The notes beneath the pieces are model-generated. The model was not told where the DNA came from. It was given only the letters and a program-made list of their open reading frames with translations, and did no database searches. This document shows, in pieces, positions 1 to 64,000 of a stretch of 64,000 nucleotides of DNA; the first letter of the stretch is position 1; every line of letters begins with the position of its first letter. The position numbers were made by a program, and so were the translations under genes. Origin of the DNA: Cohnella sp. AR92 (lineage in GTDB: Bacteria > Bacillota > Bacilli > Paenibacillales > Paenibacillaceae); the NCBI RefSeq assembly GCF_003990975.1, contig NZ_RZJR01000005.1, positions 65,869-129,868 on the forward strand, in the 5' to 3' direction.

Positions 1-25
1 ATACTCGTATCTTAAGCGCAAATTT

Positions 26-63
26 GTCGAATTCAAAGCGTATTTGCCTCTTTTCGTCGAATT
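26..63. repeat. Short direct repeat upstream of the EAL gene
   Basis: The octamer GTCGAATT occurs at 26-33 and again at 56-63, exactly 30 bases apart, in AT-rich DNA before the promoter of the EAL gene. It could be a pair of regulator half-sites, but nothing else supports that. Confidence 0.3.
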
Positions 64-88
64 GCACTATGTTTTCACGTCAGAATCC

Positions 89-116
89 TTTACAATAACA
101 GAAAATGGCCTAAAAT
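89..116 (+). promoter_or_regulatory. Candidate sigma-A promoter of the EAL gene
   Basis: TTTACA (89-94) and TAAAAT (111-116) are separated by 16 bases. Transcription would begin near 123, so the TTG at 118 cannot be the start codon; this favours the GTG at 166. Confidence 0.55.
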
Positions 117-165
117 TTTGCATTTTCTATTCTATTTATCGATGACAAAGGGGATTAGAGCCACC

Positions 166-1443
166 GTGAACGAACACCCTTCCGCCCACTCGATACCCCT
201 CCCTCCTCCGGAAAATCAACTTGCGGCGTTCTTCCAGCCTATCCTTGCGCTGGACAGCCGCCGAATCATCGGATACGAAGTGCTTGGCCGGCAGCTGGAC
301 GGCGATTCCGTTCGCAGCCTCGGTCCTTTCTTCTCGGATCCCAGAGTTCCCGTATCCGAGCAGATTCGAATCGACCGTCTGCTTCGCGAGCAAGCGATCG
401 CCAAGCTAGGCTCCATGGACGAGCCCCCGTCCATCTTCCTTAATCTGAAGCCCTCCTGGATCTACCGGCACTTCAAACAGACCGGGGAGCTGCAGACGCT
501 GCGGATGCTGGAGCGGCACGGCATCGATCCTAGCCGCGTCTGCATCGAGATCACGGAGGAGGAGTTCCGGGGCTCCTTCAAGGAGCTGAACGAGATCATT
601 AACCTTTATCGCGAGCAGGGCTGCCGAATCGCGATCGACGACGTCGGCTCCGACTTCAGCAGCTACGATCGGATCGCCCAGCTTCAACCGCACTTGCTCA
701 AGGTGGATATCCACCTGATGAAGCGAAGCGCTAGCCATAACGGTTATCTCGGCGTCCTTCGCTCGTTCTCCACCCTCGCCGAGCAGATCGGGGCATCCCT
801 GCTGGTCGAAGGAGTCGAGACCCGGCAGGACCTGCAGCGCGCGATTCAGATCGGAGCCCGCTACGTCCAAGGCTACCTCTTCTCTCCGGCGGAACCGGAG
901 TTCCGCGCCGGGAACGAATTTGCCCCGCTGATCGAGGAGGAGCTGGAGGGGCATCGGAAGCTCCTCCACCGGACGGAGCTCTACTGGACGAATCGCGGCA
1001 AGGAACTGCTCCGTTCGATTCGCGAGAACCGGATCCGCGAAGAGCTGGAGCCGGCCGAGGAATATCTGAGGATGGAGAGCGAAGGCGAGAGCGCCGTCGG
1101 CCAAGCCTCGGACGCGGCGGACGCCATTCTGGAGAAGTGGCGTTCCCAGCTGGATTCCACCTGCTTGAGGGTCTACCTGTGCCTGGATAACGGCACGCAG
1201 CTCTCCTCCAACCATGCGCGCATGGCAGACGGCAGTTGGCGGTACGAGCGGGAATACCGCAAGTCGGACTGGAGCTGGCGGCCTTACTTCATTCCTCACC
1301 TGTCCCGGATGGATGGCCTCGCGGAATCCAGATTGTCCCCGAAGTACGCCGACCTCAACACGCGGGAGTGGATTCGCACGCTGTCGCTTCCCATCGGGAA
1401 GCGTCTTGTCCTGTTTCTGGATATGGAGGAGCCGTCGCTCTGA
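166..1443 (+). CDS. ykuI: YkuI-like EAL-domain c-di-GMP protein
   Basis: 425-residue cytoplasmic protein. An EAL domain fills about residues 20-265: the signature Glu is in a degenerate E-V-L (38-40), followed by an Asn in FLNLKP, a Glu in IEITEEE, the metal-binding pair in IAIDDVGSDFSSY, a Lys in LLKVD, a Glu in LVEGVET and QGYLFS. The residues expected for c-di-GMP binding and hydrolysis therefore look present. The C-terminal ~140 residues match the PAS-like YkuI_C domain in position and character. From memory, B. subtilis YkuI binds c-di-GMP without clear phosphodiesterase activity, so this may be a receptor rather than an enzyme. The GTG at 166 is chosen because AAAGGGG lies about 12 bases upstream and the promoter excludes earlier starts; ATG 142 has no ribosome binding site. 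It matters here because a c-di-GMP riboswitch occurs at 47 kb. Confidence 0.85.
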   Translation: MNEHPSAHSIPLPPPENQLAAFFQPILALDSRRIIGYEVLGRQLDGDSVRSLGPFFSDPRVPVSEQIRIDRLLREQAIAKLGSMDEPPSIFLNLKPSWIYRHFKQTGELQTLRMLERHGIDPSRVCIEITEEEFRGSFKELNEIINLYREQGCRIAIDDVGSDFSSYDRIAQLQPHLLKVDIHLMKRSASHNGYLGVLRSFSTLAEQIGASLLVEGVETRQDLQRAIQIGARYVQGYLFSPAEPEFRAGNEFAPLIEEELEGHRKLLHRTELYWTNRGKELLRSIRENRIREELEPAEEYLRMESEGESAVGQASDAADAILEKWRSQLDSTCLRVYLCLDNGTQLSSNHARMADGSWRYEREYRKSDWSWRPYFIPHLSRMDGLAESRLSPKYADLNTREWIRTLSLPIGKRLVLFLDMEEPSL

Positions 1444-1659
1444 CTGCGCTTCTCCGGACTCTTCTCGGCACCCTACGCACTCTCCGTGCTGTCTGCCGCT
1501 TCCCCCGCAACTCTCTTCTCCTTGAACTTCCATAACCCCTCATTCCCTCGCTCGCTTCCCCCTCCCGCCTCCTCCTTTTCCAACTACTCTTGTTCGCTAC
1601 CCGGGCACACCTTAAATTTGATACAATGAAGGTCATGACGACAAGCGGGGGTTACCGGA

Positions 1660-2412
1660 TTGGACTACATTATTCTGGATATTGAATTCAACGGGCGCAA
1701 GTTCGCCAGCGACCTGCCGATGGAGGTCATCGAGCTGGGAGCCGTGCGGCTGGACTCTTCGCTCGCTTACGTCGACGAGTTCTCCTCGATGATCAAGCCT
1801 GTCTACTTCCCCAAGCTAAACAGCTTCCTTAAGAAAAAAACGGGCATCGCCCAGGAAGAGATCGACAGCGCGGACGGCTTCACCCAGGTGATCGGCCGGT
1901 TCAAGGAATGGCTCGACGCAAGCGAAGAGCGCCTGCTCGTCACTTGGGGCGGCGAGGACATGAAGCGCATCGTCTTCGACACGCGCATGCACAAGCTCGA
2001 CGACGGCTATTGGATGAATACCGACTACTTCGATCTCCTGAAGGGCTATATTCGCTTCAAGGGCGTGACCAACGACGTAAGCGTCGAGGCTGCGCTCGCG
2101 GATCTTGAGATCGACGCTTCGGGCTCCGCCCACCGGGCTCTCGACGATGCCCGCATGACGGCCGAGGTGTTCCGCGCCGTCTTCGAGCAGCTGGACCTGA
2201 GCCATAAGCAGCGGTTCAAGGATACGTACTCGAACGCGAAGGAACGGCGCTTCGTGAAGAACGCCATCCGGATGATGAAGGCTCAGAAGCTGGCTCTGAC
2301 TTGGGAGGTTGCGTTGGAGAAATTCCCCTCCGGCAAGCTCGATACCGAGAACAAGAAGAAGATGGAAGAGCTGCGGGAATACTTCGAGGCCGAGATGAAC
2401 AAGCAGGACTAG
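1660..2412 (+). CDS. kapD: DEDDh 3'-5' exonuclease, KapD-like
   Basis: 250 residues. The DnaQ/ERI-1-type exonuclease fold is indicated by the N-terminal D-I-E (Asp7, Glu9), a central TWGGEDMKR segment and the C-terminal His158 with the Asp pair in AHRALDDAR. These supply the four acidic metal ligands and the general base expected of a DEDDh nuclease. KapD of B. subtilis is annotated as an inhibitor of the KinA sporulation pathway; that role is not evident from sequence. The start is a TTG at 1660 preceded by AGCGGGGG with about 8 bases spacing. The exoA gene begins 21 bases after the stop, so the two probably form one transcript. Confidence 0.8.
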   Translation: MDYIILDIEFNGRKFASDLPMEVIELGAVRLDSSLAYVDEFSSMIKPVYFPKLNSFLKKKTGIAQEEIDSADGFTQVIGRFKEWLDASEERLLVTWGGEDMKRIVFDTRMHKLDDGYWMNTDYFDLLKGYIRFKGVTNDVSVEAALADLEIDASGSAHRALDDARMTAEVFRAVFEQLDLSHKQRFKDTYSNAKERRFVKNAIRMMKAQKLALTWEVALEKFPSGKLDTENKKKMEELREYFEAEMNKQD

Positions 2413-2433
2413 AACGAACTGGGGAGATCTTTT

Positions 2434-3192
2434 ATGCGATTGGTATCTTGGAACGTGAACGGACTGCGCGCTTGCGTCAACAAAGGTTTTCTCGATTACT
2501 TCAAGGAGGCGGACGCGGATATTTTCTGCCTTCAAGAGACTAAGCTGCAGGAGGGCCAGATCGAACTGGCGCTCGGCGAGGAATATGCGCAGTATTGGAA
2601 CTACGCTCAGAAGAAGGGCTACTCGGGCACGGCTATTTTCACCAGGAAGAAGCCGCTCTCCGTCCGTTACGGAATCGAAGAGGACGAGGAGCCGGAAGGC
2701 CGCATCATCACGCTTGAGTTCGACCGCTATTATATCGTTACCGTCTATACCCCGAATGCCAAGAGAGACCTGTCGAGGCTGGATTACCGCCTGGAGTGGG
2801 AGGAACGGTTCCGCTCCTACCTGCAGAAGCTGGACGAGCATAAGCCGGTCATCGCCTGCGGCGACCTGAACGTGGCCCACAAGGAGATCGACCTGAAGAA
2901 CTGGCGGGGCAATCGCGGCAACTCCGGGTTTACGGACGAGGAACGGGGGAAAATGACGCTGCTGCTGGAGGCCGGCTTCACCGATACGTTCCGCCATCTG
3001 CACCCGGAGCAAGAGGACGCGTATACGTGGTGGTCCAACATGCCGAAGGTGAGAGAACGGAACGTAGGATGGCGCATCGACTACTTCCTCGCCTCCTCCC
3101 GGCTGGAGCCTGCGATCTCGGGGGCGGGCATCGACGCCCACGTCCTGGGCAGCGACCATTGCCCGATCTATCTCGAGCTCGCGGACGAATAA
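2434..3192 (+). CDS. exoA: Exodeoxyribonuclease III / AP endonuclease
   Basis: 252 residues, the usual length for ExoA/XthA. Family motifs appear in order: SWNVNGLRA near the N-terminus, LQETK with the metal-binding Glu near residue 34, PNAKRDLSR, GDLNVAH near residue 143 and the terminal SDH triad element at 240-242. The enzyme cleaves DNA 5' of abasic sites and has 3'-5' exonuclease activity in base-excision repair. The ATG at 2434 follows GGGGAGA with good spacing. It sits downstream of the KapD-like exonuclease and ends just before a strong inverted repeat shared with the convergent merR-type gene. Confidence 0.93.
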   Translation: MRLVSWNVNGLRACVNKGFLDYFKEADADIFCLQETKLQEGQIELALGEEYAQYWNYAQKKGYSGTAIFTRKKPLSVRYGIEEDEEPEGRIITLEFDRYYIVTVYTPNAKRDLSRLDYRLEWEERFRSYLQKLDEHKPVIACGDLNVAHKEIDLKNWRGNRGNSGFTDEERGKMTLLLEAGFTDTFRHLHPEQEDAYTWWSNMPKVRERNVGWRIDYFLASSRLEPAISGAGIDAHVLGSDHCPIYLELADE

Positions 3193-3197
3193 CAAGA

Positions 3198-3238
3198 AGA
3201 AGGCCAGGAAGCTCCCGATAGGAGTCTCCTGGCCTTCT
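3198..3238. terminator. Hairpin between convergent exoA and the MerR gene
   Basis: A perfect 12-bp stem (3198-3209 with 3227-3238) encloses a 17-base loop that itself contains a short CTCC/GGAG pairing. It lies between two convergent stop codons and can serve both strands. Confidence 0.75.
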
Positions 3239-3244
3239 CGCCGT

Positions 3245-4006
3245 CTAATTCTGTCCGGTGTAAACAAGAACGGCATCGCGCAGAAATTCGGCCGTTCCCG
3301 GCTTTTCCTTGTCGTAATAAGCTCGGAAGCGCTCATCGTCCACATACATCCGGGCGAGTCCGGCATGCGCCTCCTTGCTGTACTCTCCCCAGTAGAAAAG
3401 CAGCCACTTCTTGTGAAGCTCCGCCGCCCGCTGCGCTTCGGCTCCGGCCGGATCGCCGGTCTCGTAAGCTTCGGCCAGCACTTCCCGGATCTCCTCCGCC
3501 AGCCGGCTCGCTTCCTCGTGCTGCTCCTTCGACATGCCGCCAAGCTTCCGGTAGGATTGCTCCACCGCCTCTTCGCCGTACTTCTCGCGAATCTCCTGGC
3601 CGTACTTCTTCTCGTTCTCTTCGATCATTTGCCGCTTGAAGCCCTCGAACCTCATCTGCTCGCTCATCGTCCCTCTCCCTTCCGCCTGCGCGATCGTCCT
3701 CTCCACGTTCCGGAGAAGCACGTCGAGCTGGCGCCGTCTGTCGAGAAGCTTCTCGCGATGCTGGTACAGAGCTTTGGTGCCGTCGAAGTCCTTCGCGCTC
3801 ACGATCCTTCGAATGGTATCCAGATCGACGCCGAGCTCCCGGTAGAAGAGGATGTGCTGCAGAAGCTCCAGCTCCCTCGGGCCGTAGATGCGGTAGCCCG
3901 AAGAGCTCAGTCTCGCCGGCTTAAGCAGGCCGATCTCGTCATAATACCGCAGGGTCCTGGTGCTGACTCCCGCCAGCTTCGCAAGCTTCTGTATCGTATG
4001 CTCCAT
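3245..4006 (-). CDS. MerR-family regulator with TipAS domain
   Basis: 253 residues. The first ~70 form a MerR winged helix (LAKLAGVSTRTLRYYDEIG, then SGYRIYG). A coiled-coil dimerisation helix follows at about 75-115. The last ~125 residues resemble the TipAS drug-recognition domain, with conserved EEAVEQSYRKLGG-like and YVDDERFRAYYD segments. B. subtilis Mta is the closest known type; such proteins activate transcription on binding ligands such as thiopeptides or other amphiphiles. ATG 4006 is preferred because GGGAGG lies 8 bases upstream; the longer frame to 4024 has no ribosome binding site. An operator-like palindrome overlaps its promoter, so autoregulation is likely. No obvious efflux target is adjacent. 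Confidence 0.85.
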   Translation of the reverse strand: MEHTIQKLAKLAGVSTRTLRYYDEIGLLKPARLSSSGYRIYGPRELELLQHILFYRELGVDLDTIRRIVSAKDFDGTKALYQHREKLLDRRRQLDVLLRNVERTIAQAEGRGTMSEQMRFEGFKRQMIEENEKKYGQEIREKYGEEAVEQSYRKLGGMSKEQHEEASRLAEEIREVLAEAYETGDPAGAEAQRAAELHKKWLLFYWGEYSKEAHAGLARMYVDDERFRAYYDKEKPGTAEFLRDAVLVYTGQN

Positions 4007-4022
4007 CTGATCGCCTCCCGAC

Positions 4023-4059
4023 AAGGTAACGATATACCTTTACGCAACGTCAATGTCAA
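4023..4059 (-). promoter_or_regulatory. MerR-gene promoter with 18-bp palindrome
   Basis: On the minus strand, TTGACA (4059-4054) and TATATC (4036-4031) are 17 bases apart. The palindrome AAGGTA-N6-TACCTT (4023-4040) covers the -10. MerR activator sites usually lie between -35 and -10 with a 19-base spacer, so this placement fits autorepression better than activation. Confidence 0.55.
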
Positions 4060-4093
4060 CACCCTCCGAAAGCAGCGCAAGGAGGCAGCCCGT

Positions 4094-4657
4094 TTAGACT
4101 GTCTCCTTGCTCTTGCGAGGCCAAATCGTATAACTGAAGCTGATTAGAAAATCGACAAGAAGAATGATGCTCCACAGTTGAGCGACTTGAGGAAGCTCCT
4201 TCGTTCGGCTGTCGTCCCCAACCAGAGCGATCATCCCGTACAGCAGAAGACAGCCGATTCCCCAAGCCAGCAGATGCTTCAGCCAGGCTTGCCGTTCGGC
4301 CCGAGCATGCTCCGGTCCGTGCTTCGGCTTCTTCCGCGGAGGCGGTCCCCCGGCGAACCGGTAAGCGAATCTCTCGTCCGCCCAACGAACCATGGAGCGG
4401 CCGAACGCGATCGAGACGCCGATGTAGATAGCGGCAAGCCCATGCGCGAAGCCGGCCTCCGCCCCGTCTCGCAGATGGAAGACCGTCGCGATTAGCAGAA
4501 CAAGATCGATGACCGGAGTGAGGAGCAGGAGAGCCGCTCCCGTCCTTCTCTTCCGAAGGAGATACCGACAAGCCAGCCCTCCCAGGACAAACACCCAGAA
4601 CGCGATTTCGCAGCCGATAATGAACGCGATAATCGTAAGATTCCCCCTTCGCGGCAT
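4094..4657 (-). CDS. Conserved multi-pass membrane protein
   Basis: 187 residues with about five hydrophobic segments (roughly 8-28, 40-62, 68-86, 128-148, 158-178) and a basic cytoplasmic loop near 105-125. Motifs include LTPVIDLVLLIAT, AHGLAAIYIG and RWADERFAYRF. The layout resembles B. subtilis YmcC-type proteins, but that is an impression rather than a firm assignment, and no function is known. It lies 87 bases upstream of the MerR/TipAS gene on the same strand and could be co-transcribed with it by read-through. Confidence 0.75.
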   Translation of the reverse strand: MPRRGNLTIIAFIIGCEIAFWVFVLGGLACRYLLRKRRTGAALLLLTPVIDLVLLIATVFHLRDGAEAGFAHGLAAIYIGVSIAFGRSMVRWADERFAYRFAGGPPPRKKPKHGPEHARAERQAWLKHLLAWGIGCLLLYGMIALVGDDSRTKELPQVAQLWSIILLVDFLISFSYTIWPRKSKETV

Positions 4658-4731
4658 AATGATATGCGGCTATTATAATACGCGGGTATAACATGCGGAG
4701 TTTCGGCGGGACCGATGAAGCATAAATCAAA

Positions 4732-4777
4732 CAAGGGCTGCTCCGCCCGGCCTCGCCGGCTTCAGGGGCAACCCTTG
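4732..4777 (-). terminator. Terminator after the SRPBCC gene
   Basis: CAAGGGCTGCTCC (4732-4744) pairs with GGGGCAACCCTTG (4765-4777) through a mostly matched 13-bp stem with G-U pairs, enclosing a GC-rich inner hairpin. On the minus strand it is followed by the T-rich TTGTTTGATTT, which fits termination of the gene at 4838-5290. Confidence 0.55.
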
Positions 4778-4837
4778 CTTCGTGAATGGAGAATACGTCT
4801 AATTATAACCGAATGAACGTTTGACCTCGTTAACCTT

Positions 4838-5290
4838 TTACCAGCCGAAATCCATCGTCTTGCCCGTCTCGATCCACGACTTGGCATTGCTTAGAATAAT
4901 CGCCCAGCTCTCCTTGGTGCTCTCGTAGGAAGGGTGCTGGTCCGGCCACCGGTCGTTAACGACCGTCAGCTTCGTGCATCCGCCGACCTTGTCCAGCGTC
5001 ATGGTGATCCTCGTCTCCAGCTCGGCATGGTTCTCCCGATAAGAAGGACCGGGATGCTCGAGGAAGCTCATCACGCGGTACGGCTCGAACTCCAGGACCG
5101 TCCCGTAGACGTGCACCGTGTTCTCCCCTTCGGCGCCGGGGCCGACATATTCGTATGGGGAACCGACCTCGAAGGTCGAATTCAGCACGGATCCGAAGAA
5201 GAGCGCCCGAACGCTCTCCGGTTCGATGAAGGCTCTCCAGACGGCTTCCGGTTCGGCATTGATATAGAACGTGTATTTGAGATCTTCCAC
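4838..5290 (-). CDS. SRPBCC (AHSA1-like) domain protein
   Basis: 150 residues, a single START/Bet v1-like ligand-binding fold. It opens with a typical INAEPEAVWRAFIEPESVR helix, continues with GSPYEYVG and an EFEPYRVMSFLEHPG strand pair, and ends with a long amphipathic C-terminal helix (WAIILSNAKSWIETG). Family members bind hydrophobic ligands or act as Hsp90 co-chaperone-like proteins. The gene is divergent from an AraC-type regulator, a common pairing in Paenibacillaceae, so the regulator may control it. The ligand is unknown. Confidence 0.8.
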   Translation of the reverse strand: MEDLKYTFYINAEPEAVWRAFIEPESVRALFFGSVLNSTFEVGSPYEYVGPGAEGENTVHVYGTVLEFEPYRVMSFLEHPGPSYRENHAELETRITMTLDKVGGCTKLTVVNDRWPDQHPSYESTKESWAIILSNAKSWIETGKTMDFGW

Positions 5291-5425
5291 TGCTAACGTC
5301 CTCCATTCGTTCGTTTAAGGGTGATTTGCCAGCATAACGGTCGGCTGGTATTCTTTACTATAGAATGGACATTCCGGGTTGTATTGTAAAATCGCGACAA
5401 CTTTACGTTTCGAGGAGGATCCCGA

Positions 5426-6250
5426 ATGAACGAAACCGCGCTGCAGACGAACAGAGGCATCGTTCGAGCCGATGAAGGCTACCGCAACTTCACGCTGGCC
5501 CGCTTCGAGCCCGATCCCGCCTTGGCTCATCTCGTCGAGCATTTTTGGCTCGTCCGCTGGGACCTCAGCGGCAAACCGGAGTTCCGGCAGCACATCCTCT
5601 CCTACCCTAGCGCGCAGTGGGTGTTCGAGAACGATTGGACCGGAACCAAAGCGTGGCTCTACGGAGTCCCCGAGCCTTCCTATACGCGGCTGTTAAGAGA
5701 CCGGGGAGAGAGCCTCGGCGTCAAGTTCCGGCCCGGGGGCTTCTATCCCTATTGGAGGCAGGAGCTGTCCAAGCTGACCGGGCAGCGAATAGGCACGCCG
5801 GAGGCATTTGGGGCAGAAGCGGCGTCTCTCGAAGAGGGCTTCTGGGAGCTGCCGGACGACGAATCGAGGGCGCGGCGCATCGAGGGCTTCCTGCTGAAGC
5901 GGATGCCGGAGAGAGACGAGCAAGCGGAGTTGGCGGATCGAATCGTGCAGTCGGTGATCCATGACCGCGAGATCGTTCGGGTGGAAGAGGTGGCCGAACG
6001 CTTCGGACTCAGCGTCCGCTCCCTGCAGAGGCTGTTCAGCCGATGCGTCGGCGTCAGTCCCAAGTGGGTGCTGAAGAGATTCCGGCTGCAGGAAGCGGCC
6101 GAGCGGCTGGACCAGGGAGGGGCCGTCAATTGGTCCGAGCTTTCCCTTGCGCTCGGCTACTACGACCAATCCCACTTTATCAAGGATTTCAAGGCGCTGC
6201 TCGGTCAGTCGCCCGAAGAATACGCGAAAAAGGCGCAGAACGGGAGGTAA
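5426..6250 (+). CDS. AraC-family transcriptional regulator (DUF6597-like N-term)
   Basis: 274 residues. The N-terminal ~150 residues form a cupin-like sensory part of the DUF6597 type (HLVEHFWLVRWDL, SYPSAQWVFEN, GVKFRPGGFYP). The C-terminal ~100 residues carry two helix-turn-helix units: VEEVAERFGLSVRSLQRLF and WSELSLALGYYDQSHFIKDF, ending with GQSPEEYA. The ATG at 5426 has GAGGAGG 6-8 bases upstream. It is divergent from the SRPBCC gene. The stop codon lies inside a terminator hairpin shared with oppC. Confidence 0.88.
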   Translation: MNETALQTNRGIVRADEGYRNFTLARFEPDPALAHLVEHFWLVRWDLSGKPEFRQHILSYPSAQWVFENDWTGTKAWLYGVPEPSYTRLLRDRGESLGVKFRPGGFYPYWRQELSKLTGQRIGTPEAFGAEAASLEEGFWELPDDESRARRIEGFLLKRMPERDEQAELADRIVQSVIHDREIVRVEEVAERFGLSVRSLQRLFSRCVGVSPKWVLKRFRLQEAAERLDQGGAVNWSELSLALGYYDQSHFIKDFKALLGQSPEEYAKKAQNGR

Positions 6251-6267
6251 TCCCATTCGCGCCTTTT
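6228..6267. terminator. Bidirectional terminator, AraC gene / oppC
   Basis: AAAAGGCGC (6228-6236) pairs with GCGCCTTTT (6259-6267), and the loop holds a further GGGA/TCCC pairing. The A and T runs at either side make it usable on both strands. The left arm lies within the last codons of the AraC gene. Confidence 0.75.
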
Positions 6268-6273
6268 CGTTGT

Positions 6274-7194
6274 TTATTTGCGGTTCTTCGGGTCCATCGC
6301 ATCGCGAAGGGCGTCCCCGATGAAGTTGATCGAGAGCACGCACAGAACGATCATGACCCCGGGAGCGACCCAGAGCCACGGCTTGTCGGTCAGCACGGTC
6401 AGCGACTGCGCGCTCGCCAGCATGTTGCCCCAGCTTGCCGTCGGCGGCTGAACGCCCAGACCCAGGAAGCTGAGGGCAGCTTCGTCCAGGATGGCGCCCG
6501 CCACGCCGGAGGTGGCATAGATCAGAAGCGGCGCGGTCGCATTCGGCAGAATGTGGTTGAACAGGATGCGCGGGGTCTTGTAGCCTAGCGCAACGCTTGC
6601 CTTGATATATTCGGTCTGCTTGATCGACAGCACGCTGCCGCGAACGAGCCGCGCCACGCCGGGCCATCCGAGCAATCCGAGGATCAGAATGATGTTCTTG
6701 AGTCCCGGACCTACGATGCTGGAGACGACGAGAATAAGCATAATGTACGGAAAAGACATGAACATATCGGTAATCCGCATGATGACTCCGTCGATCCAGC
6801 CGCCGAAGTAGCCGGAGATCAGGCCGAGCACGGCGCCGATGATAGCGGAGATAAGAACCGATCCGATCCCGACGGACAAGCTGACCCGCGCCGCGAAGAT
6901 GATCCGGCTCAGCACGTCCCGTCCGACCTGGTCGGTGCCGAGCAGGTGGCTCCAGGTCGGCCCCTCCCCGAAGGAATCCGTGATGGCGCTGGGGTGATAA
7001 GGAGCGATCCAAGGAGCGAAGATGGCGCAGACGGCCATGATTCCGATGACGAAGAGTCCCGCGACAGCCAGCTTGTGCTTCCGGAAGCGGCGCCAGAACG
7101 CGCCCTTGGGTTCGCCCTCCCCCTCGGAAGCGATCGCGATCAGATCGGCCTCGGGCTGCTGCCTGACTCCCAGATATCTCTTGAATAGATTCAT
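6274..7194 (-). CDS. oppC: Peptide ABC transporter permease OppC/DppC
   Basis: 306 residues with an N-terminal OppC_N segment (FWRRFRKHKLAVAG followed by a first membrane helix) and five further helices. The ATPase-contact loop is visible in YIKASVALGYKTPRILFNHILPN, with the usual E/G-rich EAA pattern. This subunit pairs with OppB in the membrane to form the import channel. It is last in a five-gene minus-strand operon and overlaps the oppB stop by 4 bases (ATGA), implying translational coupling. Confidence 0.93.
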   Translation of the reverse strand: MNLFKRYLGVRQQPEADLIAIASEGEGEPKGAFWRRFRKHKLAVAGLFVIGIMAVCAIFAPWIAPYHPSAITDSFGEGPTWSHLLGTDQVGRDVLSRIIFAARVSLSVGIGSVLISAIIGAVLGLISGYFGGWIDGVIMRITDMFMSFPYIMLILVVSSIVGPGLKNIILILGLLGWPGVARLVRGSVLSIKQTEYIKASVALGYKTPRILFNHILPNATAPLLIYATSGVAGAILDEAALSFLGLGVQPPTASWGNMLASAQSLTVLTDKPWLWVAPGVMIVLCVLSINFIGDALRDAMDPKNRK

Positions 7195-8165
7195 GACCGT
7201 GCCGCTCCCTGGTAACTATGTTTGATTCGCGGATCGACTAGGGCGTAGACGATGTCCGTGAGAAGATTCGCGAAGATAACGACTATCGCGGCCACCAGGT
7301 TCAAGCCCATGATGGTGGAGTAGTCCCGGCTCATGATCGAGGACAGGGTCAGCTGCCCGATCCCCGGCCAAGAGAAGATCTGCTCGATGACGACCGCGCC
7401 GCCGAACAGAATCGGAATCTCCATCCCGAGAATCGTCACGATAGGGATCAGCGCGTTTCTCATGGCGTGCTTGTTCACGACAAGAACTTCCTTCAAGCCT
7501 TTGGCGCGCGCCGTGCGCAAGTAATCCTGCCCGATAATCTCCAGCATGCTCGAGCGTACGTAACGGATCGTACGTCCCGTCACGTTCGCCGTCAGAACGA
7601 TACATGGCAGAATCAGATGCAGCACCACGTCCTTGAAGCTCCCGCCTTGGCCGAGCTCGGTCATGCCGCTCGTCGGCAGCCAATCGAGCTTAAGCGCGAA
7701 GAGATAGACAAGGCCCAGACCTAGAAAGAAGTTCGGGATCGAGATGCCGAGGAAGCTCAGCGTGACAACCGTATAGTCGAGCTTGGAATATTGCCGAACC
7801 GCGCTGATGACCCCGAGCGGTATGGCGATCGCCAAGCCCAGGATCAGCGAGATCCCCATGAGCAGCAGCGTCGGCCAGAGATGCTCCCCGATCATCCGCG
7901 TGACGGGCTCGTACGTGATCATGGAGTATCCGAGATCCCCATGCAGCACGAGATTCTTCAGCCAATTCCAATATTGCTCGTAAGCCGGCGCATTCAGGCC
8001 AAGCTCCATCCTCTTGGCTTCCACCGCTGCCGCAGGCAGCTTCGGATTGACCAGCATGTCGACGGGATTGCCCGGAGCCATCTTCATGATGATGAAGTTG
8101 ATGACGGTCACCCCGAACAGCACCGGAATGGCGATCAGGATGCGGCGCATGACATAATTATACAA
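7191..8165 (-). CDS. oppB: Peptide ABC transporter permease OppB/DppB
   Basis: 324 residues. It has the canonical N-terminus of the family (MRRILIAIPVLFGVTVINFIIM), the periplasmic loop with GDLGYS, five more helices and the EAA loop DYLRTARAKGLKE. It partners OppC. The gene follows oppF after 21 bases and overlaps oppC by 4 bases. Substrate specificity cannot be read from the permeases. Confidence 0.93.
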   Translation of the reverse strand: MYNYVMRRILIAIPVLFGVTVINFIIMKMAPGNPVDMLVNPKLPAAAVEAKRMELGLNAPAYEQYWNWLKNLVLHGDLGYSMITYEPVTRMIGEHLWPTLLLMGISLILGLAIAIPLGVISAVRQYSKLDYTVVTLSFLGISIPNFFLGLGLVYLFALKLDWLPTSGMTELGQGGSFKDVVLHLILPCIVLTANVTGRTIRYVRSSMLEIIGQDYLRTARAKGLKEVLVVNKHAMRNALIPIVTILGMEIPILFGGAVVIEQIFSWPGIGQLTLSSIMSRDYSTIMGLNLVAAIVVIFANLLTDIVYALVDPRIKHSYQGAARS

Positions 8166-8186
8166 CTACAGCACCTCGGATCTTCT

Positions 8187-9185
8187 TCAATGGGAGAACC
8201 AGCAGGCCGATGCATGATCGCCTTCGCCTACCAGAAGCGGCTCTTCTTCGCGGCATTTCGCCTGAGCCATCGGACAACGGGTGTGGAATCGGCATCCGCT
8301 CGGCGGATTCACCGGGCTGGGAACGTCGCCTTCCAGCACGATCCGTTCCCGGTCCCGCAGATGGGGGTTCGCGATCGGATACGAATCGAGCAGCGCCCTC
8401 GTGTAAGGGTGCTTCGGATTGCGGAAGAGCTCCTTCGTCGGTCCGATCTCCACGACCTTGCCCAGGTACATGACCGCGATCCGGTCGCTGATGTACCGGA
8501 CGGCGCCAAGACCGTGCGCTATGAATAGATAAGTCAGATTGAATTCCTTCTGCAGCTGCTTGAGCAGATTCAGAACCTGAGCCTGAATCGACACGTCGAG
8601 CGCCGATACCGGCTCGTCGCAGACGATCAGCTTCGGCTTCAGAGCAAGCGCGCGGGCAATCCCGATGCGCTGCCTCTGGCCGCCGGAGAACTCGTGGGGA
8701 TACCGCGACTTGCTGGTCTTCGGAAGCCCGACGATGTCCAGCAGCCGGTCCACCTCCGAGACGACCTTGTCCGAAGGAACGACGCGGTGAACCTTCACGG
8801 CCTCGGCCAACAGGCTTCCGATCGTCTTGCGGGGATTCAGCGAGGAATAGGGATCCTGGAAGACGATCTGCACCTCGGAATGAAGCTTGATCATCTCGCT
8901 GCCGGACAGCTTGGAGATATCGGCTCCCTCGAACAGGATTCGCCCGTCGGTCGGCCGCTCCAGGCCGACGATCGATCGCCCGATCGTCGACTTCCCGCAG
9001 CCCGATTCCCCGACCAAGCCCAGCGTCTCCCCCGGCACGATGTTCAGGCTGACTCCGTCGACAGCCTTCACGTACTCCGCGGTTCGGTTCAGCAGGCCTT
9101 TGCGAATCGGATAATACTTCTTCAGTTGATCCAGCACGAGAAGAGGCGTCTGTGAAGGGGCCGAACGGGTTATCGCTTCGCTCAT
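8187..9185 (-). CDS. oppF: Peptide ABC transporter ATP-binding protein OppF
   Basis: 332 residues. Walker A GESGCGKST, signature SGGQRQR, Walker B LIVCDEP and the switch His in FIAHGLG are all present. The C-terminal oligopeptide-type extension contains the Cys-rich GCRFHTRCPMAQAKC motif, which in relatives binds an Fe-S cluster. The switch region reads FIAHGLG instead of the usual IAHDL, so the D-loop Asp is replaced by Gly, a small oddity. ATG 9185 overlaps the oppD stop (ATGA); the longer frame upstream is an in-frame extension without a ribosome binding site. Confidence 0.92.
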   Translation of the reverse strand: MSEAITRSAPSQTPLLVLDQLKKYYPIRKGLLNRTAEYVKAVDGVSLNIVPGETLGLVGESGCGKSTIGRSIVGLERPTDGRILFEGADISKLSGSEMIKLHSEVQIVFQDPYSSLNPRKTIGSLLAEAVKVHRVVPSDKVVSEVDRLLDIVGLPKTSKSRYPHEFSGGQRQRIGIARALALKPKLIVCDEPVSALDVSIQAQVLNLLKQLQKEFNLTYLFIAHGLGAVRYISDRIAVMYLGKVVEIGPTKELFRNPKHPYTRALLDSYPIANPHLRDRERIVLEGDVPSPVNPPSGCRFHTRCPMAQAKCREEEPLLVGEGDHASACWFSH

Positions 9186-10183
9186 CTCGCCTTCCCCTCC
9201 TCGTAATGAATCGTAGCCGCTTCGATCTCCCAGCAGCGCGACGTATGTCCGTCCTGCGTCCGAATGAGCGGCGGAAGCTCCGTCCGGCACTTCTCGGTCG
9301 CGAACGCGCAGCGATTGTGGAAGCGGCAAGCCTGCATCTTGTGGTACCTGGCCGGCACCGTTCCCGGGATCGCTGCCAGCTCGTCCTGGTCGTCCGCTTC
9401 CAGATGCGGAACGGAACGGAGCAGGCCCTGCGTATAGGGATGCTGCGGATGATCGAACAGCGTGAAGACGTCCGCTTCTTCGACGATCTGTCCAGCATAC
9501 ATGACCAGCACGCGATCGGCCATCTCAGCTACAACACCCAGATCATGCGTAATCAGAATGATCGCCGTGCCCGCTTCCGCGCACAGGTCCTTCATGATTC
9601 GCATTATCTGGGCTTGTACGGTAACATCCAGCGCGGTCGTCGGCTCATCCGCGATCAGAACCGTCGGCTTGCAGGCGAGCGCCATCGCGATCATGACCCG
9701 CTGCCTCATTCCGCCGGAGAGGGCGAACGGATACTCGTCCATGATCTGCTCCGGCCGAGGCAGGCCAACCTTCTTCAGCATCTCCACGGCATGAGCTCTC
9801 GCTTGTTTCTTATCCTTGTTCAGATGAAGTCGAATCGCTTCCATCAGCTGATGGCCGATCGTGAAGACCGGATTCAGCGACGTCATCGGCTCTTGGAAGA
9901 TCATCGAGATCCGATTCCCGCGAATGTCCCTCATCTTCTTCTCGTCTAATTCCAGAATGTTAACGCCATTCAGCCGTATCTCGCCATCGCTGACGCGGCT
10001 GCCCTTCCCGAGCAGCCGCATGATGGATAACGCCGTTACGCTCTTGCCGGAGCCGGATTCCCCTACGATCGCAAGAGTCTCGCCGGCCTTAAGCTCGAAG
10101 CTGACGCGATCGACGCTCACAACCTGCCCCTGATCCGTGTCGAACGACGTTCGGAGATCTTTGACGGCCAATAAGCTCTCCAT
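9182..10183 (-). CDS. oppD: Peptide ABC transporter ATP-binding protein OppD
   Basis: 333 residues with Walker A GESGSGKSV, signature LSGGMRQR, Walker B VLIADEPTTALD and switch LITHDLG, followed by the oligopeptide-transporter C-terminal motif (CRFHNRCAFATEKC). ATG 10183 is chosen because GGAGG of GGAGGTGATCGCG lies 8 bases upstream; the GTG at 10192 lies within that site. It is the first gene after oppA, separated by ~100 bases containing a hairpin that probably sets the ratio of binding protein to transporter. Confidence 0.93.
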   Translation of the reverse strand: MESLLAVKDLRTSFDTDQGQVVSVDRVSFELKAGETLAIVGESGSGKSVTALSIMRLLGKGSRVSDGEIRLNGVNILELDEKKMRDIRGNRISMIFQEPMTSLNPVFTIGHQLMEAIRLHLNKDKKQARAHAVEMLKKVGLPRPEQIMDEYPFALSGGMRQRVMIAMALACKPTVLIADEPTTALDVTVQAQIMRIMKDLCAEAGTAIILITHDLGVVAEMADRVLVMYAGQIVEEADVFTLFDHPQHPYTQGLLRSVPHLEADDQDELAAIPGTVPARYHKMQACRFHNRCAFATEKCRTELPPLIRTQDGHTSRCWEIEAATIHYEEGKAR

Positions 10184-10207
10184 CGCGATCACCTCCGTAA
10201 TCGATCA

Positions 10208-10227
10208 AGGGGGAGCAAGCTCCCCCT
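10208..10227. terminator. Hairpin between oppA and oppD (attenuator or mRNA stabiliser)
   Basis: AGGGGGAGC pairs with GCTCCCCCT around a two- to four-base loop. No clear U-tract follows on the minus strand. Such hairpins after binding-protein genes commonly protect the 5' message and lower downstream expression. Confidence 0.6.
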
Positions 10228-10286
10228 GTAACCTTACCTTTAAGTTCTAATCAGCAACTCATAAATACTTGCTAACTTCTTGCTTC

Positions 10287-11930
10287 TTACTTAACGTCCC
10301 ACTCGTTAACGTTGATGAACATGCCGAAGTCCTTCGGCGTCGCTCCCGATACCCGCTTATTCACGGCTCCGAGCGCCTTCGTCGCGTAGATCGACGGCAT
10401 TGGAACGTCCTGAGCGATAATCTCCTGCAGCTTGTCGTACGATTCCTTGATCTTGGCTTCGTCCACTTCCGAGCCGATCGCCGCGATCAGCTTCTCGGCT
10501 TCCGCGTTCTTGTAGCCGCTCGGGTTGCCTTCGTTCAGGAAGTAGGCAATGTCCGGAAGCGGATTGACCGGCGTCAGAGAGACGGTCAGAATGCCCAGAT
10601 CGTAATCCATCTTCGTCAGCTTGTCGATCAGGGTCGCCAGATCGAGCATTTGGATCTTGACGTTGACGCCGACAGCCCTTAAGTTCTCGGCGATGATATT
10701 GGCCGCTTGCTCCAGCGTTGCGTCGCCGGACAGAACGGACATCGTCAGCTGCTTGCCGGAGTTCCAGCCCGATTCCTGAAGCAGGCTCTTCGCCTTCTCC
10801 GGGTCGTAAGCAACCGGCTTGATGTTCTCGTTCAGGTACGGGCTCGTGCTGTTGAAGAAGCTGTCGACGACTTCCCCTGCGCCCTTGAGCAGCTTGTCGA
10901 CGATCATCTCGCGGTTGATGGCGTAAGAGATCGCTTGTCTCTGCTTGGCGTCCGGGACAACCTTCTCGTTGATGTACATATATTGGGTAGCGAGCGGAGT
11001 CGCTTCCGCCGTCGTTACGTTGTTCAAGCCCTTGACCTTGTCATAATCTTCGATCGGAATGACGCCGGCCGAAGGAATGTTCATGTCGATCTCGCCGCTC
11101 TGGAGCTGCGCGGCGATCGCCGTGCCCTGCATGACCTTGAAGTTCAGTTGGTCGATCTTCGGAGCGCCCTTGAAGTAATCCTTGTTCGCTTCCATCGTCA
11201 CGTAGTGGTCGCGGTCGATGTCGACGAGCTTGTAAGGGCCGCTCGTAACGGTCGGCTTCTGCATGAAGTCGCTCTTGTTGAGGTCCGCCGGAGCGATATC
11301 CTTGAGGGCGGATTGCGGCAGCGTCATCAGGTTGCGGCCGATCGTATCCTTGAAGATATCCAGCGTCGTCGGAGCCTTGGTCTTCATCGTGAGCTTGTGG
11401 TCGTCGACCTTGGTCACGCCGGAGATCTCGGTTTGGCCTTCCGGCAGGTAACCGGAGTCGTCGAGACCTTCGATGGTTGCGAAGATATAAGCGAAGTTGG
11501 ACGCGATCGTCGGATTGCTCATGAGCTTCAGCGTGAAGATCACGTCGTCCGCCGTTACCGGCGTGCCGTCCGTCCATTTCGCGTTCGGATTCAGGTTGAT
11601 GGTGAACGTGGTGTTGTCCGTCGTCTCGATCGAGTCGGCCAACATCGGCTTGTACGTCAGATCGGAGTCGATCTCCACCAGAGGCGGGAACATCAGTCCC
11701 GCGACATAAGTCGACACCAAGCCGACGGGAGCAAGCGGATTGATGCCGCTTGGCGCATAAGTAACGCCGATGTTGACCGTCTTCTTGCCGCCTGCGGCGG
11801 TAGAAGCGCTGGCGCCCGCGGAGCTCTCCGCGTTCGAGTTTGTATTATTGTTGCCGCACGCGGACAGCACCATCAATGCCGCGAGAAGCAGGATTCCGAG
11901 CGAAGCGAATTTAGACCCTTTCCCTTTCAT
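10287..11930 (-). CDS. oppA: Oligopeptide-binding lipoprotein OppA-type
   Basis: 547 residues. A lipoprotein signal peptide ends in the lipobox L-S-A-C (Cys25), followed by an Asn/Ser/Ala-rich linker. The mature part is a family 5 extracellular solute-binding protein: NPNAKWTDGTPVTADDVIFTL is the signature, followed by SGPYKL and AISYAINREMI. It would be anchored to the outer face of the membrane and deliver peptides (or, in some relatives, nickel or glycosides) to OppBCDF. It is the promoter-proximal gene of the operon. The C-terminus is complete. Confidence 0.92.
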   Translation of the reverse strand: MKGKGSKFASLGILLLAALMVLSACGNNNTNSNAESSAGASASTAAGGKKTVNIGVTYAPSGINPLAPVGLVSTYVAGLMFPPLVEIDSDLTYKPMLADSIETTDNTTFTINLNPNAKWTDGTPVTADDVIFTLKLMSNPTIASNFAYIFATIEGLDDSGYLPEGQTEISGVTKVDDHKLTMKTKAPTTLDIFKDTIGRNLMTLPQSALKDIAPADLNKSDFMQKPTVTSGPYKLVDIDRDHYVTMEANKDYFKGAPKIDQLNFKVMQGTAIAAQLQSGEIDMNIPSAGVIPIEDYDKVKGLNNVTTAEATPLATQYMYINEKVVPDAKQRQAISYAINREMIVDKLLKGAGEVVDSFFNSTSPYLNENIKPVAYDPEKAKSLLQESGWNSGKQLTMSVLSGDATLEQAANIIAENLRAVGVNVKIQMLDLATLIDKLTKMDYDLGILTVSLTPVNPLPDIAYFLNEGNPSGYKNAEAEKLIAAIGSEVDEAKIKESYDKLQEIIAQDVPMPSIYATKALGAVNKRVSGATPKDFGMFINVNEWDVK

Positions 11931-11963
11931 CGTTGCACTCCCTTTTTGAGTAATCCCTATGAT

Positions 11964-11988
11964 CTTACTATGCTTTGATAATAGTAAG
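11964..11988. promoter_or_regulatory. Operator-like inverted repeat upstream of oppA
   Basis: CTTACTAT (11964-11971) and ATAGTAAG (11981-11988) form a perfect 8-bp inverted repeat with 9 bases between. On the minus strand it overlaps a possible -10 TATTAT and lies 34 bases before the oppA start. No known regulator can be named. The remaining sequence to 12167 is AT-rich with no gene. Confidence 0.45.
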
Positions 11989-12167
11989 TCGTTTAGCCGA
12001 AAAGTTCAATACATTTAAGAGCTGCCTATTTTTCACAAGAAAACCCGCAAACCCTTGATACGACTGGGATCTCAGCCATTCTCCGCCCCTCGTAACGATA
12101 AGGTGCGATAATAGCAGCTATAAAAATTCATAATAATATCATAATTATAGCCCGAATTTCTCTTTAT

Positions 12168-12950
12168 TTAACCGATATTTCTCCTTATAACCTGCTTCTC
12201 GCCCGCTTCGATTCGGAAGGGAAGCCGGTTGTTCGCGGGCGGCATCGGGCAATTAAACGCATAGGAGAAAGCGCATGGCGGGAGGAAGGCCCGGTTGAAG
12301 TCGAGGATGGCGTTTCCGTCCTCGTCCATCTCGACTAGCACCATTCTTCCCATTCCGTACGTGTCGTTGCCGTTCGTCCGGTCCCCGAAGACGACGATCA
12401 ACGAGTCGCCCGAGGCAAAAGGAGTAAGAACGTACGTCTCGCCGTCCGCCTGAATTCGGATATCCCCCGGGGAACGGTGTTTGCGCGTTACGCCTTCTTG
12501 ATCGGATTGGTGGGCGAAGCCGACCGTTCGGCTCTCCTGTCCGGCCGCGAATTCGCCGCGAAGCACCCAAGCGGGATCCTCCGGATAGAAGGAGATTCCC
12601 TCATAATCGCGGAGATTATCCGCCTCGGAGTCCCATACCTCCAGCAGATGATCGGAGCCCGGCTGCTCGGTCGCCATCGCGGTCAGCCTGTCCGAGATCC
12701 GGACGAGGGTATGGTCGACGGCCAGCGTGACCGTTCCGTTCACCACGGAGCCGTTCACTTGAATCCCGTCTTCGGCCGATGCCGTCAGCTTCAGGCCGGG
12801 CAAGCCCGGAGCAACGGGCGCCCACACGCCCGGGAGACCGTCTACCGGCCCCTCCCTGTCCACGGAATGAAGGGCGATCATCGACAGATCTCCTTGGGGA
12901 CCGGATGCGGATCGTACCCGTTCCTCCCGCCATTCCCGAAGAGTCGTCAT
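12168..12950 (-). CDS. DUF1684 family protein
   Basis: 260 residues. The C-terminal half carries the DUF1684 hallmark: GMGRMVLVEM, then ILDFNRAFLPPCAFS, NCPMPPANNRLP and EAGEK. The N-terminal WREERV segment is also typical. The family is widespread in actinobacteria and Paenibacillaceae, has a beta-rich fold and no established function. The start codon overlaps the stop of the upstream alpha/beta hydrolase gene by 4 bases (ATGA), so the two are co-translated. Confidence 0.85.
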   Translation of the reverse strand: MTTLREWREERVRSASGPQGDLSMIALHSVDREGPVDGLPGVWAPVAPGLPGLKLTASAEDGIQVNGSVVNGTVTLAVDHTLVRISDRLTAMATEQPGSDHLLEVWDSEADNLRDYEGISFYPEDPAWVLRGEFAAGQESRTVGFAHQSDQEGVTRKHRSPGDIRIQADGETYVLTPFASGDSLIVVFGDRTNGNDTYGMGRMVLVEMDEDGNAILDFNRAFLPPCAFSYAFNCPMPPANNRLPFRIEAGEKQVIRRNIG

Positions 12951-13825
12951 TGCGCGGACTCCTCCTTGGAATCGCGAGCCAGGAAGCCGGTTACTTTAGC
13001 AAGGAAGGCGTCATGCTCTTCGATAAAAGGCATATGTCCGCTTTGCTCGAAGATCGCGAGCTCCGAGCCCGGAATCAGGCGGTGCATCTCCTCGGACTGG
13101 GATACGGGGGTAATCCAGTCGTATCTCGCTCCGACGATGAGAGTCGGCACGTTCAGCTTGGGAAGCTTGCCGCGAACATCGTAGTTCGGAATGAAGTGCG
13201 CGAACGTATAATTGGCCACCTCCAGCGAGCCGATCGGCCGATTGCCCGTCTCCTGCATGACCAGCTCGTCCTGCACGTGGAAGTAAAGCGGATAGCAGAT
13301 GTCCCACCAGCGCACCAGGTGGGCGTCATCCTCAATTCTTCCCTCGAACAATTCGGGAATAACCGCGAGCTGTTCCGGCGTGGCCACTCGGCTTGCGTAA
13401 TCCAGGGCCGCCGGGTAGAATTCCTTGCTTGGGGCCGTGTTGACCAGCAGAAGCTTGTCCACCGATTCCGGGTGCCTTGTCGCATACACTTGGGCCACCA
13501 TCCCCCCGAAGGAATGGCCCAGAACGCTGATCCGCTCGAAGCCGAGGTAGCGGCGAAGCTCTTCGATGTCGTCCGCCAGCTGCTCCAGCGTGCACGTTGC
13601 GGGATCGACGCGCTCGGACTGCCCGTTGCATCTCTGGTCGAGGTAGACGATCTGGACGTGCTCCGTCAGCGGGGTCAGCCATGGCTTAAAATCGGAATGA
13701 TCGCTGCCCGGCCCGCCGTGAACGGCGAACAGAACGGGCCGATGAATCATTTTATCCTTGCGCGGCACATAGCCGGAGCCTTCAATGTCGAAGTAGATAC
13801 GTGTTCCATTTATTTTCGCAAACAT
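12947..13825 (-). CDS. Alpha/beta hydrolase, proline iminopeptidase-like
   Basis: 292 residues. Landmarks are HGGPGSDHSDF (oxyanion-hole region, typical of the prolyl aminopeptidase S33 group), YLDQRCNGQS, the nucleophile elbow GHSFGG, ARYDWITP with the acidic residue, and GHMPFIEEHD with the catalytic His. It probably hydrolyses small amides or esters; no specific substrate can be given. ATG 13825 is used, but GTG 13831 two codons upstream is equally possible because no strong ribosome binding site decides. A good sigma-A promoter lies upstream. Confidence 0.85.
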   Translation of the reverse strand: MFAKINGTRIYFDIEGSGYVPRKDKMIHRPVLFAVHGGPGSDHSDFKPWLTPLTEHVQIVYLDQRCNGQSERVDPATCTLEQLADDIEELRRYLGFERISVLGHSFGGMVAQVYATRHPESVDKLLLVNTAPSKEFYPAALDYASRVATPEQLAVIPELFEGRIEDDAHLVRWWDICYPLYFHVQDELVMQETGNRPIGSLEVANYTFAHFIPNYDVRGKLPKLNVPTLIVGARYDWITPVSQSEEMHRLIPGSELAIFEQSGHMPFIEEHDAFLAKVTGFLARDSKEESAQ

Positions 13826-13869
13826 TGCCACACTTCGCTTTCCGTTGTCGAATAATAACCATGCTTCCC

Positions 13870-13898
13870 ATTATCCAATAGGAGCAATCGCCGGTCAA
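13870..13898 (-). promoter_or_regulatory. Candidate promoter of the hydrolase/DUF1684 operon
   Basis: On the minus strand TTGACC (13898-13893) and GATAAT (13875-13870) are spaced by 17 bases, ~45 bases before the hydrolase start. Confidence 0.55.
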
Positions 13899-14009
13899 CT
13901 TCCCGCATAAGCAAACGAAGCATTGTAAAATATTGATGGATTAAAGCGATTTATTTCGTTTTTTCTAAGTAAATTATTGAAATTAACGAGTTTATTAACG
14001 GATATTCAT

Positions 14010-14038
14010 TTTACAACTTAGAATGTTTGAACTAAAAT
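14010..14038 (+). promoter_or_regulatory. marR promoter/operator sharing sequence with the ugd promoter
   Basis: TTTACA (14010-14015), 17-base spacer, TAAAAT (14033-14038). The -35, spacer and -10 are nearly identical to the minus-strand element at 28289-28317 before the UDP-glucose dehydrogenase gene: TTTACAACTTAGA, one variable base, T, one variable base, then TTTGAACTAA. Conservation of the spacer points to an operator. AACT recurs 15 bases apart within it. Confidence 0.7.
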
Positions 14039-14067
14039 AGAGATATCCAGAGAGAGCGGGTGACGCA

Positions 14068-14523
14068 GTGAGTACCGAGTTCCATGTGAATCCGGACATG
14101 ATCGTCCAGTTATATAATGAAATATCCAAGCACTTCTCCAGCCAGCGCGTCAGACGGCTCGCCGAGCATCTGCGCAAGAACGACCTGTCGCTTAATCAGT
14201 TCTCGGTTCTGAACATCGTGAACCATGAGAGCGAATGCTCCTCCATTCACCTAGCCAACATGCTTAAGCTTAAAGCGGCTTCCATTACCTATATTATCGA
14301 TCTATTGGTCAAGAGAGGGCTGGTGGATCGAGTGGAGAATCCGGAAGACCGGAGAAGCCACTTTATCAACCTGACCGAAGAGGGCAGGAAGCTGTTGGTC
14401 GTACCCGAAGACACGGCCGATCTCATCCAATCGTTCGAAGCCTTGGAACAGGACGATCTGGATATGCTTTATCTGTCGCTTCGCGTCCTGAAGAACCGAA
14501 TCATCAGGAACGACAAGAAATGA
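14068..14523 (+). CDS. MarR-family transcriptional regulator
   Basis: 151 residues with a typical winged helix: SIHLANMLKLKAASITYII as the HTH, GLVDRVENPEDRRSHFINLTEEG as the wing, flanked by dimerisation helices. Start is GTG 14068, in frame with the full domain. It is 30 bases upstream of a YhgE/DUF3533-type membrane protein, and MarR genes commonly control such exporters. Its own promoter spacer is duplicated almost exactly before the uronate operon at 28.3 kb, so this protein is the prime candidate for binding both sites. The ligand is unknown. Confidence 0.9.
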   Translation: MSTEFHVNPDMIVQLYNEISKHFSSQRVRRLAEHLRKNDLSLNQFSVLNIVNHESECSSIHLANMLKLKAASITYIIDLLVKRGLVDRVENPEDRRSHFINLTEEGRKLLVVPEDTADLIQSFEALEQDDLDMLYLSLRVLKNRIIRNDKK

Positions 14524-14553
14524 CACGCTAAATTCGAATAGGAGATAGATACC

Positions 14554-15816
14554 ATGAGAAGATTGCTCGCAATCAAGATCGCTTGGTTCCCCGTATGGGT
14601 CGTGGCGGTGCTGATGATGGCAATGATCAGCGTCTATCTGCCCGTGTTCAGCGGCGGCACCCAACGGGTCCACGATTTTCCTCTAGTGATCGCGAATGAA
14701 GACCCTGCCTTCGCCGAATCGGCGATCGGGCAGAAGATCACTCAGCAGCTGACGACGACGTCCGGGGACAAAATCCATTGGACCCTGGAGAAGAGCAAAC
14801 AAGACGCTCTGGACACGATCGAGAAGGACAAAGCCTTCGGCGCTCTCGTTATTCCGGCCGGCTTCTCGGACGCCTTGGCCAAGCTGGACGCTTCGCTTAA
14901 AGCGGGAGACGCGAACGTCGAGCCCGTTCCGCTCGAGATTCTGATCAACGAAGGCAGCGGACAGCTCTCCACCTCGGTCGCGTCCGCCACCCTGCAGCAG
15001 ATCGCCGCTTCGCTGACGAGCGCGTACAGCGCGCAGATGTCGGCCGAGCTCTCGGCGAACGGAATTACCGTCACTCCGGCAGGCGCGGCTCTCCTCGAGA
15101 ATCCGATACGGACGACGACGGCCAACGCGCTTGGATTGCCCGCCAACCTTAACAAAGGCATGACTCCGTTCGTGCTGACGATCATTCTCTCCATCGGCGG
15201 CCTCATGGGGACCCAGATGATTCACGGGTTCCTGAGCAAGATCGTCGAGAGCATCAAAGCTAGAGGGGGGCGTCTCAGCCGAACAACCGTACTCGCCACG
15301 GAGTTCCTGCTAGGATTGGCTTTGATCCTGGGGATCTCCATTCTCGCGCAGCTCTTCGTGTTCGGCATCTTCGGCAGCGTGCATACCGCCGCTCTCTGGA
15401 AGATCTTCCTGTTCACCCTGCTCTGCCAGCTGACCATGTTCTTCCTGTTTAAGACGGTCACCCTGATCTTCGGCGGCAAGTGGGCGATGCTCGCGATGTT
15501 CCCCATCAATATTCTCGGGATCTTCGCCAGCGGCGGCGCCATCGCCCTTACGGGACTGCCGGCGTTCCACCGCTTCTGCAGCTACTTCCTGCCGACTCGA
15601 TATATGGTCGACGGCTTCCGGTCCCTTCTTTATTACAACGGCAAGATGGAGTCGGGTCTGGGACTGGCATTAATCGTAATCGTCACTTATCTCGCCGTCT
15701 TCCTGTCGTTCTGCATCGCCAAGTTCTTCCTTGCGCATCACCAGGACAAGAACGACAAGGCGGCGAAGCCCGAAGCGGCGCCGCAGGCTCATGCGGCGGC
15801 AGCGAGTCACGCTTAA
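14554..15816 (+). CDS. YhgE/Pip-type ABC-2-like membrane protein (DUF3533)
   Basis: 420 residues: one N-terminal membrane helix (10-32), a ~170-residue extracytoplasmic domain (VIANEDPAF..., FGALVIPAGFSDAL, EILINEGSGQ), then five or six helices (about 208-228, 252-274, 284-306, 316-338, 380-402) and a charged Ala-rich tail. This is the YhgE/Pip architecture, found in proteins near type VII-like loci and in drug-efflux or lipid-related roles. ATG 14554 follows AGGAGA. It is co-transcribed with the marR gene and followed by a strong terminator. Confidence 0.82.
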   Translation: MRRLLAIKIAWFPVWVVAVLMMAMISVYLPVFSGGTQRVHDFPLVIANEDPAFAESAIGQKITQQLTTTSGDKIHWTLEKSKQDALDTIEKDKAFGALVIPAGFSDALAKLDASLKAGDANVEPVPLEILINEGSGQLSTSVASATLQQIAASLTSAYSAQMSAELSANGITVTPAGAALLENPIRTTTANALGLPANLNKGMTPFVLTIILSIGGLMGTQMIHGFLSKIVESIKARGGRLSRTTVLATEFLLGLALILGISILAQLFVFGIFGSVHTAALWKIFLFTLLCQLTMFFLFKTVTLIFGGKWAMLAMFPINILGIFASGGAIALTGLPAFHRFCSYFLPTRYMVDGFRSLLYYNGKMESGLGLALIVIVTYLAVFLSFCIAKFFLAHHQDKNDKAAKPEAAPQAHAAAASHA

Positions 15817-15851
15817 CATCGGCGGTTCGGTTCGTCCGAATGTGCCGTAAT

Positions 15852-15893
15852 GCCGGAAGGCTCTCCTGCGGAGGGCTTCCGGCTTTCTTTTTT
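15852..15893 (+). terminator. Rho-independent terminator of the marR operon
   Basis: GCCGGAAG (15852-15859) pairs with CTTCCGGC (15876-15883), with further pairing inside, followed by TTTCTTTTTT. Confidence 0.9.
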
Positions 15894-15995
15894 GATAGGA
15901 TTAACAATAAACGACTCGAATGTTCAAGCGAGCGGAATATTCCCGGCTTCATTCGTTACCTTCATCATGACTCAAGGGAGGACCCGCATCCTATT

Positions 15996-17078
15996 ATGAA
16001 TGGGCTGACATCCTTTATCGAACGCATTCGCGGAGGAGAATGGCTGATCGCGATCGGCATTGTTCTTCTCTTCTATCTCTTCAGCAAGCTGCTGACCGGC
16101 TGGCTGCTGCCCCGACTTTTCCGCCGATGGGCTCATGGAGAAGAGGGCACGACGTGGATGGAATCCATTCGCAAGCCCACCCGTGCGCTGCTCGTGCTCC
16201 TCGGCATCTATGCGGCTTGGGAATTCTATGTCCCTTCCGGTTGGGCCCATGAGGCGCTGATTCAGAGGACGGTTCGAAGCCTTGCCGTCTTCTTCGCCAG
16301 CTGGGCGCTGTACAACATCGCCGCCGTCTCTTCCTCCCTGTTCCAATCGATTTACAGGCGGCTTGGCATGGACGAATCGAGCATGCTCATCCCCTTCCTG
16401 TCGAAGCTGATCCGCTTCCTGATCATCGCGACGGCGCTGGCCGCGATCGCCGCCGATTGGGGCTTCAACGTGAACGGAGTCGTCGCGGGCATGGGTCTCG
16501 GCAGCCTCGCCGTCGCGCTGGCGGCCAAGGATACGCTAAGCAACGTGATCGGCGGAATCGTCATCATCACGGAGAAGCCCTTCTCCAAGGGCGATTGGAT
16601 TCTCACCCCTAGCGTCGAAGGCTTCGTGGAGGATATCACCTTCCGCAGCTCGAAGATTCGCACGTTCGCCGACTCTATCGTCACGGTGCCCAACGCCACT
16701 CTGGCCAGCCAGCCGATAACGAACTGGAGCCGCATGGGCAAGCGCCGCGTCACGTACACGTTCGGGGTCGCCCTGGACACGAATCCCGAAGCGCTCGAGA
16801 GAGCCGTTGCCCGCATCGAGATGGAGCTTCGCCTGAACGATCAAGTCCACCCGGACGTCATTCAGGTTCGCTTCAACGAATTCCAAGCGGGCTCGCTCGG
16901 CATTCTCGTCTACTTCTTCACCAACACGACCGTCTGGCTCGAGCATACGAGAATTCGCCAGGACATCAACTTCATGATTCTCGAAGTGCTGGAGAGCGAA
17001 GGCATTAGACTCGCTTATCCCATCCAACGGGTCAAGCTGGAGGAGAACGCCGCCTTTGCTGCCGAATCGATCAGATAG
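15996..17078 (+). CDS. Small-conductance mechanosensitive channel (MscS family)
   Basis: 360 residues. Four or five N-terminal membrane helices precede the pore helix and beta domain. The MscS core is clear: NGVVAGMGLGSLAVALAAKDTLSN (pore helix TM3, Gly/Ala packing), then IGGIVIITEKPFSKGDWI and the upper beta domain FVEDITFRSSKIRTFADSIVTVPN. The C-terminal alpha/beta part is complete. It releases solutes on hypoosmotic shock. ATG 15996 is used although GGGAGG is about 15 bases upstream, longer than ideal; the frame remains open far upstream but that part overlaps the preceding gene. Confidence 0.88.
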   Translation: MNGLTSFIERIRGGEWLIAIGIVLLFYLFSKLLTGWLLPRLFRRWAHGEEGTTWMESIRKPTRALLVLLGIYAAWEFYVPSGWAHEALIQRTVRSLAVFFASWALYNIAAVSSSLFQSIYRRLGMDESSMLIPFLSKLIRFLIIATALAAIAADWGFNVNGVVAGMGLGSLAVALAAKDTLSNVIGGIVIITEKPFSKGDWILTPSVEGFVEDITFRSSKIRTFADSIVTVPNATLASQPITNWSRMGKRRVTYTFGVALDTNPEALERAVARIEMELRLNDQVHPDVIQVRFNEFQAGSLGILVYFFTNTTVWLEHTRIRQDINFMILEVLESEGIRLAYPIQRVKLEENAAFAAESIR

Positions 17079-17252
17079 GAGAGCGATCGGAGATACGGTC
17101 TTATCGCTTGGCAGTTCATTCGACGAATCCATCCTCAGTCCCCCCGTCCCCGTCTTCCGTTCAGGCATTCTCCCCGCCGCCAGCCGCTGTCGGAGCCGCC
17201 TCCTCACTGGTACATTGAGGAAGAGCTCCACCTATAAAGGAGGCATCGGGTG

Positions 17253-17885
17253 ATGGACGGAAGAGCATTTCGCGCAATGAAGTTTGGCTTTCTGGCGTTG
17301 CTGGCGATCGGCGTCGGAGCCTACGCATGGATGGTCTACGGCAATCCTTCGAAGGTTGGCGAGCAATCTTTCGTTATTGAGAAGGGAGCGCTTCCGGACT
17401 TGTGGAGCAAAGCGCTATGGGCGCATGCCGTCTCCGCAGGCTTCGCCATTGCGATCGGCTGGCTTCAGTTCCTCGGTCGGCTAAGACGACGCGCGCCGGC
17501 TCTTCACCGGATTATCGGTTATGCTTATTCGCTAGGGATCGCGATCGCGGGTGTATCGGCCCTTTATCTCGCCGTCTATGCGGATGGTGGTCCAAGCGGC
17601 AAGCTTGGCTTCGGCATGCTTGCGCTGCTCTGGCTGTTTACCCTCGTTCAGGGGCTACGCTCCATCATCGTATATCGCGATTCCAAGCGGCACGGCCGCT
17701 GGATGATCCGCAATTACGCACTGACATGCGCCGCCATTTCCCTTCGATTGTATACTTTACTAAGTGCAGCACTCTTCGGCTTAAGCGACACCAATGACAC
17801 GTTCGTCGTCATCAGCTGGCTTTGCTGGTTACCGAACCTACTGCTGGCCGAGGCTTGGGTTCGCCGTCGCTCTCACGTTTTCTGA
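17253..17885 (+). CDS. DUF2306 family membrane protein
   Basis: 210 residues with six hydrophobic segments. The family pattern is visible in LWAHAVSAGFAIAIGWLQF, ALHRIIGYAYSLG and RHGRWMIRNYALTCAAISLR, with conserved His residues that in relatives suggest a cytochrome b-like arrangement. Function is not established. ATG 17253 has AAAGGAGG 8 bases upstream; a GTG at 17250 is in frame but too close to the site. A terminator follows the stop. Confidence 0.82.
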   Translation: MDGRAFRAMKFGFLALLAIGVGAYAWMVYGNPSKVGEQSFVIEKGALPDLWSKALWAHAVSAGFAIAIGWLQFLGRLRRRAPALHRIIGYAYSLGIAIAGVSALYLAVYADGGPSGKLGFGMLALLWLFTLVQGLRSIIVYRDSKRHGRWMIRNYALTCAAISLRLYTLLSAALFGLSDTNDTFVVISWLCWLPNLLLAEAWVRRRSHVF

Positions 17886-17902
17886 ATAGGTTCACAAGGT
17901 GC

Positions 17903-17926
17903 GCCCCACGAAAATGGGGCTTTTTC
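17903..17926 (+). terminator. Terminator after the DUF2306 gene
   Basis: GCCCCA (17903-17908), loop CGAAAA, TGGGGC (17915-17920), then TTTTTCT. Confidence 0.85.
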
Positions 17927-17987
17927 TGCTTATCGCCCTTCGTTCGTCTCGTTTTGGATTTTCCTAGAGAGATTTGCTCTCTCATCA

Positions 17988-18017
17988 TTGACGATGATAA
18001 TTATTATCAATTAATAT
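17988..18017 (+). promoter_or_regulatory. Fur box within a sigma-A promoter
   Basis: TGATAAT-T-ATTATCA (17995-18009) is a perfect 7-1-7 Fur box of the Bacillus type. It fills the spacer between -35 TTGACG (17988-17993) and -10 TAATAT (18012-18017), ideal for iron-dependent repression of the downstream flavoprotein gene. Confidence 0.88.
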
Positions 18018-18086
18018 AGATGTAGACCTGAATTCTCAACCATCTGCATGAACGGATTCCTTATTTTTAGAAAGAAGGAACAACAT

Positions 18087-19139
18087 TTGAACGGACAGCT
18101 CGAGCTATATGACGTGACAATTATCGGCGGCGGTCCCGCCGGAATGTATACAGCTTTCTACAGCGGAATGAGAGACCTGAAGACGAAGCTGATCGATGCG
18201 AACGACCAGCTGGGCGGACGCATCCTGATCTACCCGGAGAAAATGATCTGGGACGTCGGAGGCCTCACCCCCACTCTCGGCGCCAAATTGATCGAGCAGC
18301 TGAAGCAGCAGGCGATGACGTTCGATCCGACGATCGTACTGGGCCAGCAGGTGACGGGCTTGGAACGTCTTCCCGACGGAACCTTGCTGCTTACCTCCGC
18401 GAACGGGGAGCAGCATTGGTCCAAGACGGTCGTCCTGGCAATAGGCTACGGCGTGCTGGAGCACGCGAAGCTGGAGATCGAAGGCGCCGACCGCTTCGAA
18501 GTCTCGAACCTGCACTATACCGTGCAGGAGCTGGAAGTGTTCCGCGGCAAGCGCGTCCTGATCTCCGGAGGCGGAGATGCTGCAGTGGACTGGGCGAACG
18601 CGCTCGAGCCGATCGCGAAGAGCCTGACGGTCGTCCATCGCCGCGACAAGTTCGGCGGCCACGAGCGCAATGTGGCTGCGATGAAGGCATCGTCGGCAAG
18701 GGTGCTCACGCCGTGCACCGTTCAATCCTTGCACAGCAAGAACGGCTGCGACATCGACCAGGTCACGATCTGCGACGTCGAGAGCGGAGATACGGAGTGC
18801 ATCGATGTCGATGCGGTTGTCGTCAGCCACGGACTGCGCTACAACTTCGGTCCGGTGAAGGACTGGGGCCTCGACATGACGGAATGGAACGCCAAGGTCG
18901 GTCCCGGCCTGCAGACGAACATTCCCGGCGTGTTCGCCGCCGGCGACTTCGTCGACCATGGCGGCAAGGTACGGCTGATCGCCGGAACGTTCACGGATGC
19001 CGTTCTCGCGCTCAACAGCGCCAAGCTCCACATCGAGCCGGAAGCCGACAAGGTAGCCTACGTGTCCTCGCACAACTCCAAGTTCAAGGAGCGGAACCGC
19101 GCCCTCGGCGTGAAGGTGGATGACGACGACGAGCACTGA
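18087..19139 (+). CDS. Ferredoxin/flavodoxin--NADP+ reductase, TrxB-like (YcgT type)
   Basis: 350 residues. The FAD-binding [11 protein letters not shown] near the N-terminus and the NADPH-binding [13 protein letters not shown] in the middle flank domains like thioredoxin reductase, but the redox CxxC is absent, and a late ATG-type motif (VFAAGDF) binds flavin. This matches ferredoxin-NADP+ reductases of the YumC/YcgT type. From memory, B. subtilis ycgT belongs to the Fur regulon, consistent with the perfect Fur box here; the product may reduce ferredoxin or flavodoxin, or help release iron from siderophores. TTG 18087 is chosen because AAGGAA lies 7 bases upstream; ATG 18048 has no ribosome binding site. 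Confidence 0.87.
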
Positions 19140-19147
19140 GTAACATT

Positions 19148-19195
19148 GAAGGGGAGAGTCTCCGAAGCCTAACAGGCTTCGGGACTCTCCCCTTC
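19148..19195. terminator. Strong terminator after the flavoprotein gene
   Basis: GAAGGGGAGAGTC at 19148-19160 pairs with 19183-19195, and an inner CGAAGCCT/AGGCTTCG stem closes on AAC. The whole 48-base element is almost completely paired. Confidence 0.85.
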
Positions 19196-19466
19196 TTGAT
19201 TATCGGCACTTTGCGCAGCTCCCCGCGCAAGGCGGCAGCGCCTAACAGCATGGCGGCTGTCACAATTGTATATGAAAAACCGAACACATTTCCGCAAAAA
19301 CCGGCAAATCCGGCGATTCTATTCGAAATATCATACACAATATCGCTCATACGCCCCGACACGCTCATTTATAGATGAAATATCGCATATAACTGCCGAT
19401 TTCACGCCTTTCCCGCCGATTATATTCGAATAACCGAATATAATCGCATCGCGCAAAAAGAAAACA
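19196..19466. repeat. Gene-free AT-rich stretch with perfect inverted repeat
   Basis: Between two convergent genes. It contains a perfect 12-bp inverted repeat, CGATTATATTCG (19417-19428) and CGAATATAATCG (19435-19446), with 6 bases between, and the word ATATCGC twice nearby (19341-19390 region). No coding potential is seen. The inverted repeat lacks a U-tract and is too far from any start to be an obvious operator. Confidence 0.45.
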
Positions 19467-19495
19467 GAGCCAGGGACTCCTTTCGTCCCTGGCTC
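19467..19495 (-). terminator. Terminator of the chemoreceptor gene
   Basis: A perfect 11-bp stem (GAGCCAGGGAC, 19467-19477, with 19485-19495). On the minus strand it is followed by TGTTTTCTTTTT. Confidence 0.88.
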
Positions 19496-19506
19496 TATCC
19501 ATACCC

Positions 19507-21255
19507 TTAAAGCTTAAACCGCCCCATGGCTTCCTGAAGCTCGGCGGCCAGCTTGCGCAGCTGCTCCGACGCGCCCGCGACCTCCTCGACCGAGGCCAGC
19601 TGCTCCTCGGAGGCGGCGGCGACATCCTGCGAATGCGCCGCGGATTGGCGCGCCATTCGCTCCAGCTCCTCCAAGGACGCCGCGATCTCCTCGCTGCCGG
19701 CCGACATCTGCTCGGAGGCGGCGGACACCTCCTGCACTTGCCCCGATACCTGCTGGATCGATTGGAGGATCGCGCGGAACGATTCCCCGCTCTCCTTCGC
19801 CAGCTTCGTCCCCTCGCGGGCCTCGTCGGCGGATACCGCCAGCGAAGCGTTGACCTGCCCGGCTCGCGCTCCGATCAAGTGGAGAATGGCCGCGATCTCC
19901 TCCGAGGACTCCTTCGAGCGCTCGGCCAGCTTGCGAATCTCTTGCGCGACGACGGAGAAGCCCTTGCCGTGTTCGCCGGCCCGCGCCGCTTCGATCGAAG
20001 CGTTCAGGGCCAGCAGGTTCGTCTGGTTCGCCACCTCCGAGATGTGCCCGAGAATGTCCTCGATCTTCTCGTTCGATCGATTCAGCTCCTGCATCGCGTC
20101 CGAGGCGCCGATAACATGCTCCTCGATCGTATTCATCTGCCGGACCGTCCGGGTGATGACCGCTTCCCCTTCCGCCGCCATCGTCGCCGTATCCGCCGCA
20201 AGCTCCGATACGATCTGCGAAGACTCGGAGATTCGCTGGATGCCGATCGCCATCTCGGTCATCGCGATCTGGCTCTCCTTCGAGCTCGCCAGCTGAGTCT
20301 CCATGCTCGAAGCGACGTCTTGGATCGAATGGGCGATCTCGTCCGCCGCCGATGCGGTCTGGCCGGCCGTCTCCTTCAGGTGAAGGGAGGAATCCGCCAC
20401 CTCCTGGGAAGTGCGATTGATCTGGGAGGCCAGCTCCCGCAGGCTCGCGATCATCTGGTTAAACGAGCTGGCAGCCTGTCCGATCTCGTTCCCGCTCGTT
20501 GCCGGCACGACCACCGTCAGATCGCCCATCGCGGCTTCCTTGGCTCTTGCGGCAAGCGTCCGAAGCGGCTTCAGCACCAGGATGATAAGCCCGACGGCGA
20601 CCGCGATCCCGATAATCGCGACGATGAGGCCGATCGCGATCGCCTGCCAGAGCATACCGTTCATGCGGGACTGCACCCTGTCGTAGTCATAGTCGACGCC
20701 GAAGATTGCGATGACGTTGCCGTCCTCGCTCTTAATCGGCTGCATGAAGGTGACCCAGGAGCCCCATTCGTCTTGGTAGCCGTCCGAGAGCCCGATCCGA
20801 TCCTGCTTCGCCGCCTTGAACGCTCCCAGCAGGTCGTTTCCGGCCGCGAGCTCCTGTCCGGCTCCCGCATCCGCATCCGAGAGGCTCTGGTTCGATTGAA
20901 GCATCTTCAGATAAGTCTTGCCGTCGCGCTCCGTCCCCTCGGGTGCCATCAGATAGGCGTTGGCAATCTGCTCGCCGTCCGTCATGGCGTCCAGCTTGCG
21001 CTTCAGCAGCGCAAGCTCCGTGGCCGGAAGCTCCCCGCCCGCTTCGATCGCCGATGCGACCGCGGCGACCTGGCTCTGCTCCGCCTGAACCTGGTCTCTA
21101 AGCTTGGAGCCGACCTGCTTGAATTCGCGGAAAGCCGCGTCCTTCTCCGAGCTGTACATCAGATAAGTCATCGTCCCCACCAGCACGAGCAGCAGGATCG
21201 ACAGAACCACCGAACTGGTCGCGACTAAACTTCTTTTTTTCATCCAACCGAGCAT
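19507..21255 (-). CDS. Methyl-accepting chemotaxis protein
   Basis: 582 residues. Membrane helix 1 at about 9-32, a ~170-residue extracytoplasmic single-Cache-like sensor ([37 protein letters not shown]), helix 2 at about 202-226, a HAMP domain, and a long cytoplasmic coiled coil. The conserved hairpin tip is [20 protein letters not shown], and flanking Glu-rich segments hold methylation sites. It signals to CheA/CheW, none of which is in the window. ATG 21255 has AAGGGG 8 bases upstream; the GTG at 21264 overlaps that region. Upstream, TAAC-N15-TCCGATCG loosely resembles a sigma-D promoter. Confidence 0.92.
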
Positions 21256-21350
21256 TACGCGCACCCCTTATGTACGTTCATCGATCGGATTATATAAAGA
21301 ATCTGTTAAGCTCATACTCGGGAAAGTGTTAGGAAAGAGTTAGATTGGAA

Positions 21351-21386
21351 AAGCCCGCACCGGCGATAACCGCCGAGTACGGGCTT
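21351..21386 (-). terminator. Terminator of the aguAB operon
   Basis: AAGCCCG (21351-21357) pairs with CGGGCTT (21380-21386), with an inner CGGCG/CGCCG pairing; TTCC follows on the minus strand. It lies 12 bases after the aguB stop. Confidence 0.75.
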
Positions 21387-21397
21387 TGGGCTGCAAG

Positions 21398-22273
21398 TTA
21401 GATCATCGTGCTTCCGTCGTAGGATGCGATCGCGCGGTACAGCTCCGGACGGCGATCGCGGAAAATCCCCCATTCGATGCGCTGGACCTCCAGCTGATCG
21501 AGATCGAACTCGGCCACGAGCGTCGTCTCCTCCGTCCGCCCCGCTTCCTTCACCAGATTGCCCTGCGGGCCTGCGATAAAGGAGGAGCCGTAGAACGTAA
21601 TGGACGAATCCTCATCGGATTCCGCGCCGATGCGATTCGAGGCGATGACCGGCATCAGGTTCATCGCGGCATGGCCGCGCATGCACATCTGCCAATGGTC
21701 CTTCGAATCGATGGAGCCGTCCTGCGGCTCCGAACCGATCGCCGTCGGGTAGAACAGCAGCTCGGCTCCCATCAGGGCCATGCAGCGAGCCGCTTCCGGG
21801 TACCACTGGTCCCAGCAGACGCCGACGCCGATCTTGGCGTAGCGCGTGTTCCACACCTTGAAGCCCGTATCGCCCGGGTTGAAGTAGAACTTCTCCTCGT
21901 ACCCCGGTCCGTCCGGAATGTGGCTCTTGCGGTACAGGCCGAGCACGGAGCCGTCCGCGTCGATGACCGCCAGGGAGTTATAGCGGGCATAGTTCTTCTT
22001 CTCGTAGAAGCTGATCGGAAGCACGACCTGAAGCTCCTTCGCGAGCTTCTTGAAGTGGTTGACCGCCTTGTTGTTCTCCAGCTCCGTCGCGTAGACGTAG
22101 TAGTCCGACTTCTCCTTCTGGCAGAAGTACGGAGTCTCGAACAGCTCCTGGATCAGGATGATCTGCGCGCCTTGGGCGGCAGACTCGCGGACGAGCTTGT
22201 CCGCCTTGGCGATATTCTCGTCTATATTCGTGGAGCAGGCCATCTGAGTGGCCGCTACCGTTACTTTTCTCAC
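21398..22273 (-). CDS. aguB: N-carbamoylputrescine amidase
   Basis: 291 residues, nitrilase superfamily. The catalytic triad is visible as Glu43 (IQELFE), Lys116 (LYRKSHIPDG) and Cys153 (GVGVCWDQWYPE). The segment FETPYFCQ and the C-terminal RRPELYRAI are characteristic of AguB. It converts N-carbamoylputrescine to putrescine, CO2 and ammonia. Its start overlaps the stop of aguA by 4 bases (ATGA), so the two steps of the agmatine route are translationally coupled. Confidence 0.95.
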   Translation of the reverse strand: MRKVTVAATQMACSTNIDENIAKADKLVRESAAQGAQIILIQELFETPYFCQKEKSDYYVYATELENNKAVNHFKKLAKELQVVLPISFYEKKNYARYNSLAVIDADGSVLGLYRKSHIPDGPGYEEKFYFNPGDTGFKVWNTRYAKIGVGVCWDQWYPEAARCMALMGAELLFYPTAIGSEPQDGSIDSKDHWQMCMRGHAAMNLMPVIASNRIGAESDEDSSITFYGSSFIAGPQGNLVKEAGRTEETTLVAEFDLDQLEVQRIEWGIFRDRRPELYRAIASYDGSTMI

Positions 22274-23310
22274 TTTCCGGTTCCACCTTTCCGCGGCATC
22301 TGCTGCGTCGTACAGTGCACGTTGCCGCCTTCTTTGATAATGGCCATCCCGTCGACCGTGCGGATTCTTCTCTCCGGGAACGTCTCTTGCAGGATGCGCT
22401 CCGCCTCCCGGTCGGCTTCCGTTGCCGGGCCGCCGAATACCGGCAGCACGATGCCTCCGTTGACGAAGTAGAAATTCAGGTAGCTCAGCGTCAGGCGGCT
22501 GTCTTCATGCATCGCCTTCGGCGGCTGGGGAATCGCCACGATCTCCAGCTTCCGGCCCTTGGCGTCGGTCTCTTCCGCCAGGATGCGCAGGTTCTCCTGC
22601 GTGATCGCGTAGTTCTCGTCGGACGGGTCGTCGCACACCTGCAGCACGACCTTGCCCGGCGCGGCGAAGCAGGCGATGTTGTCCACATGGCCGTCCGTCT
22701 CGTCGCCGTCCAGCCCGCGCTTCAGCCAGATGACCTTCTGCACGTTCAGGAACTTCTTCAGGTGCTCCTCGACCTGCTCCCGGCCGAGCTCCGGGTTGCG
22801 GTTCTCGTTCAGCAGGCACTCCTCCGTCGTGATCACGGTGCCCTCTCCGTCCACGTGAAGGGAGCCTCCCTCCATGAAGAGCGGCGCGTCGAAGCGGCGG
22901 GCGCCGACATGCTCCAGAATTTGCGGAGCGACGTCGTCGTCGAGGTCCCAAGGCGCGTACTTCCCGCCCCAGGCGTTGAACTTCCAATTGACGCCGGCGA
23001 GCTCTCCGTCTTCGCCTACCACGAAGGTCGGCCCGTTGTCTCTCAGCCAGGCGTCGCTATGCGGAATTAGGATTAGATCGATATTGGGAGAATCCAGATG
23101 GCTCTTGGCCAGCGCTTCGTCGGCCGCGTTGACGAGCACGGAGACCGGCTCGAATTCGGCGATCGCCTTGACGATCTGCGCGTAGCCGGCGCATACGCTC
23201 TCGTGGTCTTCGGGATAAACCATCGAATCCTTGACCGGCCAGGACATGAAGGTGCGCTCGTGCTCCACCCATTCGGGCGGCATCCGGAAATTAAGCTCTT
23301 GTGGGTTCAC
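22270..23310 (-). CDS. aguA: Agmatine deiminase
   Basis: 346 residues, the usual length of the family. Typical segments are MPPEWVEHERTFMSWP at the N-terminus, SDAWLRDNGPTF, FNAWGGKY, DGDETDGHVDNIACF (catalytic Asp and His) and the terminal GNVHCTTQQMP with the nucleophilic Cys at about 333. It hydrolyses agmatine to N-carbamoylputrescine and ammonia. The start is GTG 23310. A sigma-A-type promoter lies upstream on the minus strand. Confidence 0.95.
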   Translation of the reverse strand: MNPQELNFRMPPEWVEHERTFMSWPVKDSMVYPEDHESVCAGYAQIVKAIAEFEPVSVLVNAADEALAKSHLDSPNIDLILIPHSDAWLRDNGPTFVVGEDGELAGVNWKFNAWGGKYAPWDLDDDVAPQILEHVGARRFDAPLFMEGGSLHVDGEGTVITTEECLLNENRNPELGREQVEEHLKKFLNVQKVIWLKRGLDGDETDGHVDNIACFAAPGKVVLQVCDDPSDENYAITQENLRILAEETDAKGRKLEIVAIPQPPKAMHEDSRLTLSYLNFYFVNGGIVLPVFGGPATEADREAERILQETFPERRIRTVDGMAIIKEGGNVHCTTQQMPRKGGTGK

Positions 23311-23347
23311 AGTCGGTTCAGCTCTCTTTATCGTATTTTCTCAGAAC

Positions 23348-23376
23348 ATCATAAACGATATGGGAGTCGATCACAA
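23348..23376 (-). promoter_or_regulatory. Candidate aguA promoter
   Basis: TTGTGA (23376-23371), 17-base spacer, TATGAT (23353-23348) on the minus strand, 38 bases before the aguA start. Confidence 0.5.
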
Positions 23377-23462
23377 TCATCAAGAACTGGACGGCCTCCG
23401 TTTCTTATCTGCTATACTATTAATAGAGTATTTTCCTATTCGCACAAAAAGGAGCAGCGACC

Positions 23463-24347
23463 ATGTCCCACCTCGATGAGCAGAATGCAGCCGAGAACCC
23501 CGTTCTCCCTTGGAGCAGCCTGCAGGCCGATTGCGAGAGCTGCTTCGGCTTGTGCTGCGCGGCGCTGCCCTTCTCCGCCTCCTCCGACTTCGCCCGCGAC
23601 AAGGCGGCCGGGCAGCCTTGCCCGCAGCTTCGCGAGGACTATCGCTGCGGCATTCACGGCAAGCTCCGGCAGCAGGGCTACCGCGGCTGCACGGTTTACG
23701 ACTGCTTCGGCGCGGGGCAGAAGCTCTCGCAGCATACCTTCCAAGGGAGCGGCTGGCTCGAGGCGCCGGAATCCGCCAGCCGGATGTTCGAAGCGTTCCC
23801 CGTCCTGTGGCAGCTTCAGGAGCTTCTCTCGCATCTGAACGAGGCGCTTACCCTCAAGGCCGCCCAGCCGATTCGCGGTGATCTTCTCGCCTCCCTTCGG
23901 GAGATCGAAGAGCTCACCCTGCAGAGCGCCGACCGCCTGTCGGAGCTGTCCGTCTCCGTCTATCGCGCGGCCGTGAGCCCTCTTCTGCTTCAGGCAAGCG
24001 AGCTCGTTCGGCAGGAGGCGCGCAAGACGTTCAGCGGCCCCCTTCGCACGCCGAAGAAGGCCGGACGGGGGGCCGACCTGATCGGAGCCAAGCTGCGCGG
24101 GGCCGATCTTCGCTGCGCGAACCTAAGAGGCGCTTACCTGATTGCCGCCGATCTTCAGGGGGCCGATCTGCGTTACGCTGATCTGATCGGCGCCGACCTC
24201 CGCGATGCCGATCTCCGCGGAGCCGACCTGACGGGCTGCCTCTTCCTGTCCCAGGCCCAACTGAACGCGGCCAAGGGCGACGAAGCCACCCGCATTCCGC
24301 CAAGACTGGCCAGGCCGTCCCATTGGCAGCCCGGCAGCAGCGTTTAA
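23463..24347 (+). CDS. Cys-cluster domain fused to pentapeptide repeats
   Basis: 294 residues in two parts. Residues ~20-85 hold a Cys-rich pattern (C-x2-C-x3-LCC, then [23 protein letters not shown]) reminiscent of YkgJ-type Fe/Zn-binding clusters. Residues ~200-262 hold about ten A(D/N)L-x-x pentapeptide repeats forming a short right-handed beta-helix. The middle is helical. This combination is common in Paenibacillaceae and actinobacteria, but its function is unknown. ATG 23463 follows AAAAAGGAG. An extended -10 (TGCTATACT, 23410-23418) lies upstream. Resistance to quinolones, known for longer pentapeptide proteins, should not be assumed. Confidence 0.85.
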
Positions 24348-24445
24348 GCCTGGTTCCACAAGCTAAACCGCCCTTCCTGCACGTTGGGCGCCATAAGCAT
24401 GCTTCGCTGAAGCTTGGATTCTCTGGCGGCATGGCGGCAGGTTTT

Positions 24446-24574
24446 CGACTAAGAGCGAATATGCACTTAACTCCCTACACAAGAGGCGGTTTGCCGCGAA
24501 ATTAGTGCACTTCTGCACCTAATTCGGGATTTTCCGCGAAAAGGAGCTCGACTAAGTGCACTTTCGCTCTTAGT
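24446..24574. repeat. Nested inverted-repeat element (~127 bp)
   Basis: Outer arms ACTAAGAGCGAA...GCACTTA (24448-24469) and 24553-24574 match at 20 of 22 positions when inverted. Inside, AATTAGTGCA (24500-24509) pairs with TGCACCTAATT (24514-24524), and TTGCCGCGAAA / TTTCCGCGAAAA repeat directly at 24491 and 24531. No gene is seen. It looks like a mobile or structured intergenic repeat. The rest of the 24348-24774 gap holds only the terminator listed next. Confidence 0.65.
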
Positions 24575-24684
24575 GGGCGGTGTCTTGTAATGGTGTCTTG
24601 GCGTCAAAAAATACCTTCGAGCGGTAAACGTCAATGGATCCCATCAAAAGGCGCCATCAACGGTAACGTCAATAGTCGCAAACC

Positions 24685-24735
24685 GAAAAGGCTGCCTCCC
24701 AGGCTCATGATGAACCTGCTCGAGACAGCCTTTTC
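24685..24735 (-). terminator. Terminator of the uronate operon
   Basis: GAAAAGGCTG (24685-24694) and CAGCCTTTTC (24726-24735) form a 10-bp stem; the A-run becomes a T-run on the minus strand. It lies ~40 bases after the last gene of the operon. Confidence 0.7.
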
Positions 24736-24774
24736 CGGCCATATCCAGCCACTTTCAGCCTTTTCCGCCGTGCG

Positions 24775-25068
24775 TTATCCTTTGGAGCCTTGCGCCGCCC
24801 TGTCCGTGTTCCTCATCAGAATCAGATTGCGCGCGTAGATGAAGATCCCGGGAACCTGGCCTAGAATGTATACAGGGTCCTTCCGGTAGATGGCGTAGAC
24901 GGACAGAATCGAGCTGCCCAGAATGCCGAATACCCAGAAGGACTTCGTCACGACGCTCTGCTTCGCCTTCTCGCTCGCGATCCACTGAACGACGAAGCGT
25001 CCCGTGAACATCAGCTGGCCGATCAAGCCGAAGCCGATCCAGAACCATTCCCGCGCATGACTGCTCAT
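24775..25068 (-). CDS. Lipid-A-disaccharide synthase N-terminal-like (LAB_N) membrane protein
   Basis: 97 residues, three membrane helices. The LAB_N pattern is clear: GFGLIGQLMFTGRFVVQWIASE, then SFWVFGILGSSILSVYAIYRKDPVYILGQ and IYARNL. In proteobacteria such stand-alone domains sit beside DPM1-type glycosyltransferases and ArnT-like enzymes. A role as membrane partner for the adjacent GT2, handling a polyprenyl-phosphate sugar, is inferred from context only. Start ATG 25068 lies 2 bases after the GT2 stop codon. Confidence 0.85.
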   Translation of the reverse strand: MSSHAREWFWIGFGLIGQLMFTGRFVVQWIASEKAKQSVVTKSFWVFGILGSSILSVYAIYRKDPVYILGQVPGIFIYARNLILMRNTDRAAQGSKG

Positions 25069-25070
25069 CC

Positions 25071-25778
25071 TTACTCGCCTCTGATCTGATAGTTTATCTT
25101 GCGCTTGCGGAGCCAGCCGATGACGATCGCGTCCATCAGCCCGACGAACGCCCGGTTAAGCACCCCGTACTTGGACGTGCCCGACGTTCGCTCGCGGTGG
25201 CCGACGGGAACCTCGACGACGCTGAAGCCGTTCATTCTCGCCAAGGTCGGCAGGAAGCGGTGGAAGCCCTCGTATAGGGTGAAGCTCTGGGCCACCTCGC
25301 GCTTGAACAGCTTCATCGGGCAGCCGGTATCCTGAATCCGGTCTCCCGTGATCTTGTTGCGTACCCCGTTGCCGACTTTGGAAGAGACCTTCTTGACCAG
25401 CGTGTCCTTGCGGTTGACCCGCGTTCCGTTGGCGAAATCATATTCCTTCATATAAGGCAGGAGCTTGATGATATCCTCGGGGAAGGTCTGCAGGTCCCCG
25501 TCCATCAGCGCGACGTAACGTCCTTCGGCCGCCTTGAGGCCCGCGGCGATGGCCGCCGTCTGCCCGCAGTTCTTCTCGAAGTGGATGACGCGCAGCTTGG
25601 CGTCGCTCTCGGCGAGCTTATCCAGCTGGGGGCCGCTGCCGTCCGTGCTTCCGTCGTTCACCAGAACGATCTCATAGTCCTCGAGATGGGGGTTAAGCGC
25701 CCCCGTAATGGCGAAGTAAAGCCGAATCAGATCGTCTCGTTCGTTATAGATCGGAACGACAACCGACAATTCCATCAT
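25071..25778 (-). CDS. Family 2 glycosyltransferase, dolichol-P-mannose-synthase-like
   Basis: 235 residues, GT-A fold: SVVVPIYNERDDL, VLVNDGSTDGSG, the metal-binding MDGDLQ, and DTGCPMKLFKREV with the catalytic region. It has no C-terminal membrane helices, unlike ArnC or GtrB, so the neighbouring LAB_N protein may supply membrane anchoring. The likely reaction is sugar transfer from a UDP-uronic acid to undecaprenyl phosphate. The start at 25778 has GAGGG 8 bases upstream and overlaps the epimerase stop (ATGA). Confidence 0.87.
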   Translation of the reverse strand: MMELSVVVPIYNERDDLIRLYFAITGALNPHLEDYEIVLVNDGSTDGSGPQLDKLAESDAKLRVIHFEKNCGQTAAIAAGLKAAEGRYVALMDGDLQTFPEDIIKLLPYMKEYDFANGTRVNRKDTLVKKVSSKVGNGVRNKITGDRIQDTGCPMKLFKREVAQSFTLYEGFHRFLPTLARMNGFSVVEVPVGHRERTSGTSKYGVLNRAFVGLMDAIVIGWLRKRKINYQIRGE

Positions 25779-26806
25779 GACAAATTCCCTCCATACCACC
25801 TTGCGAAATTCCGGATGCCTTCCTCGAACCTCGTCCGAGGCTCGTAACCGATCAGCCTCTTGGCCTTGCTTATGTCCGCGAACGTCATGGTCATATCCCC
25901 CGGCTGGGCGGGCAGCCTGTTCAGGACCGCCTTCTTGCCCAGCTCGTTCTCGAGGCAGGCCACCATCTCGTTAAGCGACACCATCCGGCTGTTGCCGAGG
26001 TTCACCACCTCATAGACCGATTCGTTATTCTCTACATAGGAGAGCGCCCCGCGAATTCCGCTTACGATATCTCCGATATAGGTATAGTCTCTCTTCGTGG
26101 AGCCGTCCCCGTAGAACGGAATCTCCTTGCCTTGGTCGATCAGCCTGGCGAATTTATGAATGGCGAGGTCCGGCCGCTGCCGTTCCCCGTACACCGTGAA
26201 GAAACGAAGCATGATGCTATCGATTCCATAAAGATGATGATACGTATATCCCATGAGCTCGTTGCTCTTCTTCGTAGCCGCATAGAGCGAGATCGGGGAA
26301 TCGACCGAATCGCTCTCCGAGAAAGGAACCTTCGTATTATTGCCGTATACCGAGGACGAGGATGCGCATACCCACTTGCGGACGCCGTATTTCTTCATCG
26401 TCTCCAGCAGCAGGAGCGTGCCCCTGACATTGACGTCCTCGAACAAGAGAGGCTGTTCGATGGAAGCCCGCACGCCGGGCAAGGCCGCCAGATGGACGAC
26501 GGCATCGATCCGTTCGGATTGGAAAATACGCTCCAGCGCATGCGCATCCCGTATATCGACCGTCTCCAAGCGATACTGCGCGCTGTCCAGGCTGCGGCTC
26601 AGCTCGGCCAGGGCAGACTCCTTGTCGGACAGGGCGGCAACGTTCTCCCGGCAGGTATCCTGTTGGACGTTGCGGATCTTGACGCGATAGTCGTAGGAGT
26701 CGGAGAAGCTGTCGAGGGCGATCACGCGATGCCCGCCGGCCATCAGGCTCTCGCCGAGATGCGACCCGATAAACCCCGCTCCGCCGGTAACCAGATAGGT
26801 TGCCAT
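25775..26806 (-). CDS. NAD-dependent nucleotide-sugar epimerase (UDP-glucuronate 4-epimerase type)
   Basis: 343 residues, extended SDR. The NAD-binding GGAGFIG (8-14), active-site Tyr/Lys (YAATKKSNE) and the segment FFTVYGERQRPDLAIHKFA, typical of UDP-glucuronate 4-epimerases, are present. It directly follows the UDP-glucose dehydrogenase gene, so UDP-GlcA to UDP-GalA is the most economical reaction. UDP-glucose 4-epimerase activity is the alternative. It is 4 bases from the dehydrogenase gene and overlaps the GT2 start. Confidence 0.88.
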   Translation of the reverse strand: MATYLVTGGAGFIGSHLGESLMAGGHRVIALDSFSDSYDYRVKIRNVQQDTCRENVAALSDKESALAELSRSLDSAQYRLETVDIRDAHALERIFQSERIDAVVHLAALPGVRASIEQPLLFEDVNVRGTLLLLETMKKYGVRKWVCASSSSVYGNNTKVPFSESDSVDSPISLYAATKKSNELMGYTYHHLYGIDSIMLRFFTVYGERQRPDLAIHKFARLIDQGKEIPFYGDGSTKRDYTYIGDIVSGIRGALSYVENNESVYEVVNLGNSRMVSLNEMVACLENELGKKAVLNRLPAQPGDMTMTFADISKAKRLIGYEPRTRFEEGIRNFARWYGGNLS

Positions 26807-26810
26807 GAGT

Positions 26811-28154
26811 TCATCCTCCCCTTCTCTTCAGCCCGATCGGCCGATAGTCGAATAGCTGCCGTATCTCGCCGTTCGCGGCGAACATGTTCCTAAGGTCGAG
26901 CATGGCTTGGCCCCTCATGGAAGCCTTCAACCGGCGCAGATCCAGGCCGAGGAACTGAGGCCAATCCGTGACGAGGACCAGAGCGTCCGCGTTCGCCGCG
27001 CAGGAATATTCATCCTCCGCGTAAACGATGGAGCCCACGCAATCTTGAAGCGCCAGCGCCGCTTGTTCCATGCCGTGCGGGCAGTACGCTCGGATCGACG
27101 CGCCGCGCTCCGCCAGCTTGCGGATGATATGCAGGCTCGGCGATTCCCGAACGTCGTCCGTTCCCGGCTTGAAGGAGAGGCCCAGAATCGCGATCGTGCG
27201 GCCGGATAAATCCTCGCCCGGGCCGACCGATTCCGCGATGCGCTCGACCATCGCATCTTGGTGGCGCTCGTTCGCCTCCTGGGAGGCCCGCACCGTCAAC
27301 AGGTCGAGACCGTGCTGGCGCGCCACGCCGATAATGGCCGAATTGTCCTTCGGGAAGCAGCTCCCGCCGTAGCCCGCCCCCGCCTGCAGGAAGCGGGGAC
27401 CGATCCGGCTGTCCAATCCCATGCCGTAAGCAAGGTCGATCACGTTCGCCCCGACCTTCTCGGACAGAAGGGCGAATTCGTTAATGAAGGCAACCTTTAA
27501 CGCCAAGAAGGAATTGGACGCGTACTTGATCATCTCCGCCGTCTCCGGATTCGTATGGACGAATGGAACGGCTTGATCGGAGTAATCCTTATAGAGAGCC
27601 GCGAGCGTCTCTCTCGCCAGCTCGCTGTCGGTGCCGATCACGACGCGGCTCGGCTCCATCGCGTCCTTCAGGGCCGTACCTTCCTTCAGGAATTCCGGAT
27701 TCATCGCCACCCCCAGAGGGTAATCGACGCCTCTTGCCCGCAGCCTCTCCCGGATAATCGCTTCGGCTTGGCGAGTGGTGCCGACGGGAACCGTCGACTT
27801 CATGACGACCGTCCGCGGTCCGTTCATATGCTCGCCGATCTCGGCCGCCACGGAGAGCACCGGATCGGTATTGGACGATCCGTCGTCCCTGGGCGGGGTG
27901 CCGACCGTTATCATCAGCACTTCGCTCTGCCGGATCATGCCGGCCAGATCCGTCGTAAATCGAAGACGGCCATTGGCGATGCCCTCCTGCAGCCGTTCCG
28001 CCAATCCCGCTTCATGAATCGGAATCTCCCCATGGTTCAAGCGCTGTATCTTATTCTCATCCACGTCTGCGCAGATGACCTCATGGCCCAGCTTCGCCAG
28101 GACGGTCCCGTAGACCAGCCCGACATAACCGGTGCCGATAATCCCTGCTCTCAT
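26811..28154 (-). CDS. ugd: UDP-glucose 6-dehydrogenase
   Basis: 447 residues. N-terminal NAD domain with GTGYVGLV, central TVPVGTT and NPEFLKEGTA, the catalytic Cys in GYGGSCFPKD near residue 260, then LGLSFKPGTDDVRESP and the UDP-binding domain. It oxidises UDP-glucose to UDP-glucuronate. ATG 28154 has AAGGAG upstream; a longer in-frame start at 28217 lacks one. It is first in a four-gene operon with a ~135-base 5' leader from the promoter at 28289-28317. Confidence 0.94.
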   Translation of the reverse strand: MRAGIIGTGYVGLVYGTVLAKLGHEVICADVDENKIQRLNHGEIPIHEAGLAERLQEGIANGRLRFTTDLAGMIRQSEVLMITVGTPPRDDGSSNTDPVLSVAAEIGEHMNGPRTVVMKSTVPVGTTRQAEAIIRERLRARGVDYPLGVAMNPEFLKEGTALKDAMEPSRVVIGTDSELARETLAALYKDYSDQAVPFVHTNPETAEMIKYASNSFLALKVAFINEFALLSEKVGANVIDLAYGMGLDSRIGPRFLQAGAGYGGSCFPKDNSAIIGVARQHGLDLLTVRASQEANERHQDAMVERIAESVGPGEDLSGRTIAILGLSFKPGTDDVRESPSLHIIRKLAERGASIRAYCPHGMEQAALALQDCVGSIVYAEDEYSCAANADALVLVTDWPQFLGLDLRRLKASMRGQAMLDLRNMFAANGEIRQLFDYRPIGLKRRGG

Positions 28155-28288
28155 GTTTCGATCTCCTTCAGTAGATAAATGGACGAAAGGGAAATAAGGC
28201 ATAGCCCACGGCTCCATGCCCTCTAAATCAATCTCTCTATCTCTATCTTTATGCTTCTAGATCCGTCCTATGTCCACCGACAACCTTC

Positions 28289-28317
28289 ATATTAGTTCAA
28301 ATAATCTAAGTTGTAAA
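28289..28317 (-). promoter_or_regulatory. ugd-operon promoter, near copy of the marR promoter
   Basis: TTTACA (28317-28312), 17-base spacer, TAATAT (28294-28289) on the minus strand. The spacer ACTTAGATTATTTGAAC differs from that of the marR promoter at only two positions. Nothing else was recognised in the AT-rich stretch 28318-28450, and the leader 28155-28288 holds no gene. Confidence 0.72.
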
Positions 28318-28453
28318 TTGAATCTTTGTTGGTAATAACCCGTTATATCAATTTTTTATTAAATTCATCAAAGTATTATTTCTATTATTATACATATCAC
28401 CCGAATCTGTCTCTTAAACTACATAATTGCATGCAATCTATTCCGCGCATCGA

Positions 28454-28490
28454 CAAAAAAAACCGCCTTCCCTTTGAATAGGGAAGACGG
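28454..28490 (-). terminator. Terminator of the CstR-like gene
   Basis: CCGCCTTCCCT and AGGGAAGACGG form an 11-bp stem with one mismatch, followed on the minus strand by eight to nine T residues. Confidence 0.85.
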
Positions 28491-28505
28491 CTGAAGCAAC
28501 CGGCT

Positions 28506-28772
28506 TTATCTGCTTTTAACCAAGAGCTCGATGGCTTCCTTCACCAGCTTGTCCGTGGAATTGCCCGACGCTTGCTCCTCCAGGATGCACTGCTGCAGGT
28601 TCTCCGCGACGATCTGGGCGATCGCCTTGTCCGAGGCGTTGCGAACCGCCGACAGCTGGCTGACCACTTCCTTGCAGGACTTTCTCTCCTCCATCAGGCG
28701 AAGAACTCCGCGAACCTGCCCTTCTATCCTCTTCAGGCGCATTTTCAACTCATCCGTGTATTGGTATTCCAT
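28506..28772 (-). CDS. CsoR/RcnR-family repressor, CstR (persulfide-sensor) type
   Basis: 88 residues, all-helical DUF156 fold: RLKRIEGQVRGVLRLMEE, a first Cys in KSCKEVVSQLSA and a second in AENLQQCILEE. In Cu(I)-sensing CsoR the second Cys is preceded four residues earlier by His; here that position is Asn (N-L-Q-Q-C). A C-Asn-C arrangement and the terminal EAIELLVKSR match CstR, which senses sulfane sulfur by inter-Cys crosslinking. No sulfide-oxidation gene is adjacent, so its target is elsewhere or it is autoregulatory. The start has GAGGAGGGTG upstream. Confidence 0.82.
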   Translation of the reverse strand: MEYQYTDELKMRLKRIEGQVRGVLRLMEERKSCKEVVSQLSAVRNASDKAIAQIVAENLQQCILEEQASGNSTDKLVKEAIELLVKSR

Positions 28773-28832
28773 AGCAAGTCACCCTCCTCAGGCGTTCGTC
28801 CATATGACTCCATTATATCGCATTCCCGAGCC

Positions 28833-30212
28833 TCACGCAGGAAGAATCACCGTAATCGACGTCCCTTCGCCAAGCGCGCTTCGGGCTTCGATCTCTCCGT
28901 CATGAAGGTTCACGATCTGCCTGGCGATGGACAGGCCCAACCCGCTGCCGGACCGCCGGCTCCCCCGCGCTTTGTCGGCCTTATGGAACCGTTCGAAGAT
29001 GAACGGCAGGTCCTCCTCCGGAATGCCGCAGCCTTGGTCCCAGACGGTCACTCGAACGGAACGGCCTTCCCTTCGAAGCAGGACTCCGAGCTTCCCGCCG
29101 TCCTCCGAGAACTTCATGGCATTGGAGATCAGGTTCAGCCACACCTCGTAGAGAAGCTCGGGATCCCCCTCCACGACGACCTCCTCCAGGTCCGGCTCCA
29201 GCTCCAAGCTGCGGGAAGCCCATTGCCACTCCAGGGAGATCAGCACTTGGCGAAGCTGCTCGTCCAGCCGGAAAGCCGATCTTCGCAGCGCCTTGTCTCC
29301 CTTGTCCAGAGAAGCAAGCGTCAAGAGCTGCTGGCTTAACGAGGACAGCCTTCGGCTCTCGGATTCGATGACGTCCAGGTAGCGGTTCGCTTCCGTCGCC
29401 GAAGGGCTCTCCTCGCGAATCGCGCGAACATAGCCCTGTATCGAGGTCAGAGGCGTCTGAATCTCATGGGAGACGTTCGCCACGAACTCCTGGCGCATCT
29501 CGTCCAGCCGGCGAATGGAATCCGTCATGCGTGAGAAGTGGTTGGCCAGATCCCCGATCTCGTCCTTACGGGAGGTCTCCAGGCCGACCCGGTAATCGCC
29601 TTGGACGATCTTCTTCGTGGCCATCGTCAGCTTCTTGACGGGCTTAACGATTAATCTCGTGAAGAAGGCGATCAGCAGGAGCGAGAGAAGGAACGTGCTG
29701 GCGATCAGAACGGCCACGATGATCCGGACCTCTCCGATCTGCTGCTGCAGGTCGGGACGAACGAACAAGGCGGCTCTGCCTTCCGGCGTCTCGAGAGGAA
29801 CCCCTATCGTGTTGCGGACGCTGTTCTCGAAGTACGCGATGAGCTCCAGCCGGCGATTCTCGGCCCCCATTCCGTTGTAGGTCCGCCCTTCCAGCACGGA
29901 TCGGATCTCTTCTTCGGACAGGCTTCCGTGCTTGAACGGCGAACCGTAGGATACCGCTCGTCCCTCTTCCGTAACCAGATGGAGCTGGTACCCCATCTCC
30001 GCGACGGCCGGCAAGTAGTCCCGCTCCAGGTCCATCTCCGGATATTGCTCGTAGAGCTGTTTTATTCTCCCGCTGATGGCCTCGATCTTCCGTTCGTTGT
30101 CGGATTTAAGCACCTGCTCGTAATAGAGGCTGGTGACCAGCAGCCCCAAGAGGGAGCTGAAGAACGCGATCAGAACGAACGTGACCGTTATTCGAACGTA
30201 CAACGACTTCAT
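28833..30212 (-). CDS. hssS: Heme-sensing histidine kinase HssS-like
   Basis: 459 residues. Two membrane helices (about 10-30 and 165-187) flank a ~130-residue extracytoplasmic sensor; HAMP follows, then the phosphoacceptor His at about 249 (NVSHEIQTPLTS), N-box NLISNAMKF, G1 DQGCGIPE and G2 GSGLGLSIA. The sensor (AEMGYQLHLV, GRTYNGM, NTIGVP) and overall length fit HssS of Staphylococcus. It overlaps the hssR stop by 4 bases. Signal: membrane heme, by family knowledge and the HrtBA genes next door. Confidence 0.88.
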   Translation of the reverse strand: MKSLYVRITVTFVLIAFFSSLLGLLVTSLYYEQVLKSDNERKIEAISGRIKQLYEQYPEMDLERDYLPAVAEMGYQLHLVTEEGRAVSYGSPFKHGSLSEEEIRSVLEGRTYNGMGAENRRLELIAYFENSVRNTIGVPLETPEGRAALFVRPDLQQQIGEVRIIVAVLIASTFLLSLLLIAFFTRLIVKPVKKLTMATKKIVQGDYRVGLETSRKDEIGDLANHFSRMTDSIRRLDEMRQEFVANVSHEIQTPLTSIQGYVRAIREESPSATEANRYLDVIESESRRLSSLSQQLLTLASLDKGDKALRRSAFRLDEQLRQVLISLEWQWASRSLELEPDLEEVVVEGDPELLYEVWLNLISNAMKFSEDGGKLGVLLRREGRSVRVTVWDQGCGIPEEDLPFIFERFHKADKARGSRRSGSGLGLSIARQIVNLHDGEIEARSALGEGTSITVILPA

Positions 30213-30889
30213 TCTTCCCGAACCTCCAGCTTGTAGCCTAATCCCCTTACCGTCTGGATCGCGAACGAGTCGTCGCAGTCGGCGAACCGTTCCCGAAGCC
30301 GCTTCACATGAACGTCCACCGTGCGGCTGTCGCCGGCAAAATCCGCTCCCCAGATCAGCTTGATCAGCTGTTCCCTCGTGTAGATGCGGCCCGGCTGGCT
30401 CGCGAATTGGGCCAGCAGCTCGAACTCGCGCAGCGGAATCGTACGCGTCTCGCCGCGTACCCGGATCTCGTAGCTGCGCCGATCGATCAGCAGCGCCCCG
30501 ATCTGAATCTGCTCGGCGGACACCAGCTTGTATCTTCGGAGCAGGGCTTTGATCCGGTACAGCAGCTCTTGCGGCTCGAACGGCTTGACCAGATAATCGT
30601 CGGCTCCCGATTCGAACCCCTCTTCCTTATCCTTAAGGGCGCCCTTGGCGGTCAGCATAATGACGGGAATATCGTAATGCTCCCGAATCTCGCGGCACAG
30701 CGCGAGTCCGTCCTTGCCCGGCATCATCACGTCGACGATAGCCAGATGGACTTGTTCCCGCTCCATCAGAAGAGAAGCCGCCTCGCCGTCGGCCGCCTCC
30801 AGCACGACATACCCTTCCTTGGTCAGGTTCAGCCGGAGCAGTTCTCGAATGGGCGGATCGTCGTCCGCGATCAGGAGATGGACTCTCAT
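30209..30889 (-). CDS. hssR: Heme response regulator HssR-like (OmpR family)
   Basis: 226 residues. Receiver domain with the acidic pocket (IADDD), phospho-Asp in VDVMMPGKDG, TAKGAL and Lys in VKPFEP; a C-terminal winged helix with TIPLREFELLAQFA and DSRTVDVHVKRLRERF. The layout and linker (RRYKLVSAEQIQIG) fit HssR. It is first in the minus-strand hssRS operon, divergent from hrtBA. It is expected to bind the GTTCA direct repeat at 30997-31016 before hrtB. Confidence 0.88.
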   Translation of the reverse strand: MRVHLLIADDDPPIRELLRLNLTKEGYVVLEAADGEAASLLMEREQVHLAIVDVMMPGKDGLALCREIREHYDIPVIMLTAKGALKDKEEGFESGADDYLVKPFEPQELLYRIKALLRRYKLVSAEQIQIGALLIDRRSYEIRVRGETRTIPLREFELLAQFASQPGRIYTREQLIKLIWGADFAGDSRTVDVHVKRLRERFADCDDSFAIQTVRGLGYKLEVREE

Positions 30890-30996
30890 GGGCTTGCCCC
30901 CTTGCCTCTGCTTGTGTACCTGTGTATCCCCATGATGAACGATCGGACTCCCGATAGCAATGAGGGAAGAGCCGTTCGGAGCATTTGTAAGGAGCC

Positions 30997-31029
30997 GTTC
31001 ACGGTGCGTTCATCTTCCGAACCTAAATT
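30997..31029 (+). promoter_or_regulatory. HssR-box-like direct repeat at the hrtBA promoter
   Basis: GTTCACGGT (30997-31005), two bases, GTTCATCTT (31008-31016): two 9-mers on an 11-base period, the same geometry as the staphylococcal HssR repeat GTTCATATT-N2-GTTCATATT. A possible -10 TAAATT (31024-31029) follows, leaving no good -35, as expected for an activated promoter. GAGCCGTTC is also repeated at 30970 and 30993. Confidence 0.65.
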
Positions 31030-31053
31030 CAAGGGGAACAAGGAGGGAACCAT

Positions 31054-32085
31054 ATGAAGTTAGGTTGGCAAGAAATGAAGCGCAGCAAGACGAAATTTCT
31101 CATTCTCGGATCGATCCTGTTCCTGGTCAGCTTTCTGGCTTTTATCGTAGAGGGGCTGGCGAACGGCTTGTCCCAGGACAATTCGGCCCTCGTCAAGAAT
31201 TTGCCCAACGGCCATTTCTATATGAGCGAAGAAGCCGATCGGACCTATTCGTTCTCCAGCATCAAGCCGCAGGCGCAGGCCGACGCTTTGAACGCTCACC
31301 CGGATGCGATAGCTCTCTCGATTCAGATGGGCTTCTTGATCGACGCCTCGGGCAAGCAGCGCAGCTTTGCCTTGGCGGCAACGGAAGGGGCGGGGCTGCT
31401 GCCCTCCGTTAAGCGCGGAGAGGTCGTACTGGATCGTTCCATGGAGAAGGAAGGCATCCAAGTAGGCGACCGGTTATCCAACGACAACTACGGCGGCGCG
31501 CTCACGGTCGTCGGGTTCGCCGATAGCCAGAAGTTCAGCCATGCCTCCGTCGCCTTCCTGCAGGCGGAGGATTACAAGGAGATCACGGGACGAAGCGGCA
31601 TGCAGCTTCTATTCCTTCCGGGATCGGACGCTCCCGCGCTGCCCGGCCTCGTCTCCTTCTCCAAGAACGGGTTCCTGAAGACCATCCCCAGCTACAACGC
31701 GGAACAACTGACGCTAAACATGATCATCGGATTCCTCGCGGCGATCAGCGGACTGTTGTTCGGGATCTTCTTCTACATGATGAATGTGCAGAAAATGGGG
31801 CTGTACGGCATCCTCAAAGCGATCGGGGTCCGCACGGGCGCTCTGTTCCGCATGATGTGGACGCAGATGGCCGTCATCACGGTTGCCGCCTTGTTGTTGT
31901 CCGCCGCTCTAAGCTTACTGTTCGGAGCTTTCGCGCCGGAGGGAATGCCTTACCTGCTGACCGCGGATCGTGTCGCCCGGCTGTCCGTCCTGTTCCTGAT
32001 CATCGGGTTCGCGGGATCGGCCCTATCCGGCATTCAGATCAAGAAGGCCGCGCCGCTGCAGGCCATTCAGCAAGGAGAGATGTAA
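31054..32085 (+). CDS. hrtB: Heme efflux permease HrtB-like (FtsX family)
   Basis: 343 residues: one N-terminal helix (about 14-36), a ~190-residue extracytoplasmic domain (VVLDRSMEKEGIQVGDRL, VGFADSQKFSHASVAFL), then three helices near 228-250, 275-298 and 308-330. The segment FFYMMNVQKMGLYGILKAIGVRTG is diagnostic for HrtB-type MacB/FtsX permeases. With HrtA it exports or extracts heme from the membrane, protecting against heme toxicity. ATG 31054 follows AGGAGGGAA. It is divergent from hssRS. Confidence 0.9.
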   Translation: MKLGWQEMKRSKTKFLILGSILFLVSFLAFIVEGLANGLSQDNSALVKNLPNGHFYMSEEADRTYSFSSIKPQAQADALNAHPDAIALSIQMGFLIDASGKQRSFALAATEGAGLLPSVKRGEVVLDRSMEKEGIQVGDRLSNDNYGGALTVVGFADSQKFSHASVAFLQAEDYKEITGRSGMQLLFLPGSDAPALPGLVSFSKNGFLKTIPSYNAEQLTLNMIIGFLAAISGLLFGIFFYMMNVQKMGLYGILKAIGVRTGALFRMMWTQMAVITVAALLLSAALSLLFGAFAPEGMPYLLTADRVARLSVLFLIIGFAGSALSGIQIKKAAPLQAIQQGEM

Positions 32086-32087
32086 CG

Positions 32088-32765
32088 ATGAAGGGCTTCG
32101 AATTGCAGAACATTATCAAGTCGTATCCGGATGGAGATGCTGAGGTTCAGGTGCTGAAGGGCGTCGACCTTCGCCTTGTACCCGGCGAACTGACGGCTCT
32201 GGTCGGATCGTCCGGCTCCGGCAAGAGCACTCTTCTTACGATTGCCGCGGGACTTCAGCGGGCCACCGAGGGGCGGATTCTGTTGGACGGGCGCGATCTG
32301 GCGAAGATGTCCCAGGAGGAGATAAGGAAGATAAGGGCGAGCCGCTTCGGGTTCGTGTTCCAGGCCGCTCATCTCGTTCCGTTCCTTAGCGTGGAGGAGC
32401 AGCTTGCCCTTATGCTGGAGGTGTCGGAGAACAAGCTGGACGTGAATGCCAAGAGAGAAAAGGCGAACGCCATGCTGAAGCTGGTGGGCATGGAGCACCG
32501 CCGGAAGGCCTATCCGGCTTCCCTGTCCGGCGGAGAGAAGCAGAGGGTGGCCATCGCGCGCGCCATCATTCACGAGCCCCGGCTGCTGTTCGCCGACGAG
32601 CCGACCGCCAGCCTGGATTCGAAGCGAACGCACGAGATCATGCAGTTGATTCAAGGATTGACGAGAACCTTCCAGATGTCCACCTTGCTCGTTACCCATG
32701 ACGAAGAGACGCTAGCTTACGCCGACCGCGTCGTTACGATGAAGGACGGACAAATCATCCTCTAG
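32088..32765 (+). CDS. hrtA: Heme efflux ATPase HrtA-like
   Basis: 225 residues, MacB/LolD-type ABC ATPase: Walker A GSSGSGKST, Q-loop VFQAAHLVPFL, signature LSGGEKQR, Walker B LLFADEPTASLD and switch His in LVTHDEE. ATG 32088 follows AGGAGAGATGTAACG; it lies 2 bases after the hrtB stop. Longer in-frame starts lie inside hrtB and are rejected. A bidirectional terminator follows. Confidence 0.92.
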   Translation: MKGFELQNIIKSYPDGDAEVQVLKGVDLRLVPGELTALVGSSGSGKSTLLTIAAGLQRATEGRILLDGRDLAKMSQEEIRKIRASRFGFVFQAAHLVPFLSVEEQLALMLEVSENKLDVNAKREKANAMLKLVGMEHRRKAYPASLSGGEKQRVAIARAIIHEPRLLFADEPTASLDSKRTHEIMQLIQGLTRTFQMSTLLVTHDEETLAYADRVVTMKDGQIIL

Positions 32766-32793
32766 GGAAGGTATAGGACCTAATACAAACGCA

Positions 32794-32826
32794 AAGCCCG
32801 CTTCTCCGGCTGGAGAAAGCGGGCTT
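32794..32826. terminator. Terminator between hrtA and the arabinofuranosidase gene
   Basis: AAGCCCGCTTCTCC (32794-32807) pairs with GGAGAAAGCGGGCTT (32812-32826), one bulged base; T-rich sequence follows on the plus strand. It sits between convergent genes. Confidence 0.85.
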
Positions 32827-32864
32827 CTTTCTATTCGATAGATGAAGCGATATAGTCCGCCCGC

Positions 32865-34349
32865 TTACGCTTCCAACGTCAGGAGGACAACCGAAGCCGC
32901 AGGAAGCTTGACGGAGAGCTTGTTGCCGTCCATCTTCGCTCCTTCGAACGGCGCAGGAGCGACGCGTTCCGGATTCTCGAACGTGTTGTGCGCGTCGATC
33001 GCATCGCCGACCAGAATGACTCCCGCGCAGGAATGAGAACCTTCCGCTCCGCGGAGCTCCAGCTCGAACTCGGCGGATTCGTCCGGGCTCAGGTTGCAAA
33101 GGCTGACATGCACCTTGCCGTCCTTCTTCGAAGCCGACACGCTGACATGCGGAAGCGATTCCCCGTTCTCCAGCGCGATCTCCCCGATCTTGCCGTGGAA
33201 CGCGAGCGCCTCGGCGTCCTGATGAACCTTGAACATCTCGAGGACGTGATAGGTTGGCGTCAGCAGCATCTTCTCGCCTTCCGTCAGAATGACGGATTGA
33301 AGAACGTTCACCAGCTGCGCGAGATTCGCCATCTGCACGCGGTCGCAGTGCTTCTGGAAGATATGCAGATGAGCCGCGGCGACGACCGCGTCGCGCATCG
33401 TGTTCTGCTGGTAGAGGAAGCCCGGGTTCGTTCCCGGCTCGACCGCATACCATGTGCCCCATTCGTCGACGATGATGCCGACCCGCTTCTGCGGATCGTA
33501 ACGATCCATCACCGTGCTGTGGCGAGTCAGGAGCTCATCCATCCGAAGGGCTCTCTGCAGCGTCTCGAACCAAGCTTGCTTGTCGAAGTCGAGCGCCAAG
33601 CCCTTGTTCTCCCAGGTTCCCGGCACCGTATAGTAATGAAGGCTAAGGCCGTCCATCATCCCATGCGCTTCCCGCATCAGGACGTCGGTCCAGTGATAAT
33701 CGTCCGTATTGGCCCCGCCGGCAATCTTATAGAGCTTGTTGTCGCCGTAATTGCGCGCGTAAGTCTGGAACCTCCGGTATTGGTCGGCATAATACTCCGC
33801 CGTCATGTTGCCGCCGCAGCCCCAGTTCTCGTTGCCGACGCCGAAGTACTTCAGCTTCCAAGGCTTCTCGCGCCCGTTCTCCTGGCGCCATCTGCTCATC
33901 GGGGATTCCCCGTCGAAGGTCATGTACTCGACCCACTCCGACATCTCCTGCACCGTTCCGCTTCCCACGTTCCCGCATATGTAAGGCTCGGTGTCGAGCA
34001 GCTCGCACAGCTGGAAGAACTCATGCGTGCCGAAGTGGTTGTTCTCCACTACGCCGCCCCAATGCGTGTTGATCATCCGCTTGCGGTTCTCGCGAGGGCC
34101 GACGCCATCCTTCCAGTGGTACTCGTCCGCGAAGCAGCCGCCCGGCCAACGCAGCACCGGAATGTTCAACTTCTTGAGCGCGGCCAGCACGTCCTGGCGA
34201 ATCCCCTTCGTGTTCGGAATCGGAGAATCCTCTCCCACCCAAAGCCCTTCATAGATGCAGCGTCCCAGATGCTCGGCGAAATGACCGTAAATGTTCTTAT
34301 TGATCGTTCCCAGCGACCAATCGGCGTGAATCACTACCCGGTTCGACAT
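32865..34349 (-). CDS. abfA: Alpha-L-arabinofuranosidase, GH51
   Basis: 494 residues, intracellular (no signal peptide). GH51 features: [36 protein letters not shown], the acid/base Glu in GNENWGCGG (about residue 174) and the nucleophile Glu in VDEWGTW (about 296), with a C-terminal beta-sandwich. It releases L-arabinose from arabino-oligosaccharides of hemicellulose. Its promoter carries a weak cre-like sequence, and the divergent regulator is probably specific for it. Confidence 0.95.
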
Positions 34350-34402
34350 GGTTCATCTCCTTAACGGCGAATAGCCTTCTGTATGCGTGCCCATTCCTTT
34401 AC

Positions 34403-34431
34403 AATATAAAGCGCTCTCATTGGACAGTCAA
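34403..34431 (-). promoter_or_regulatory. Promoter of the arabinofuranosidase gene with partial cre site
   Basis: TTGACT (34431-34426), 17-base spacer, TATATT (34408-34403). TGAGAGCGCTTTAT (34419-34406), overlapping the -10, matches the left half and centre of the CcpA cre consensus but not its 3' end, so catabolite repression is only possible. Confidence 0.6.
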
Positions 34432-34549
34432 CACCTTTTTATTCAATATTTTATATTTTGGTTGATTATTAAGTTTGAATGAGAATTATATTGCCAATAC
34501 AGAAACGAAAGGATATGCTGGAGAAAAAATAGAGCGGGGTAGAGGCACT

Positions 34550-35470
34550 ATGGAAACGTTGGTCTCCGAAAGCAATCTTCCGCTGTTCGAAGCGCTGGCG
34601 AGCGGCGTTCGAATCCGGATCATCGAGCTGCTGGCCCAGGAACCGATGGTCATGAAGGACCTGGCCTCCGCCATCGGCTTAAGCAATTCGATTATCACGA
34701 TGCATATCAAGAAACTGGAGAAGGCGGAGCTCGTGCGGATCGAGATGATTCCCGGCAAGGGAGCCGCCCAGAAGCTGTGCCGGCTGACCGCCGACCGCAT
34801 GGAGCTGGTCTTCCCGAGGCCGGGGATCGTACCGCGCCGCTTCCACCTCTCCAGCGTCGCCATCGGCCACTTCGTCGACTTCGACGTGAAGCCGACCTGC
34901 GGCCTGGCGACCAAGACGAAGGTGATCGGCAGCGGATTCGACGATCCGCGCTACTTCCTGGAACCGGAGAGGGTCGACGCCAAGATCCTGTGGTTCTCGC
35001 AGGGACACGTCACCTACAAGATCCCGAACTATCTGCTTCCGTCGGAGAATCCGGAGGAGCTGGAGATGACGATGGAGATCGCTTCCGAGGCTCCTTCGTT
35101 CAACGAGCATTGGCCGTCGGATATCGACTTCACGTTCAACGGAGTCAATCTCGGGAAGTGGACGAGTCCCGGCGATTTCGGGGGAACCCGCGGCAAGTTT
35201 ACGCCCGATTGGTGGGACCTGAGCCTGAACCAGTACGGCATTCTGGTTCACATCCGCATCAACGCGGACGGCACGTTCATCGAGGGGACAAGGGTATCCG
35301 GCTATACGATCCACGACGTCGGGATCCGCAAGCCTCAGTGGGAGCTGAAGCTGTCCGTCCGGGAGGATGCCGAACATATCGGCGGGCTGACGCTCTACGG
35401 CACGGGCTTCGGCAATTATCACCAGGATCTTCAATTCAAGCTGTCTTACACGGGAAGCAAGTCGGAGTAG
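34550..35470 (+). CDS. ArsR-type HTH regulator linked to arabinofuranosidase
   Basis: 306 residues. An N-terminal ArsR-like winged helix (about 8-85: ALASGVRIRIIELLAQEP, MKDLASAIGLSNSIITMHIKKLEKA) is followed by a ~210-residue beta-rich C-terminal domain (DFNGVNLGKWTSPGDFGG-like and YGILVHIRINADG) that probably senses a sugar. This architecture is regularly found beside GH51 genes in Paenibacillaceae, and the two genes are divergent here. ATG 34550 follows GGGGTAGAGG; a TTG at 34475 is in frame but has no ribosome binding site. Confidence 0.82.
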   Translation: METLVSESNLPLFEALASGVRIRIIELLAQEPMVMKDLASAIGLSNSIITMHIKKLEKAELVRIEMIPGKGAAQKLCRLTADRMELVFPRPGIVPRRFHLSSVAIGHFVDFDVKPTCGLATKTKVIGSGFDDPRYFLEPERVDAKILWFSQGHVTYKIPNYLLPSENPEELEMTMEIASEAPSFNEHWPSDIDFTFNGVNLGKWTSPGDFGGTRGKFTPDWWDLSLNQYGILVHIRINADGTFIEGTRVSGYTIHDVGIRKPQWELKLSVREDAEHIGGLTLYGTGFGNYHQDLQFKLSYTGSKSE

Positions 35471-35503
35471 AGGGACTGGCACAGAACGAAGGGGGCAAAA
35501 GCC

Positions 35504-35788
35504 ATGAGCGGAGCTTGCAAGGGCTGTACGGCGAGCGTGCATCTATCGGATGAGAATATTCGGCGAATGGTGGAGAAGGTCGCGAAGCTGAGCGAGCTCT
35601 GCGTGACGGACGACGTCTACGAGCAGAGGCTCGCCAGCTGCGCGGCGTGCCCTTCCCTGCAATACGGCACCACTTGCGCCCATTGCGGCTGTATCGTGCA
35701 GGTTCGCGCGAAGCTGAAGGACAAGGGCTGTCCCGCTCCCGGCCGCGAGAATGGCTTCTGGAACGTTCAGGTTCCGCAGAACGTCTGA
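35504..35788 (+). CDS. DUF6171-like Cys-rich small protein
   Basis: 94 residues with nine Cys: C-x2-C at the N-terminus (ACKGCTAS), then [17 protein letters not shown] and KGCP. The pattern suggests one or two zinc sites. It fits the DUF6171 family as I remember it; function unknown. It starts 33 bases after the arabinofuranosidase regulator and its last 22 bases overlap the 3' end of the convergent selO gene. Confidence 0.75.
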
Positions 35789-37245
35789 TACGGAAGCTCC
35801 GGCTCCTCGGGAAGCGCGGCGTATTCTTCCTGTTCCGCGGAATAAGCGTAAGGCTGGCTCAGAGCAGCAAGCAGCTTGTTCATCACGCTGAAGTCTTCGC
35901 GCCCGGCGGCCTCCAAGGCTTCCTCCACGCGATGGTTGCGCGGAATGACCGCCGGATTGGCGCCCCGCATCCGCTCATAAGACGCTTCGAGCGATTCGGG
36001 CTGCCGCTTGCGTCTCTCCTCCCAGCGCTCGAGCCAAGCGTCGAATTCCGCGACTCCGGCCAGAGGCGACCGAGCCTGATCGCCCAAGGTCAGCGCACGG
36101 AACGTATTCGTGTAGTCCGCCTCGTGCTTCTGCATCAGGCCGAGAAGCTCCCGAACGAGCGCCTCGTCCTGCTCTTCTTCTCCGAAGAGCCCCAGCTTCT
36201 CCCTCATTCCGGACATATAGCTCCGAAGATAGAGCTCCGGGAACTCCGAGAGCGTCTCCTCGGCGATCACCACGGCTTGCTCGATATTCTCATGAATCAA
36301 CGGCAGCAAGGTCTCGGCGAATCTCGCCAGGTTCCAGCCCGCGATCGGAGGCTGGTTGCCGTAAGCATACCGTCCTTGCGTATCGATGGAGCTGAACACG
36401 GTCGCCGGATCATAGGCGTCCATGAACGCGCACGGACCGTAATCGATCGTCTCGCCGCTGATCGCCATGTTGTCGGTGTTCATGACGCCATGGATGAAGC
36501 CGACCAGCTGCCACTTCGCGATCAGCTTGGCCTGGCGCTTGATGACCTCCTCCAGCAGAGAGAGATAACGACTCTCGTTCCGCTCGATCTCCGGATAATG
36601 TCGGCTTATCGTATAATCCGCAAGCGTGCGGACGTCCTCCGTCGTTCCGAAGGCCATCATATATTGGAACGTGCCGACGCGAAGGTGGCTGGCCGCCACG
36701 CGGGTCAGGATCGCGCCGGGCAGCGCCGTCTCGCGATAGATGCTCTCTCCGGTCGCCGTGACCGCTAGGCTGCGGGTCGTCGGAATGCCGAGGGCATGCA
36801 TCGCTTCGCTGATGATGTATTCGCGTAGCATCGGACCGAGCGCCGCGCGGCCGTCTCCCCTTCGGGAATACGGCGTCGGTCCCGAGCCCTTCAGCTGAAT
36901 GTCCACTCGTTCCCCGGACGGGGTGATCTGTTCGCCGAGGAGATTCGCCCTTCCGTCCCCCAGCCGATTGAAGTGGCCGAATTGGTGCCCGCCGTAGGCT
37001 TGGGCCAGCGGACTCGAGCCCTCCAGAATCCGGTTGCCGGCCAGCGCCGCCACCTGCTCCGCGCTCCGCAGCCTCTCGGCGTCCAATCCGAGCGCGGCCG
37101 CCACCGGCTCGTTCAGAACGATCAACCTCGGCGAGCGTACCGGCGTCGGATCGACCCGCGCGAAGAAATTGTCCGGCAGCCGCGAATAGCTGTTATCGAA
37201 GCGCCAGCCCGCGGCCGCGTCTTGGCTTGCTTGTTCCTCGTTCAT
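35767..37245 (-). CDS. selO: Protein adenylyltransferase SelO (YdiU/UPF0061)
   Basis: 492 residues, typical SelO length. Conserved blocks: [80 protein letters not shown] and the metal/catalytic HGVMNTDNM followed by [12 protein letters not shown]. SelO is a pseudokinase that transfers AMP to Ser/Thr/Tyr of proteins and is linked to redox stress in E. coli. The usual C-terminal Cys (selenocysteine in animals) may correspond to Cys in YQTFCGT at the very end. The ATG has GGGAGAGAAG upstream. Confidence 0.93.
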
Positions 37246-37359
37246 CTCTTCTTCTCTCCCTTGTTCATTGGCACCTATGGCGAGTGCCTGATGTACGTTA
37301 TTTTGTCCAATTGTTCCCTTTGGACAATCTGTTTCGCTCGTATGTGGCCCCGAACACTT

Positions 37360-37496
37360 TTATTCAAATTCTATCTTATAATCTGTGTCTTTTGTTTTAT
37401 CAGCTACCGCCTGTACTATCTTTATTTTAGTTGGTTCATCAATCATGACTTCATCGTGTGGCGGCTCCCAGTTCCAGTGATCTTCAAATTCACCTC
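37360..37496 (-). pseudogene. Orphan C-terminal coding remnant
   Basis: A 44-codon open stretch with no start codon, read on the minus strand from 37494 to a TAA at 37360-37362. It encodes an acidic, protein-like sequence (EDHWNWEPPHDE..., then KIKIVQAVADKT). Stops lie directly upstream in frame. It sits after the second immunity-like gene in AT-rich DNA and may be the end of a displaced immunity or RHS-tip gene. I do not recognise the family. The rest of 37246-37505 holds nothing else. Confidence 0.4.
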
Positions 37497-37505
37497 ATCA
37501 CCCTT

Positions 37506-38066
37506 TCACTCCACCACCCATGCATGGTACCAATGATCTGTTATCTTCTTTAACTTATAATGCCTTTTTGTATTCAGGGCATTTACAGATTTAGGTTTAT
37601 GACCGTCTCTTCTGTTTACCAATGAATATAGACCATTTTCGATTCCAAATTCTACTTGGTCCTTTCTAACTCTGATTACGGATAAATATGCCATATCACC
37701 CTGATGAAAAGCATTTGCCATTATATTCTCCAAAGATGTTCTCTCTCTTTGGCTCAACGCTGCTTCCACCATAGTTTCAGTCTTGGAATTTTCATAACTA
37801 AAATGAACGGATCCATCCGAATTCTCAGTTACAAGTATATAAGAGTCCTTCATTTGACCTTTGCTAAACTCACGATAAGCCAAGTCCGCAATAGTCTGGA
37901 AATCGCTTCTATAGGTATCAAAATCCCTTACTCGGTAATCCCAAGTCGACCACAGAAGATTCCCTAATAAAGATTTAAAAACTGCAACTAACACGCTAAA
38001 TGAAATGATGGCTATCAATAACAATGTAATTATCAATTTAATTAATTTTGTTGTGTTTATTTTCAT
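37506..38066 (-). CDS. Membrane-anchored immunity candidate, copy 2
   Basis: 186 residues. One N-terminal membrane helix (about 8-32, LIITLLLIAIISFSVLV) is followed by an extracytoplasmic-type domain of ~150 residues ending TDHWYHAWVVE. It is paralogous to the gene at 38252-38812: same length, and the segment SDFQTIADLAYREFSKGQM is shared exactly. Both have the leader AAGGATTGATTGA before the ATG. The base composition is far below the window average. Its place behind an RHS gene and its duplication suggest an immunity protein; the membrane anchor would place its domain outside the cytoplasm. It is separated from copy 1 by a terminator. Family not recognised. Confidence 0.72.
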   Translation of the reverse strand: MKINTTKLIKLIITLLLIAIISFSVLVAVFKSLLGNLLWSTWDYRVRDFDTYRSDFQTIADLAYREFSKGQMKDSYILVTENSDGSVHFSYENSKTETMVEAALSQRERTSLENIMANAFHQGDMAYLSVIRVRKDQVEFGIENGLYSLVNRRDGHKPKSVNALNTKRHYKLKKITDHWYHAWVVE

Positions 38067-38145
38067 TCAATCAATCCTTGTTTGGTCGTTTTTAAATGAT
38101 ACATTGTTAGGTATTCATTTTATCGGCAAACCAAGAGGAAAAAGA

Positions 38146-38180
38146 AAACCACATGGAGTTGTCACACTCGCATGTGGTTT
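38146..38180 (-). terminator. Terminator after immunity candidate copy 1
   Basis: AAACCACATG (38146-38155) pairs with CATGTGGTTT (38171-38180), 10 bp; on the minus strand TTTTCTTTTTCC follows. Copy 2 therefore probably needs its own promoter or read-through. Confidence 0.8.
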
Positions 38181-38251
38181 ATTAGATAAATTAAGTCTCT
38201 ATAACTTTATCTTGCATACTTAACAAAAGTCGACGTTGTTCAAACCCCTCT

Positions 38252-38812
38252 TTAATCTTCTATTACCCTTGCATGATACCAGTGAGCAGATATCTTCTTT
38301 AACTTAAAATTATGTGGAGAATTTTTAAATTTAGGTTTTTTACCATTAACTGTATATACCAATGAATAGTGGCCATTTTCTATTTCAAAAGCTACCTCAT
38401 TTTGTCTAACTCTAATTAAAGATAAATACGCCATATCGCCGTGATGAAAAGCATTTTTCACAATTTCCCCTAAGGAATTTCTCTCCTTTTGGCTCATCGT
38501 TACATCAATGAGGTCTTCACTGTTGACCTTTTTATAGTTTAGATTTACTGATCCATCAGGATTCTCTTCAACATTTATATAAGAGCTCTTCATTTGACCT
38601 TTGCTAAACTCACGATAAGCCAAGTCCGCTATAGTCTGGAAATCGCTTTTATAGGTGTCAAAGTTTTTTACTTTGTACTCCCAAATTGAGGTATACCACA
38701 TGATTGTCCCTGGTAAAAAATTATTAAATCCAAGCAACACACTAAATGAGATGATTGCAATCAATAACGATTTAAATAACGATTTATTTATTATTGTTTT
38801 TAATAATTTCAT
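38252..38812 (-). CDS. Membrane-anchored immunity candidate, copy 1
   Basis: 186 residues, starting 36 bases after the RHS stop codon on the same strand. One N-terminal membrane helix (about 14-34, SLLIAIISFSVLLGF) and a soluble domain with HHGDMAYLSLIRVRQNEV, ENGHYSLVYTVNGKKPKF and a C-terminal HWYHARVIED. Position immediately behind a polymorphic-toxin tip is the usual place of a cognate immunity gene. Low GC matches the tip-coding region, so tip and immunity probably arrived together. Function is inferred from context; no known family was recognised. AAAGGATTGATTGA precedes the ATG. Confidence 0.75.
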   Translation of the reverse strand: MKLLKTIINKSLFKSLLIAIISFSVLLGFNNFLPGTIMWYTSIWEYKVKNFDTYKSDFQTIADLAYREFSKGQMKSSYINVEENPDGSVNLNYKKVNSEDLIDVTMSQKERNSLGEIVKNAFHHGDMAYLSLIRVRQNEVAFEIENGHYSLVYTVNGKKPKFKNSPHNFKLKKISAHWYHARVIED

Positions 38813-38848
38813 TCAATCAATCCTTTCTTGGTATTTATTGATAAACTG

Positions 38849-41800
38849 TTACAGCTTTTCATCAAACTCAATAATTGTTAGAAAAGGCTTGTGTTTTCCT
38901 TTGAATTTTGTGTAATGTTGTAAAATGTACCATGACCTTAAACCTGCCCATCCTATTTGTTGAGTTACGTCCTCTTCATCCAACCCGAAATTATCCCAAA
39001 GCTTAAAATGTAATGTCCCACTATACGAAGACCCCTTCTTTTTAACGGATGATAATTTTATATTATTTCCTTCAAATCCATGAATGGTTATTCCATAACC
39101 TTTAACTTTACTATCTAAGAATCCATTGAAAGAGGGTTGATTAATCGAATTATCTCTCATTTCTACTACCATTAAAGAATTTTCTCTATTTGCTGCATCA
39201 TATTTTAATTTGGATGTGTCACCATTGTACTTCTTCAACAATTTCTTGACCGTTTCCTTGATATCGCTAACATACTTCTTAACAGGCCCTTTATTTCGCA
39301 CTTTATTTGTTAACGTATTGTTTATATATGGAGTACCTGTTCCAGACATGAAATGGTCCACCATGTCCAATGCGATATCTTGCATTCCCCCATAAGAAGT
39401 TGTTTTGAATAAATTTTTAACATCATTTAGAAAATTATTTTTATTTTTAAACTTATCATTATATTTCCAATAACCACCTAATATATTCTTTATTTGTTCT
39501 TTAGACTTGTCGTTGTATTGCATATCCTCGGGGTTCTCACTTATTGGAGCTTGATAGATTAGCAACGGGTCAGCATCACATTTTTTATCTCCTTCACAGG
39601 GCTTATGTCCATTGGGATCGACATATTTTATCGGATTACTACTTACATAAACATACATATTCAAGCTCTGAGGCTTTTCAATCTCACCCTCATAAGTATC
39701 CTCAGAGATAAACCGCCCCGGGCGAGGATCGTAGTAACGAGCCTGCAGGTAGTAGTACTGCGTCTTCCGATCCCAGTAGTAGCCAGCGTAGCGATACGGA
39801 TTCTCTTTAACGAGATCGGTCGTGATGTCTTCAGTCGGATCGACATCTGCCGTATCCATCTCATCCAAGGAGGCCGTGTCGATGCCGGATAAGTCGGCGG
39901 CTTCTTCAACGTCGCTGGAAGCTTCGCTATCCGGTAGAGCGTCTTCCTCTGTAGCTGCAGTGACCGAATCGGATTCCGTGGCGGAAGGAGTTGCGGACTC
40001 TTCAGCAGAAGCGCCCTCGAACGACTGAATCCGAACAGAAGTCTTGTTGCCGTTGCCCCTGTTGTTATCTTTGCCGCCGCCTTCTCCGTTGCCGACGCCG
40101 TTGTTGCCTTTGTTATTGCCGTTGCCGGTATCGTTGTTCTGGCCGTTGCCCGGTTCATAGTCCGGCACGGTGTTGCCGTTCTCGTCTTCAGGACCTTGGA
40201 GAGAGCCCGGGCTGCCGTTGCCGGAGCCGAGGTCGCCGATCCAGCCGATGCCTTCGCGTACCCGCTCGCCGTAACGGTTGTACATGCGGGTGACGACGCC
40301 CCAGGCATCGTATTCGTAGCGGGCGGCGACGTTGCCGTTCTTGTCCGTCAGAGCGACGACATCCCCGTGTCCGTTGTACACGTACCAGAACGTTTGTCCC
40401 TTGAACGTGATGGACAGCGGGCGGTCGTTCGCGTCATAGGTGTAGGACTTGGACGATTCACTGTCTCCGTCCCCGTTCACGACTTCCTCGGTAATCGCCC
40501 ACGTATCGCCCTTGTAGTGGTAAGTTGTCGTCTGCTGCGAGTTGCCTTTATGGTTGAAGTCCGTCTTGGTCACGCGGCGGCCCAGCATGTCGTACGTATA
40601 CTTCTCGCCGAATCCGTCCGGGAAGGTGATCTTCGTCAGTTGGCCGCGAGCGTTCCATTCGTACTTGCTTCGACCGTCAGTGAGCACGTTCCCCGCATCG
40701 TCGTACTTGTAATCGTAATCCTCGTAGCGGATCAGGTTCTCCCGATGGACAAGCTGATTGCGCGAGTTATACTTATAGTTCGTGCCGATGACGGTGTAAC
40801 CCTTGCCGACTTCGCGGATTCGCTCGAACAGCTTGGTCTGTTCGCCCGGCGGCAGGTTCACTTCTCCGTTAACGATATTGTCGATAGCGGCCAGGATGTG
40901 CTCGATCTTGCCCGTCTCGAACAAGGTTTCGATGCTGAGGCTCGTGTCCGAATTCCCGGCAGTTCCCGTAGATGAGCCGGACTCGGAGCTGCTTCCGAAC
41001 AGCTTGTCCAGCTTCTTGTACAGCCCCATCTTCTTGCCGTTGCCATTCTCGAGCGCCTTCAGCCAGCCCGGGGACTTGCAATCTCCGGAGGAGCTGCCTT
41101 TATTCCCGTTACCGTTTCCGTTACCGTTTCCGTTACCATTGCCGTTTCCGTTTCCGTTTCCGTTACCATTTCCATTGCCGTTACCCTTACCGTTGCCGTT
41201 GTTGGCAGCAATGAAGTTCATGTCCGTCGAAGCGATCTTGCCCTCAACGAAGGATGTTTTCTTGCCATTGCCATTCCCGTTACCGTTGTTTCCGTTACCG
41301 TTGTTGCCATTGCCGTTTCCGTTATTACCATTACCGTGATTGCCGTTATTGCCGTTGTTGCCATTCCCATTGTTCGCCTTGCAGGAGCTAACGTCGCCGG
41401 AACCGGATTCCGAAGAGCCGGAGGAATCGTCGGAGCGTTCCTCCTCGTCCTTGTCCGGCATCGGCTTCATTCCATAAGAAGCGAGAACGAGCTCGAGCAG
41501 CTTGTCGGCCGTGATGACTTCGTTCTTGTCTTCAACCGCGCCTTGAATGGTCGTCTTCCGGACGGTACGGTTGCCGGCCTTGTCGTATTCGTACTGCATA
41601 ACGTCGCCTGCCGGCGTCACGACGCGTTCCAGCTGCTCGCTATCGTTGTAGACGTAAGAAGAGGATTTTCCCTGCTCCTTCGAGTCCGTGATGAAGTCTC
41701 GCGCATTGTAGCCGTACCCACTCGCTTGCAGCTCGGCATTCGCGCGATACGTGTTCTTCGTCTCAATGAGGTGCCCCGGCAGGTAGTCGGTGGACGTTCT

Positions 41801-44800
41801 CGTCCCGTTCGGGTAGAGAATGCCCGTGACGTAGCCGTCCGCATCGTATTCGTACGTGTACTTGTTGTTGTTCTCGTCGACGTATGTCAAAGGGCGGCCG
41901 GTCGGGTCGCCGACGATCTCGACTCTCTTGCCGTTGACGATCTCGGCGGACTTCTCGCCGTTCTCGTTGTATTCGTATACGATGGTATCCCCGTTCGGAT
42001 ACGTCGCCATCTTCAATTGGTTGTTGTCGTAATACTCGTACGCAATCGTGCCTTCCTCGCTGGAGCGAGTCAGCACGTTGCCGGCATTATCGTAGGTATA
42101 AGAGGTCCAAGTGCCGTCGCTGTATTCCTCCCGCGTCTTGCGGTTCATGAAGTCGTACTGATAACGGATGGACGTGCCGCCCGGCTTGGCTTCGTACAGC
42201 AGATTGCCGTTCGCGTCGTACTCGTACTCGAACGTATCCTGTCCGGATTCCGGACGAACGACGACCTTCTGCACGCGGCGTCCAAGCTCGTCATAGTCGT
42301 AGGAGGTCAACTGAGTGTTGCCGTCCTGTTGGCTCGTGCGGTTCAGCTCCGCATCGTAGGTATACGCTGTCTTCGCCTGCGGCTCGGTTACGGCAGTCAG
42401 GCTGTCCCGATTATCATAGGCATAGGAGGTCGTGCCGTAAACCGGCTTGGTCTCCGCCAACTGATTGCCGACCGAGTCGTATGCGTACGAATAGCTGCCC
42501 TTGTTGGCCGTCGTCCTCGAGATCATCCGGCCCGCTTGGTCGTACTCGTACTGCGTCGCTTCCTTCAAGCGGTTGAATTCCGTCTTCGTACGGCCGTCCA
42601 GATCCAGGTCGAACCGGAGGACCTCGCCGTTGGCGTCCTTCTCCTGAAGCACATTCCCGCGATAGTCGTATGCCCACTCGGTATCTCGTCCAAGCGGACG
42701 ACGCTCCGCGGTCCGGAAGCCGGCAGGGCTGTATTCGCTGCGCACCCAATGGCCTACGGCGTCCGTCTCCTGCGTCAATTGGCCTTCCGAGTCATAGCCA
42801 TAGGTCGAAGTATGGCCGTTGCCGTCGGTCAGGGCAACGATCAGCCCCCGCGGGTCGTATTGGTACGACATCGCGATCTGGTCGCCCAGCATGGACGGAT
42901 TCGCATAGTGGATCTCTTGCGTCTGGCTTCCGTTCGCATCGTAGACATAGCGAATCACATTGCCGTTCGGATCCTTCTCCAGCGCGACATTGCCGGCTCC
43001 GTCGTACACATAACGGGTGAGCGACGAGACGTTCGCTTCGTTCAGGCTCGTCGTTCCTTCCCGGTAGCTGATGATTTCGGTCTCCCGGCCGTTCAAGTCA
43101 TACCGATATTCCATGATATTGCCGAGCCCATCCAGCGAGATGCGGACATTGCCGGCCGTATCATAGACGCTGACTTCCTCGCTGCCGTCGGGTTGAATCG
43201 TCTTCACCGTACGGCCCATAGCGTCATAGCCGTAGTACGTGCTGCGTTCGGTCACTTGTTCTCCGGCTTTGTTGCGTTCGGTAAGCTGCTTCAGCTGTCC
43301 GTGAGCATCATAGGAATACAGCGAGACCAGTCCCGACGGGGAAGTCGACTGCTTAAGATCGCCTTCCGGCGTATAAACGTTGGTCGTAGTCGCCCATTCG
43401 CTTCCGTTTAATTGCCGGCGTTCCTCAAGCGTGTTCCCCCACGCATCCGTCTTATACTGGATCGTCTGCGTCGCTCCCGAACGGTCGACCTCCTCGATCC
43501 GCTCGGACAGGCGGCCGTAAGCGTCCGTATGATAAACAATCTTCTGGCCTTCCTCGTTTACGCTCTCGGTCGCATTGCCGAAAGCGTCATACGCGGAAGA
43601 GGCAGTCTCTCCGGCTTCCGTTACCGTCTTGATAACCGCTCCGTTCGCATCGTAAGAAGCCTGGCGCGTATAAACGACGGCTTGACCGTTCTCGTCCGTC
43701 GCCGGAATCTTTATCGTCACCGTGCGGCCCGAATAACCGTATTCCGTGACCTGGCCGTTGCCATCCGTCGAGCGAATCAGCCGGCCCAGCTTGTCGTACT
43801 CGCTCTTCGTGCTGGATAGAATCTCTTGCCCATCGTAGAGCTTATCAGGCGTTCCCGTCCCGAGGGCGACACCGTTCCAGGCCGGAACCGGCCCTCCGGC
43901 CGACGTCTCCTCGACGTTGCCGTTGCCGTCGTAGACATAGCGAACCCAGGCGCCTTCGGGATCCTTCTGTTCGACAACCCTTCCCGCGCTATCGTAACGG
44001 TAAGAGGCAATGGCCGTCTGTTCGGCAGCCGAACCGGGGCTTACGGTCATCCCGTCTGGGAAAACAGGCTTGATCGTCGTTTTCTGCTGAATGACCCGGT
44101 CCCATAGATCATAAACGTACTCGGTACGGCCTCCGTCAGCCGCCGCGACCGCCGATTGGCGGCCCGCCTCGTCGTATTCGTACGAGGTGATGCGATTGTC
44201 CGGCGTCACGGTAGAAGCAACGACTTGGCCGGCCAGGTTGTACGCCGTCGCGGTCGTCTCCCCGCGCGAATCCGTGTGCTTCACCACCAGCCCTCGGTTA
44301 TCGTAGACGTAGGACTCCGAGATTTTCCCCGTCGCGCCTGCTTCCAGCGGAACCGTCTCCTGAGTCAGAACGTTCCCCGCTCCGTCCAGGGTATAAGTCG
44401 TCTTCGTAAGGTCGTCCGATTGCTCGACCAGATGGCCGCCGTCGTCATAACGATACGCGCTTCGAATCGCCTTCTCGGCATCGTTCTTATCCGTCTGAAC
44501 ATGCTCGATCACGCGGCCCCAAGCGTCATACTTGAAGTCCTCGACAAGGCCCGTCGGGCCTTCCCGGTGCGTCACCCAACCGACGTCATTAAACGCGGAT
44601 ACGGTCTTCGCCTCGTCAGAAGTTCCCGCATCGACGATCGCTTCGGTTGCATTCCCAAGTTGGTCGTTCGTATAGGAAGTCCTCGTGCCATCAGACGTTA
44701 GGAAGCCGTTCGCGTCATACGTATAAGCGAAAACATTGTTCTCGCCGTCCGTGCGACGAGTCAACAGCCCTTTGTCGTTATACTGCTCCTTCGTAACGAT

Positions 44801-46974
44801 CTTCTGGAACGGATTGATGCCGGCCGGATCGATCGCCGACGTCGTCGTGGTCTTGGAGAGGAGCTTGCGTCCATCCTTGACGTAATCGTAGGCGACTTCG
44901 TAGCCGCCGGGTCCCTTCTCGCGGAGCAGGTCCATCTGATCGTCGTACTCGTAATGAAGGATTCGGCCGGACGAACTCCGCTCGGCCTCGACCAGATCGT
45001 GATCATTGTACCGATAGCGCTGCTCGCGGCCCAGAGGATCGGTTACGGAGACGAGATTGTTCGCGCTGTAGGCATACTTCGTGATCGCCGGCTTCTCGCC
45101 CTCCGGAGTAAGAACCTTCTCTTCATGCTCGGTGAGACGATTAGCGCTATTCCAGCGAAGCGTATATTCGCCGAGGGGCTGGGCGACCGTCGCCGAGCCG
45201 TTCCCGTACTGCACGCCCAAGAACTCTTCCTTCTGATCCTGCTTGCGCTTCATGCTCAAACGGGTTACGCGGTTCCGGTCATCGTACGTCCAGCCCGTGA
45301 CGACGGAGTCCTTCGTGATCCCGGTTCCGCTGCGGTTGTTGTCCCCGTTCTCGACGACGGAGGTCACCCGATGCGCATCGTCGTAGGTAAAGCGGGTGAT
45401 CTTCTGGGACGGCTCCCGGTAGCCGACGAATTCGCCGTCCTCGTTGTACATGAAGAAGAATTTCTTCTTCGGGCTGCTGGCCGTATTGCCGATCCCGTCC
45501 AAGTCGGACATGACGGTCGACTTCAGCTCGCCGGTTCCGCTCTCGTAGTTGAACAGCACCTCATGATTGTTCGTATCGTGAACCGACTCGATCCGAAGAT
45601 CCCGGCCGTAAGAGGTTTGAATGCCCGTCCACTCGAAGTAGATCTCGTTATAATATCGGTCCTGGATCATCCAGAACCGGCCGTCGTTCTTGAAGCGGTA
45701 GCGGAGCTGATCCGGCCACTCCATCACGAACGCGTTGAGATCGAGCGGATTGCTCTCATTCGGGTCCATCGTCAGATGCGGATAATATTGCTGCTGGCCG
45801 TTCGCATAAGTCACATACTCGTTCCCGCTGGGCTTGAACCAATAAAGCGTCCCATCGAAGCCCTGCCAGGTGATGTCCCCCGTCGCCCACTTGGTCAGCC
45901 TGGAGTCCAGATTGAAGCTCCAGCCGTAGCCTAACGAGCTCTTCATCCGGTTCTGGTGGTTGTAGGTAAAATAAATGTCCAGATCGACGCCCGGCCCCTG
46001 CTGCGTGAAGCCTTCGAACGTCTGCGTCCCATTGCCCGTCGCCAGATTGATGCGGACGTTCCGGTCCGCCACGGTTGCTTCCGCGTTCGGAATGGAGGCC
46101 TCCGTACCGGTCCCCGGCATCAGTGGATCGGCCGGCAGCTTCTCCTCGCGCTTATTGCCCGCGGCATCCGTCAACGTGACGACCAGATCTCCCGAGCCAT
46201 TCGGCTTGACGGACAAAGCGGCGAGCATCGGTCCGTCCGTCCAGCTCTTGGAGGCTTGTCCGACTCCCGTTACCGATACCGACTTCAAGCCCGATACGTA
46301 ATCCTTGGCCTCGACGGCGACTCGATCGCCCATCGGGACAATGCCGACCAGTTCGGGAGCCGTGCGATCCAGCGCGACCAGCTGATATTCCTGGTCGTAG
46401 GCGGGTGCCGTGAGCGCCTTCTTCGTTGGCGCACCGCCTTCTGCTTCAGGCGGCAGCTCAAAGGTAACCTGCGGCGCTGTCGCTTTGATTTTCCAATAAT
46501 AGTTGCCGTCCGGAATGAGGTTGCCCTCCGCATCCTTGCCGTTCCACTTGAACGAGTTCAGGCCGCTGCTGTCCTTATGGTCGCTGAGCAAGGTGTAAAT
46601 CTCGCTGGTCTGAGCATCCTTCAGCTCAGCGTCATCGATCCCGCGGAGGATGGGAAGTACGCGGCCGTATCGCCCATCTTCAGGTAAGCCCCGCCTCCGC
46701 CCATCCGATCATCCGGCTTCTCCGGGTGCTCCTCCAGCACCTGGTCGCCGGTGAATTGATAGTACTGCGGAGTCTCGGTAAGATCCTCCCCGTCCTTCCA
46801 TTGCTCCTGCTGCTGCTCCTGCTTCAGGCTTGCGGCTATCGCATCCCAGCCTTTGGCCAGAGCCGAGCCGGCTTCATTCGCCGCCTCCGCCCATACGGCC
46901 CCCGGCGCTAAACCCAGGAGCAAGCTCGCGATTACCGCCGAGGCTACTCCCTTATTGAATCTTCTTTTCCCCAT
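38849..46974 (-). CDS. Secreted RHS/YD-repeat polymorphic toxin with DUF3289-like tip (frameshifted)
   Basis: About 2,708 residues if one base is restored. A Sec signal peptide (about 1-30, cut near VWAEA) starts at ATG 46974. That frame stops at 46621, while the rest is open one frame over. Adding one C to the CCC run at 46654-46652 joins them as AYFPILRGIDDAEL and makes the gene a whole number of codons. Next come a FlgD-like Ig segment (SFKWNGKDAEGN, PDGNYYW), a DUF6531-type region and dozens of YD repeats (YEYDAxG) to about residue 2270, with three Asn-Gly low-complexity blocks (about 1875-1960 and 2270-2310). The RHS core (YRYAGYYWDRKTQYYYLQARYYDP) ends in DPNGHKP near 2460. The last ~250 residues form the toxin tip, with MSGTGTPY, YGITIH, LWDNFGLDEED and LQHYTKF, as in DUF3289 of Gram-negative effectors. 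GC content falls sharply at the tip. Expression is behind a c-di-GMP-I riboswitch. Confidence 0.87.
41093..41381 (-). repeat. Hexanucleotide microsatellite coding Asn-Gly runs
   Basis: Two blocks (about 41093-41212 and 41266-41381) consist of tandem GGNAAY-type hexamers on the coding strand. A shorter relative lies near 40040-40160. Slippage by whole units keeps the reading frame and would vary linker length within the RHS protein. Confidence 0.7.
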
Positions 46975-46995
46975 TCTGCTCCCGCACGAGACAAC

Positions 46996-47130
46996 AAAAA
47001 AAACCGCAACGCCAATAAGCGTGCGGCTTCCTATTCAAGGCAGCTCAAACAAGCGCTTCGGCGGTCTGGCGATCCGACGTGGGACCCATGACTTTGCGTC
47101 CCCACCTTGCGATGGGTTTGCCTTTTTCGG
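46996..47130 (-). promoter_or_regulatory. c-di-GMP-I (GEMM-I) riboswitch with terminator
   Basis: On the minus strand, GGCAAACCCATCGCAAGG (47125-47108) continues with TGGGGACGCAAAG (47107-47095), the conserved first half of the class I c-di-GMP aptamer, including a GNRA loop (GCAA). The second arm ends GCCAGACCGCCGAAG. An intrinsic terminator follows: CCGCACGC with GCGTTGCGG (47026-47004) and eight U residues (47003-46996). The RHS start codon is 22 bases beyond. A -10 TATAAT (47183-47178) lies upstream without a good -35. Whether c-di-GMP turns expression on or off is not decided by inspection. Confidence 0.9.
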
Positions 47131-47258
47131 TTAAACTTCGTTGAGTCTTCGTTTCTATCTGGGACAAATTTACTTTTATTATAGCGATTTATGGGGACTT
47201 GAGTAGTATATTGTGGAAAAATAGTCCAAAAGGAGGGGGTTGAAGCCGAGAACTAAAA

Positions 47259-47285
47259 GAAGCCGTCCCTTGGAGGAACGGCTTC
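47259..47285 (-). terminator. Terminator of the DUF805 gene
   Basis: GAAGCCGT (47259-47266) with ACGGCTTC (47278-47285); TTCTTTTAG follows on the minus strand. Confidence 0.8.
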
Positions 47286-47308
47286 CGGTATCGCAGCGTT
47301 ATCGCTTC

Positions 47309-47656
47309 TTATCCGACGAATTTCGGATTCGGCCCATGGTCATTGTCCGCGTCGCTGTCGGTGCACCAGAAGACCAGCAGCACGATCGCGCCGATGAGAG
47401 GAATCAGGCCGATGAGCAGCCACCAGCCGCTTCTCCCGATGTCATGCAGCCTTCGCACGGAGACCGCCAGGTTGGGGATCAGGATCGCCAGGCTGTACAG
47501 ATCCTGCAGCGCCCTCCCCGTTCCCGTAATGCTCCCGATAATCGCAAGGGCAAGCCCGATGATGAAGTTGATCAGCAAGAACATCCAGAATTCCTTGCGC
47601 CGCGCCCTCCCGCTAAAGACGGCATAGTTCTTCAGGACCTTCAGGTACCATTCCAT
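47309..47656 (-). CDS. DUF805 family membrane protein
   Basis: 115 residues. The family pattern is complete: YLKVLKNYAVFSGRARRKEFW at the N-terminus, three membrane helices, and SVRRLHDIGRSGWWLL between helices 2 and 3, ending with NPKFVG. Function unknown; these proteins are widespread small inner-membrane proteins. Monocistronic, with its own terminator, divergent from the TSUP transporter gene. Confidence 0.92.
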   Translation of the reverse strand: MEWYLKVLKNYAVFSGRARRKEFWMFLLINFIIGLALAIIGSITGTGRALQDLYSLAILIPNLAVSVRRLHDIGRSGWWLLIGLIPLIGAIVLLVFWCTDSDADNDHGPNPKFVG

Positions 47657-47791
47657 GAGATCGCTCCTTATTAGGAAAAAGTGGTATTGTCCTTACCGAT
47701 AAACTATGAAGGAGCGCAGCTCCCGATTCTCATTTTACTCTATTTCTGCGACAATAGATGCACTTAAGCGGAAAGGGCGTCTACCTCATCT

Positions 47792-48562
47792 ATGGAACTC
47801 ACTTGGGAGATTGTGCTTCTGGTCGCGGCGGGAGGCTTCCTCGCCGCGTTTATCGATTCCGTCGCGGGAGGCGGCGGCTTGATCGCCGTCCCCATCCTGC
47901 TGACGGCGGGGCTTCCTCCCCACCTGGCGCTCGGCACCAACAAGCTGGCCGGAACGTTATCCTCTCTGACCAGCACTCTGACCTTCCTCCGGTCCGGGCA
48001 CTTGGACTGGAGGAGCACGGGCAAGCTCGTGCCGCTGACGGCCATCGGGGCGGTCGGAGGTGCCTTGCTTATGCAGGAAGTATCGTCCGACTGGATGCGG
48101 CCGATCATCGTCGTCATGCTGACCGCCGTCACTCTTTATACGCTGCTGAAGCGCGACTGGGGCGCGATGCGCGCCGGATCGGCGGAGCTTGCGCCGTCTC
48201 GCGCAGGCCGTCTGGGTCTAGCTGCGGCCGCTCTCCTGCTCGGCGGCTACGACGGCTTCTTCGGGCCGGGAACCGGCTCGTTCCTTATCTTCGCCTTCTT
48301 GCTGATGGGCCTCGACTTCGTGCAGGCGGCCGGCAACGCGAAGCTGCTGAACTTCACCAGCAACCTCGCGAGCCTCGCCGTGTTCCTCCTGCTCGGACAA
48401 GTCGCCTTCGGCATCGGCCTTGTCATGGGCGCAGCCATGGTGGCCGGCTCCTTGGTCGGGTCTCGCGTCGCGATCAAGAGCGGCGTCCGCTATGTTCGGC
48501 TGCTCTTCCTCTCGGTCAGCGCGGTGCTGATTGCCCGGCAGATTTGGCTTCTCGTGGAATAA
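47792..48562 (+). CDS. TSUP (TauE/SafE) family transporter
   Basis: 256 residues with eight hydrophobic segments in two homologous halves. FIDSVAGGGGLIAVPILL near the N-terminus and GGYDGFFGPGTGSFLIF in the second half are the family signature; NAKLLNFTSN is also typical. TSUP members move sulfite, sulfoacetate or other organosulfur anions across the membrane. The substrate cannot be told here; no sulfur-metabolism gene is adjacent. Confidence 0.9.
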   Translation: MELTWEIVLLVAAGGFLAAFIDSVAGGGGLIAVPILLTAGLPPHLALGTNKLAGTLSSLTSTLTFLRSGHLDWRSTGKLVPLTAIGAVGGALLMQEVSSDWMRPIIVVMLTAVTLYTLLKRDWGAMRAGSAELAPSRAGRLGLAAAALLLGGYDGFFGPGTGSFLIFAFLLMGLDFVQAAGNAKLLNFTSNLASLAVFLLLGQVAFGIGLVMGAAMVAGSLVGSRVAIKSGVRYVRLLFLSVSAVLIARQIWLLVE

Positions 48563-48638
48563 TGTTCAATATTATCTCCACTGAAATGAACCTTGGTCCG
48601 GTATCCCTTGTCTATTCGTTTGAGGCGATCATAATAAG

Positions 48639-48676
48639 AAGACCCGCAGCCTCCTATCGGAGCGCCCGCGGGTCTT
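48639..48676. terminator. Bidirectional terminator, TSUP / EamA genes
   Basis: AAGACCCGC (48639-48647) with GCGGGTCTT (48668-48676), perfect 9 bp with an inner CTCC/GGAG pairing, between convergent genes. Confidence 0.82.
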
Positions 48677-48678
48677 GT

Positions 48679-49596
48679 TCAATTATAGCGCCTTTGCCGC
48701 AATCCACGAATCGAAGGAAGCTGGGGAAGGAGCATCCCCGCCAGCATGAAGACGCAGCCCAGCACCCCCCGCACGCCGAGCTGCTCGTCCAGGATCAAGA
48801 AGCCTCCGAGCGCCGCGAACACCGACTCCGTGCTCAGAATGATGGCCGCCTGCGTCGGATGGGCGTCTCGCTGTCCGATGATCTGCAGCGTATAAGCGAT
48901 CCCCACCGAACAAACCCCGCCGTAGAGGAGGGGGATCCACACGTTCGAGACGCCGTCCAGGGTGATCGTCTCGGTCGCAAGAGCCGCGATCCAGCTAAGG
49001 ACGGCGCAGACGACCGTCTGGAACAGCGACAGCTTGAGCCCGTCCGCGGTCTGGGACAGCTTGTCGATCAGCAGGATGTGCAAGGACCAGAAGAAGGCGC
49101 CGGCAAGCGCGTACAGATCGCCGCGATTCAGCGACAGATCGTTCGTCACGCAGAGCAGGTAGAGGCCCACGACCGCCACGATCGCCCCGAGCACGCTGTT
49201 GAGAGCCAGACGCTGCTTCAGGAACAGGCCGAGGAACGGCACGATGACGATGTAGAGCCCCGTTACGAAGGCCGCCTTGCCGGCGGTCGTGTACACGAGC
49301 CCGATCTGCTGAAGGGAAGAGCCGGTGAATAGAATCAGCCCCGCCAAGACTCCTCCTAACGTTCCTCTGCGCAGCTCCGCTTTTCCCTCCGATCGCGAAG
49401 CCTTGCCTGTCTTCTTCTTATTCAAAAAGTAGATAAGCGGAAGGAGCGACGCCGCGCCGAGCATGAACCGGATAGCATTGAACGTGAACGGCCCCATGTG
49501 AGACATGCCCTCTCGCTGAGCGACGAAGGCGAAGCCCCAGATGCAAGCCGCAAGGAGCAGCAGCAGATTGGATTGCAGACGTTTAACGGGAATCAT
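48679..49596 (-). CDS. DMT-superfamily transporter (EamA)
   Basis: 305 residues, ten membrane helices in two EamA repeats. The first repeat opens with LLLLLAACIWGFAFVAQREGM and the second with GDLYALAGAFFWSLHILLIDKL. Family members export amino acids, metabolites or drugs. The gene is divergent from the winged-helix regulator at 49773, which could control it. Confidence 0.88.
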   Translation of the reverse strand: MIPVKRLQSNLLLLLAACIWGFAFVAQREGMSHMGPFTFNAIRFMLGAASLLPLIYFLNKKKTGKASRSEGKAELRRGTLGGVLAGLILFTGSSLQQIGLVYTTAGKAAFVTGLYIVIVPFLGLFLKQRLALNSVLGAIVAVVGLYLLCVTNDLSLNRGDLYALAGAFFWSLHILLIDKLSQTADGLKLSLFQTVVCAVLSWIAALATETITLDGVSNVWIPLLYGGVCSVGIAYTLQIIGQRDAHPTQAAIILSTESVFAALGGFLILDEQLGVRGVLGCVFMLAGMLLPQLPSIRGLRQRRYN

Positions 49597-49772
49597 AGGA
49601 CGGGTTCTCTCCTGCCGACGGATAATGCGTGCATTTTCCTCAGTTTAGTTGCCAGCAGGCTCTAATTCAATTGGAAAAAAACTCGAAGCTCAACGCGCTT
49701 GCTTTCCCTTCCCGTCCGTGCCATCATCTCTAAATAGAAGATTAATCGGACTTGAACGGCGGGAGGCTCGCC

Positions 49773-50918
49773 ATGATCGCTTTTGATTCGGATACCTACC
49801 AGGTCGCCTATGCGAGTGAGAGCATTGCGCTGCTTCCGAAGGAATTCGCTCTGCTGCGTTACTTATATGAGAATGAGGGGCGTTCCTTCACGCGGGAACA
49901 GCTGCTGGACGCCGTCTGGCCTTTGGAGGCGCCGACCGACCGGACCGTGGACGACCATATCTATCGCATCCGCAAGAGAATCGCAAGGTGGTCCCATCTG
50001 CTGACCATCGAGACCGTCCGCGGGCAAGGTTATAGGCTGAAGAGACAGGACCGGGCACGGACGGCAAGCCCCCTGCTTGGCGACGAGGCATTCGCGGAGG
50101 ACGTAAGCCGGATGCTCTCCAAGTATCACGGCATGGGAATGGGGGCCGCGCTCCAGCTGCTGACGGCGAATAAGGAAACCCTCGGATTGCCAGGCGATTC
50201 GTATTACGACGTCTATGTTCATTTTGTTCGCGGGGACTTCGGGTGGCTGCTCGAGACTTCTCTGATGGAAGATTGGGAGAAAACGGCCTATGCCGCTTTC
50301 ATTCACGCGACGGTTCAATCCAGTCCAAGCAACTCCGTGCCTTATTTCGAGAAGCTGGTCGCCCGAAGCAAGGAACAATCGATGCCGGCTCATTGGTTAT
50401 ACGATCTTCGGCTGGCCCTTATCGCGCTCTATCAGGAATCGGGCATGCGGGAGCGTGCCCGCGAGGAGATCGAAGCGAATCGTCCGGAGATGGCGGCGCT
50501 TCAATCGCCCAGCTTCATGGCCATCTACCTGCTGAGGGAGATGCAATCGTTCTTGCTTGAGGGCAGCCGCGACAAAGCGGAGGCCAAGCTGAAGGAGTGC
50601 GAGGAGCTGCTGGAGCGTCACCCGATCCAGCGCGAGCGCGGGGCGTTCCTGGTCGCGAAGGCCATCCTCCTCTATGACCAAGGGGAGATTCCCGCCGCCA
50701 GACGAACCTTGGACGAGGGCATCGAGACGTTAAAGCACACCTATTTTGTTCCTCACCTGATCGCCAACGTGAATGCCATTCTGCATTATCTGGAGAAAAA
50801 AGCCTGCGACGAGAGTTATCAAGCCCAATATGAGCGGCTGTGGCACCAGTTGGCGGAGCAATACGGGTTCGAGAAGCTGCGGAAGGCCGCCGAGCGGTGG
50901 CTGGACCGCCATCTCTGA
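49773..50918 (+). CDS. OmpR-type winged-helix protein with TPR-like C-terminus
   Basis: 381 residues. The N-terminal ~95 residues are an OmpR/PhoB winged helix (LPKEFALLRYLYENEG, TREQLLDAVW, DRTVDDHIYRIRKRIA, TVRGQGYRLK) with no receiver domain before it. The C-terminal ~280 residues are helical, with repeats of bacterial transcriptional activator/TPR type (EARKKLDEGIE-like). Such fusions act as regulators whose helical part senses an unknown partner. ATG 49773 has GGGAGG 6 bases upstream. The MFS transporter gene follows after 60 bases and is the likely target. Confidence 0.82.
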   Translation: MIAFDSDTYQVAYASESIALLPKEFALLRYLYENEGRSFTREQLLDAVWPLEAPTDRTVDDHIYRIRKRIARWSHLLTIETVRGQGYRLKRQDRARTASPLLGDEAFAEDVSRMLSKYHGMGMGAALQLLTANKETLGLPGDSYYDVYVHFVRGDFGWLLETSLMEDWEKTAYAAFIHATVQSSPSNSVPYFEKLVARSKEQSMPAHWLYDLRLALIALYQESGMRERAREEIEANRPEMAALQSPSFMAIYLLREMQSFLLEGSRDKAEAKLKECEELLERHPIQRERGAFLVAKAILLYDQGEIPAARRTLDEGIETLKHTYFVPHLIANVNAILHYLEKKACDESYQAQYERLWHQLAEQYGFEKLRKAAERWLDRHL

Positions 50919-50978
50919 TCATTCTCTGACAATCCCCTGTTACGCTGTCTGCAAAGACTCGATTCAGGGGGTTTTCTC

Positions 50979-52241
50979 ATGTTAAAGCGCAATCGCTCCT
51001 TCGCCAAGATGTTCGTGGCCTACGGCCTATCCGCCTTCGGCGACTACCTGGACTTCATGGCCGTCACGATTCTGCTGGGCTTCGCTTGGAAGGCCGACGC
51101 GATGACGATCGCGCTCGTTCCGCTCACCTTCGCCGTGCCCGGCATCCTATTCGGGCAAGCGGCCGGCATTCTGGCGGACCGCTGGAACAAGCGGAACCTG
51201 ATGATCGCCGCCGACCTGATCCGCGCCTTCCTCACCGCGCTCCTTATCTTCGCGCCTAACGAGTGGACGCTGCTCGGACTGCTTACGCTGCGTTCCTCCA
51301 TCCGCACGTTCCATTATCCCGCCCAGCAGGCGATGACCCGGAACGTCGTCGGTCCCGATCAGCTGCTTCAAGCGGTCTCGCTGAACGGCTCCGTATTCCA
51401 GCTGTCCAAGATCCTGGGTCCGCTGCTCGGCGCGTCCATCGCCGCCGCGTTCTCTCCCTCCGGCTGCATGGCGATCAATGCCGTTTGCTATATTCTATCC
51501 GCGCTTCTGCTCGTTTGGATTCCCCCCAAGCACGGAATCTCGGACAGGTCCGTTGGTTCCATCGATGCGCAGCCGACCGAGATGACAGCCCCTTCCCGCT
51601 TCGGCGACGTCTGGAAGGAAGGCTGGCGGATGCTCCTGCGCAGCCGGCTGCTGCTCGCGAGCGTCGGCTTCTGCCTGGTCGGCCTGTTCGGGATCCAGCT
51701 CATCGATGCCCAGATCGCCGTCCTGCTGCGAGAGATCGCCCCCGACCGGCCGGAGCTCATCGGCTGGCTCGTCACCGCGATCGGCGCCGGCGGCCTCGCG
51801 GGCGTCGCCTGGCTGCACCGCTACCGCGAGCTTCGCGCCTATGGCTGGCTGCTCGGCGGAGGCTTGGCGCTGATCGGCCTGATGTTCGCCGCCGCCGGCC
51901 TGCAACGGCCGGACAGCCCAATCGGGCTCCTTCTTCTCGCCTGCTTCGTCGGCGGGGTCGGAACCGGCTTCACCTCCACGGGCATGACCTACATTCTGCA
52001 GAAGGAGACGCCGCCGGAATCGATCGGCCGGGTCAGCGGCATCTTCGACTCCTTGAACAGCGTCGTCTTCATCGTCGCTCCCTTAACGGGAGGCGTTCTA
52101 ATCGGATGGCTGGGGGCTCCGAATACTTTTCTGGCTGCGGGATGGATGGTTGGGGGAATTGGCTTGTCAGGTATCTTCTTGCGGAGGCTGCTGTGGGGAG
52201 TGAAGAAGGGGGTAGAGAGTATGGCCGCGGATCAGCCATAA
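50979..52241 (+). CDS. MFS transporter (DHA3-like)
   Basis: 420 residues, twelve membrane helices. The loop 2-3 motif is AGILADRWNKRNLMIAADL, and FHYPAQQAMTRNVV is typical of DHA3 exporters (macrolide or enterobactin efflux type). The ATG follows CAGGGGGTT. It is probably co-transcribed with the winged-helix regulator. Substrate unknown. Confidence 0.9.
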   Translation: MLKRNRSFAKMFVAYGLSAFGDYLDFMAVTILLGFAWKADAMTIALVPLTFAVPGILFGQAAGILADRWNKRNLMIAADLIRAFLTALLIFAPNEWTLLGLLTLRSSIRTFHYPAQQAMTRNVVGPDQLLQAVSLNGSVFQLSKILGPLLGASIAAAFSPSGCMAINAVCYILSALLLVWIPPKHGISDRSVGSIDAQPTEMTAPSRFGDVWKEGWRMLLRSRLLLASVGFCLVGLFGIQLIDAQIAVLLREIAPDRPELIGWLVTAIGAGGLAGVAWLHRYRELRAYGWLLGGGLALIGLMFAAAGLQRPDSPIGLLLLACFVGGVGTGFTSTGMTYILQKETPPESIGRVSGIFDSLNSVVFIVAPLTGGVLIGWLGAPNTFLAAGWMVGGIGLSGIFLRRLLWGVKKGVESMAADQP

Positions 52242-52287
52242 GGTCGCCCCAAGCACTCTGCCTAGTTGAGCAAACCGTTATCCTGCC

Positions 52288-53175
52288 TTATTTCACTTCG
52301 GAGAGCTTGCGCACGACCGGTATCCAGATCTCGCTTCGGTACGTTGGCGAAGACGTATCCCTCGATTCGTTCCAGAGAATCTCCGGCCCCGGCGCCAGCT
52401 CATATCCGGAGGTCGGGAACCACTCGGAGTAGATGCGTCCCCATACATTCTGCAACGTGCTTGGAAAAGGCCCGACTGCTTCGAACACGGCCCATGCGGA
52501 TGGGGCAACCTCCAATTGCTTCAAGTGAGGAGGGCACTCTTCGGTCGTCGCTGCTCCGATATAATGGTCCAGCTCTCCCCGCTCCTCCATGCGGCCCTCG
52601 TCGAAGTTCACGGACGCGCTGACGATCCCGCTCGGCTCCGTGTTCGACAGCTCCTTGAGCAGTCTGATCGTGTCCATGTCCAGGCTCGCCCACAAGGCGG
52701 CTATCTCCGGATTGACCCCCTCGAAGACGATCGGTACTCTCCTCCCGATGCCGACGATCCTGAAGGCTCCCTTGTTCACCACGCGATAGTTCATTTCGCT
52801 TCCTCCCCGTATCGATAGTTGGAAGGTCATGGGCGGATAGGCCTTCAGCGAACGGCCGCTGCCGCGGGCTTCGGTCGGCGTCATGCCGTGCAGCAGCTGG
52901 AACGCCCTCGCGAACGAGTCAGGCGACTCGTACCCGTACTTCAGCGCCACGTCGATCACTTTAAGGCTGCTTCCCTGAAGCTCGAGCGCCGCGAGAGTCA
53001 GCCTTCGGCGGCGCACGTATTCCGACAATGGAATCCCGGCCAGGAACGAGAACATCCTCTTGAAGTGGTATTCGGAACAAAGCGCCCGCCTTGCAACCTC
53101 TTCATAATCGATCTCGCCAGCCAGGTTCTCTTCGATGTACCTCAGCGCGCCGTTCATATGCTTCAGCGAATCCAT
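52288..53175 (-). CDS. AraC-family regulator with GyrI-like effector domain
   Basis: 295 residues. N-terminal AraC HTH pair ([21 protein letters not shown] and [20 protein letters not shown], ending GMTPTEARG), then a ~155-residue GyrI-like ligand-binding domain ([51 protein letters not shown]). This is the Rob/BltR-type layout for sensing amphipathic drugs. It converges with the MFS gene, so a link to that exporter is possible. Confidence 0.9.
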
Positions 53176-53383
53176 TATTCGACCTCCTCTACCCTTAGGG
53201 TAACGGTAATTCGAAGAGGCCGTCCTGCAATCCGTGCACCGATCTGCAGCCTGCCTTTATCGCAGTTATATCATCTAGATGCCTTCCGGCTTGCGGGCGG
53301 GCCTGGTTTATTCGTCAACGGGATCGGCTCATTGGCGTAATCTGTCGGAAGATGTTGCGGAGAAGAGTGGTTATTTCGAACGA

Positions 53384-53412
53384 TTGAACGTTGGAAGCGT
53401 TAACGTTATGAT
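53384..53412 (+). promoter_or_regulatory. Promoter of the small toxin mRNA
   Basis: TTGAAC (53384-53389), 17-base spacer, TATGAT (53407-53412). Transcription would start near 53419, giving a ~54-base 5' leader. A second possible -10, TACAAT, is at 53420. Confidence 0.5.
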
Positions 53413-53440
53413 TATTTTGTACAATTGAATGCCTTGGGTG

Positions 53441-53472
53441 GGCATGGTGTCCCTTCGAAAGGAGGTGATGCC
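53441..53472 (+). promoter_or_regulatory. Shine-Dalgarno-sequestering hairpin
   Basis: GGCAT (53441-53445) pairs with ATGCC (53468-53472), and TCC plus TT pair with GGA plus AA around a CG loop, so the ideal site AAAGGAGGTGATG (53458-53470) is folded into a hairpin. Masking of an extremely strong ribosome binding site is typical of type I toxin mRNAs. Confidence 0.5.
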
Positions 53473-53568
53473 ATGGATCTAAAAGACGCAATCCTCATCA
53501 TGATCAGTTTCGCATCCTTTGTTATTGCTCTTTTAACTTACATCGCTAACAACTATAAGCGAAAGTAA
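53473..53568 (+). CDS. Small holin-like type I toxin
   Basis: 31 residues: M-D-L-K-D-A, then a hydrophobic stretch of ~20 (ILIMISFASFVIALLTYIA) and a basic tail N-N-Y-K-R-K. Size, single membrane helix and tail match the putative holin-like toxins of the TxpA/BsrG group, which depolarise or disturb the membrane. AAAGGAGGTGATG ends 2 bases before the ATG and is fully complementary to the 16S 3' end. The message ends at a terminator at 53657-53688, and an antisense RNA overlaps its 3' part. The frame is too short for standard ORF calls. Confidence 0.75.
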   Translation: MDLKDAILIMISFASFVIALLTYIANNYKRK

Positions 53569-53685
53569 AAAACCCACCCCAAGGATTCCAGCCAAAGGTG
53601 GGTTCTTCGTTCCCTATCGCTTGAAGGGACATCCCATCCAAGCCGATTGTACGCGGGCCGAGTGTTACCAGCACTCGGTCTTTCT
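53564..53685 (-). ncRNA. Antisense antitoxin RNA (RatA/SR4-like position)
   Basis: Promoter on the minus strand: TTGTCT (53721-53716), 18-base spacer, extended -10 TG-C-TAGAAT (53700-53692); start near 53685. Rho-independent terminator: AACCCACC/GGTGGGTT (53604-53597 with 53578-53571) and a run of T (53572-53566), ending inside the toxin stop-codon region. The ~120-nt RNA is complementary to the 3' untranslated part of the toxin mRNA, the architecture of txpA/RatA and bsrG/SR4. Confidence 0.68.
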
Positions 53686-53688
53686 TTT
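53657..53688 (+). terminator. Terminator of the toxin mRNA
   Basis: CCGAGTG (53658-53664) pairs with CACTCGG (53672-53678), followed by TCTTTCTTTT on the plus strand. Confidence 0.8.
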
Positions 53689-53807
53689 GCCATTCTAGCA
53701 TATGCGGGTAGCGGAAGACAATTGCCTGAGTCCCTTGAATGCAGGTTTTCATTTCGGGTAACATCGAATTTGCAACCCTTTCGGCCGTGATGGATCATTG
53801 GAACAGC

Positions 53808-53838
53808 GAAGCCCCCGGCATCCGGCGCCGGGGGCTTC
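53808..53838 (-). terminator. GC-rich hairpin after the small membrane-protein gene
   Basis: A perfect 12-bp stem: GAAGCCCCCGGC (53808-53819) with 53827-53838. The T-tract is weak on the minus strand. Confidence 0.65.
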
Positions 53839-53859
53839 GTTCGGTCTCCCAATCCTTAT

Positions 53860-54141
53860 TTACAGCTTCGCGCGGATGTCCTTCAGGTACTTGATGACAA
53901 CGGCCAGTGCCCCCAGGTAATAGCCGACCTTCACGATCCAGCCCGTCTCGTCCATAGACGATATCCCCGCCAGCACGAGCAGCGGCAGCACGCCATAAAC
54001 GATGTCTTTCAAATAGCCCAGCACCGGTTCGTTCGTCAGCTTGCCCCCCTTCAGCACCAGGAACATATCGACCAGAAAGTCAACGGCCATCGCTCCCAGC
54101 ACGATCCACAAGGCCACTTCCATCCAATGCGTCAGCATCAT
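53860..54141 (-). CDS. Small membrane protein, possibly holin-like
   Basis: 93 residues with three hydrophobic segments (about 7-28, 42-60, 68-84). A basic end (KYLKDIRAKL) and a short polar loop (LKGGKLTNEP) between helices recall phage-type holins, but no family motif is certain. ATG 54141 has GAGGAGG about 9 bases upstream. It lies between the type I toxin locus and a LysR gene, both on its own side of the terminator. Function unknown. Confidence 0.62.
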   Translation of the reverse strand: MMLTHWMEVALWIVLGAMAVDFLVDMFLVLKGGKLTNEPVLGYLKDIVYGVLPLLVLAGISSMDETGWIVKVGYYLGALAVVIKYLKDIRAKL

Positions 54142-54240
54142 GAACGGATCCTCCTCCCCTCGTCGAGTAAATAACGTCCTATCCACAAGATATGCTGTCG
54201 AAGACAAGCCGGATACGGACAGACAAGGAGATGGAACCGC

Positions 54241-55101
54241 TTATTCTGCCGAGCCGATTCCCAGCAGTCGGAGTCCAAGCCGAACGCTTGCATGGTCTCT
54301 CTTCTCCGTCAGGTAGCTTGCGTATGCCTTAACGGGAGGAGGCGGCTCCTCCAGAGGCAGCCGGAACAGCCGCCGATCGTCCAAGTAAGGCTGAGCAATG
54401 GAGCGAGGCAGGAATCCGAATACGGACCCTTGCAGCAGCAGCGTCAGCAGGATCGTCGAATGGTCCAGGGCAAGCGAAGGAATGTAGCCGGAACCGACAA
54501 TGCCCGCGAACCACTGCGGAAACGAAGCTCCCCACTCGATATGGCAGTAGTCGGGAGAATAGAAGTCCGCCTTCCCCGCCGCCCCCTTCTCCTCTGCCGA
54601 CACCAGAAGGATCTCGTCCTCGTACAGCAGCTGCCGCGACACCTTCGGATGATCGGGAGGATCGTACCGAATCGCCACATGAACGGTTCCGTCCAGCAAG
54701 AGATCGTGGATCATATAACCCGGGTCGATATCGCTCAGGAATTTGATCGCGGTCTTCGGATGCTCCCGGCGAAAAGAAAGAAGGCGCTCCAGATAGCGGT
54801 AATGCCAGACGGCACCCGGTCCGCTCATGATCAGATAATCTTCATATTGCTCGGACAGCGTCGTCTTGCTCTCCTCGAACAAGCGCAGCATCCTCTCCGC
54901 GTAAGGCACAAAGGCGCTTCCCGCTTGAGTCAGGGAGACGTTCCGGTTGTCGCGATCGAACAGCGTTCTGCCGATCTCGGCCTCCAGCGCCTTGATTCTC
55001 GCCGTAACGGCGGACTGGGAGATATGCAGATGCTCGGCCGCTTTCGTGAAGTTAAGGGTATGGCATACCGCCAGGAAGGCTTCCAAGTGAGATAAATCCA
55101 T
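54241..55101 (-). CDS. LysR-family transcriptional regulator
   Basis: 286 residues. N-terminal winged helix (LEAFLAVCHTLNFTKAAEHLHISQSAVTARIKALE, GRTLFDRDNR) and a periplasmic-binding-like effector domain. Divergent from the GNAT gene. The palindrome ATTCG-N5-CGAAT (55120-55134) just before its start has LysR-box form (T-N11-A) and may be its operator. Confidence 0.92.
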   Translation of the reverse strand: MDLSHLEAFLAVCHTLNFTKAAEHLHISQSAVTARIKALEAEIGRTLFDRDNRNVSLTQAGSAFVPYAERMLRLFEESKTTLSEQYEDYLIMSGPGAVWHYRYLERLLSFRREHPKTAIKFLSDIDPGYMIHDLLLDGTVHVAIRYDPPDHPKVSRQLLYEDEILLVSAEEKGAAGKADFYSPDYCHIEWGASFPQWFAGIVGSGYIPSLALDHSTILLTLLLQGSVFGFLPRSIAQPYLDDRRLFRLPLEEPPPPVKAYASYLTEKRDHASVRLGLRLLGIGSAE

Positions 55102-55119
55102 TCGCCGCCCCCCCCAATC

Positions 55120-55134
55120 ATTCGTATTTCGAAT
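55120..55134. promoter_or_regulatory. LysR-type operator candidate
   Basis: ATTCGTATTTCGAAT, a perfect 5-5-5 palindrome fitting T-N11-A, between the divergent lysR and GNAT genes. Confidence 0.5.
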
Positions 55135-55237
55135 TAATCCAATAAATAAGATTCGTTATACAAATTATACTTCCGCCTTTATGATCGAGCTATACGGTTG
55201 TTTGAAGATCATCCGAATAAAGGCAGGGATTGCGAAA

Positions 55238-55738
55238 ATGAATGAACTCGGGATCAGGGAAGTCACTTCTGTAGAGGAATATGTCGCGGAGCTCTCCGAG
55301 CTGTTGATCGCCGTCGTCGAGGACGGAGCGTCCATCGGGTTTCTTCCGCCGCTGAGCCGGGAGGATGCCGAAGCGTATTGGGCGGGCGTGCCCGATCCGA
55401 ACGTGCGGCTATTTATCGCGGTCATCGATAACCGAATCGTCGGGACGGTTCAACTTCAACTGTGCGGCAAGGCGAACGGGCGACACCGGGCGGAGATCGC
55501 CAAGCTCATGGCTCACCCCGATTATCGCCGGAGAGGAATCGGCCGGGCATTGATGCAGGAAGCGGAGAAGAGCGCAAAGCAATCCGGCATCACGACGCTC
55601 GTTCTGGATACGAGAGACGGCGATCCGTCCAACCTGCTCTATGCCTCGCTCGGGTTCGTGCTGGCGGGAAGCATCCCGCAGTATGCCCGCTCCGCGGACG
55701 GCGAGCTTCATGCCACGAATTTGTATTATAAGCTTTAA
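55238..55738 (+). CDS. GNAT-family N-acetyltransferase
   Basis: 166 residues. Acetyl-CoA-binding motif A is AEIAKLMAHPDYRRRGIGRALMQEAE; motif B is TLVLDTRDGDPSNLLYASLGF. FIAVIDNRIVGTVQLQL is the preceding strand pair. The acceptor is unknown. ATG 55238 (MNELGIREV) is preferred over ATG 55181, which adds residues outside the fold; AGGCAGGGA lies upstream. Divergent from LysR, a likely regulator. Confidence 0.85.
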   Translation: MNELGIREVTSVEEYVAELSELLIAVVEDGASIGFLPPLSREDAEAYWAGVPDPNVRLFIAVIDNRIVGTVQLQLCGKANGRHRAEIAKLMAHPDYRRRGIGRALMQEAEKSAKQSGITTLVLDTRDGDPSNLLYASLGFVLAGSIPQYARSADGELHATNLYYKL

Positions 55739-55796
55739 GACTAGCGCGAGGGCTGTCCCGTCTACCAAGATTAAGGGGGGGCCGAAGGAGTATTTA

Positions 55797-55985
55797 ACTG
55801 TAACGGAAGTGAGAGCCCTTATTCGGCTTCTAAAGCCGGATTTCAAAATTTAACGGAAATACGAGACGCTTAGCCGGGGATATATGGCCGAAAAGGCCGT
55901 TTCTCGTTAAATAAGAGCCTCTGGTTCCGTTGGATTCCCAGGAGGCCGATTTTCGGCAAAATAAGGGCTGTCAGTTCCGTTAGCC
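55797..55985. repeat. Cluster of four inverted repeat units
   Basis: A unit of form AACGGAA-N-TNAGAGCCCTTATT occurs four times: plus strand near 55802 and 55852, minus strand ending near 55930 and 55980, giving two nested inverted pairs. Between them lie smaller hairpins (GGCCGAAAAGGCC at 55887). There is no coding potential in 55739-56057; this looks like a dispersed intergenic repeat family. Confidence 0.6.
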
Positions 55986-56057
55986 CCTCGACCGGGCGCT
56001 CGACCCTGAACCTCCAGCCGGTCATCCGCTATATTCCCCCGCTTGCGCTTATATCGA

Positions 56058-56083
56058 GACCGTCAATCATCTGGTTGACGGTC
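56058..56083. terminator. Hairpin before the histidine kinase gene
   Basis: GACCGTCAA (56058-56066) pairs with TTGACGGTC (56075-56083), perfect 9 bp, followed by TATGTCTGTT. Confidence 0.6.
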
Positions 56084-56217
56084 TATGTCTGTTAACCTAT
56101 CCCCTCCGCCCCCAATGGACAGGAAAAATTTTCATCAAAACTAGCAATCGTGAAGGATTATGACGAAAATTGTCGAAGTTGTAACTCAAATACAAGTTCG
56201 TTTCATGAGGTGTAGGT

Positions 56218-58122
56218 ATGAACGCAATCCGCTTAAAGGCGGCCGCTCTTCTTGTGCTCGTCCTAGTATCCTTCCTTGCTGCGCTTCCGGGAATCGGGCA
56301 TGCCAAATCGGCTGAAGCAGCGGAATCCCAAGCGTCCACGATCTCAGGCTGGGAGATCCAGTGGATCGGCGAAGACGCTCCCATTGAGCAATCCCCCTCG
56401 CTTACCGAACCGTGGCACGCCTCTAACGCGAAGGATCCCTTGATCGCGATTCCGGAAGGGAGCCGCGGCGCCTGGGTACATCTGACTATCCCCCCTACCT
56501 CGGATTGGTCCGTTCCCGGGCTTCTTATTAAGCAAATATACGGGCTTGATCTGTCCGTTTATGAAAACAGCCGCTTAATTTACCATTCCGAACGAGACTT
56601 CTCTTTCGACCGGAATGTACTGCTTTTTGCACTGGAGAAAAGCTCCCAGCCCGAGGACCTCTATATCCGAATCGAATCATTGGATCGGGCCGGGCCGGTT
56701 CGAGCCGCTCAGATTGGGGAGTTCAACCAGTTATCCGAGTCCTTTACCCGCGGAGAACTTCCGAGCATCCTGCTCGGCGCCGCCATTGCTTTCCTTGCTC
56801 TGCTTATGCTTCTGATCTCCGGGTATCTGGACGCCCAGCAACGAAGAGCCTGGATAACCCTCAGTCTGATCGCGTTGACTTCGAGCGTCTTGATCCTTAC
56901 ATACTCTACGTTAACCTTTGTCATCTTCAAGGATTTCGGCAGCCTTCTGTTGTTTCTGTTCGATTCCTCCATGCTGGTGTTTTTCCCGGCCCTTCATTTC
57001 TATGTTGCTTCCGTCTTCGACGAAATCAAGCCGTTCTACCTTAAATTCGGCAAATGGTTCGCTGGCTATTCGGCTTTCTGCTTTGTCATCTTGATTCTGA
57101 ACGAATGGATGGGCGATTCTTTCTTTTTCTACTACAAGCTCTTTACCTTCTGGCTGCTCGCGCCCATGATTCTGATCCACCTGGTTCTGGTCGTTAGCCA
57201 ATCGATCGCGCACTCTTTCCGCGGCAATAGGGATAGTCTCATCGTTTCCTTGGGCTTGCTGTCTCTGGCGGTCGCCGGAATCATGGATTTAATGATGATC
57301 TATACGAGCGAGACCGTCCCCGTCTTCTACCGTTGGAAGTTCGGGATCGTTCTTCTGATCCTTGCCTTGGTGATCGTGCTGGCCAGAAAAATATCCTCGG
57401 GACACCATAAACTAATTGCTTATTCCAGGGAACTGGAGCTCCATAACCACCAATTGCAGCGCACGGAGAAACTGAAATTCGTCAGCGAGCTTGCCGCGTC
57501 GGTCGCCCATGAGGTTCGCAACCCGTTGCAGGTAACGCGAGGCTTCCTTCAGCTGATATCCAGCACCTCCGACCAGAAGAACAGGGATCACTTCTCGATG
57601 GCGATCAACGAATTAGACCGGGCTTCCCTCATCATCTCGGACTTCCTGACCTTCGCCAAGCCGGAGCTCGATACGATTGCCGAATTGAACATTCATGAGG
57701 AGCTCACCATCGTGGAGACGATCATGAGCCCTCTTGCCGCCATTAACGGGGCCGTCTTCCGAATGAAGGTTCCCGAGAACCTCCTGATCCTGGGCAATCC
57801 ATCCAAGTTCAAGCAGGCCTTCATGAATCTATTGAAAAACAGCATAGAGGCGCTTAACGAGGACGGAATCATCGAGGTTGAAGCTGCGGTCGAGAACGAG
57901 AAGGTCCTGATCCGCATCTCGGATAACGGGGAAGGGATGGACGAGGAGCAAATCGTTCGATTGGGAGAACCGTACTACTCTACCAAATCAAAGGGCACCG
58001 GACTGGGCCTCATGGTCACTTTCCGGATCATCGAGGTCATGAAGGGTACGTTAGAATTCCGCAGCGTTAAAGGAAAAGGAACCGAAGCGTTCATTCGGTT
58101 CCCTCTCGTTAAAGCCGACTAG
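56218..58122 (+). CDS. 7TM-DISM-type sensor histidine kinase
   Basis: 634 residues. Signal peptide (about 1-29), an extracytoplasmic beta-rich 7TMR-DISMED2-like domain (about 65-165), seven membrane helices (about 178-390), then a kinase core: His in SVAHEVRNPLQVTRGFLQL, N-box MNLLKNSIEAL, G1 DNGEGMDEE and G2 GTGLGLMV. The core resembles sporulation kinases KinB/KinD, and no response regulator is adjacent, so phosphotransfer to Spo0F is a reasonable inference. The start is the ATG at 56218. Its stop overlaps the end of the convergent NHLP peptide gene by 4 bases. Confidence 0.87.
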   Translation: MNAIRLKAAALLVLVLVSFLAALPGIGHAKSAEAAESQASTISGWEIQWIGEDAPIEQSPSLTEPWHASNAKDPLIAIPEGSRGAWVHLTIPPTSDWSVPGLLIKQIYGLDLSVYENSRLIYHSERDFSFDRNVLLFALEKSSQPEDLYIRIESLDRAGPVRAAQIGEFNQLSESFTRGELPSILLGAAIAFLALLMLLISGYLDAQQRRAWITLSLIALTSSVLILTYSTLTFVIFKDFGSLLLFLFDSSMLVFFPALHFYVASVFDEIKPFYLKFGKWFAGYSAFCFVILILNEWMGDSFFFYYKLFTFWLLAPMILIHLVLVVSQSIAHSFRGNRDSLIVSLGLLSLAVAGIMDLMMIYTSETVPVFYRWKFGIVLLILALVIVLARKISSGHHKLIAYSRELELHNHQLQRTEKLKFVSELAASVAHEVRNPLQVTRGFLQLISSTSDQKNRDHFSMAINELDRASLIISDFLTFAKPELDTIAELNIHEELTIVETIMSPLAAINGAVFRMKVPENLLILGNPSKFKQAFMNLLKNSIEALNEDGIIEVEAAVENEKVLIRISDNGEGMDEEQIVRLGEPYYSTKSKGTGLGLMVTFRIIEVMKGTLEFRSVKGKGTEAFIRFPLVKAD

Positions 58123-58346
58123 CTCCAAACATACTTCAGATTGTTCTCTGCGGTCGGCTCGGGAGGAAGCACCAGGTAGTAGGTCTCCGTCGTTTCTTCG
58201 ACGACTTTCAGGTCGACGTCCGCCGGCAGGTCAATGCCGAATTCCTTCTTCAATGCGCTCTTAGGATCGGCCAACAGCAGCTTCTTGAATTCCGGATCTT
58301 CCCAAGCTTTCTTAATAATCTGCACTTTCAACGATTCTACGGACAC
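58119..58346 (-). CDS. NHLP-type (nitrile-hydratase-like) leader peptide, orphan RiPP precursor
   Basis: 75 residues from GTG 58346, chosen because AGGAAGG lies 11 bases upstream; a TTG at 58370 is an alternative adding 8 residues. The sequence matches NHLP leaders: a nitrile-hydratase alpha-like helical part (IIKKAWEDPEFKKLLLADPK, ALKKEFGIDLP) then KVVEETTETYYLVLPPEP. Classical members end the leader in GG before the core; here only ~11 residues follow the PPEP and there is no GG. No cyclodehydratase, lanthipeptide synthetase or NHLP exporter lies in the window. Confidence 0.8.
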   Translation of the reverse strand: MSVESLKVQIIKKAWEDPEFKKLLLADPKSALKKEFGIDLPADVDLKVVEETTETYYLVLPPEPTAENNLKYVWS

Positions 58347-58524
58347 TGGCTGCACGACCTTCCTAGGCAAATTGGATTACAAGCCCATTCTAGCACAAAA
58401 AGCCTATTATTCGACAATAATTTATATCTTTAGACATTGTTGGTACCGATTCGATCGAGCGGGGAACGGTCCGTTCCATCGATATAATTGATCGGGCGGG
58501 CGCGCATTTTTTTCGAGAAACGTA

Positions 58525-58554
58525 TTTACCAGCCGCCTGGTTATCTGTTAGAAT
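58525..58554 (+). promoter_or_regulatory. Promoter of the T-box/asd transcript
   Basis: TTTACC (58525-58530), 18-base spacer, TAGAAT (58549-58554) with extended -10 TG (58546-58547). Confidence 0.6.
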
Positions 58555-58559
58555 AATTC

Positions 58560-58863
58560 AAACTAAATGCGATGAAGAGAAGAGTAGATAAATGGATTCT
58601 TTCCCAGAGAGCTCCGGTTGCTGTGAAGGAGCAGAGAATCCCTTATCGAAAAAAGACTCTGAGCAGCGTGCCGGAACCGGTCTTCGGATACGGGGGTGGC
58701 GCGCCAGGAGCTCCTGTTACAGAGCTAGAGTATCATCCTGATCCGTTCAGGCCGTACTCGAAGAGGCGGACATGGCGACATCTCCGCGAATCTGGGGTGG
58801 TACCACGGGAATCCAATCTCGTCCCTAAGACTGTAGCCAGTCTTGGGGGTGGGATTTTTTTGT
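58560..58863 (+). promoter_or_regulatory. T-box riboswitch with lysine (AAA) specifier
   Basis: Stem I: AGAGTAGATAA at 58580, GGATTC/GAATCC helix, AG-bulge AGAGAGCTCC and GGTTGCTGTGAAGGAG. The specifier loop 3' strand reads GAA-AAA-A-G (58648-58655), so the specifier is AAA, Lys. The T-box GGGGTGGTACCACGGG (58794-58809) presents UGGU, which matches a tRNA ending in ACCA as Bacillus tRNA-Lys does. The terminator AAGACTG/CAGTCTT (near 58827-58844, with outer pairing) ends in a run of T at 58855-58861. Uncharged tRNA-Lys should favour antitermination. Confidence 0.88.
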
Positions 58864-58947
58864 TGTTTCAAAAGCCGCTTGCCGGCATGTAATATCAGTA
58901 GTAGGAATGCTTTATCCGGCACAACAAACCCGAGAGGAGATTGACGA

Positions 58948-60036
58948 ATGACGCAAGCACTGAAGGTCGGCATCGTTGGAGGAACGGGAATGGTGGGACA
59001 GCGGTTCATCCAACTGCTGGACGGACACCCTTGGTTTAAAGTAACGGCTATCGCGGCCAGCGCAGGCTCGGCCGGCAAGACATACGAGCAATCCGTGCAA
59101 GGCAGATGGAAGCTCTCCACTCCGATCCCGGAGGACGTGAAGTCCATCATGGTTCAGGATGCATCCAAAGTGGAAGAAGTCGCTTCCGGCGTCGATTTTA
59201 TTTTCTGCGCGGTCGACATGAAGAAGGATGAGATCAAGGCGCTTGAGGAAGCCTACGCCAAGACGGGAACGCCTGTCGTCTCGAACAACTCGGCTCACCG
59301 CTGGACGGAAGACGTGCCGATGGTCATTCCGGAGATCAACCCGGGCCATCTCAAGGTAATCGAAGCGCAGCGCAAGCGTCTCGGCACCTCCACCGGCTTC
59401 ATTGCCGTGAAGCCGAACTGCTCGATTCAGAGCTATGTGCCGATGCTGAACGCCCTGCAGGAATTCAAGCCGAAGACGGTTGTCGCGTCGACTTATCAAG
59501 CAATCTCCGGCGCCGGCAAGACCTTCGCCGACTGGCCGGAGATGCTGGACAACGTCATCCCGTACATCGGCGGAGAAGAAGAGAAGAGCGAGCAGGAGCC
59601 TCTTCGCATCTGGGGTACCGTAGAAGACGGGAAGATCGTGAAGGCGAGCGAGCCGGTTATTACGACCCAGTGCATTCGCGTACCGGTCTTGGATGGCCAC
59701 CTCGCAACGGTGTTCGTCAACTTCGAGAAGAAGCCTTCTAAGGAGCAAATTCTAGAGGCTTGGAAGAACTTCAAGGGACGCCCGCAAGAACTAGAGCTGC
59801 CGAGCGCGCCCAAGCAGTTCATCACTTACTTCGAAGAAGAGAACCGTCCGCAGACGAATCTCGACCGCGACATCGAGGGCGGCATGGGCATCTCCGCCGG
59901 CCGTCTGCGCGAAGATTCCCTGTACGACTTCAAGTTCGTCGGCCTCTCGCACAACACGCTCCGCGGAGCGGCGGGCGGCGCCGTGCTGATCGCCGAGCTG
60001 CTGACGGCGGAAGGCTATATCAAGGCGAAGCAATAA
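58948..60036 (+). CDS. asd: Aspartate-semialdehyde dehydrogenase
   Basis: 362 residues. NADP-binding GGTGMVGQRFIQLL, catalytic Cys158 in VKPNCSIQSY, QAISGAGKTF, and the C-terminal RVPVLDGHLATVFV plus GGMGISAGRLR. It is of the archaeal/fungal-like longer class (about 350-365 residues), with SNNSAHRW, rather than the shorter B. subtilis type. It makes aspartate semialdehyde for lysine/diaminopimelate, threonine and methionine. The ATG follows GAGGAGATTGACGA. Controlled by the upstream lysine T-box. Confidence 0.95.
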   Translation: MTQALKVGIVGGTGMVGQRFIQLLDGHPWFKVTAIAASAGSAGKTYEQSVQGRWKLSTPIPEDVKSIMVQDASKVEEVASGVDFIFCAVDMKKDEIKALEEAYAKTGTPVVSNNSAHRWTEDVPMVIPEINPGHLKVIEAQRKRLGTSTGFIAVKPNCSIQSYVPMLNALQEFKPKTVVASTYQAISGAGKTFADWPEMLDNVIPYIGGEEEKSEQEPLRIWGTVEDGKIVKASEPVITTQCIRVPVLDGHLATVFVNFEKKPSKEQILEAWKNFKGRPQELELPSAPKQFITYFEEENRPQTNLDRDIEGGMGISAGRLREDSLYDFKFVGLSHNTLRGAAGGAVLIAELLTAEGYIKAKQ

Positions 60037-60050
60037 GATCGGATTGGCCA

Positions 60051-60088
60051 AAAGCCGTAGTCCTCGCTGTCGAGGACTACGGCTTTTT
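60051..60088 (+). terminator. Terminator of asd
   Basis: A perfect 16-bp stem (60051-60066 with 60071-60086) with a CTGT loop, and T residues following. Confidence 0.93.
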
Positions 60089-60118
60089 CGGCTTTGCGGG
60101 GCCGCCGTCGCTAGGTCG

Positions 60119-60913
60119 CTAGGCTTCGGACGGCCTTCTCTTCATCGAACGTATGGCGACGAGAAGCGCGGCGGCGATAACGGCCGCCGTCACGGCCGCG
60201 GTCAGCCATACGGAGCCGATGCCGCCGCCGAGCGGCCTCGCGGCGGCGTTCAAGCTGCTCGCCGCAAGCGTCGATAAGCGGCCGGGGTTCCAGCTCTGCT
60301 CGAACGGAAGCGAGCCGGCCGCGACCGAGAGCAGTACGGCAACCGCCAGCGAGCTGAAAGCGGCCGCGGCGGCGCTCCGAAGGAGCGAGCTGAACAGGAG
60401 GGTCAGCGTGCTGACGAGGGTAAGCCATAGGGCGTATAGCAGGGCGCTTGCCCCGACCTCCCGCCACCCGACCGGCTCGAACAGCGCGCCCGTGTAGTAC
60501 CAGGCGGCTCCATAGCCGACGGCGAACGAGACGATGGCGAGCAGCACGGCCGCCGCCCACTTGGCCGTGACGAACGAGGCGTAAGAAACGGGCTTGACGA
60601 GAATCATCGCCGCCGTGCCCGCGGATCGTTCTCCCGACAGGATCCCCATGCTGGAGAGCGCGACGAGCAGGAGGCCGATCACGCCGAATTGCGACAGGGC
60701 GCTCGCCAGAACCTCGAACGGCTCCGGCGTCGGGAACTGGAGGACCGCGCCCTCCGGGAGATTGCTCGCATTGGCGAGAATGTCGGGCATGAAGAAGGTC
60801 GTGACCGGCTGGGAAGCCCCAAGAAGGATAAAGCTGGCGGGAAGCCATAGAGTCCGGTGACTGCGAACCATCTCCAGCCATTCTTTCCGGAACAGGACAA
60901 GCCATTTCGTCAT
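60119..60913 (-). CDS. yxlG: ABC-2 permease, YxlG-like
   Basis: 264 residues with six hydrophobic segments (about 23-43, 70-92, 107-135, 150-172, 178-200, 233-255). ABC-2 features are the N-terminal LFRKEWLEMVRSHRTL and GILSGERSAGTAAMILVKPV. It is the last gene of a six-gene minus-strand operon in the order sigY-yxlC-yxlD-yxlE-yxlF-yxlG, the order known for B. subtilis, so it is assigned as YxlG. It partners YxlF. The transported substrate is unknown. It overlaps yxlF by 4 bases. Confidence 0.87.
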   Translation of the reverse strand: MTKWLVLFRKEWLEMVRSHRTLWLPASFILLGASQPVTTFFMPDILANASNLPEGAVLQFPTPEPFEVLASALSQFGVIGLLLVALSSMGILSGERSAGTAAMILVKPVSYASFVTAKWAAAVLLAIVSFAVGYGAAWYYTGALFEPVGWREVGASALLYALWLTLVSTLTLLFSSLLRSAAAAAFSSLAVAVLLSVAAGSLPFEQSWNPGRLSTLAASSLNAAARPLGGGIGSVWLTAAVTAAVIAAALLVAIRSMKRRPSEA

Positions 60914-61839
60914 GAGCCCGACACCGCCTTCAGGAAGAGATCCTCCAGCGTCGTGTAGCCGATCTCCAGCTTCGATACGCGGACGTCCGCCGCGTTGTCG
61001 GCCAGCTCCCTAAGCACCGAGCGCCGGGCGGTTTCAAGGTCTCCGGCGAACAGCCGGACGCCCGTCTCCGTCGCCGAAGCGGCCTCGAGGCCGTCCGGCA
61101 GCCGCTTCAGCCATCCCGCCAGCCACTCCCGCGAACGAAGGTCGCCCTCGGTTTCCAGAGACAGCACCGGTTGGCGATTCGCTTCGCGAATGTCGCTGAG
61201 CGAGCCTCCCGTCGCCAGGCGCCCCTTGCTCAGAATGAGAATATCGTCGCACAGCTCCTCGGCGTCATGAAGCACGTGCGTCGAGAACAGCACGGTCGTC
61301 TCGCTCTTCAGCTCGCCGAGCAGGGTCATGACCTCGCGGCGGCCGATCGGATCGAGCGCGGACACCGGCTCGTCCAGCACGAGCAGCTTCGGCCGATGGA
61401 TGAGCGCTTGCGCGAGACCGAGCCGCTGCTTCATGCCGCCGGAATACCCGGCGATCCGGCGCTTGCCGGCGGTGTCGATACCGACGCGCTTCAGCAGCAT
61501 GTCGGCGCGCGAAGCGGCCTCCTTCGCGGACAAGCCGCATAGCTGTCCGGCGTAGACGAGGAATTCGCGCCCGGTCATCCAGCCGTAGAAGGCCGGCGTC
61601 TGCGGCAGATAGCCGATCCATTCCCGGCGATCCTGGCCGGGCTTCATCCCTTCGAAGCGAATGGTCCCCGAAGTCGGCGGCAGCAAGCCGGTCAGCATCC
61701 GGATCGTCGTCGTCTTCCCGGCTCCGTTCGGGCCGAGCAGCGCCACGCAGCGGCCTTCCCCGATGGCGAAGCCGATCCCGTCTACCGCCGTCTCTCTCTC
61801 GAACCGCTTCGTCAATTGGTCAACGGTAAGCAAGGCCAT
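60910..61839 (-). CDS. yxlF: ABC ATPase, YxlF-like
   Basis: 309 residues: Walker A GPNGAGKTT, signature YSGGMKQR, Walker B LLVLDEPVSALD and switch FSTHVLHD, plus a ~90-residue C-terminal extension typical of drug/bacteriocin-type exporters. ATG 61839 has AGGAGG about 11 bases upstream; the frame upstream to 61923 lies in yxlE and is rejected. Part of the sigY operon. Confidence 0.9.
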   Translation of the reverse strand: MALLTVDQLTKRFERETAVDGIGFAIGEGRCVALLGPNGAGKTTTIRMLTGLLPPTSGTIRFEGMKPGQDRREWIGYLPQTPAFYGWMTGREFLVYAGQLCGLSAKEAASRADMLLKRVGIDTAGKRRIAGYSGGMKQRLGLAQALIHRPKLLVLDEPVSALDPIGRREVMTLLGELKSETTVLFSTHVLHDAEELCDDILILSKGRLATGGSLSDIREANRQPVLSLETEGDLRSREWLAGWLKRLPDGLEAASATETGVRLFAGDLETARRSVLRELADNAADVRVSKLEIGYTTLEDLFLKAVSGS

Positions 61840-61841
61840 CG

Positions 61842-62045
61842 TCAATTCAACCTCCTGCCGAACAGGAAGAAGGAGATGGAGCCGAACAGGCTGAAGAACA
61901 CGATGATAAGCGCCCACAACCACTTCGGTCCCCGCGTGCGTTCGGCTTTGACCAGCACGACAAGAGCGGTGATCATCAATATCGCTTGCAAGATCGCCAG
62001 AGGAACGATCAAGGAAATCAGCTGCGTATTCGTTAAATGATCCAT
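61842..62045 (-). CDS. yxlE: PLDc_N-type membrane protein, YxlE-like
   Basis: 67 residues, two membrane helices with the phospholipase-D-nuclease N-terminal pattern (LIVPLAILQAILMITALVVL, KWLWALIIVFFSLFGSISFFLFGRR). In B. subtilis YxlE, together with YxlC and YxlD, lowers SigY activity. Position between YxlD and YxlF supports the name. It lies 2 bases from yxlF. Confidence 0.87.
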   Translation of the reverse strand: MDHLTNTQLISLIVPLAILQAILMITALVVLVKAERTRGPKWLWALIIVFFSLFGSISFFLFGRRLN

Positions 62046-62061
62046 ATCGATTAGCTCCTTT

Positions 62062-62247
62062 TTAACTTCTCTTTCTGCGTACGATCAACCAGTAGAAGAT
62101 CAGCGGCATCGGGCATTGGATCAATCCCCAGATCGCCCAGAACCAGGGATACCGGCTGCGATGCCGCGCGTCCATGTATAGCCAGGTGGATTGGCATAGC
62201 AGAATAAGAAAGACGCTGAAGAGAATGACGATGTCTAGTTCGTCCAT
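62062..62247 (-). CDS. yxlD: YxlD-like small membrane protein
   Basis: 61 residues with two hydrophobic segments (about 6-24 and 36-56) separated by DARHRSRYPWFWAIWG. ATG 62247 has AAGGAGG upstream and lies within the 3' end of yxlC (13-base overlap). The in-frame extension upstream is out-of-phase shadow of yxlC. Assigned by size, topology and position in the operon; likely part of the SigY-inhibiting set. Confidence 0.8.
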   Translation of the reverse strand: MDELDIVILFSVFLILLCQSTWLYMDARHRSRYPWFWAIWGLIQCPMPLIFYWLIVRRKRS

Positions 62248-62630
62248 CTGCGTTCCGCCTCCTTGTTCTTGCGGGTCAGGAATAGGAAGACGGCGGCGGC
62301 GGCTATGGCGGCGACTTGAACGACGGCGAACGCGAGGACGTTCCACTGGAGCAAGCCGAACAGCACGCCGATGACCAAGAGGCCGATCAGCCACAGCCTC
62401 GACAGCTCGCGCCACAGCTTGCGGCCGGTCTCCTCCCGATGCTGAACCACGAGCTTCTCCAACTCGAGAAGGTGGGGCGGCGGCGGGTCGATGCCGGCGT
62501 CCCAAGCGCGCAAGGAATCGCCGAACAGCGATTCAAACTCCTGCGCGTCTTCCGCTTCCGTCCTCGTTTGCTCGATCTCTCTCCTATTCGGCGGTACGCT
62601 GCTGCTCTGTCCCGTTCGGCTTCTCGCCAT
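62235..62630 (-). CDS. yxlC: YxlC-like SigY antagonist (DUF5345-like)
   Basis: 131 residues. A polar N-terminal half with a coiled-coil-like Glu-rich part and DPPPPHLLELEKLV, then two membrane helices (about 78-96 and 98-116). Position directly after sigY and the topology match YxlC, the main anti-sigma candidate in B. subtilis. ATG 62630 follows AGGAGTTGAACGAAG and lies inside the 3' end of sigY (47-base overlap), implying coupled translation of sigma factor and antagonist. Confidence 0.82.
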   Translation of the reverse strand: MARSRTGQSSSVPPNRREIEQTRTEAEDAQEFESLFGDSLRAWDAGIDPPPPHLLELEKLVVQHREETGRKLWRELSRLWLIGLLVIGVLFGLLQWNVLAFAVVQVAAIAAAAVFLFLTRKNKEAERRWTN

Positions 62631-63162
62631 CTTCGTTCAACTCCTTTCGCAGTCGGTTCAACCCGTTGTGAAGCCTCGACTTCACCGTTCCCAGCGGGAT
62701 GTCGAGCCATTGGGCGATCTCCTCGTAGGAATAACCGTAATAATACTTAAGCAGAATCGGCACGCGAGTATCCGGCGGCAGATCGGCCAACGCATCCAGC
62801 GCTCGCGGCCATTCCTCTTGGGACATAGCCGCTTCGAACCTTATCGCCTGCAGCGCTTGCTCATCGGTTCTCCACTTGCGTTCCCGCCCTTTGCGCCTCA
62901 TCTCGTCCATGTACAGCCTTGTCCCGATCGAGATCAGCCAGGTCGAGAACTTGGCCTTGGCCCGGAACGTGCCGATTCGCTCAATCGCCTTCAGCATCGT
63001 CTCCTGCACGAGATCCTCCGCCAGCGATTTGTTCATCGTTACCTTCAGCATGTACCGATAGAGCACCGTATAATTCGCTTGCAGCAAGCTAGCCAGCGCC
63101 TTCTCATCGCCCCGGACGGCCAGCCGGATCGCGGTCGATGCTTCGGTTTCGTTCAGGATCAT
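62584..63162 (-). CDS. sigY: ECF sigma factor SigY
   Basis: 192 residues. Region 2: LLQANYTVLYRYMLKVTMNKSLAEDLVQETMLKAI, FSTWLISIGTRLYMDEMRRKGR. Region 4: VPILLKYYYGYSYEEIAQWLDIPLGTVKSRLHNGLNRLRKEL. First gene of the operon that carries YxlCDEFG homologues, hence SigY. A matching ECF promoter lies upstream, so it is autoregulated. In B. subtilis the regulon is small and mainly its own operon. Confidence 0.9.
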   Translation of the reverse strand: MILNETEASTAIRLAVRGDEKALASLLQANYTVLYRYMLKVTMNKSLAEDLVQETMLKAIERIGTFRAKAKFSTWLISIGTRLYMDEMRRKGRERKWRTDEQALQAIRFEAAMSQEEWPRALDALADLPPDTRVPILLKYYYGYSYEEIAQWLDIPLGTVKSRLHNGLNRLRKELNEDGEKPNGTEQQRTAE

Positions 63163-63215
63163 CGCTGCCGGGGCTCCTCTCAGGAAGTGGGTAGATGGAT
63201 TGGATTCGGTCGTAT

Positions 63216-63241
63216 GACGCTCGAAGACGTCGTTTTGTTCA
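63216..63241 (-). promoter_or_regulatory. ECF (SigY-type) autopromoter
   Basis: TGAAC (63241-63237), 17 bases, CGTC (63219-63216) on the minus strand, the -35/-10 pattern of SigY and related ECF promoters, ~54 bases before the sigY start. Confidence 0.7.
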
Positions 63242-63273
63242 CGGTCGTTAAAAGTTATTTTTGCCCAACCATA

Positions 63274-63306
63274 ACAAAAAACCGGGACGCCGCCAACTGG
63301 CGGTTC
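63274..63306 (-). terminator. Terminator after the last two-gene operon
   Basis: CCGGGA and TCCCGG enclose an inner CCGCC/GGCGG stem; on the minus strand TTTTTTGTTATGG follows. Confidence 0.88.
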
Positions 63307-63315
63307 ATCCCGGCC

Positions 63316-63630
63316 TTATTCCTTGCTCTCCTTCGATCGCGAGCCGATCAGATAACCGATGATCGTCGATTCGACCGGTAGGACGACCATCGTCCACATC
63401 TCCTTCAATCCGAAGTCCGCCGAACGGTACTTCGCGGGCGTCAACGTATAGACAAGCGCGATGATCAGGACCGCGAGCGCGATCGTCCCTACGATATACA
63501 GCCGGACGTTCTCGCCCGATCCGTAGAATTTGCCCAAGAAGCCCAGCTCGGCCTTGCGCTTCTCGCTCTCCGCGTTGGCCGCGATGATCCGGCTGACGAC
63601 CTTCGGATCCTGCACCTCGAGTTTATTCAC
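63316..63630 (-). CDS. Small two-helix membrane protein
   Basis: 104 residues from GTG 63630. An N-terminal ~45-residue cytoplasmic helix (ESEKRKAELGFLGKFYGSG) precedes two membrane helices (about 47-68 and 82-100) and a basic tail. No family recognised. The GTG overlaps the stop of the upstream DUF6864-like gene (GTGA), so the two are translationally coupled and probably act together. Confidence 0.72.
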   Translation of the reverse strand: MNKLEVQDPKVVSRIIAANAESEKRKAELGFLGKFYGSGENVRLYIVGTIALAVLIIALVYTLTPAKYRSADFGLKEMWTMVVLPVESTIIGYLIGSRSKESKE

Positions 63631-63992
63631 GCTCCGGGAACCCCCTCCCCGGCGAAGAACGTGAACGCCAGCATCCAAGTCGACAGGTCGTAATGGATGT
63701 TGACCTCGTAGCGCAGCGACAGCTTGCGGTTGTTCAGCACGCCGAGATGGATCAGGTCCCGGTTGCCGATCGGCTTGCCGCGCGGGAAGTTGACGCACGC
63801 GATCTGCACCTTGTCCTGGCGAATGAGCCGAACGTCCGTATCGAAGTCGTCCCGCTCCGGATCGTTCTCGATGCGGAACACGAAGGTGAGCGGGTCGCGC
63901 TCCTCCGACAGGACGATCTCGATCGGGTTCATGCCGTAGGCGAATACCCTGCCGTGGTACACGGCTTCGTAGCCTCCGGACGTAATGATCAT
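63627..63992 (-). CDS. DUF6864-like protein
   Basis: 121 residues, soluble, beta-rich. The N-terminal IITSGGYEAVYHGRVFAYG, PIEIVLSEERDPLTFVFRIEND and LGVLNNRKLSLRYEV pattern fits DUF6864 as I remember it; function unknown. GGAG lies 4 bases before ATG 63992, so the gene seems complete although it starts 8 bases from the window edge. Coupled to the membrane-protein gene downstream. Confidence 0.72.
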   Translation of the reverse strand: MIITSGGYEAVYHGRVFAYGMNPIEIVLSEERDPLTFVFRIENDPERDDFDTDVRLIRQDKVQIACVNFPRGKPIGNRDLIHLGVLNNRKLSLRYEVNIHYDLSTWMLAFTFFAGEGVPGA

Positions 63993-64000
63993 GCCGCTCC

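Follow-up and report, generated by a model that had tools for sequence, protein, structure and literature searches.

The 64,000-nucleotide stretch of Cohnella sp. AR92 DNA analyzed here (the window) raises the question of why a marR gene and a uronate operon within 14.3 kb of each other carry nearly the same promoter, and whether one regulator reads both. The original prediction had placed the two copies before these genes, stressed that the spacer was conserved as well as the hexamers and considered the match unlikely to be chance, all of which was borne out. The sequence TTTACAACTTAGAATGTTTGAACTAAAAT lies at 14010–14038 on the plus strand and TTTACAACTTAGATTATTTGAACTAATAT at 28289–28317 on the minus strand; they are identical at 26 of 29 positions and at 15 of the 17 spacer bases, with one base different between the -10 hexamers. 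No copy with up to three mismatches appeared in 100 dinucleotide shuffles of the window, and the whole 6.02 Mb genome contained just these two at the same threshold, with zero matches for reversed-pattern controls. The shorter core TTAGANNNTTTGAACTAA showed no genome-wide excess (66 matches with up to three mismatches versus 112 for reversed controls), which, together with the two genomic copies, indicates a two-site element rather than a general promoter class. As both copies are found within 14.3 kb of one genome, they might have arisen when a promoter segment was recently duplicated, with no regulation in common. However, the flanks beyond the 29-mer are unrelated, and other species retain the element in one or both positions with different flanks, leaving this explanation, already disfavored, with a negligible probability.

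Within both 29-mers, an 18–20 bp imperfect palindrome, ACTTAGAATATTCTAAGT, forms a predicted operator core that fills the spacer of a sigma-A promoter. The marR promoter (14010..14038, +) has a -35 TTTACA, a 17-bp spacer and a -10 TAAAAT, and its embedded proximal core AACTTAGAATGTTTGAACTA (14015–14034, +) gave the top PWM score in the window (22.4). The core in the uronate-operon promoter (28289..28317, −), at 28293–28312, ranked second with a score of 20.5. The two window sites can be written as the imperfect palindromes ACTTAGAATGTTTGAACT and ACTTAGATTATTTGAACT, and the symmetric consensus TACTTAGAATATTCTAAGTA was obtained from 15 distinct proximal cores and the first PWM version. A PWM match at 53372 was dismissed, since its score was at the chance level of control loci. 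A core of this kind in a sigma-A spacer is predicted to be a typical MarR auto-repression operator, and because it fills the space between -35 and -10, steric repression would be the simplest mechanism.

For a MarR operator located in the -35/-10 interval, PamR (YdcH) of B. subtilis offers a tested precedent. The operator of this MarR-family autorepressor of the ydcFGH promoter was tested by EMSA and consists of an 18-bp inverted repeat between the sigma-A hexamers together with a second imperfect repeat, no other genome copies having been found (PMC5730154). The Cohnella promoters resemble it in having a palindrome inside the sigma-A spacer of the regulator's own promoter and in having a second site. 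They differ in the palindrome itself, which is TAATAAGnnnnCTTATTA for PamR, and in the position of the second site, which overlaps the transcription start in PamR but lies upstream at whole-turn distances in Cohnella, where, unlike in the PamR system, a second operon also carries the operator.

The marR gene (14068..14523, +) encodes a MarR-family winged-helix regulator of 151 aa (PF01047, 6.8e-14), with 51.9 bits against a family cut-off of 24.6. The protein was below every NCBIfam equivalog cut-off and thus belongs to no named subfamily, and its PDB relatives showed weak similarity (best E 5.8e-10). Compared with MarR/SlyA/FabT-type repressors (PF01047), it shares the winged-helix domain recognized by profile, the palindrome over the promoter and export or envelope genes as predicted targets, but fits none of their named subfamilies. 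The following gene (14554..15816, +), probably co-transcribed with marR, encodes a YhgE/Pip-like ABC-2-type membrane protein (PF12698 1.7e-20, DUF3533), which was below the cut-offs of TIGR03061/03062. The pairing of MarR with a YhgE-type partner, as first proposed, holds for the gene assignments in the window but is not constant among relatives. A YhgE-like gene comes next after marR in several Paenibacillus relatives, an MFS transporter replaces it in one examined member of the Paenibacillus clade, and the C. thailandensis marR locus gave no YhgE match, a mechanosensitive-channel homologue coming after marR there.

The assignments in the uronate operon, all on the minus strand, were likewise upheld by profiles. 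The operon contains a ugd/tuaD-like UDP-glucose 6-dehydrogenase gene (26811..28154; PF03721/PF00984/PF03720, TIGR03026 above cut-off), a UDP-uronate 4-epimerase-like SDR protein gene (25775..26806; PF16363, PF01370), a GT2 glycosyltransferase gene of the ArnC/PgfS-like, polyprenyl-phosphate sugar synthase type (25071..25799; PF00535) and a gene for a small LAB_N membrane protein (24775..25068; PF07578 4.5e-30). The nearest NCBIfam model for the GT2 protein was PRK10714 (ArnC), below its cut-off, and the epimerase gene heads the operon in C. thailandensis and C. fermenti. From this gene set, we infer the biochemical role: the ugd-epimerase-GT2-LAB_N proteins probably make a polyprenyl-linked (polyprenyl-phosphate) uronic acid destined for a lipid or polymer of the envelope. 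The envelope-stress response suggested earlier has nothing but gene content in its favor. The same genome has another GT2/LAB_N pair (72% identical) on contig C13 (7048–8059 of locus L056), which lacks the operator. A two-mismatch match to the core a few kb from this pair was treated as chance, as it overlaps the -35 of an apparently different promoter.

In Cohnella, marR is linked to the uronate operon and the two occur together, so that association alone cannot assign the regulator, and the assignment comes from Paenibacillus marR promoters. In a family set of 394 genomes, 20 were MarR-positive (homologue at E ≤ 1e-22). Non-coding copies of the element (≤3 mismatches) were present in 12 of these 20 and in one of the 374 MarR-negative genomes (Fisher p 6.5e-17); because most of the search pattern came from the window, the genome it belongs to does not count as an independent case, and the other 11 of 19 do. 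In six more MarR-positive genomes, the same promoter position had a version with 4–7 mismatches. A recurrent three-mismatch relative, TTTACAACGCAGATTGATTAAACTAATAT, found in many genomes, was rejected as coding sequence: it lies inside the tilS gene in genome G059, the one in which tilS was identified, and the other genomes were assigned to tilS by near-identical sequence, so that such matches were set aside from the family count. A match in genome G085, preceding a gene with a LacI-like start, was judged unrelated.

Among approximately 85,000 species, every exact-pattern match lay in front of marR or, in species with this marR, in front of the uronate operon. In the genus, this MarR was detected in three of 37 members (the window's genome, C. 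thailandensis and C. fermenti) and the element in the same three; the latter two have the window's gene clusters and uronate promoters with 0 mismatches to the window pattern. The MarR homologues outside Cohnella are 37–48% identical to the window protein and are followed by YhgE-like or MFS transporter genes. Distant homologues of 38–48% identity have the element in their marR promoters, and it precedes marR homologues with no uronate connection. A palindromic operator over the gene's own sigma-A promoter was found for the window, C. thailandensis and 15 Paenibacillus-type homologues. There were exceptions: G287 and G312, which are among the most divergent homologues, have weaker, displaced sites without the promoter-embedded form, and no recognizable operator was found upstream of C. 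fermenti marR, though the uronate operon of that species retains the element.

The Paenibacillus cymbidii locus connects the two kinds of target. Here a marR gene (55% identical) is divergent from ugd-epimerase-GT2-LAB_N, and the two share one common copy, which fits the search pattern and lies about 183 bp from the marR start. The family search around P. cymbidii for further homologues returned P. cymbidii itself alone. In the examined Paenibacillus genomes the element was at marR only, and in Cohnella and P. cymbidii at the uronate operon too. Conversely, no element was found at the GT2/LAB_N loci of genus members without this MarR or at the paralogous GT2/LAB_N loci of the window's genome and C. 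thailandensis. Taken together, the MarR-positive and MarR-negative genomes, P. cymbidii and the GT2/LAB_N loci without a site indicate that the element follows MarR, not the uronate genes.

These comparisons, namely 12 of 20 versus one of 374 genomes, marR promoters with no uronate genes and P. cymbidii, strongly support the proposal that one regulator, with MarR as the best candidate, serves both operons, and we predict with a probability of roughly 0.85 that MarR acts at both 29-mers. The competing explanation is that the element is a promoter of an alternative sigma factor or the site of another regulator, its proximity to marR being incidental. Hexamers and spacer are both conserved, as in sigma-factor promoters, and C. 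fermenti marR lacks the element. However, the hexamers and 17-bp spacing are those of ordinary sigma-A, and the core is palindromic and recurs without the hexamers at the distal sites described below. Furthermore, the element is essentially missing from genomes without this MarR and precedes marR in varied gene contexts. A sigma-factor class would have many copies per genome independent of marR, but the window's own genome contains two, unlike a sigma regulon, and the 374 MarR-negative family genomes yielded one genome with a match; the same figures speak against a general family of promoters with no tie to marR. Copy number and palindromy led us to reject an alternative sigma factor, and the explanation as a whole is improbable.

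The phased distal operators are a new element that the first reading of this DNA had missed. Distal sites were sought with a PWM trained on proximal sites only, using 300 shuffles, for which the floor is p = 0.003. The predicted distal operator of marR, TATTTCGTTTTTTCTAAGTA (13952..13971, +), is centered 63 bp upstream of the proximal center, with a PWM score of 14.0, the third in the window, and p = 0.003; the distal site of C. thailandensis marR is likewise at 63 bp. A weak predicted distal operator of the uronate operon, TACTTTGATGAATTTAATAA (28356..28375, −), is also 63 bp away, center to center (p = 0.033). At the other uronate promoters, p was 0.060 in C. thailandensis, 0.003 in C. fermenti (64 bp) and 0.306 in P. 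cymbidii (63 bp). Upstream of the scanned marR promoters, all distal sites were at the floor of p = 0.003 except that of L068, which was mis-anchored and lay at 42 bp once re-anchored.

When grouped by lineage, the center distances were 42, 63–64, 73–74 and 84 bp, corresponding to 4, 6, 7 and 8 turns of 10.5 bp. For these four spacing states, the 10.5-bp period gave p values from 4.5e-5 (phase fixed at zero) to 1.1e-3 (any phase), and 0.002–0.03 when the off-phase pairs of G312 (76 bp) and G287 (150 bp) were both included; because we defined the lineages ourselves and related genomes are not independent, the values are approximate. A second predicted operator at whole-turn distance is kept across lineages, G312 and G287 excepted, and most relatives carry such a second site, placed as if repressors on the same face cooperate.

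We also weighed whether the proximal site is MarR-bound while each distal copy is an independent site or a remnant of a duplicated promoter, their spacing being coincidental or a consequence of RNA polymerase geometry. There are only about four independent spacing states, the site pairs of the divergent homologues G312 and G287 fall out of phase, and the distal site is weak at uronate promoters, all of which would fit. On the other hand, the intervening sequence varies by lineage and yet the distances shift only in whole turns, and several genomes have a distal score near or above the proximal one. We regard such independence as doubtful, though not remote, and a cooperative phased operator pair as moderately probable.

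From the observed conservation, co-occurrence with marR and spacing, we infer binding, repression and cooperativity as follows. Each 29-mer would be a sigma-A promoter whose 17-bp spacer holds an operator, related to ACTTAGAATATTCTAAGT, for the MarR protein encoded by the adjacent gene, and a MarR dimer bound there would obstruct RNA polymerase. MarR would thereby control its own gene together with that of the YhgE-type exporter, and ugd-epimerase-GT2-LAB_N as well in Cohnella and P. cymbidii. With the second operator whole turns farther upstream, at 63 bp in both promoters of the window, a second dimer would sit on the same face of the helix and make repression stronger, either cooperatively or via a short loop, and a ligand would release both operons jointly. 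LacI bridges two sites as a tetramer, and MarR proteins are as a rule dimers, so bridging by MarR would need dimer–dimer contact or DNA bending. Short-range repression loops of LacI span 6–8 DNA turns (PMC5081198), and the present pairs resemble them in spacing, with two predicted operators at whole-turn distances in the 63–84 bp range. Searches of open-access papers for either operator string, MarR with looping or HpaR operators found no directly relevant paper.

The P. cymbidii locus suggests that the uronate operon could have entered the regulon through a shared divergent operator of that kind, before the 8–14 kb separation in Cohnella. The combined proposal, in which dimers of a MarR subfamily cooperate over phased pairs 4–8 turns apart, on the same face or through a short loop, and the uronate operon was captured via such a divergence, is tentative, at slightly less than even odds. 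An uncharacterized MarR subfamily is assigned a predicted binding site and a two-operon regulon, and one regulator would link an exporter with the uronic-acid modification of a Gram-positive envelope. The naturally occurring spacings of 4, 6, 7 and 8 turns would offer a ready test of MarR dimer cooperation through DNA phase.

The uronate mRNA leader (28155..28288, −) has the run GGTTGTCGGTGGACATAGGACGGA directly after the promoter and is well conserved across three Cohnella sequences. It contains a hairpin, GGCATGGAGCCGTGGGCTATGCC (28198–28220), followed by a U-rich stretch, and this GGCAT...ATGCC hairpin with the U-rich stretch after it is present in four species. The hairpin may be an attenuator; an Rfam search of the leader gave no match, and a simple terminator scan did not call the hairpin a terminator. 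Directly upstream of the operon is a gene for a CsoR/RcnR-type metal-sensing repressor (PF02583; 28506–28772, −), separated from it by a terminator-like repeat at 28461–28492. Elsewhere in the window, a short ORF, MDLKDAILIMISFASFVIALLTYIANNYKRK (53473–53568, +), is followed by a terminator-like repeat and looks, by eye, like the small hydrophobic proteins of type I toxin-antitoxin systems of the TxpA/BsrG kind.

What the first reader, a model, noticed from the sequence alone, without database searches (positions are those of the whole stretch)
46996..47130. c-di-GMP riboswitch gating an RHS polymorphic toxin
A class I c-di-GMP aptamer with its own intrinsic terminator sits between promoter and start codon of a ~2,700-residue secreted RHS toxin. 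Control of contact toxins by c-di-GMP would tie intercellular competition to the sessile/biofilm decision. The window also encodes a YkuI-like c-di-GMP protein. GEMM riboswitches are known on adhesin, motility and extracellular enzyme genes; an RHS toxin as the direct target is, to my knowledge, not well described.
Basis: partly seen in the sequence, partly recalled or inferred. Interest (0 to 1): 0.85.

Follow-up and report, generated by a model that had tools for sequence, protein, structure and literature searches.

The report
c-di-GMP riboswitch before RHS toxin gene
An RNA sensor for the bacterial lifestyle signal c-di-GMP sits, with its own stop signal for transcription, directly in front of a large secreted toxin-type gene in 15 of 15 related bacterial species examined, so the signal probably switches this toxin family on or off directly; in this particular genome the toxin gene itself looks broken.

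Summary
Confirmed and extended. Window 47131-47056 (-) is a class I c-di-GMP aptamer: RF01051 63.2 bits (cut-off 35), RF03167 69.5 bits (cut-off 59). An intrinsic terminator (47027-46996), a Shine-Dalgarno sequence and the start codon of a secreted RHS protein follow. It carries the canonical ligand residues G20, A47 and C92 and a GYRA loop, so it is an ordinary type II c-di-GMP-I aptamer; the best-scoring Rfam model, "GGC", appears to mark an A47G variant, which this is not. All 14 orthologues of this RHS protein found in the family carry the same element (window included). A 15th, from another family, carries a canonical GAAA-type aptamer. None of 7 other RHS genes in the genus has one. C-termini are polymorphic, with adjacent immunity-like genes; the window's tip is DUF3289, reported as colicin-M-like. 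In this genome the ORF is interrupted by an out-of-frame deletion of about 85 nt. Ligand binding and switching were not tested. I found no report of a riboswitch directly controlling a polymorphic toxin.

The parts
47178..47205 (-). putative promoter: TATAAT (47183-47178) with a poor -35, TACTCA (47205-47200)
   Evidence: read from sequence; a TATAAT or TAAAAT box lies upstream of the aptamer in 13 of 14 leaders; not reported by the consensus scan
47056..47131 (-). class I c-di-GMP riboswitch aptamer, type II (GYRA loop GCAA, no 11-nt receptor), G20/A47/C92 present
   Evidence: Rfam; alignment of 14; own covariance model 100.8 bits
47055..47063 (-). aptamer 3' tail CGCCGAAGC, which includes C92 and C93; candidate antiterminator strand
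46996..47027 (-). intrinsic terminator: hairpin 47027-47004, U-tract 47003-46996; its segment 47021-47010 (CGCUUAUUGGCG) is complementary to the aptamer tail
46979..46983 (-). Shine-Dalgarno sequence GGGAG
   Evidence: read from sequence
46621..46974 (-). 5' part of the RHS gene (117 aa, Sec-type signal peptide), ends at a premature stop created by an out-of-frame deletion
38849..46591 (-). main part of the RHS gene (2580 aa): FlgD-like Ig domain, DUF6531, RHS repeats, C-terminal DUF3289 tip
38252..38812 (-). candidate immunity protein 1 (186 aa, N-terminal hydrophobic segment)
   Evidence: position after the toxin; a homologue follows the DUF3289-tipped orthologue in G174/L063
37506..38066 (-). 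candidate immunity protein 2 (186 aa), 58% identical to the first over 167 aa

Best explanation
A type II class I c-di-GMP riboswitch controls transcription of a secreted RHS polymorphic-toxin operon by conditional termination. Shown by sequence: aptamer, terminator, start codon, canonical ligand-contact residues, and fixed linkage to one RHS orthologue group. Inferred: without c-di-GMP the aptamer's 3' tail (CGCCGAAG) pairs with the loop and upper 3' strand of the terminator as they emerge, delaying the hairpin so that the polymerase reads into the toxin gene; bound c-di-GMP locks the tail into the aptamer, the terminator forms, and the toxin is OFF. The toxin would thus be made at low c-di-GMP (motile state). 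The protein would be exported by the Sec pathway, and the DUF3289 tip would act on the cell envelope of neighbours while the membrane-anchored 186-aa proteins protect the producer. In this strain the toxin ORF is interrupted, so the switch probably no longer yields full-length toxin here.
For: Rfam matches above cut-off. The same aptamer upstream of all 14 family-level orthologues, window included, and a canonical RF01051 aptamer (83 bits) upstream of an orthologue in another family, G412. Absence near 7 other RHS genes of the genus (one search compared). G20 and A47 invariant, C92 in 13 of 14, P2 helix covaries. Terminators in all 14 leaders. Tail-terminator complementarity in all leaders: matched pairs beat swapped pairs, p = 0.004, and 0 of 2000 shuffles reach the observed value; the antiterminator is the dominant fold as GGCG emerges in most leaders. 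15 GGDEF and 9 EAL domains above the cut-off in the genome. Polymorphic tips, adjacent immunity-like genes and orphan C-terminal cassettes in orthologues. DUF3289 is reported as a colicin-M-like toxin (PMC11148199).
Against: No binding, termination or expression data. In most leaders, including the window, the complete terminator is the more stable fold even without ligand, so the OFF model depends on co-transcriptional kinetics. The p-values ignore relatedness of the sequences. Some class I switches are ON (Bc2; PMC6366702). The window's own ORF is broken. In C. luojiensis C92 is U.
Confidence: 0.6

Rival explanations
1. ON switch: the aptamer controls the RHS gene, but c-di-GMP promotes read-through, so the toxin is made in the sessile/biofilm state (closest to the first reader's view).
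For: Class I ON switches acting on transcription exist in Bacillota: Bc2 of B. thuringiensis (PMC6366702). Without ligand the terminator is the most stable fold in most leaders. In one leader (L066) the aptamer-closing strand may overlap the terminator (sequence inspection).
Against: In the window, P1 ends about 16 nt before the terminator, so P1 formation would not disrupt it. The conserved complementarity joins the ligand-binding tail to the terminator, the arrangement expected of an OFF switch.
Confidence: 0.22
2. Real riboswitch family, but inactive at this locus: the toxin gene is a pseudogene here and the leader is a relic.
For: Out-of-frame deletion of about 85 nt at about 46622-46630 compared with orthologues.
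Against: The aptamer, terminator and the remaining 2580 codons are intact. The genome is a draft, so an assembly error cannot be excluded. It says nothing against the 12 orthologues that are intact in this region.
Confidence: 0.55
3. The aptamer is a variant that senses a different ligand (the 'c-di-GMP-I-GGC' model scores highest).
For: RF03167 outscores RF01051, 69.5 to 63.2 bits.
Against: The RF03167 consensus has G at position 47, whereas the window and all 13 relatives have A; G20 and C92 are canonical. The higher score is explained by the lack of the tetraloop receptor in both. A G412 orthologue has a fully canonical aptamer before the same gene.
Confidence: 0.05
4. Chance proximity, or the element belongs to something else than the RHS gene.
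For: c-di-GMP-I riboswitches are common in this genus: 36 of 37 genomes, up to 20 per genome.
Against: 15 of 15 orthologues have one at the 5' end on the same strand, followed by the start codon; 0 of 7 other RHS genes do.
Confidence: 0.02

Closest known systems
Class I c-di-GMP riboswitch (GEMM, RF01051), type II (GYRA loop, no 11-nt receptor; PMC11218506)
   Same: core fold, G20/A47/C92, GYRA loop, terminator-type expression platform
   Different: the target is an RHS polymorphic toxin; the antiterminator appears to capture the loop and 3' strand of the terminator
c-di-GMP-I-GGC variant (RF03167)
   Same: scores above cut-off; short P3 without tetraloop receptor
   Different: position 47 is A, not the G of that model's consensus, so the binding-site signature is the ordinary one
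V. cholerae / V. parahaemolyticus TfoY leader (PMC6618264)
   Same: c-di-GMP-linked control of an antibacterial contact weapon (T6SS), active at low c-di-GMP, via TfoY
   Different: indirect: a regulator protein is controlled and the weapon is a T6SS; here the toxin gene itself carries the aptamer
C. difficile Cd1 leader of the flgB operon (PMC6366702)
   Same: class I OFF switch by termination; lowers toxin production indirectly through SigD
   Different: indirect and for a host-directed toxin; here direct and for a putative interbacterial toxin
B. subtilis WapA-type and other secreted RHS polymorphic toxins of Gram-positive bacteria
   Same: Sec-type signal peptide, RHS repeats, variable C-terminal tip, immunity gene after it
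   Different: FlgD-like Ig and DUF6531 N-terminus; riboswitch leader

Membership tests
Class I c-di-GMP riboswitch (RF01051) | covariance-model score above gathering cut-off | tested here: met
   63.2 bits, cut-off 35
Class I c-di-GMP riboswitch (RF01051) | ligand-contact residues G20, A47, C92 (Vc2 numbering as given in PMC11218506) | tested here: met
   all three present in the window; G20 and A47 in 14 of 14, C92 in 13 of 14. The mapping of numbers to columns is my own, from the Rfam pairing lines
Class I c-di-GMP riboswitch (RF01051) | conserved helices with compensatory changes | tested here: met
   P2: two pairs change on both sides in 4-5 of 14 sequences, a third in 1; P3 nearly invariant, hence uninformative
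Class I c-di-GMP riboswitch (RF01051) | binds c-di-GMP and changes gene expression | not testable with these tools
   needs in-line probing, ITC or transcription assay
Type II c-di-GMP-I (GYRA) | GYRA tetraloop, no 11-nt receptor | tested here: met
   GCAA in the window; GYRA in 13 of 14, GAGA once; short P3
c-di-GMP-I-GGC (RF03167) | score above cut-off | tested here: met
   69.5 bits, cut-off 59
c-di-GMP-I-GGC (RF03167) | G at position 47 (model consensus; that the name means G20-G47-C92 is my inference) | tested here: not met
   A at this place in all 14
c-AMP-GMP (GEMM-Ib) riboswitch | A at position 20 (from general knowledge) | tested here: not met
   G20 in all 14
RHS polymorphic toxin | RHS repeats with conserved core and variable C-terminal tip | tested here: met
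   RHS repeats 394 bits; tips differ between orthologues
RHS polymorphic toxin | adjacent immunity gene and orphan C-terminal cassettes | tested here: met
   by position and homology only
RHS polymorphic toxin | intact open reading frame in this genome | tested here: not met
   frame break at about 46622-46630
RHS polymorphic toxin | toxic to neighbours, neutralised by the immunity protein | not testable with these tools
   DUF3289 toxicity shown elsewhere in other proteins (PMC11148199, PMC12135965)

The most novel reading that the evidence does not exclude
c-di-GMP directly switches a whole family of Gram-positive RHS interbacterial toxins at the level of transcription termination, with toxin made in the motile, low-c-di-GMP state: a riboswitch that is part of the transmissible toxin module itself and travels with it between genera, while the toxin tips are exchanged.
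Probability: 0.5. Interest if true: 0.7.

Novelty: new member of a known kind. Interest (0 to 1): 0.56.

Why it matters
Both parts are known kinds, but I found no report of a riboswitch in front of a polymorphic toxin. Because the link is fixed in 15 of 15 orthologues over several genera and absent from other RHS genes, it makes a general question directly testable: whether bacteria tie antagonism of neighbours to the motile or to the sessile state through c-di-GMP. The predicted sign (toxin at low c-di-GMP) agrees with the indirect TfoY/T6SS case in Vibrio and is opposite to the intuitive 'biofilm weapon' reading.

Tried and rejected
Altered-ligand variant: considered because RF03167 scores best; rejected because residue 47 is A and an orthologue has a fully canonical aptamer. 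Exclusive RHS-type aptamer: an exact pattern from the invariant P3 found 17 sites in 396 genomes, 14 before RHS orthologues and 3 before another secreted, SLH-ended protein, so the subtype is not exclusive. Programmed frameshift: not favoured, because the junction lacks about 28 codons present in orthologues and I saw no slippery site. Single-leader tests of tail-terminator complementarity are weak (shuffle fractions 0.02-0.3); only the joint test across leaders is convincing. The paper that defined the variant Rfam families is not held. The promoter scan was uninformative. Broader patterns gave no published riboswitch-RHS link.

Full report
Observation. The minus strand at 47131-47056 matches two Rfam families of one clan above their cut-offs: RF03167 (69.5 bits, cut-off 59) and RF01051 (63.2 bits, cut-off 35). 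A hairpin at 47027-47004 followed by eight T forms a typical intrinsic terminator. A Shine-Dalgarno sequence and the ATG at 46974 follow at once.

Which riboswitch. The ligand-contact residues of class I are G20, A47 and C92 (named in PMC11218506). Using the pairing lines, the window has all three. The RF03167 consensus has G at position 47. I infer that the family name GGC means G20-G47-C92, so the window is not a true member although it scores best there, because both lack the 11-nt tetraloop receptor. PMC11218506 describes class I 'type II' riboswitches with a GYRA loop and no receptor. The window (GCAA) and 12 of 13 relatives fit this. c-di-GMP is therefore the expected ligand.

What it precedes. 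The gene encodes a Sec-type signal peptide, a FlgD-like Ig domain, DUF6531, RHS repeats and a DUF3289 tip. DUF3289 proteins have been shown to be toxic and proposed to be colicin-M-like (PMC11148199), and one is a confirmed antibacterial T6SS effector (PMC12135965). Two 186-aa proteins, 58% identical, follow the gene; a homologue follows the orthologue with the same tip (L063). Among orthologues the tips differ, each with its own small downstream gene, and several loci hold orphan C-terminal cassettes. This is the standard anatomy of a polymorphic toxin. Toxicity was not tested.

The link is conserved. The N-terminal 450 aa found 6 orthologues among 37 genomes of the genus and 14 among 396 of the family, window included, in Cohnella and Paenibacillus species. 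All 14 have the aptamer, a terminator and the start codon in this order. In an order-wide sample one further orthologue, from another family (G412), has a canonical RF01051 aptamer of 83 bits upstream. As a control, a profile of the same region found 7 other RHS genes in the genus; none lies near any of the c-di-GMP-I matches of its genome. A covariance model built from the 14 aptamers gives 100-103 bits for the six RHS-linked ones of the genus and at most 79.7 for all other riboswitches there, though the six were part of its training set. An exact pattern of the invariant P3 found 17 sites in 396 genomes: the 14 RHS leaders and 3 leaders of an unrelated secreted protein that ends in an SLH-like domain.

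Regulon. The genome has three c-di-GMP-I riboswitches: this one, one before a PilZ protein and one before a GH10 xylanase (families of these two read from sequence). Sampled riboswitch targets in the genus include FapA-like proteins, PilZ proteins, GGDEF proteins, transglutaminases, MCPs and this RHS family. The genome has 15 GGDEF and 9 EAL domains above the cut-off, so c-di-GMP signalling is present.

Direction of control. The last nucleotides of the aptamer (CGCCGAAG, including C92 and C93) are complementary to the loop and upper 3' strand of the terminator (CUUA-GGCG type) in all 14 leaders. In three distant leaders the tail has U for C and the terminator A for G, which keeps the pair. Matched tail-terminator pairs are more stable than swapped ones (p = 0.004) and than shuffled ones (0 of 2000); relatedness was not corrected for. 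Partition-function folding of growing transcripts shows the tail pairing dominant when GGCG emerges in 11 of 14 leaders; the complete hairpin then wins in most. This is the anatomy of a kinetically controlled OFF switch. The same tail can pair with the terminator's 5' strand in the xylanase leader (sequence inspection). Published class I switches that act on termination are OFF in C. difficile and ON for Bc2 in B. thuringiensis (PMC6366702), so the sign must be measured.

State of the gene here. Compared with orthologues the window lacks about 28 codons plus one base at about 46622-46630, which breaks the frame. The rest of the gene is open. C. kolymensis (G012) also shows two frame changes in this region; 12 other orthologues read through. 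Draft-assembly error cannot be excluded. For this strain, full-length toxin under riboswitch control is doubtful; for the family it is not affected.

Literature. Full-text searches for riboswitch with RHS, YD repeat, WapA or polymorphic toxin gave no report of direct control. The nearest precedents are indirect: TfoY and the T6SS in Vibrio, active at low c-di-GMP (PMC6618264), and toxin expression through SigD in C. difficile (PMC6366702). The library is open-access only, so absence is weak evidence.

Verdict. A real, conserved class I c-di-GMP riboswitch on an RHS polymorphic-toxin gene; known kinds in an apparently undescribed combination; predicted OFF; target probably broken in this strain.

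Noticed in passing
window 46621-46631 (-): RHS gene frame broken by an out-of-frame deletion of about 85 nt compared with orthologues; a GAGCTG motif at the junction suggests slippage between short repeats (ancestral sequence unknown).
   Followed up: partly
L070 (G012, Cohnella kolymensis) about 1400-2150, oriented with the gene: Orthologous RHS gene shows two frame changes that cancel each other; real or sequencing error unknown.
   Followed up: partly
L118, L119, L120 (first 2.5 kb): A second secreted protein family (about 710-730 aa, SLH-like end) has a near-identical P3 aptamer subtype with one A fewer in the GGCAA segment.
   Followed up: partly
L059 aptamer (Cohnella luojiensis): Ligand residue C92 is U in this one orthologue.
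   Followed up: no
window 58563-58829 (+): T-box leader (RF00230, 100.9 bits) upstream of a semialdehyde dehydrogenase-like gene (58948-60036).
   Followed up: no
   Followed up: partly
L121 (G338, Paenibacillus harenae): Long array of RHS C-terminal cassettes with immunity-like genes downstream of the riboswitch-led RHS gene.
   Followed up: no
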